The notes beneath the pieces are model-generated. The model was given only the letters and a program-made list of their open reading frames with translations, was not told where the DNA came from and did no database searches. From positions 1 to 12,687 of the forward strand of contig JAIRXY010000087.1 in NCBI GenBank assembly GCA_031268055.1: a stretch of 12,687 bases of DNA. The letters run 5' to 3'. This document shows, one piece after another, positions 1-12,687 of this stretch. Origin of the DNA: Prevotellaceae bacterium (GTDB taxonomy: Bacteria > Bacteroidota > Bacteroidia > Bacteroidales > UBA932). Position 1 is the first letter of the stretch; every line of letters begins with the position of its first letter. The position numbers were made by a program, and so were the translations under genes.

Positions 1-4
1 ATTT

Positions 5-54
5 GAATGAAATCCTGCCCATCCTCAAATCCTGTAAATCCTGATTCAGACAAA
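5..54. repeat. 50-bp dispersed repeat, copy 1 (AATCCTG-rich)
   Basis: This 50-bp segment recurs at 9658-9707 in the same orientation with only two differences by eye (CC versus TA at the 14th-15th bases). It is itself built of short reiterations of AAATCCTG. It lies directly beside a copy of the hairpin-bearing GGGGCGTTCC repeat, and the second copy is also embedded in that repeat family. It has no coding potential. It looks like a dispersed intergenic element; how it spreads is not visible. Confidence 0.8.
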
Positions 55-60
55 GGGTGG

Positions 61-138
61 TGGGGCGTTCCGTTGTCCCGACGTTTCACGTCGGGCTACC
101 AATATTTCACCCGCTCCGGGTTGCCAGCCAGCGTGAAT
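61..138. repeat. GGGGCGTTCC hairpin repeat, copy 1
   Basis: This copy resembles the tandem 81-bp units at 9358-9519: GGGGCGTTCCGTTGTCCCGA, a hairpin (CCCGACGT, loop TTC, ACGTCGGG, at about 77-95), then GCTACCAATATTTCACCCG, then a CCAGCCAGCGTGAAT tail. The compact stem is perfect and preserved between copies although the loop differs (TTC here, TGC there), so structure may be conserved. Confidence 0.75.
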
Positions 139-357
139 AATGCGGACAAATGGTGGCGCAAGCCAATTTAAAATTCAAAATTCAAAATTTCTTTCAACCC
201 GCTCCAGATTATCTCGCTGGTGCAGGTTTGTAGCCCGTGTCGTTTTATCATATTGCTTGACGCTTGGCGCAGGCTGTGAGTATGCTCCAATGAAATATAA
301 GATAATCAGTCGATTATATACAATGTTGGCAAAAACTCAAAAATTATCCGGCCAGAC

Positions 358-387
358 AAAAAAATACCACATTAATGGTATTTTTTT
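358..387. terminator. A-tract/T-tract hairpin (bidirectional terminator or operator)
   Basis: A perfect 12-bp inverted repeat, AAAAAAATACCA at 358-369 and TGGTATTTTTTT at 376-387, has a 6-nt loop. After one mismatch the pairing extends through CAGA (353-356) with TCTG (389-392). Flanking A and T tracts are typical of a bidirectional intrinsic terminator, here perhaps ending a gene upstream of the window. It ends 16 nt before the TACTTTTG promoter core, so an operator role for the downstream operon is also possible. The stem is AT-rich, which weakens the terminator reading. Confidence 0.5.
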
Positions 388-403
388 ATCTGACAATTAG
401 CCC

Positions 404-411
404 TACTTTTG
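404..411 (+). promoter_or_regulatory. Bacteroidetes-type promoter core TACTTTTG for the sulfur operon
   Basis: TACTTTTG fits the Bacteroidetes -7 consensus TAnnTTTG exactly. No clear TTTG box stands 19-21 nt upstream; only the T tract of the hairpin falls there. Transcription starting a few bases downstream would give a leader under 20 nt before the cysteine synthase ATG at 435. It is the best promoter candidate for the genes that follow. Confidence 0.5.
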
Positions 412-434
412 CAAAAAATAATTGTTATACAACT

Positions 435-1370
435 ATGGCTAAGATTGCAGAAAGACTTACAGAGCTGATTGGCAATACGCCGCTTCTTGAGCTGGGCAAA
501 ATTGCGAGCATCAGCAAGGCAAACGCCCGGATTCTGGCAAAGTTGGAGTACCTGAATCCGGCGCGGAGCGTCAAAGACCGGATTGGCTTGGCGCTGATAG
601 AGGACGCCGAGGCAAGCGGCCTCCTCACCCCGCACAGCATTATCATTGAGCCTACCAGCGGAAATACCGGCATTGCTTTGGCTTTTATTGCAGCAGCCAA
701 AGGGTACAAGCTGATACTTACCATGCCCGACACGATGAGCGTTGAGCGCCGTAGCCTGCTGAGAGCGTTAGGCGCGGAGCTTGTCCTCACGCCCGGCTTT
801 GAGGGAATGGGCGGCGCTATTCGCAAGGCGGAAGAGTTGCAAAAGCAGCGCCCCGACTCGTTCATACCTCAACAATTTCAGAATCCATCCAACCCGCAAA
901 TCCACCGAACCACAACGGCGGAGGAAATTTGGAGGGATACCGACGGAAGTATTGATATTTTTGTTTCGGCGGTGGGCACCGGCGGAACAATTACCGGCAG
1001 CGGAGAAGTCCTCAAAAAGTACAATCCCGGCATCAAGGTGGTAGCGGTTGAGCCTTTCGATTCGCCGGTGTTGTCGGGCGGAAAACCCGGCCCGCACAAG
1101 ATACAGGGAATTGGCGCAGGATTTATCCCAAAGGTATTTAACCCCAAAATCGTAGATGAAATATTCAAGGTGAAGAATGAAGAAGCGTTTGAAACAAGCC
1201 GGCTCTTAGCCCGCGAGGAGGGGCTTTTGGTTGGAGCTTCCTCTGGGGCGGCTTCCTACGCCGCAATACAACTTGCAAAGAGGGTAGAAAATAGGGGGAA
1301 AACGATTGTAGCTATTCTGCCGGATACGGGCGAACGTTACCTCTCGACGCCTTTATACAACTTTGATTAG
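435..1370 (+). CDS. cysK: Cysteine synthase (O-acetylserine sulfhydrylase), CysK type
   Basis: This is a 311-residue PLP enzyme of fold type II that makes cysteine from an activated serine (O-acetylserine, or O-phosphoserine in some relatives) and a sulfide source. The PLP lysine is K47 in [11 protein letters not shown], the substrate loop is TSGNTG (74-79), the phosphate-binding glycine loop is GTGGTITG, and [16 protein letters not shown] matches classical CysK. Length is normal for the family. The frame is open from an ATG at 375, but the start at 435 is chosen because homology begins there and the extra 20 residues overlap the promoter core and hairpin. It leads the operon, 38 bp before a sulfur-carrier gene, an arrangement recalling cysM-cysO-mec of mycobacteria. 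By sequence it resembles CysK more than CysM, so thiocarboxylate use is inferred from context only. Confidence 0.93.
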
Positions 1371-1408
1371 CAGTAAATTGTTAACATTTAAAATTACAGC
1401 AAACAGGC

Positions 1409-1624
1409 ATGGGAAAAATAACGGTAAACGGAAAGGAGCAGGACTTGAGCGCTCCGACAACGCTTGCAGCGTTGATTGCGCAGAACAACATCGCGCAGCC
1501 CGACATGGTTTCGGTGCAGCTCAACGAGGAGTTTGTAAATAGGGAGGACTACGCGACCACCACGCTAAAGGATGGTGATGAAGTTGACTTTTTGTACTTT
1601 ATGGGAGGAGGAGGCCTGCAATGA
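1409..1624 (+). CDS. ThiS/CysO/HcyS-like sulfur carrier protein with GGGG-LQ tail
   Basis: A 71-residue ubiquitin-fold (beta-grasp) sulfur carrier. It starts MGKITVNGKEQDL, has the family's DGDEVDFLYF strand near the end, and finishes with M-G-G-G-G-L-Q. Proteins of this family carry sulfur as a thiocarboxylate on a terminal GG, formed after adenylation by a ThiF/MoeB enzyme. Here two residues (L70, Q71) follow the glycines, so the carrier should be inactive until trimmed. In QbsE of Pseudomonas and HcyS of Wolinella a JAMM peptidase removes such tails, and a JAMM gene lies in this operon. The stop overlaps the ATG of the next gene (ATGA). A thiamin role is less likely because no thiazole genes are present. 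Confidence 0.88.
   Translation: MGKITVNGKEQDLSAPTTLAALIAQNNIAQPDMVSVQLNEEFVNREDYATTTLKDGDEVDFLYFMGGGGLQ
1608..1618 (+). promoter_or_regulatory. Ribosome-binding site embedded in the carrier's poly-Gly codons
   Basis: The codons for the four C-terminal glycines of the carrier read GGAGGAGGAGG, a strong Shine-Dalgarno-like tract just upstream of the overlapping ATG of the moeB-like gene. Most other genes here have A-rich leaders with no such site. The tract probably couples translation of the activating enzyme to that of its carrier. Confidence 0.5.
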
Positions 1625-2436
1625 ACTTTACCGAAGACCAGATAAACAGGTACAGCCGGCATATTCTGCTTCAGGACGTAGGGGTAGAAGGTCAGGAAAA
1701 AATCAGCAGCGGGAAGGTGCTGGTGGTGGGCGCAGGAGGGTTAGGCGCTCCGGTTGCCCTCTACTTGGCAGCCGCCGGCGTGGGTACCATTGGCGTCATC
1801 GACGGCGACGTTGTGGATTTGAGCAACCTCCAGCGGCAGATTATCCACTTCACGGCAGACGTAGGAAAACCTAAGGTCATCTCCGCCAAGGAAAAAATCA
1901 ACCGCTTAAACCCTGATGTTCGGGTTGTTACCTACCAAGCGCTCCTTACGTCGGAGAATGCGCAGGAAATTATCAAGGACTACGATTTTGTGGTGGACGG
2001 CACCGACAACTTTCCCGTGAAATTCCTGATTAACGACGCTTGCGTCCTTGCCGGAAAGCCATTTTCGCACGGAGGCATCCTGCGCTTTGAAGGTCAAACG
2101 CTGACGTACCTGCCGGAGGCGCCCTGCTACCGCTGCCTGTTTCACTCCCCTCCCCCGCCAAACGCCGTTCCTACCTGCTCGCAAGCCGGCGTGCTGGGCG
2201 CTATTGCGGGTATGCTGGGGACAATTCAGGCGGCGGAAGCCCTGAAATACCTAACGGGGGTGGGCGAGCTGCTAACCGGCAAGTTGCTTACGTTCAACGC
2301 AAAAACTATGAACTTTCGGACTATTAAGACGAAGCGCTCGGAGAAGTGCCCGGTTTGCGGAAAAAATCCCACAATAACAAAGTTAATTGATTATGAACAA
2401 GCGGTTTGTGATATATCCGACCGCAAAAAACGCTAA
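1621..2436 (+). CDS. moeB: MoeB/ThiF-family sulfur-carrier adenylyltransferase
   Basis: This 271-residue E1-like enzyme would adenylate the C-terminus of a sulfur carrier with ATP. The nucleotide-binding loop is GAGGLG (37-42), followed by the family DGDVVDLSNLQRQ segment (61-73) and DGTDNF (126-131). C169 and C172 (CYRC) with C243 and C246 (CPVC) form the usual structural zinc site. C186 in PTCSQAGVLG sits at the position of the conserved cysteine of MoeB/ThiF proteins. It has no C-terminal rhodanese domain, so sulfur must come from another protein such as TusA, DsrE or the desulfurase encoded nearby. Its start overlaps the carrier's stop, so that carrier is the natural partner. No molybdopterin or thiamin gene is nearby, so the symbol describes family rather than pathway. 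Confidence 0.9.
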   Translation: MNFTEDQINRYSRHILLQDVGVEGQEKISSGKVLVVGAGGLGAPVALYLAAAGVGTIGVIDGDVVDLSNLQRQIIHFTADVGKPKVISAKEKINRLNPDVRVVTYQALLTSENAQEIIKDYDFVVDGTDNFPVKFLINDACVLAGKPFSHGGILRFEGQTLTYLPEAPCYRCLFHSPPPPNAVPTCSQAGVLGAIAGMLGTIQAAEALKYLTGVGELLTGKLLTFNAKTMNFRTIKTKRSEKCPVCGKNPTITKLIDYEQAVCDISDRKKR

Positions 2437-2441
2437 AAAAA

Positions 2442-2930
2442 ATGGCAGACAATAACCAAGCAAAAAAGCTATCCATCATCGCTTTCAGCGGTGATTTTGA
2501 CAAGCTCACGGCCGTTTTCACGCTGGCTACGGGGGCGGCAGCCGTGGGATACGAGGTAAATCTTTTCTTCACGTTCTGGGGGCTGGACGCCATCAAAATC
2601 AAGCAGGGGCGCTCTCCTGTGGGCAAGGGATTTTTGCCTAAGGTGTTCGGTATTATGATGGGCGGCCTGAAAGCGTCGCCGGTGAGCAGGCTTAACTTTT
2701 TTGGCATTAGCCCCAAAATTTTTCGCCACCTGATGCGAAAAAACAGCGTGGCCACCTTAGAAGAGCTGGTGGAGGCCGCCAAGCAGCTGAATATTAACTT
2801 CTACGCCTGCGAGATGGCTATGCACGTTTTGGGGCTGCAAAAAACCGACTTCATTCCCGAAGTTAAAGATGTGCTGGGCGTTGCCTCCTTCCTGACCCTG
2901 TCGGAGGGCGGACAAACCCTGTTTATTTAG
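2442..2930 (+). CDS. DsrE/DsrF-like family protein (DsrE2 type)
   Basis: A 162-residue protein of the DsrE superfamily, of the larger DsrE2-like kind. Visible signatures are the ATGAAAVGYEVNLFFTFWGL segment (29-48), a central Gly/Met-rich stretch (MMGG), the SVATLEELVEAAKQL helix and NFYACEMAMHVLG, which holds the single candidate persulfide cysteine C123. Proteins of this group act with TusA in sulfur transfer and are found with rhodaneses and sulfur oxidation or assimilation genes. The gene starts 5 bp after moeB. There is no signal peptide; hydrophobic segments at 25-47 could make it membrane-associated. Exact donor and acceptor cannot be read from sequence. Confidence 0.82.
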   Translation: MADNNQAKKLSIIAFSGDFDKLTAVFTLATGAAAVGYEVNLFFTFWGLDAIKIKQGRSPVGKGFLPKVFGIMMGGLKASPVSRLNFFGISPKIFRHLMRKNSVATLEELVEAAKQLNINFYACEMAMHVLGLQKTDFIPEVKDVLGVASFLTLSEGGQTLFI

Positions 2931-3013
2931 GAACTTTGCTCTTTTTTATAGCAGACCCTTATCGACGCTTCCCGCGCCGTCGCAAAAAAGTCCGTAGGAC
3001 TTTAAGATGGATA

Positions 3014-3095
3014 ACCCCGCGCAAGCGCAGCGCAGCACGGGGTAGCCAGCGCAACACGCAGCACGGGATAGCGCAGCGCAGCACGCAGCACAGGA
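3014..3095 (+). repeat. Short GC-rich tandem repeats in the DsrE-TusA spacer
   Basis: The 222-bp gap between DsrE and TusA genes breaks an otherwise tight operon. It holds about three degenerate ~24-bp units built on GCGCAGCGCAGCACGGGGTA, such as CGCAGCACGGGGTAGC, CGCAGCACGGGATAGC and CGCAGCACAGGATAA. The first lies in a hairpin with stem ACCCCG (3014-3019) and CGGGGT (3038-3043). No T tract follows and no convincing gene is present. Possible roles are RNA stability, partial termination, or simply an inserted repeat. Confidence 0.6.
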
Positions 3096-3152
3096 TAAAA
3101 CGAGTACCAATTGCAGGTTATTAATTTCTCATTACTAAAATCTTAAGCTATT

Positions 3153-3380
3153 ATGGCAACATACAACTTGGACATAACAAAGGAGCATTGCCCAATGACT
3201 TTTGTGAAAACAAAAATCGAGCTAAACAAGCTCCAAAAGGGAGACATCCTGAACGTAAAAGTGGCGGAAGGCGAGCCGCTGGAAAACATCCCGAAAAGCG
3301 CGGCAGAGCAGGGATTCAACGTTTTGTCGGTGGAGAAAACGGAAACGCCGGGCATTCACAGCATCAAAATAGAAAAATGA
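3153..3380 (+). CDS. TusA-family sulfurtransferase (SirA-like)
   Basis: A 75-residue TusA-family protein, a small cytoplasmic persulfide carrier that passes sulfur from desulfurases or DsrE proteins to acceptors. LDITKEHCPMTFVKTKIELN matches the N-terminal motif, with C13 as the persulfide cysteine. The common CPxP becomes CPMT, a variant also met in other TusA-like proteins. The rest (KGDILNVKVAEGEPLENIPKSAAEQGFNV) fits the beta-alpha-beta fold. Its stop overlaps the start of the JAMM gene (ATGA), so the two are probably coupled. A role linking the encapsulated desulfurase to the sulfur carrier is inferred from the operon. Confidence 0.87.
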   Translation: MATYNLDITKEHCPMTFVKTKIELNKLQKGDILNVKVAEGEPLENIPKSAAEQGFNVLSVEKTETPGIHSIKIEK

Positions 3381-3781
3381 TTCTTATTCCACAAGCAATA
3401 CTCAACGGTATCACTGCGCAAGCCCTAAGCGAGCTGCCAAACGAAGCCTGTGGGTTGCTGGCAGGCAGCGGAAGCGAGGTGACAAAGCAGTATCCGCTGA
3501 CCAACGTTGACCATAGCCCCGAGCACTTTTCCCTCGACCCCAAGGAGCAGTTTCGGGCTTTGCGGGAGGCGCGGTCGCAAGGATACCGGATAGTGGCAAG
3601 CTACCATAGCCACCCCCAAACGCCTGCCCGCCCGTCGGAGGAAGATATACGGCTGGCTTTCGACCCCGACCTTATCTACCTCATTCTCTCTCTGCAAGAA
3701 AGAGAAAATCCGGCGCTAAAGGCTTTTTCCATCAAAAACGGAAAGGTAGCCCCAATTGAAATTGAAATAGTAAACTGTTAA
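3377..3781 (+). CDS. JAMM/M67 metallopeptidase (Mec/QbsD/HcyD-like)
   Basis: A 134-residue JAMM (Mov34/MPN) zinc peptidase. The catalytic set is complete: E23 in NEACGLLAG, H77 and H79 in YHSHP, S87 and D90, giving HxHx(7)Sx(2)D. The start at 3377 overlaps the TusA stop by ATGA; the frame stays open upstream but that part is TusA sequence in another frame. Bacterial homologues act on sulfur carriers: Mec releases cysteine from the CysO-cysteine adduct, and QbsD or HcyD remove residues after the carrier's GG. With a carrier ending GGGG-LQ and a cysteine synthase in the same operon, either or both reactions are plausible. It is not expected to be a ubiquitin protease. Confidence 0.9.
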   Translation: MILIPQAILNGITAQALSELPNEACGLLAGSGSEVTKQYPLTNVDHSPEHFSLDPKEQFRALREARSQGYRIVASYHSHPQTPARPSEEDIRLAFDPDLIYLILSLQERENPALKAFSIKNGKVAPIEIEIVNC

Positions 3782-3817
3782 CATAACCACAAACCATTCA
3801 TTAACTACAACACTGCT

Positions 3818-5257
3818 ATGGCACAAAACGATTTACAGCGCAGCATTGCTACGTCAACGGCAAAAAAGCTGGCAACCACCACCAAAACGCCCCCACAGAT
3901 GGGGTCTATCACTCCACGACTGCTGCTAAAGTTGCTCCCGTGGGTGCAGGTCGACTCAGGAACTTACCGCGTAAACCGCACCAAGGTAGAGCTGAAAAAA
4001 GCAGAGCGAATTGAAGTGGAATTTTTCAATGGCGTTCCCTCTTTTCGGGTAGAATCGTTCCGAAGAATACCGCTATTTGCTCACATTGAGCAAGATATAG
4101 TAAACCGGCTGGCCAAAAAATTCCAAGTGGAAAACACCGGATTGGGCGATACCCTGATTGGAGAGGGCAAAGACCGGCAAAAATTCTTTATTGTTGCCCA
4201 AGGGCAGGTAGAAATATCAAGCAAGGGCACCCACGGCGAGGATTTGCGCATCGCTATACTTTCGGAGGGCGAGTACTTTGGGGAGGCCAACCTGCTTTCC
4301 GACAAAGCCTCGTCCGTAACGGTGAAGGCCATTACGCCTGCCGTGTTCTTCACGCTGAACAGCAAGGAGCTGGAGGGAATTATCAAGGATATACCCACCT
4401 TTAGGGAGCAGTTTCAGAAGGCAATTGATGAGCACCTCCGCCTGAAAGCTACGGTTAACGCACACGGGGAAAAGCATATAGACTTGGCCTCGGGGCACGA
4501 GGAGTACAACATCATCCCCGAAACGTACATCGACTACGAAGAGGAGCCACGCGAGTATCCCCTGAATACGCTTCAGACGGTGGTGCGCGTTCACACCCGC
4601 GTTACCGATTTGCACAATAACCCCTACAACCAGCTCGAGCAGCAAATGCGCCTGAGCATTGAGAGCATTAAGGAGCGGCAGGAGTGGGAGCTAATCAACA
4701 ACAAGGATTTTGGGCTGCTGGCGAGCGTAGAGCCGGGGTACCGCATCAGCGCCCGCTACGGGTCGCCTACACCCGACGACTTGGACGAGCTGCTATCGTT
4801 AGTCTGGAAAAAACCCTCGTTCTTTCTGGCTCATCCGCGCGCCGTGGCAGCCTTTGAGCGGGAGTGCACGTGGCGCGGCGTACCGCCCGTGACAACGGTG
4901 GTATTTGGCGTGCCGGTAATCACGTGGCGCGGCGTGCCCATCATCCCCAGCGACAAGGTGGAGATTCAGGGGCAGTACCTCACCAACCGTGGAGTAGGAA
5001 CAACAAGCTTTATTCTGGTGCGCACCGGCGAGCAGGAGCAGGGCGTGGTAGGGCTTCATCAGGCGGGCATTCCGGGCGAAATTGCCCCCAGCCTTTCTGC
5101 ACGACTCATGGGGTTGGACAAGTTTGCCGTGGCCAGCTACCTGCTGACAAAATACTTCTCGCTGGCCTCGCTAACGGACGACGCTATTGCTGCGCTCGAA
5201 AACGTGGAGGTGGGCTACTACCACGACTACAACAACCGTAAAACGCTCCTAAAGTAA
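3818..5257 (+). CDS. Family 2B encapsulin shell protein with cNMP-binding-like insert
   Basis: A 479-residue HK97-fold shell protein. The N-terminal arm has LLKLLPWVQVDSGTYRVNR (36-54), typical of family 2 encapsulins. A cyclic-nucleotide-binding-like domain is inserted at about 85-205 (IPLFAHIEQDIVNRLAKKF, then GEYFGEANLLSDKASSVTVK). The shell fold resumes with TVVRVHTRVTDLHNNPYNQLEQQMR, PEPGYR-like EPGYRISARYG, FLAHPRAVAAFERECTWRGVPP and ITWRGVPIIPSDK. The insert defines type 2B. In the phosphate-binding cassette the arginine expected after FGE is serine (S165), so canonical cAMP binding is doubtful. Family 2 shells assemble into nanocompartments that load enzymes by disordered N-terminal extensions; the next gene, 9 bp on, encodes such an enzyme. 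Related to SrpI and EshA of the literature. Confidence 0.9.
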   Translation: MAQNDLQRSIATSTAKKLATTTKTPPQMGSITPRLLLKLLPWVQVDSGTYRVNRTKVELKKAERIEVEFFNGVPSFRVESFRRIPLFAHIEQDIVNRLAKKFQVENTGLGDTLIGEGKDRQKFFIVAQGQVEISSKGTHGEDLRIAILSEGEYFGEANLLSDKASSVTVKAITPAVFFTLNSKELEGIIKDIPTFREQFQKAIDEHLRLKATVNAHGEKHIDLASGHEEYNIIPETYIDYEEEPREYPLNTLQTVVRVHTRVTDLHNNPYNQLEQQMRLSIESIKERQEWELINNKDFGLLASVEPGYRISARYGSPTPDDLDELLSLVWKKPSFFLAHPRAVAAFERECTWRGVPPVTTVVFGVPVITWRGVPIIPSDKVEIQGQYLTNRGVGTTSFILVRTGEQEQGVVGLHQAGIPGEIAPSLSARLMGLDKFAVASYLLTKYFSLASLTDDAIAALENVEVGYYHDYNNRKTLLK

Positions 5258-5266
5258 AAAAATGCT

Positions 5267-6733
5267 ATGGCAGATGAAGCAATTGATTTAAGCAGCGTTT
5301 ATGCATCTTTCCGGCGGTTGCAGGATTCACCTTTGCAGCCCCGCGCGGAGGGCATTTTTCCCGAAGCAGGGGAGCTGGCGGGGCTATTCTTTGCCGACAA
5401 CGACGATACGCCCACGGAGGGACCCACGCTGCGTTCGGCGGCAGAGCAGGAGTTTGCCGATACAGGCTACTCCCAATACTCTTTTTTGAGAGACCAGCCC
5501 ATCACCTACAGCGGACGGGAGACCTTTGACGTGCAGGCTATCCGCAAGGATTTCCCGATTCTGCACCAAAAGGTCAACGGGAAAGACCTGATTTGGTTTG
5601 ACAACGCCGCCACAACCCAAAAACCCCGACAGGTGATTGAAGCCCTCGCGCGCTACTACGAGCACGACAACTCCAACATTCACCGCGCCTCGCATACGCT
5701 GGCGGCGCGCGCTACCGACGGCTACGAGGGTGCGCGGGAGAAAGTTAGCCGATTCATCAACGCGCCGTCGGCGGAGGATATCATCTTTGTGCGGGGAACA
5801 ACCGAGGGCATAAACTTGGTTGCGCAGACTTTCGGCCGAAAGTTTATCAGGCCGGGCGACGAAATCATCATCTCTACCTTAGACCACCACGCAAATATTG
5901 TCCCATGGCAGCAGCTGGCCAAGGAGCGGAGCGCAAAGCTGCTCGTTATCCCCGTCAACGACAGGGGTGAGATAATTTTGGAAGCCTACGAAAGCTTGCT
6001 AAGCCCGCGGACAAAAATTGTTTCGTTTGCGCAGGTAAACAATACTTTTGGCACCATCCTGCCGGCCAAAATAATGGTGGACATGGCGAAGCGCTACGGC
6101 GCGCGCGTGCTGATAGACGGCGCGCAATCCGTTGCCCACGCGCCGGTGGACGTGCAGGATTTGGATGTGGACTTTTTTGTGTTCTCCGGCCATAAAATTT
6201 ACGCGCCAAACGGGATAGGCGCAGTCTACGGCAAAAAGGAGCTGCTGGAGCTGCTCCCGCCGTGGCAGAGCGGCGGTAACATGATTAAGGATGTTACCTT
6301 TGAGGAAACGGTTTTCAGCGCGCCGCCCCACAAGTTCGAGGCGGGAACGCCCAACGTGGCCGACGCTATTGGCTTGGGCGCCGCGCTGGACTACGTCGGC
6401 AGGATAGGCATCCTGAACATCGAAAAGTACGAGCATTACCTCACGGAGTACGCCCGCAAGGAGCTGGGCAAGGTAAACGGTCTCCGCCTGATTGGTAATC
6501 CCCGCGAGCGGGTGAGCGTAGTATCCTTCATCCTCCCCGCCATACCCACACCCGAAGTCGGGAAGCTGCTGGACAGAGAAGGCATTGCCCTCAGAGCAGG
6601 CCATCACTGCGCCCAACCCGCCCTGCGGCGGCTCGGCGTAGAGGCAACCGTGCGCCCCTCGCTCTCCTTTTACAACACAACAGCAGAAATCGACCGGCTG
6701 GTGGAGGCGGTGGAGAAAATACTTCAGAATTAG
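5267..6733 (+). CDS. SufS-like cysteine desulfurase, probable encapsulin cargo
   Basis: A 488-residue class V aminotransferase that takes sulfur from cysteine as a persulfide, leaving alanine. The catalytic domain starts near residue 87 (FDVQAIRKDFPIL). It shows the HHAN motif (207-210), the PLP aspartate in DGAQ (284-287), the PLP lysine K310 in SGHKIYAPNG, the catalytic cysteine C448 in RAGHHCAQP and R463 in VRPSLSFYN. SufS enzymes are about 406 residues; the extra ~86 at the N-terminus (acidic, Pro/Gly-rich, with GELAGLFFADND and GYSQYSFLRDQ) look disordered and fit a cargo-loading domain. The gene follows the shell gene by 9 bp. No other Suf gene is nearby, so iron-sulfur assembly is not its obvious job; sulfur storage or supply to TusA and the carrier is more likely. 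Confidence 0.92.
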   Translation: MADEAIDLSSVYASFRRLQDSPLQPRAEGIFPEAGELAGLFFADNDDTPTEGPTLRSAAEQEFADTGYSQYSFLRDQPITYSGRETFDVQAIRKDFPILHQKVNGKDLIWFDNAATTQKPRQVIEALARYYEHDNSNIHRASHTLAARATDGYEGAREKVSRFINAPSAEDIIFVRGTTEGINLVAQTFGRKFIRPGDEIIISTLDHHANIVPWQQLAKERSAKLLVIPVNDRGEIILEAYESLLSPRTKIVSFAQVNNTFGTILPAKIMVDMAKRYGARVLIDGAQSVAHAPVDVQDLDVDFFVFSGHKIYAPNGIGAVYGKKELLELLPPWQSGGNMIKDVTFEETVFSAPPHKFEAGTPNVADAIGLGAALDYVGRIGILNIEKYEHYLTEYARKELGKVNGLRLIGNPRERVSVVSFILPAIPTPEVGKLLDREGIALRAGHHCAQPALRRLGVEATVRPSLSFYNTTAEIDRLVEAVEKILQN

Positions 6734-6770
6734 GAATTACGAATTGGCTTACGCCGCCAAGCGGCAAATC

Positions 6771-6802
6771 ACCCTAACAGGGTTTTAAAACCCTGTTAGG
6801 GT
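6771..6802. repeat. Perfect 32-bp palindrome after the sulfur operon
   Basis: The halves ACCCTAACAGGGTTTT and AAAACCCTGTTAGGGT are exact reverse complements with no spacer, 37 bp after the desulfurase stop. As RNA it would form a long hairpin that could end or stabilise the operon transcript, but no T tract follows on either strand, so it is not a classical terminator. It may be a dispersed palindromic element. Confidence 0.75.
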
Positions 6803-6824
6803 TACCAAGCTGGGTTACCAAGCT
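6799..6824. repeat. 13-bp tandem duplication
   Basis: GGGTTACCAAGCT occurs twice head to tail (6799-6811 and 6812-6824), the first copy sharing its first bases with the end of the 32-bp palindrome. It probably reflects slippage or an insertion scar beside the palindrome. Confidence 0.75.
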
Positions 6825-6924
6825 TTTCGCCAGACAGATAACCTCATTACCTCATTAAACAGGGTCTGCTGTTAAACTCACAATTCATTATTAACCAATA
6901 TATTGCATATCACTATTGTCCGAT

Positions 6925-7064
6925 AAAAAAAGCAGACGCCCCGAAAGCGCCGGCTCCAGCTTGGATTACGCTCTTTCAGGGCTTGATGGTCAGCTCTTGC
7001 TCCGTTCGTAGGACGTTGCCCTGCGCTATTGACAGCCACCCTTTCAGGTGGGGTGGCATAAATC
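6925..7064 (-). ncRNA. Candidate small RNA, left member of a divergent pair
   Basis: Read on the minus strand, this ~140-nt element starts GATTTATGCCACCCCAC, contains a GGGTGGC/GCCACCC hairpin near its start, a CAAGCCCTGAAAG segment, and ends in a hairpin (GGCGC, loop, GCGTC with one G-U pair; plus-strand 6935-6951) followed by seven U residues. The first 17 nt are identical to the start of the plus-strand element at 7187. I do not recognise an Rfam family. Start and end are guesses from the shared motif and the U tract. The only open frame here (62 aa, minus) has no resemblance to a protein I know. Confidence 0.45.
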
Positions 7065-7116
7065 AACTATCATTTTCCTTGTTTTATGTTTTTACCTACT
7101 TCTACACATTTTTATG

Positions 7117-7133
7117 TGATTGATTATCAATCA
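7117..7133. promoter_or_regulatory. Central palindrome between the divergent RNA candidates
   Basis: TGATTGATTATCAATCA is a perfect 8-1-8 palindrome centred on base 7125, which is the midpoint (7125.5) between the two shared 17-nt starts. It lies in AT-rich DNA that would hold both promoters. The symmetry suggests an operator for both elements, or the axis of an inverted duplication. Confidence 0.45.
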
Positions 7134-7186
7134 TATGTAATTTCAACAAGGAGGCTTGTGGTGGGTATTTTTTTTGACTTAAAATC

Positions 7187-7318
7187 GATTTATGCCACCC
7201 CACTTTCGAGCTTGGGCTCTTAGCTTGATGTGGACTGTAAGCTCGGAACGGCGGACATATGCCAACCGAACCAAGCTGAAAGGCAGGAGTCCGACAGCAA
7301 TACCGCTGTCTATTTTTT
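7187..7318 (+). ncRNA. Candidate small RNA, right member of a divergent pair
   Basis: This ~132-nt plus-strand element starts with the same GATTTATGCCACCCCAC as its divergent neighbour, can pair GGACT with AGTCC across its middle, has a CCAAGCTGAAAGG segment resembling one in the left element, and ends in a clear intrinsic terminator: GACAGC (7293-7298), loop AATACC, GCTGTC (7305-7310), then TATTTTTT. A TTTTTTTG box at 7169-7176, about 10 nt before the start, loosely resembles a Bacteroidetes -7 element. No known family recognised and no open frame of note. Confidence 0.5.
7293..7318 (+). terminator. Intrinsic terminator of the right RNA candidate
   Basis: Six-base-pair GC-containing stem GACAGC/GCTGTC with a 6-nt loop followed directly by TATTTTTT. 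This is the strongest plus-strand terminator in the gene-poor stretch and supports transcription of the element before it, since no protein gene ends nearby. Confidence 0.6.
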
Positions 7319-7479
7319 AGGGGGGGTGACTTTTGAAAAATTGAAAATTGTATTTGTAATATGCTTATTATAAATAATATACAAATTTAACTCAACATTT
7401 TTTCATGTTTGTCGGTCAATGGTGAATTATTATAATAAAATTCCGATAGAGCAAAAACTAAATTGTATTTTCAAAAATA

Positions 7480-7510
7480 TTTGGTGATTGAAAAAAATAT
7501 TGTACATTTG
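7480..7510 (+). promoter_or_regulatory. Bacteroidetes-type promoter TTTG-N19-TACATTTG
   Basis: TTTG at 7480-7483 and TACATTTG at 7503-7510 are separated by 19 nt, matching the Bacteroidetes sigma-ABfr consensus closely. It lies about 95 bp upstream of the DUF2007 gene start at 7607, giving a leader of roughly 90 nt. It is the best promoter match in the window. Confidence 0.7.
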
Positions 7511-7606
7511 CGCATATTGAGTTGGATATAAGCGCAGGTGATAAGTATGGCGCAAACGGCTGCTTGAAATTGCACGCGCAAAGTAAATAGCAAAAAAAGT
7601 AAAGAT

Positions 7607-8092
7607 ATGGAAAGCGGAAAATTTATTACAGTCTGGACATTTACTTTTGCATACGAGGTTGCAGTAATTCGAAGCAGGTTTGAGTCGGAGGGTATTACTT
7701 GTTTTGTACAAGATGAGCTGACAGTTCAAGTTCACCCTTTTTACTCTAACGCTATTGGTGGAGTAAAGCTTCAAGTCAGGGAAAGTGACTTGCACCACGC
7801 CATTGAAATCCTGAAAGAAGCGGGGTACATTAAAGACAAAGATTTGCAGCCGTCCAAAGATGCGCCTCGCCTGAATGAGTACTCCGGTAATCAAGAAAAT
7901 ACAAAAAGCAAAGCGAAGACAGCGTGCCCGATTTGCGGCTCGGAAGAAACTATTAAGGATAAGAAAGCGGGGTGGCTCTTTCTGCTTTCTTCACTTTTGT
8001 TCATGTTTCCTACACCATTGCTTCAGAAACGGTATTATTGCTTTGACTGCAAGCAGGAATTTAAGGTGAAAAAGCAACGAAATCGGCCGTAA
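7607..8092 (+). CDS. DUF2007-like protein with C-terminal zinc ribbon and hydrophobic segment
   Basis: A 161-residue protein in two parts. Residues 5-75 (VWTFTFAYEVAVIRSRFESE, then GGVKLQVRESDLHHAIEILKEAG) match the DUF2007 pattern, a small ferredoxin-like fold named as a putative signal-transducing domain. Residues 105-152 hold two cysteine pairs, CPIC (107-110) and CFDC (145-148), a zinc-ribbon layout, separated by a hydrophobic stretch (WLFLLSSLLFMFPTPLL, 123-139) that may touch or enter the membrane. Start is the ATG after an A-rich leader and a good promoter. Partners and function are unknown; the neighbours give no clue beyond a following thioredoxin-like lipoprotein gene. Confidence 0.75.
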   Translation: MESGKFITVWTFTFAYEVAVIRSRFESEGITCFVQDELTVQVHPFYSNAIGGVKLQVRESDLHHAIEILKEAGYIKDKDLQPSKDAPRLNEYSGNQENTKSKAKTACPICGSEETIKDKKAGWLFLLSSLLFMFPTPLLQKRYYCFDCKQEFKVKKQRNRP

Positions 8093-8181
8093 TCCATGCG
8101 ACGAACTGCAAACGCTTGAAGGTAAGTGCAAATTTGACAAAATAGCTTTTAATTCAACAACGCCTTATACAATAAGCAATT

Positions 8182-8733
8182 ATGAAAGGTTTAAGTTTTA
8201 CGATAATTATACTCCTGCTTTTTGCCTCTTCAGGATGTCGCTCCTGTGCAGAGAAGGAAGAGCCTACGGAGGAGGCAAAAGAAATGTTTAGAGAGAATAT
8301 GAAGAAGGATTTTATCGGGAAGGCGTTTCCCGATTTCACGCTGCCCGATATTGACGGAAATGCGTTCATCCTGTCGGAGTATTCGGATGATAAATATTTG
8401 GTGTTGGATTTTTGGGGTAGCTGGTGCGGGGCCTGCATCGCCGAATTTCCAGAAATGAAATCTTACTACGAAAAACACCGTTCTCGGGTTGAATTTATCA
8501 GTATCAACATTGACGACGGCGTAATGCGCTGGAAGCGAGCGGTCAAAAAGCATGAGCTGCCATGGCTACAGCTTCGCGACGACCAGCTGATACCGGAGAG
8601 TAGTCCACGCTATTTATTGGGGATTTATCTTTTTCCAACGACGATTATTCTATCTCCAGACAAAACCGTGCTCAACATCTTCAAAGGGGAAGGCCCAGAG
8701 TTATATGAAACATTGGACGAGCTGTTAAAGTAG
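8182..8733 (+). CDS. TlpA/ResA-like thioredoxin-family lipoprotein
   Basis: A 183-residue secreted thiol-disulfide protein. A short signal ends in a lipobox-like ASSGC with C19 as lipid site. The thioredoxin fold covers about 45-183: IGKAFPDFTLPDIDGN is the AhpC/TSA-like entry, FWGSWCGACIAEFPEM carries the active CxxC (C82, C85), and FPTTIILSPD contains the cis-proline (P152). Such proteins reduce or isomerise disulfides outside the cytoplasm, often for cytochrome c maturation or stress; no cytochrome maturation gene is present here. A possible lost C-terminal tail lies in another frame just after the stop (to about 8786). Confidence 0.85.
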   Translation: MKGLSFTIIILLLFASSGCRSCAEKEEPTEEAKEMFRENMKKDFIGKAFPDFTLPDIDGNAFILSEYSDDKYLVLDFWGSWCGACIAEFPEMKSYYEKHRSRVEFISINIDDGVMRWKRAVKKHELPWLQLRDDQLIPESSPRYLLGIYLFPTTIILSPDKTVLNIFKGEGPELYETLDELLK

Positions 8734-8815
8734 AGCAGCTTCTTCAAAAGTTTTCCGTTGAGAAAATTAAGGAAATTATTGCATAACGATTCATAATATT
8801 TTTTGGAGGACTATC

Positions 8816-9319
8816 ATGGGAAATAATGAAACTTTACCCAATCTCAGTAAAAACATTGATGGTGCAAAGCATCAAAACAGGAGCTGTAAAATGAGCAGGA
8901 CATTGCTCTTTGGAGTGGCATTGCTCATTTTATCTTTTGCCGGATGCGACGGTAGCGGCAACGCCGGAACCACCTACTTTTATCAAAGCGGCATAGTGAG
9001 CATAGAGGCACATGATGCAATCAGCAGAGATATGGGCATCGCGGAACAATCCGGCCTCTCTGCCCAGCGGGCTCGTGACTACTGCAACCAGTGGTCTATC
9101 TATGGTGAGACCGTGGCACGACGCGGCTGCACAAGATTGGAGATAGAACGTTTTTTGGAGCCTGCAATGGACTTCACTACACGGACTAAATTTTTGAGGC
9201 TGTTGAACTCAGACGGCGCAGCCTTTCAAATATTCACTATGGAGGACGATGAGTACTATGATGTTGTTGAGTACTATTATTATGTGGAAAAAGAGGAAAG
9301 TGAGGGAAGTGAGAAGTAG
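8816..9319 (+). CDS. Hypothetical lipoprotein with acidic, Tyr-rich tail
   Basis: No family recognised. The 167-residue frame opens at an ATG 7 nt after a strong GGAGGA site. A second ATG at 8891 (142 residues) directly begins a signal peptide, MSRTLLFGVALLILSFAGC, with a lipobox-like FAGC; from the upstream start the same signal would be preceded by 25 polar residues. The mature part is a small helical-looking domain (ISRDMGIAEQSGLSAQRARDYCNQW, RLEIERFLEPAMDF) and ends in an unusual tail rich in Asp, Glu and Tyr (EDDEYYDVVEYYYYVEKEES). The signal peptide argues for 8891, the ribosome-binding site for 8816. Probably an outer-surface or periplasmic lipoprotein. Confidence 0.6.
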   Translation: MGNNETLPNLSKNIDGAKHQNRSCKMSRTLLFGVALLILSFAGCDGSGNAGTTYFYQSGIVSIEAHDAISRDMGIAEQSGLSAQRARDYCNQWSIYGETVARRGCTRLEIERFLEPAMDFTTRTKFLRLLNSDGAAFQIFTMEDDEYYDVVEYYYYVEKEESEGSEK

Positions 9320-9357
9320 GCGTAGATAAAATTTTGCAGCTCTCGCCAGAGCGTTCG

Positions 9358-9519
9358 CGGGTTGTCAGCCAGCATAAATCGTTGGGGCGTTCCGTAAACC
9401 CGACGTTGCACGTCGGGCTACCAATATTTCACCCGTTCCGGGTTAGCAGCCAGCATGAATCGTTGGGGCGTTCCGTTGTCCCGACGTTGCACGTCGGGCT
9501 ACCAAGATTTCACCCGTTC
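9358..9519. repeat. Two tandem 81-bp repeat units with CCCGACGT hairpins
   Basis: Units 9358-9438 and 9439-9519 each read CGGGTT..CAGCCAGCAT.AATCGTTGGGGCGTTCCG, then the hairpin CCCGACGT-TGC-ACGTCGGG (bases before it vary), then GCTACCAA.ATTTCACCCGTTC. They match the copy at 61-138. One frame translates to a repetitive peptide but it is best seen as a repeat. Partial copies continue at 9613-9636 and 9717-9745. Between units and partial copies lie small hairpins (GTCGC-GCA-GCGAC and CCGTA..TACGG). Confidence 0.85.
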
Positions 9520-9657
9520 CGCGCCATGACAAGTCGCGCAGCGACGACACTTTATTAACCGTATGCTTTAGCTTACGGGCAAAGCGACGGACAGCGCAGA
9601 ACAACCCGTTCGCGGGTTGTCAACCAGCATGAATCGTGCGGATATTTTTTTTGATTG

Positions 9658-9707
9658 GAATGAAATCCTGCTAATCCTCAAATCCTGTAAATCCTGATTC
9701 AGACAAA
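9658..9707. repeat. 50-bp dispersed repeat, copy 2
   Basis: This is the second copy of the AATCCTG-rich element at 5-54, same orientation, 48 of 50 positions alike by eye. It sits between partial pieces of the 81-bp hairpin repeat (left piece 9613-9636, right piece from about 9717), as if it had been inserted into one. Confidence 0.8.
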
Positions 9708-9905
9708 ATGACGCATGTCGGGCTACCGAGATTCAACCCGTACCGCATCTCTTGCTTGGAGAATACCGCATTTCGCACAAATTTTTTACCCTTTTTCCAT
9801 ACCTTATGCTTTTCTCACGAAAGTAAATTTTAATGCAATGAAGCCGTTATAATATGGCAGAACAGAAAAATATCCGCAGGATTCAAAGGAGGAAAAATGG
9901 AAAAA

Positions 9906-9931
9906 GGCGCTACTGAACTTGCAGTAGCGCC
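9906..9931 (-). terminator. Intrinsic terminator downstream of sdhA
   Basis: A perfect 10-bp stem, GGCGCTACTG (9906-9915) and CAGTAGCGCC (9922-9931), with a 6-nt loop. On the minus strand it is followed by TTTTT, fitting termination 30 bp after the sdhA stop. On the plus strand it is followed by TTTCTTTCT, so it may stop transcripts from both sides. Confidence 0.8.
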
Positions 9932-9960
9932 TTTCTTTCTATAGCATCTTTATAGCGCAG

Positions 9961-11907
<1,947 letters not shown>

Positions 11908-11966
11908 ATTTTTTTAATTCAAAAATTGCTCACTATACTGTTTTACTATAACTAATATCTTTCATA

Positions 11967-12629
11967 TCAGGCAGCTAATGCTTTTAAGCAGAAGAAAAGT
12001 GCAATGAATGAAAAGCCAAGAGCGATAAGCGTAGCAAACACGCGCGCGGCGATTTGCAGGCGCGGAATCCAGCGCTGGTTATTGGCGCCTATGGTTTGCA
12101 GCGCGCTCCAAAAGCCGTGGCACAGGTGAAACCACAGCGCCCATACCCACACGACGTACACGGCCGCCCAAAGCGGGTTAGACAGCGTTGTTGCAACCTC
12201 CAAGTATGGATTTTCTATCGTTGCGCCTCCAATGAAGTGCTGTAGCTGCATTTTAGCCCAAAAGTGGCTCAGGTGGATGGCCAGAAATCCCAGGACGATA
12301 AGCCCCAGCACAAACATGTTGCGCGAAGCCCAGCTCGACGCTTTGGTATTGCTGCCTACGGCGTACTTTACGGGGCGCGCCTTGCGGTTGGCCCACGTGA
12401 GGTAAAGCGCGTAGATGATGTGGATAACAAAGCCCAGCGCAAGTACAGGCACCATTATCTGAACAAAGATGTTGGTATCCATAAAGTGGCAGGCTGTGTT
12501 GTACGCCTCTTCCGAAATTACCGCTGCAAAGTTAATGCTCAAGTGCAGAAGGAGGAATACCATAAGAAAAAGTCCGCTAAGGCTCATAATGAGCTTCTTG
12601 CCAATGGAGGACGAAAAGATATTTGCCAT
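11967..12629 (-). CDS. sdhC: Succinate dehydrogenase/fumarate reductase cytochrome b subunit
   Basis: A 220-residue membrane anchor with five hydrophobic helices (about 14-37, 55-78, 104-124, 152-173, 193-217). Histidines suited to bind two b hemes lie in the helices: H29 (LLLHLS), H70 (VIHIIYALY), H118/H121 (IHLSHFW) and H167/H170 (FHLCHGFW). This single-anchor, diheme layout is type B, as in Wolinella and Bacteroides complexes that couple menaquinone to fumarate or succinate. It is first in the sdhC-sdhA order. The start ATG follows an A-rich leader; upstream sequence ends 58 bp later at the window edge, with TTAATTTG on the minus strand as a weak promoter-like core. Confidence 0.92.
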   Translation of the reverse strand: MANIFSSSIGKKLIMSLSGLFLMVFLLLHLSINFAAVISEEAYNTACHFMDTNIFVQIMVPVLALGFVIHIIYALYLTWANRKARPVKYAVGSNTKASSWASRNMFVLGLIVLGFLAIHLSHFWAKMQLQHFIGGATIENPYLEVATTLSNPLWAAVYVVWVWALWFHLCHGFWSALQTIGANNQRWIPRLQIAARVFATLIALGFSFIALFFCLKALAA

Positions 12630-12687
12630 AAAGCTAAGGGTTGAAAAATAATTTGCAAATTAAAACGTGCCTGTTTTCACAGCTACT

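Follow-up and report, generated by a model that had tools for sequence, protein, structure and literature searches.

In many gut and other Bacteroidales, the genes for a nanocompartment desulfurase adjoin the genes for a ubiquitin-like sulfur carrier. We describe this arrangement in a stretch of 12,687 nucleotides (the window) from a Prevotellaceae bacterium (assembly GCA_031268055.1, contig JAIRXY010000087.1, positions 1-12,687 of the forward strand; genome 74.5% complete), in which one operon joins two known systems, the encapsulin desulfurase and the thiocarboxylate carrier, as a new combination. We read the operon as a sulfur-transfer line, in which the desulfurase of the nanocompartment would supply a protein-thiocarboxylate carrier for homocysteine and/or cysteine, and we give this reading a probability of just under one half (about 0.48).

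The operon and its products

A sequence-only reading of the window had placed eight consecutive sulfur and encapsulin genes at 435..6733. Open reading frames and profile searches bear this out in coordinates, strand and family: all eight genes were found, all on the + strand, in the following 5' to 3' order, here listed with the flanking elements.

404..411, +: putative -7 element, TACTTTTG, read in the sequence a short distance 5' of the CysK start
435..1370, +: CysK-type O-acetylserine sulfhydrylase, 311 aa (PLP lysine K47)
1409..1624, +: ThiS-type sulfur carrier, 71 aa (TIGR01683)
1621..2436, +: MoeB/ThiF-like E1, 271 aa (PF00899, 283.6 bits)
2442..2930, +: predicted DsrE2-like persulfide carrier, 162 aa (PF13686, 132.9 bits)
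2931..3152, no strand: gap between DsrE2 and TusA, 222 nt, with three imperfect 27-base repeats at 3019-3097
3153..3380, +: predicted TusA-like sulfur relay, 75 aa (PF01206, 69 bits)
3377..3781, +: JAMM peptidase (Prok-JAB), 134 aa (PF14464, 83.8 bits)
3818..5257, +: family 2B encapsulin shell, 479 aa (NF041163, 556 bits; cut-off 400)
5267..6733, +: SufS-type cysteine desulfurase with an N-terminal extension, 488 aa (TIGR01979, 547 bits)
6771..6802, +: perfect 16-nt palindrome 3' of the last gene (fold z-score -6.15), a possible transcription end

The genes are closely packed, with 4-nt overlaps at ThiS/E1 and TusA/JAMM and intergenic distances of 38 nt (CysK/ThiS), 5 nt (E1/DsrE2), 36 nt (JAMM/shell) and 9 nt (shell/desulfurase); the only real gap is that between DsrE2 and TusA. 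The element at 404..411 fits TAnnTTTG, which we take to be the consensus of the Bacteroidetes -7 element. An Rfam scan of the 12,687 nt gave no match at gathering scores.

The call of a family 2B encapsulin is upheld by the NF041163 score and by the two domains that mark this family: an SrpI-like shell domain (PF19307, 371 bits; HK97-type domain at 209-466) and, inserted ahead of it at about residues 110-190, a cNMP-binding-like domain (PF00027). Solved relatives were identified by sequence for the shell, CysK, the carrier, JAMM and DsrE2, and residues 7-466 of the shell match structure 9bje. The neighbouring desulfurase is extended, as had been claimed: the SufS model begins at residue 91, behind an extension of about 85-90 residues, and such an extension (46-163 residues) is present in 79 of 80 desulfurase rows, the window included, the remaining row being a broken frame. 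The protein scores 764.1 on the encapsulin-cargo model NF041166, under the cut-off of 800, and matches only positions 214-623 of its 623 because the extension is so short. The motif YSF(L/Q)RD occurs in 16 of the 80 extensions, including that of the window. K310 and C448, presumably the PLP lysine and the catalytic cysteine, are conserved in 77 rows of the alignment of relatives. With the extension preceding the SufS domain and the shell gene adjacent, the desulfurase is a probable cargo of the shell.

The carrier ends in FMGGGG-LQ, that is, two residues past the glycines. Tails of this kind are found in 72 of 73 carrier rows linked to JAMM (L051, L057 and L061 being repeats or near-repeats of L114, L148 and L158) and in none of six carriers of f19, a separate lineage in which shell, desulfurase and CysK are present. 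The other ThiS of the window genome, which adjoins thiamine genes, is likewise tail-less. This distribution makes JAMM probably the protease that trims the carrier tail. Its residues E23, H77, H79 and D90, which we take to be the active-site set, are conserved in 57 rows, and its best solved relative is 2kks. In the E1, PF00899 is the only Pfam match over the 271 aa, with no rhodanese domain; C169, C172, C186, C243, C246 and C263 are conserved in 51 rows, and C169, C172, C243 and C246 form a probable zinc site. DsrE2 keeps C123 in 72 rows (73 bits on NF047629, below the cut-off of 210) and TusA keeps C13 in 74. The synthase is of the CysK type, scoring 460 bits on TIGR01139, over the cut-off, and 298 bits on the cysM model TIGR01138, for which the cut-off is 394.2. 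K47 is conserved at 97% or more in 67 rows, and the best solved relative is 2q3b, presumably CysK1 of Mycobacterium tuberculosis.

Conservation of the linkage

The sequence-only reading had called for a search for conserved co-occurrence of a family 2B encapsulin with ThiS, E1, JAMM and CysK, and had named a lack of linkage in related genomes as evidence against itself. The co-occurrence was found and extends to TusA, DsrE2 and the desulfurase: of the 80 nearest named shell loci, 47 have all eight genes in one cluster. These 80 are the best of at least 585 confirmed matches, are mutually related and do not include the window. In these arrangements, tblastn matches below 40% identity were dropped, and a distance of over 4.5 kb to the next gene was taken to divide clusters. 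The clustering goes beyond chance. Among the 41 of these best 80 loci with room on both sides, ThiS, E1 and JAMM behave as an all-or-none cassette (31 complete, 10 absent, 0 partial), and the cassette is linked in several positions, with at least 10 changes on the shell tree, taken as found. In 393 genomes of the order, JAMM is present in 9 of 10 with a shell and in 8 of 383 without (Fisher 2e-13, relatedness not corrected). From the 23 named loci without the cassette in the cluster, 14 shell genomes were tested: 11 have ThiS-E1-JAMM elsewhere, two have none, and in one a JAMM-TusA pair lies 5.3 kb upstream, where the contig ends. The conserved linkage of shell and carrier suggests a possible destination for the sulfur of the compartment.

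Family 2 shells do not share this partnership throughout: no DsrE2, TusA or JAMM lies near the shell in the 15 fetched f19 loci or in three family 2A loci. CysK behaves differently from the cassette: it accompanies shell and desulfurase in 14 of the 15 f19 loci and in 9 of the 10 roomy loci without the cassette (from the best 80 of at least 585). It may therefore supply cysteine rather than receive sulfur from the carrier. A MetY-like gene occurs in 38 of the best 80 of at least 585 shell loci, and there never more than 1.5 kb from the nearest of the eight; for the two such proteins searched against the PDB, those of L129 and L131, the closest structure is 3ri6, with a lead of about 90-95 bits. 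MetY of this kind was not found beside the window operon or in the window genome (74.5% complete), whose two strong PF01053 proteins have 34-38% identity to it.

The cassette is also found away from shells. We collected 20 such loci without a shell in view, nine from the search of the order and 11 (L212-L222) from genomes with a shell elsewhere; the genomes of L053 and L060 also have a shell, and L056, L064 and L068 were left out. Beside 10 of the 20 lies a sulfite-reductase-family protein, which in nine cases has 773-805 aa, the size of the L213 member, a fusion to TusA according to Pfam. In L062, one of the 20, only DsrE2, TusA and JAMM are visible. A weak ATP-grasp match adjoins L067, which is outside the clustered set of 20. 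On the E1 tree (matches shorter than 700 bases, and L051, L057 and L061, dropped), five changes are needed between shell-linked and reductase-linked rows. DsrE2 and TusA are found both with the shell core and with carrier modules distant from any shell.

We also considered that the encapsulin is a simple replacement of sulfite reductase, and rejected this because 13 of 51 shell genomes also have a reductase match. The reductase is present in 7 of 12 shell genomes with an unlinked cassette or none (two of the 12 lack JAMM) and in 6 of 38 with a linked one, the window's included; this contrast (Fisher p 0.007) is exploratory and uncorrected for relatedness, and L091, whose JAMM sits at a contig end, was for that reason not counted as unlinked. 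The reductase part of L213 has no match in the window genome, and there are no sulfite or sulfate assimilation genes among the named genes of the window.

Relation to known systems

The methionine pathway of Wolinella succinogenes reportedly uses a protein thiocarboxylate, with a tailed carrier trimmed by JAMM and an E1 without rhodanese. The window shares with it the carrier tail past the glycines and the rhodanese-less E1, and the MetY of the relatives is closest to 3ri6; it differs in the sulfur source, with a shell here and reportedly none there, and a search of the window genome gave no 3ri6-type MetY.

The second comparison is with CysM-CysO-Mec. We take CysO to be encoded with a GG end, from which the window carrier differs, and MoeZR to be an E1 with a rhodanese domain. 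As in the system of M. tuberculosis described in the available part of PMC3227635, the window has a carrier, an activating enzyme, a JAMM with active-site residues and a cysteine synthase; unlike it, the synthase is of the CysK type, the E1 lacks rhodanese, the carrier is tailed, and a desulfurase and a shell are present. Membership in CysM-CysO-Mec was rejected on synthase type, E1 and carrier end.

The partly available table of PMC1779556 gives operons of ThiS, E1, JAB and cysteine synthase (row 4c) and of an E1 without rhodanese with JAB and SirA/TusA (row 4e, where Wolinella is listed). The window resembles these ThiS/MoaD-E1-JAB rows in its carrier, E1, JAB and cysteine synthase and contains the row 4e trio of rhodanese-less E1, JAB and SirA/TusA; the rows as given there show no encapsulin or cysteine desulfurase, and 4e has sulfate/sulfite assimilation genes. 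In the accessible portion of PMC8346489, 199 family 2B operons with cysteine desulfurase cargo are reported, the most enriched accessory genes being those for serine O-acetyltransferase and rhodanese, and genes of cysteine synthesis commonly adjoin family 2 desulfurase encapsulins. Like those operons, the window has a shell with an inserted cNMP-binding-like domain beside a desulfurase of the SufS type whose N-terminal extension is unannotated, and cysteine-synthesis genes close by; unlike them, its partners are ThiS, E1, JAMM, DsrE2 and TusA and, in relatives, often a MetY-like gene. Excerpts of PMC8049743 describe the family 2A SrpI-CyD of Synechococcus elongatus, whose desulfurase likewise has an N-terminal targeting region, with a motif (AASPYYFLDG) that the window-type YSF(L/Q)RD resembles; that N-terminal domain has 225 residues, against about 85-90 here, and 2A shells are without the cNMP-type domain. 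The paper PMC10434189, which names a JAB domain and cysteine synthase, does not, in the part available, concern this operon.

Possible routes of the sulfur

In the proposed sulfur-transfer line, CysK would make cysteine from sulfide and O-acetylserine, and the N-extended desulfurase within the shell would convert cysteine to alanine and sulfane sulfur, possibly retained there. DsrE2 and TusA would transport persulfide outside the shell; JAMM would remove the short tail of ThiS and so expose its glycines; E1 would adenylate ThiS, and the TusA persulfide would turn it into a thiocarboxylate. The thiocarboxylate would then yield homocysteine through a MetY-type enzyme, where present, and perhaps cysteine through CysK. 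We favour this line because of the all-or-none cassette and its linkage in several positions, the co-occurrence of JAMM, the placement of DsrE2 and TusA, the reductase neighbours, MetY, the carrier tails and the f19 locus L076, where thiamine genes with a ThiS follow the desulfurase. Against it count the f19 and 2A shells without DsrE2, TusA and JAMM nearby, the negative search for the relatives' MetY in the window genome, and the shell genomes that also match the reductase. In addition, TusA and DsrE2 are unlikely to cross the shell pores, so that the model leaves the hand-over through the shell unexplained, and CysK as both source and acceptor would make the flow circular.

It is less probable, at about one chance in four, that the neighbourhood reflects shared regulation only, of two independent sulfur modules needed together, with no sulfur passing from desulfurase to carrier. 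The cassette elsewhere in 11 of the 14 genomes implies that physical linkage is not needed, the cassette also adjoins sulfite reductase, f19 and 2A shells do without DsrE2, TusA and JAMM nearby, and cysteine-synthesis neighbours are in any case usual for such encapsulins (PMC8346489, as available). Nevertheless, the several arrangements of the linkage, the high co-occurrence at the genome level, and DsrE2-TusA, a presumed persulfide relay that accompanies both parts, speak for a transfer. Somewhat less likely still is a CysO-like cysteine pathway, in which shell-stored sulfur would pass through TusA/DsrE2 to the carrier, the synthase would use the thiocarboxylate, and JAMM would free cysteine as Mec does. 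In the window, and in the 17 of the best 80 of at least 585 loci with the same arrangement, ThiS is the gene directly after CysK; row 4c of PMC1779556 offers a precedent, a JAMM cutting after glycine could serve both roles, and the relatives' MetY was not found in the window genome. Against this pathway are the CysK-type synthase, the rhodanese-less E1, the carrier tail, the persistence of CysK where the cassette is absent, and the MetY-like enzyme of the relatives. The sequence-only reading thus stands in linking shell and desulfurase with ThiS, E1, JAMM, TusA, DsrE2 and CysK; its assignment of the carrier part to CysM-CysO-Mec lost support on these same grounds.

Two further roles of the cassette seem very improbable. 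ThiS-E1-JAMM resembles prokaryotic ubiquitin-like sets, and JAMM as a deconjugase in a protein-modifying system would agree with its score on NF041370, a model of desampylases (74.9; cut-off 130); among the scanned neighbours, however, there is no gene for an E2-like protein or for any other step of conjugation, and most of those identified encode enzymes of sulfur metabolism. A carrier fed by the encapsulated desulfurase for thiamine thiazole synthesis is suggested by the f19 locus L076, where CysK, a SAT-like gene, shell and desulfurase are followed by thiS-thiG-thiH-thiF. In the window, however, no ThiG or ThiH gene lies beside the cluster, the separate tail-less ThiS already sits next to thiamine genes, and the E1 tree widely separates the two types.

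More tentatively than the transfer line itself, we suggest that a ubiquitin-like thiocarboxylate carrier for the synthesis of sulfur amino acids has a sulfur source dedicated to it, a cysteine desulfurase in a virus-derived shell, and that the carrier cassette has repeatedly been swapped between an input from sulfite reductase and TusA and one from the encapsulin desulfurase with TusA/DsrE2. A second lineage pairs the encapsulated desulfurase with the thiamine ThiS system, so that family 2 desulfurase encapsulins may in general serve to feed carriers of the ThiS family. The fate of their sulfur is posed, in the available text of PMC8049743, as transfer to a carrier or polysulfide storage. The conserved operon names a relay (DsrE2, TusA), an acceptor (ThiS), an E1, a protease and, as likely end enzymes, MetY and CysK, and so brings this question within reach of direct tests. 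Should the reading hold, protein compartments would be linked to ubiquitin-like carrier chemistry, and these Bacteroidales would gain a route to sulfur amino acids that is not obliged to begin at sulfite.

The operon and its neighbours in the window

The window is a single contig (G000:C287, 1-12687) of an assembly that comprises 2.07 Mb in 313 contigs and is 74.5% complete. The features discussed here are as follows.

435-6733, plus strand: eight genes, in the order CysK, ThiS, E1, DsrE2, TusA, JAMM, shell, desulfurase
5' of CysK: TAnnTTTG element
3' of the desulfurase, the operon's final gene: strong palindrome
7048-7064 and 7187-7203: perfect inverted repeat of 17 nt, GTGGGGTGGCATAAATC, arms 122 nt apart
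7607-8733, plus strand, on the operon's downstream side: DUF2007 protein and lipoprotein-like thioredoxin-family protein
9352-9521: tandem repeat, unit of 81 bases, 2.1 copies, 91% matches
9961-12629, minus strand: succinate dehydrogenase/fumarate reductase flavoprotein and cytochrome b-type subunits, read from translations alone

The intergenic gaps in the operon are below 40 nt, except for the 222 nt between DsrE2 and TusA. The TAnnTTTG element ahead of CysK and the palindrome together appear as for a single transcription unit. The 17-nt inverted repeat has no Rfam match and may represent a small element, mobile or structural; the DUF2007 and thioredoxin-family proteins were unmatched at 1e-5 in the best 80 named shell loci.

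Conserved linkage of the shell and the ThiS-E1-JAMM cassette

Eight aligned shells were used to scan contigs, which yielded at least 585 confirmed loci; the best 80 were retained and searched with the eight window proteins. These nearest named relatives of the window shell lie in metagenome-assembled genomes titled Prevotellaceae, Candidatus Symbiothrix, Dysgonamonadaceae, Tannerella or Bacteroidia, many of which are presumably derived from termite guts. The sequence-only reading had proposed that the eight genes form one operon, and this was borne out more strongly than the sequence by itself could show: the same genes lie at 435-6733, and the complete cluster is kept in 47 of the best 80 of at least 585 loci. 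In 22 of the other 33, the view covers less than 6 kb upstream or less than 3.5 kb downstream of the shell. Where at least these distances are in view (41 loci), the desulfurase is found in 41, CysK in 39, and DsrE2 and TusA in 38 each; ThiS, E1, and JAMM occur in 31 each, all three together in 31, none in 10, and a partial set in 0. The arrangement across the 80 loci is of the window type in 17, with the cassette downstream in 16 (plus two with CysK outside the cluster), upstream in 10, on the opposite strand in three, and scrambled in two (L092, L158); in the remaining 30, the cassette is missing or present in part. At least 10 changes of arrangement are required by the cassette-bearing rows on the shell tree, which carries SH-aLRT support only and 25 open forks, and whose well-supported branches alone force fewer than 10. 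The desulfurase of L146 and the CysK of L065 were each matched in two pieces, possibly through a frameshift or an assembly error.

Among 393 genomes of the order, 10, spread over eight family codes, have a shell above the cut-off, and 17 have a JAMM relative, which is a weak match in one. JAMM is present in nine of the 10 shell genomes (Fisher p 2e-13, uncorrected for relatedness); the exception, G630, is an assembly of 65% completeness. Neither shell nor JAMM was found in five further genomes sampled from the window's family. JAMM and shell share one cluster in seven of the nine, with a contig end cutting through one of these; ~20 kb separates them in G457, and G503 has them on different contigs, in each case close to the contig's end. 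Because G690 has three shell matches (C19, C368, C434) and a given contamination of 8%, several strains may be mixed in this assembly. For the 23 named loci whose cluster holds no cassette part, 14 genomes were tested: ThiS-E1-JAMM lies elsewhere in 11, L091 has JAMM and TusA 5.3 kb upstream, at a contig end, and the cassette is absent from the genomes of L104 and L117.

The DsrE2/TusA/JAMM partnership does not extend to family 2 shells in general. Neither in the 15 loci fetched from f19, a separate lineage from another class of the same phylum, nor in three family 2A-like loci was any of these three genes found near the shell (0/18); CysK was detected in 16 of these 18 loci. The f19 locus L076, the only one of its lineage scanned with Pfam, has the order CysK, SAT-like hexapeptide protein, shell, 724-residue desulfurase, 120-residue protein, cystathionine gamma-synthase-like enzyme, ThiS, ThiG, ThiH, and ThiF. 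ThiS and/or E1 lie downstream of the desulfurase in eight of 15 f19 loci, some of the others being cut by contig ends. The E1s of this thiamine-type set lie far from those of the cassette in the E1 tree, and the two neighbourhoods therefore look independent.

Probable cargo, carrier, and a proposed route of sulfur

Shell residues 7-466 match 9bje (363 bits), whose length, with the other hits, suggests a family 2B shell. PMC12407261 states that cyclic nucleotides were not bound by the domain inserted into a family 2B shell, and therefore cAMP regulation should not be assumed. All desulfurase rows but one, 79 of 80 with the window counted, have an extension of 46-163 residues; the exception, L146, has a broken frame. 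YSF(L/Q)RD occurs in 16 extensions, all within the window's half of the shell tree, and GFG(I/V)G(I/L)PE is common to 36 others. The former resembles the AASPYYFLDG motif quoted in PMC8049743; because, in the same paper, this AASPYYFLDG motif failed to load cargo on its own, we only infer that the desulfurase is loaded into the window shell.

A tail of 1 to 40 residues past the glycines is encoded in all 50 shell-linked carriers, in 11 of 12 other JAMM-linked carriers (the exception being L063), and in 11 of 11 from unlinked cassettes, the 73 rows including three repeats or near-repeats. None of six f19 carriers has a tail, nor does the window genome's own ThiS beside the thiamine genes. Among solved structures, the window ThiS is closest to 2k5p, which likewise extends beyond its glycines. 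The tails vary freely and JAMM keeps E23, H77, H79, and D90; the simplest reading of these sequences would be that JAMM trims the carrier, as in QbsD/QbsE and HcyD/HcyS. In E1 (1621-2436), C263 near the C-terminus is conserved at 97% or more in 51 rows, alongside two CxxC pairs, and could take part in sulfur transfer, substituting for a rhodanese domain.

The open frames of 20 cassette loci lacking a visible shell, of which 11 belong to genomes with a shell elsewhere, were clustered with those of the shell loci. Ten of the 20 have a member of one family, represented by L213:2661-5024 (minus strand), a 788-aa sulfite reductase with two NIR_SIR halves and a C-terminal TusA domain (domains scanned in L213 only) that adjoins ThiS-E1-JAMM; nine members measure 773-805 aa, and the copy in L058 is truncated. 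These cassettes resemble row 4e of PMC1779556 (E1 without rhodanese, SirA protein always present, Wolinella listed). The E1 tree, which has modest support, requires five changes between shell-linked and reductase-linked rows. Thirteen of 51 shell genomes, five of seven shell-less JAMM genomes, and none of 15 with neither match the reductase part below 1e-50; G408 (weak JAMM match) and G396 (weak reductase match) are counted among the 15.

A MetY-like PF01053 protein is encoded no more than 1.5 kb from one of the eight genes in 38 of the best 80 of at least 585 shell loci. For two of them (L129, L131) and for a relative found at a shell-less locus (L063), the closest structure is 3ri6, the Wolinella enzyme named O-acetylhomoserine sulfhydrylase, at 344, 331, and 430 bits, respectively, the next-best structures reaching 254, 236, and 303 bits. 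TIGR01326 is the best or second model for six MetY-like proteins, all under its cut-off, and the gene order ThiS, MetY-like, E1 occurs in L110, L063, and L217. Because no close MetY copy was found among the two strong PF01053 proteins of the window genome, the acceptor in the window lineage is not assigned to MetY.

CysK would supply the desulfurase with cysteine. This placement rests on its retention where the cassette is missing (nine of 10 loci with enough flanking sequence) and in f19 (14 of 15 loci, the last one being cut), and on further CysK-type (C241, 68% identical) and SufS-type (C231, 45% identical) genes in the window genome. A second role as carrier acceptor is possible. A hexapeptide protein resembling serine O-acetyltransferase lies near the operon repeatedly, in L151:8127-9035 and in 11 further named loci; that of L151 scores 159.8 bits on the cysE model, whose cut-off is 210.65.

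Known parts in a new combination

PMC8346489 describes 199 family 2B desulfurase operons, with SAT and rhodanese most enriched, and its supplementary neighbour figures could show some of the present genes. In the portion of the open-licence literature covered, with preprints outside its scope, we found no description of a joint encapsulin-desulfurase and carrier system. The CysO-type cysteine synthesis first proposed for the window did not hold up as well as the operon: tailed carriers, and sulfite reductase and MetY neighbours, favour another mechanism. The reading should instead pair an encapsulated desulfurase with a carrier of the sulfite/methionine kind whose tail is trimmed. Each part is of a known kind, and what is new is their stable joining, with changing sulfur neighbours.
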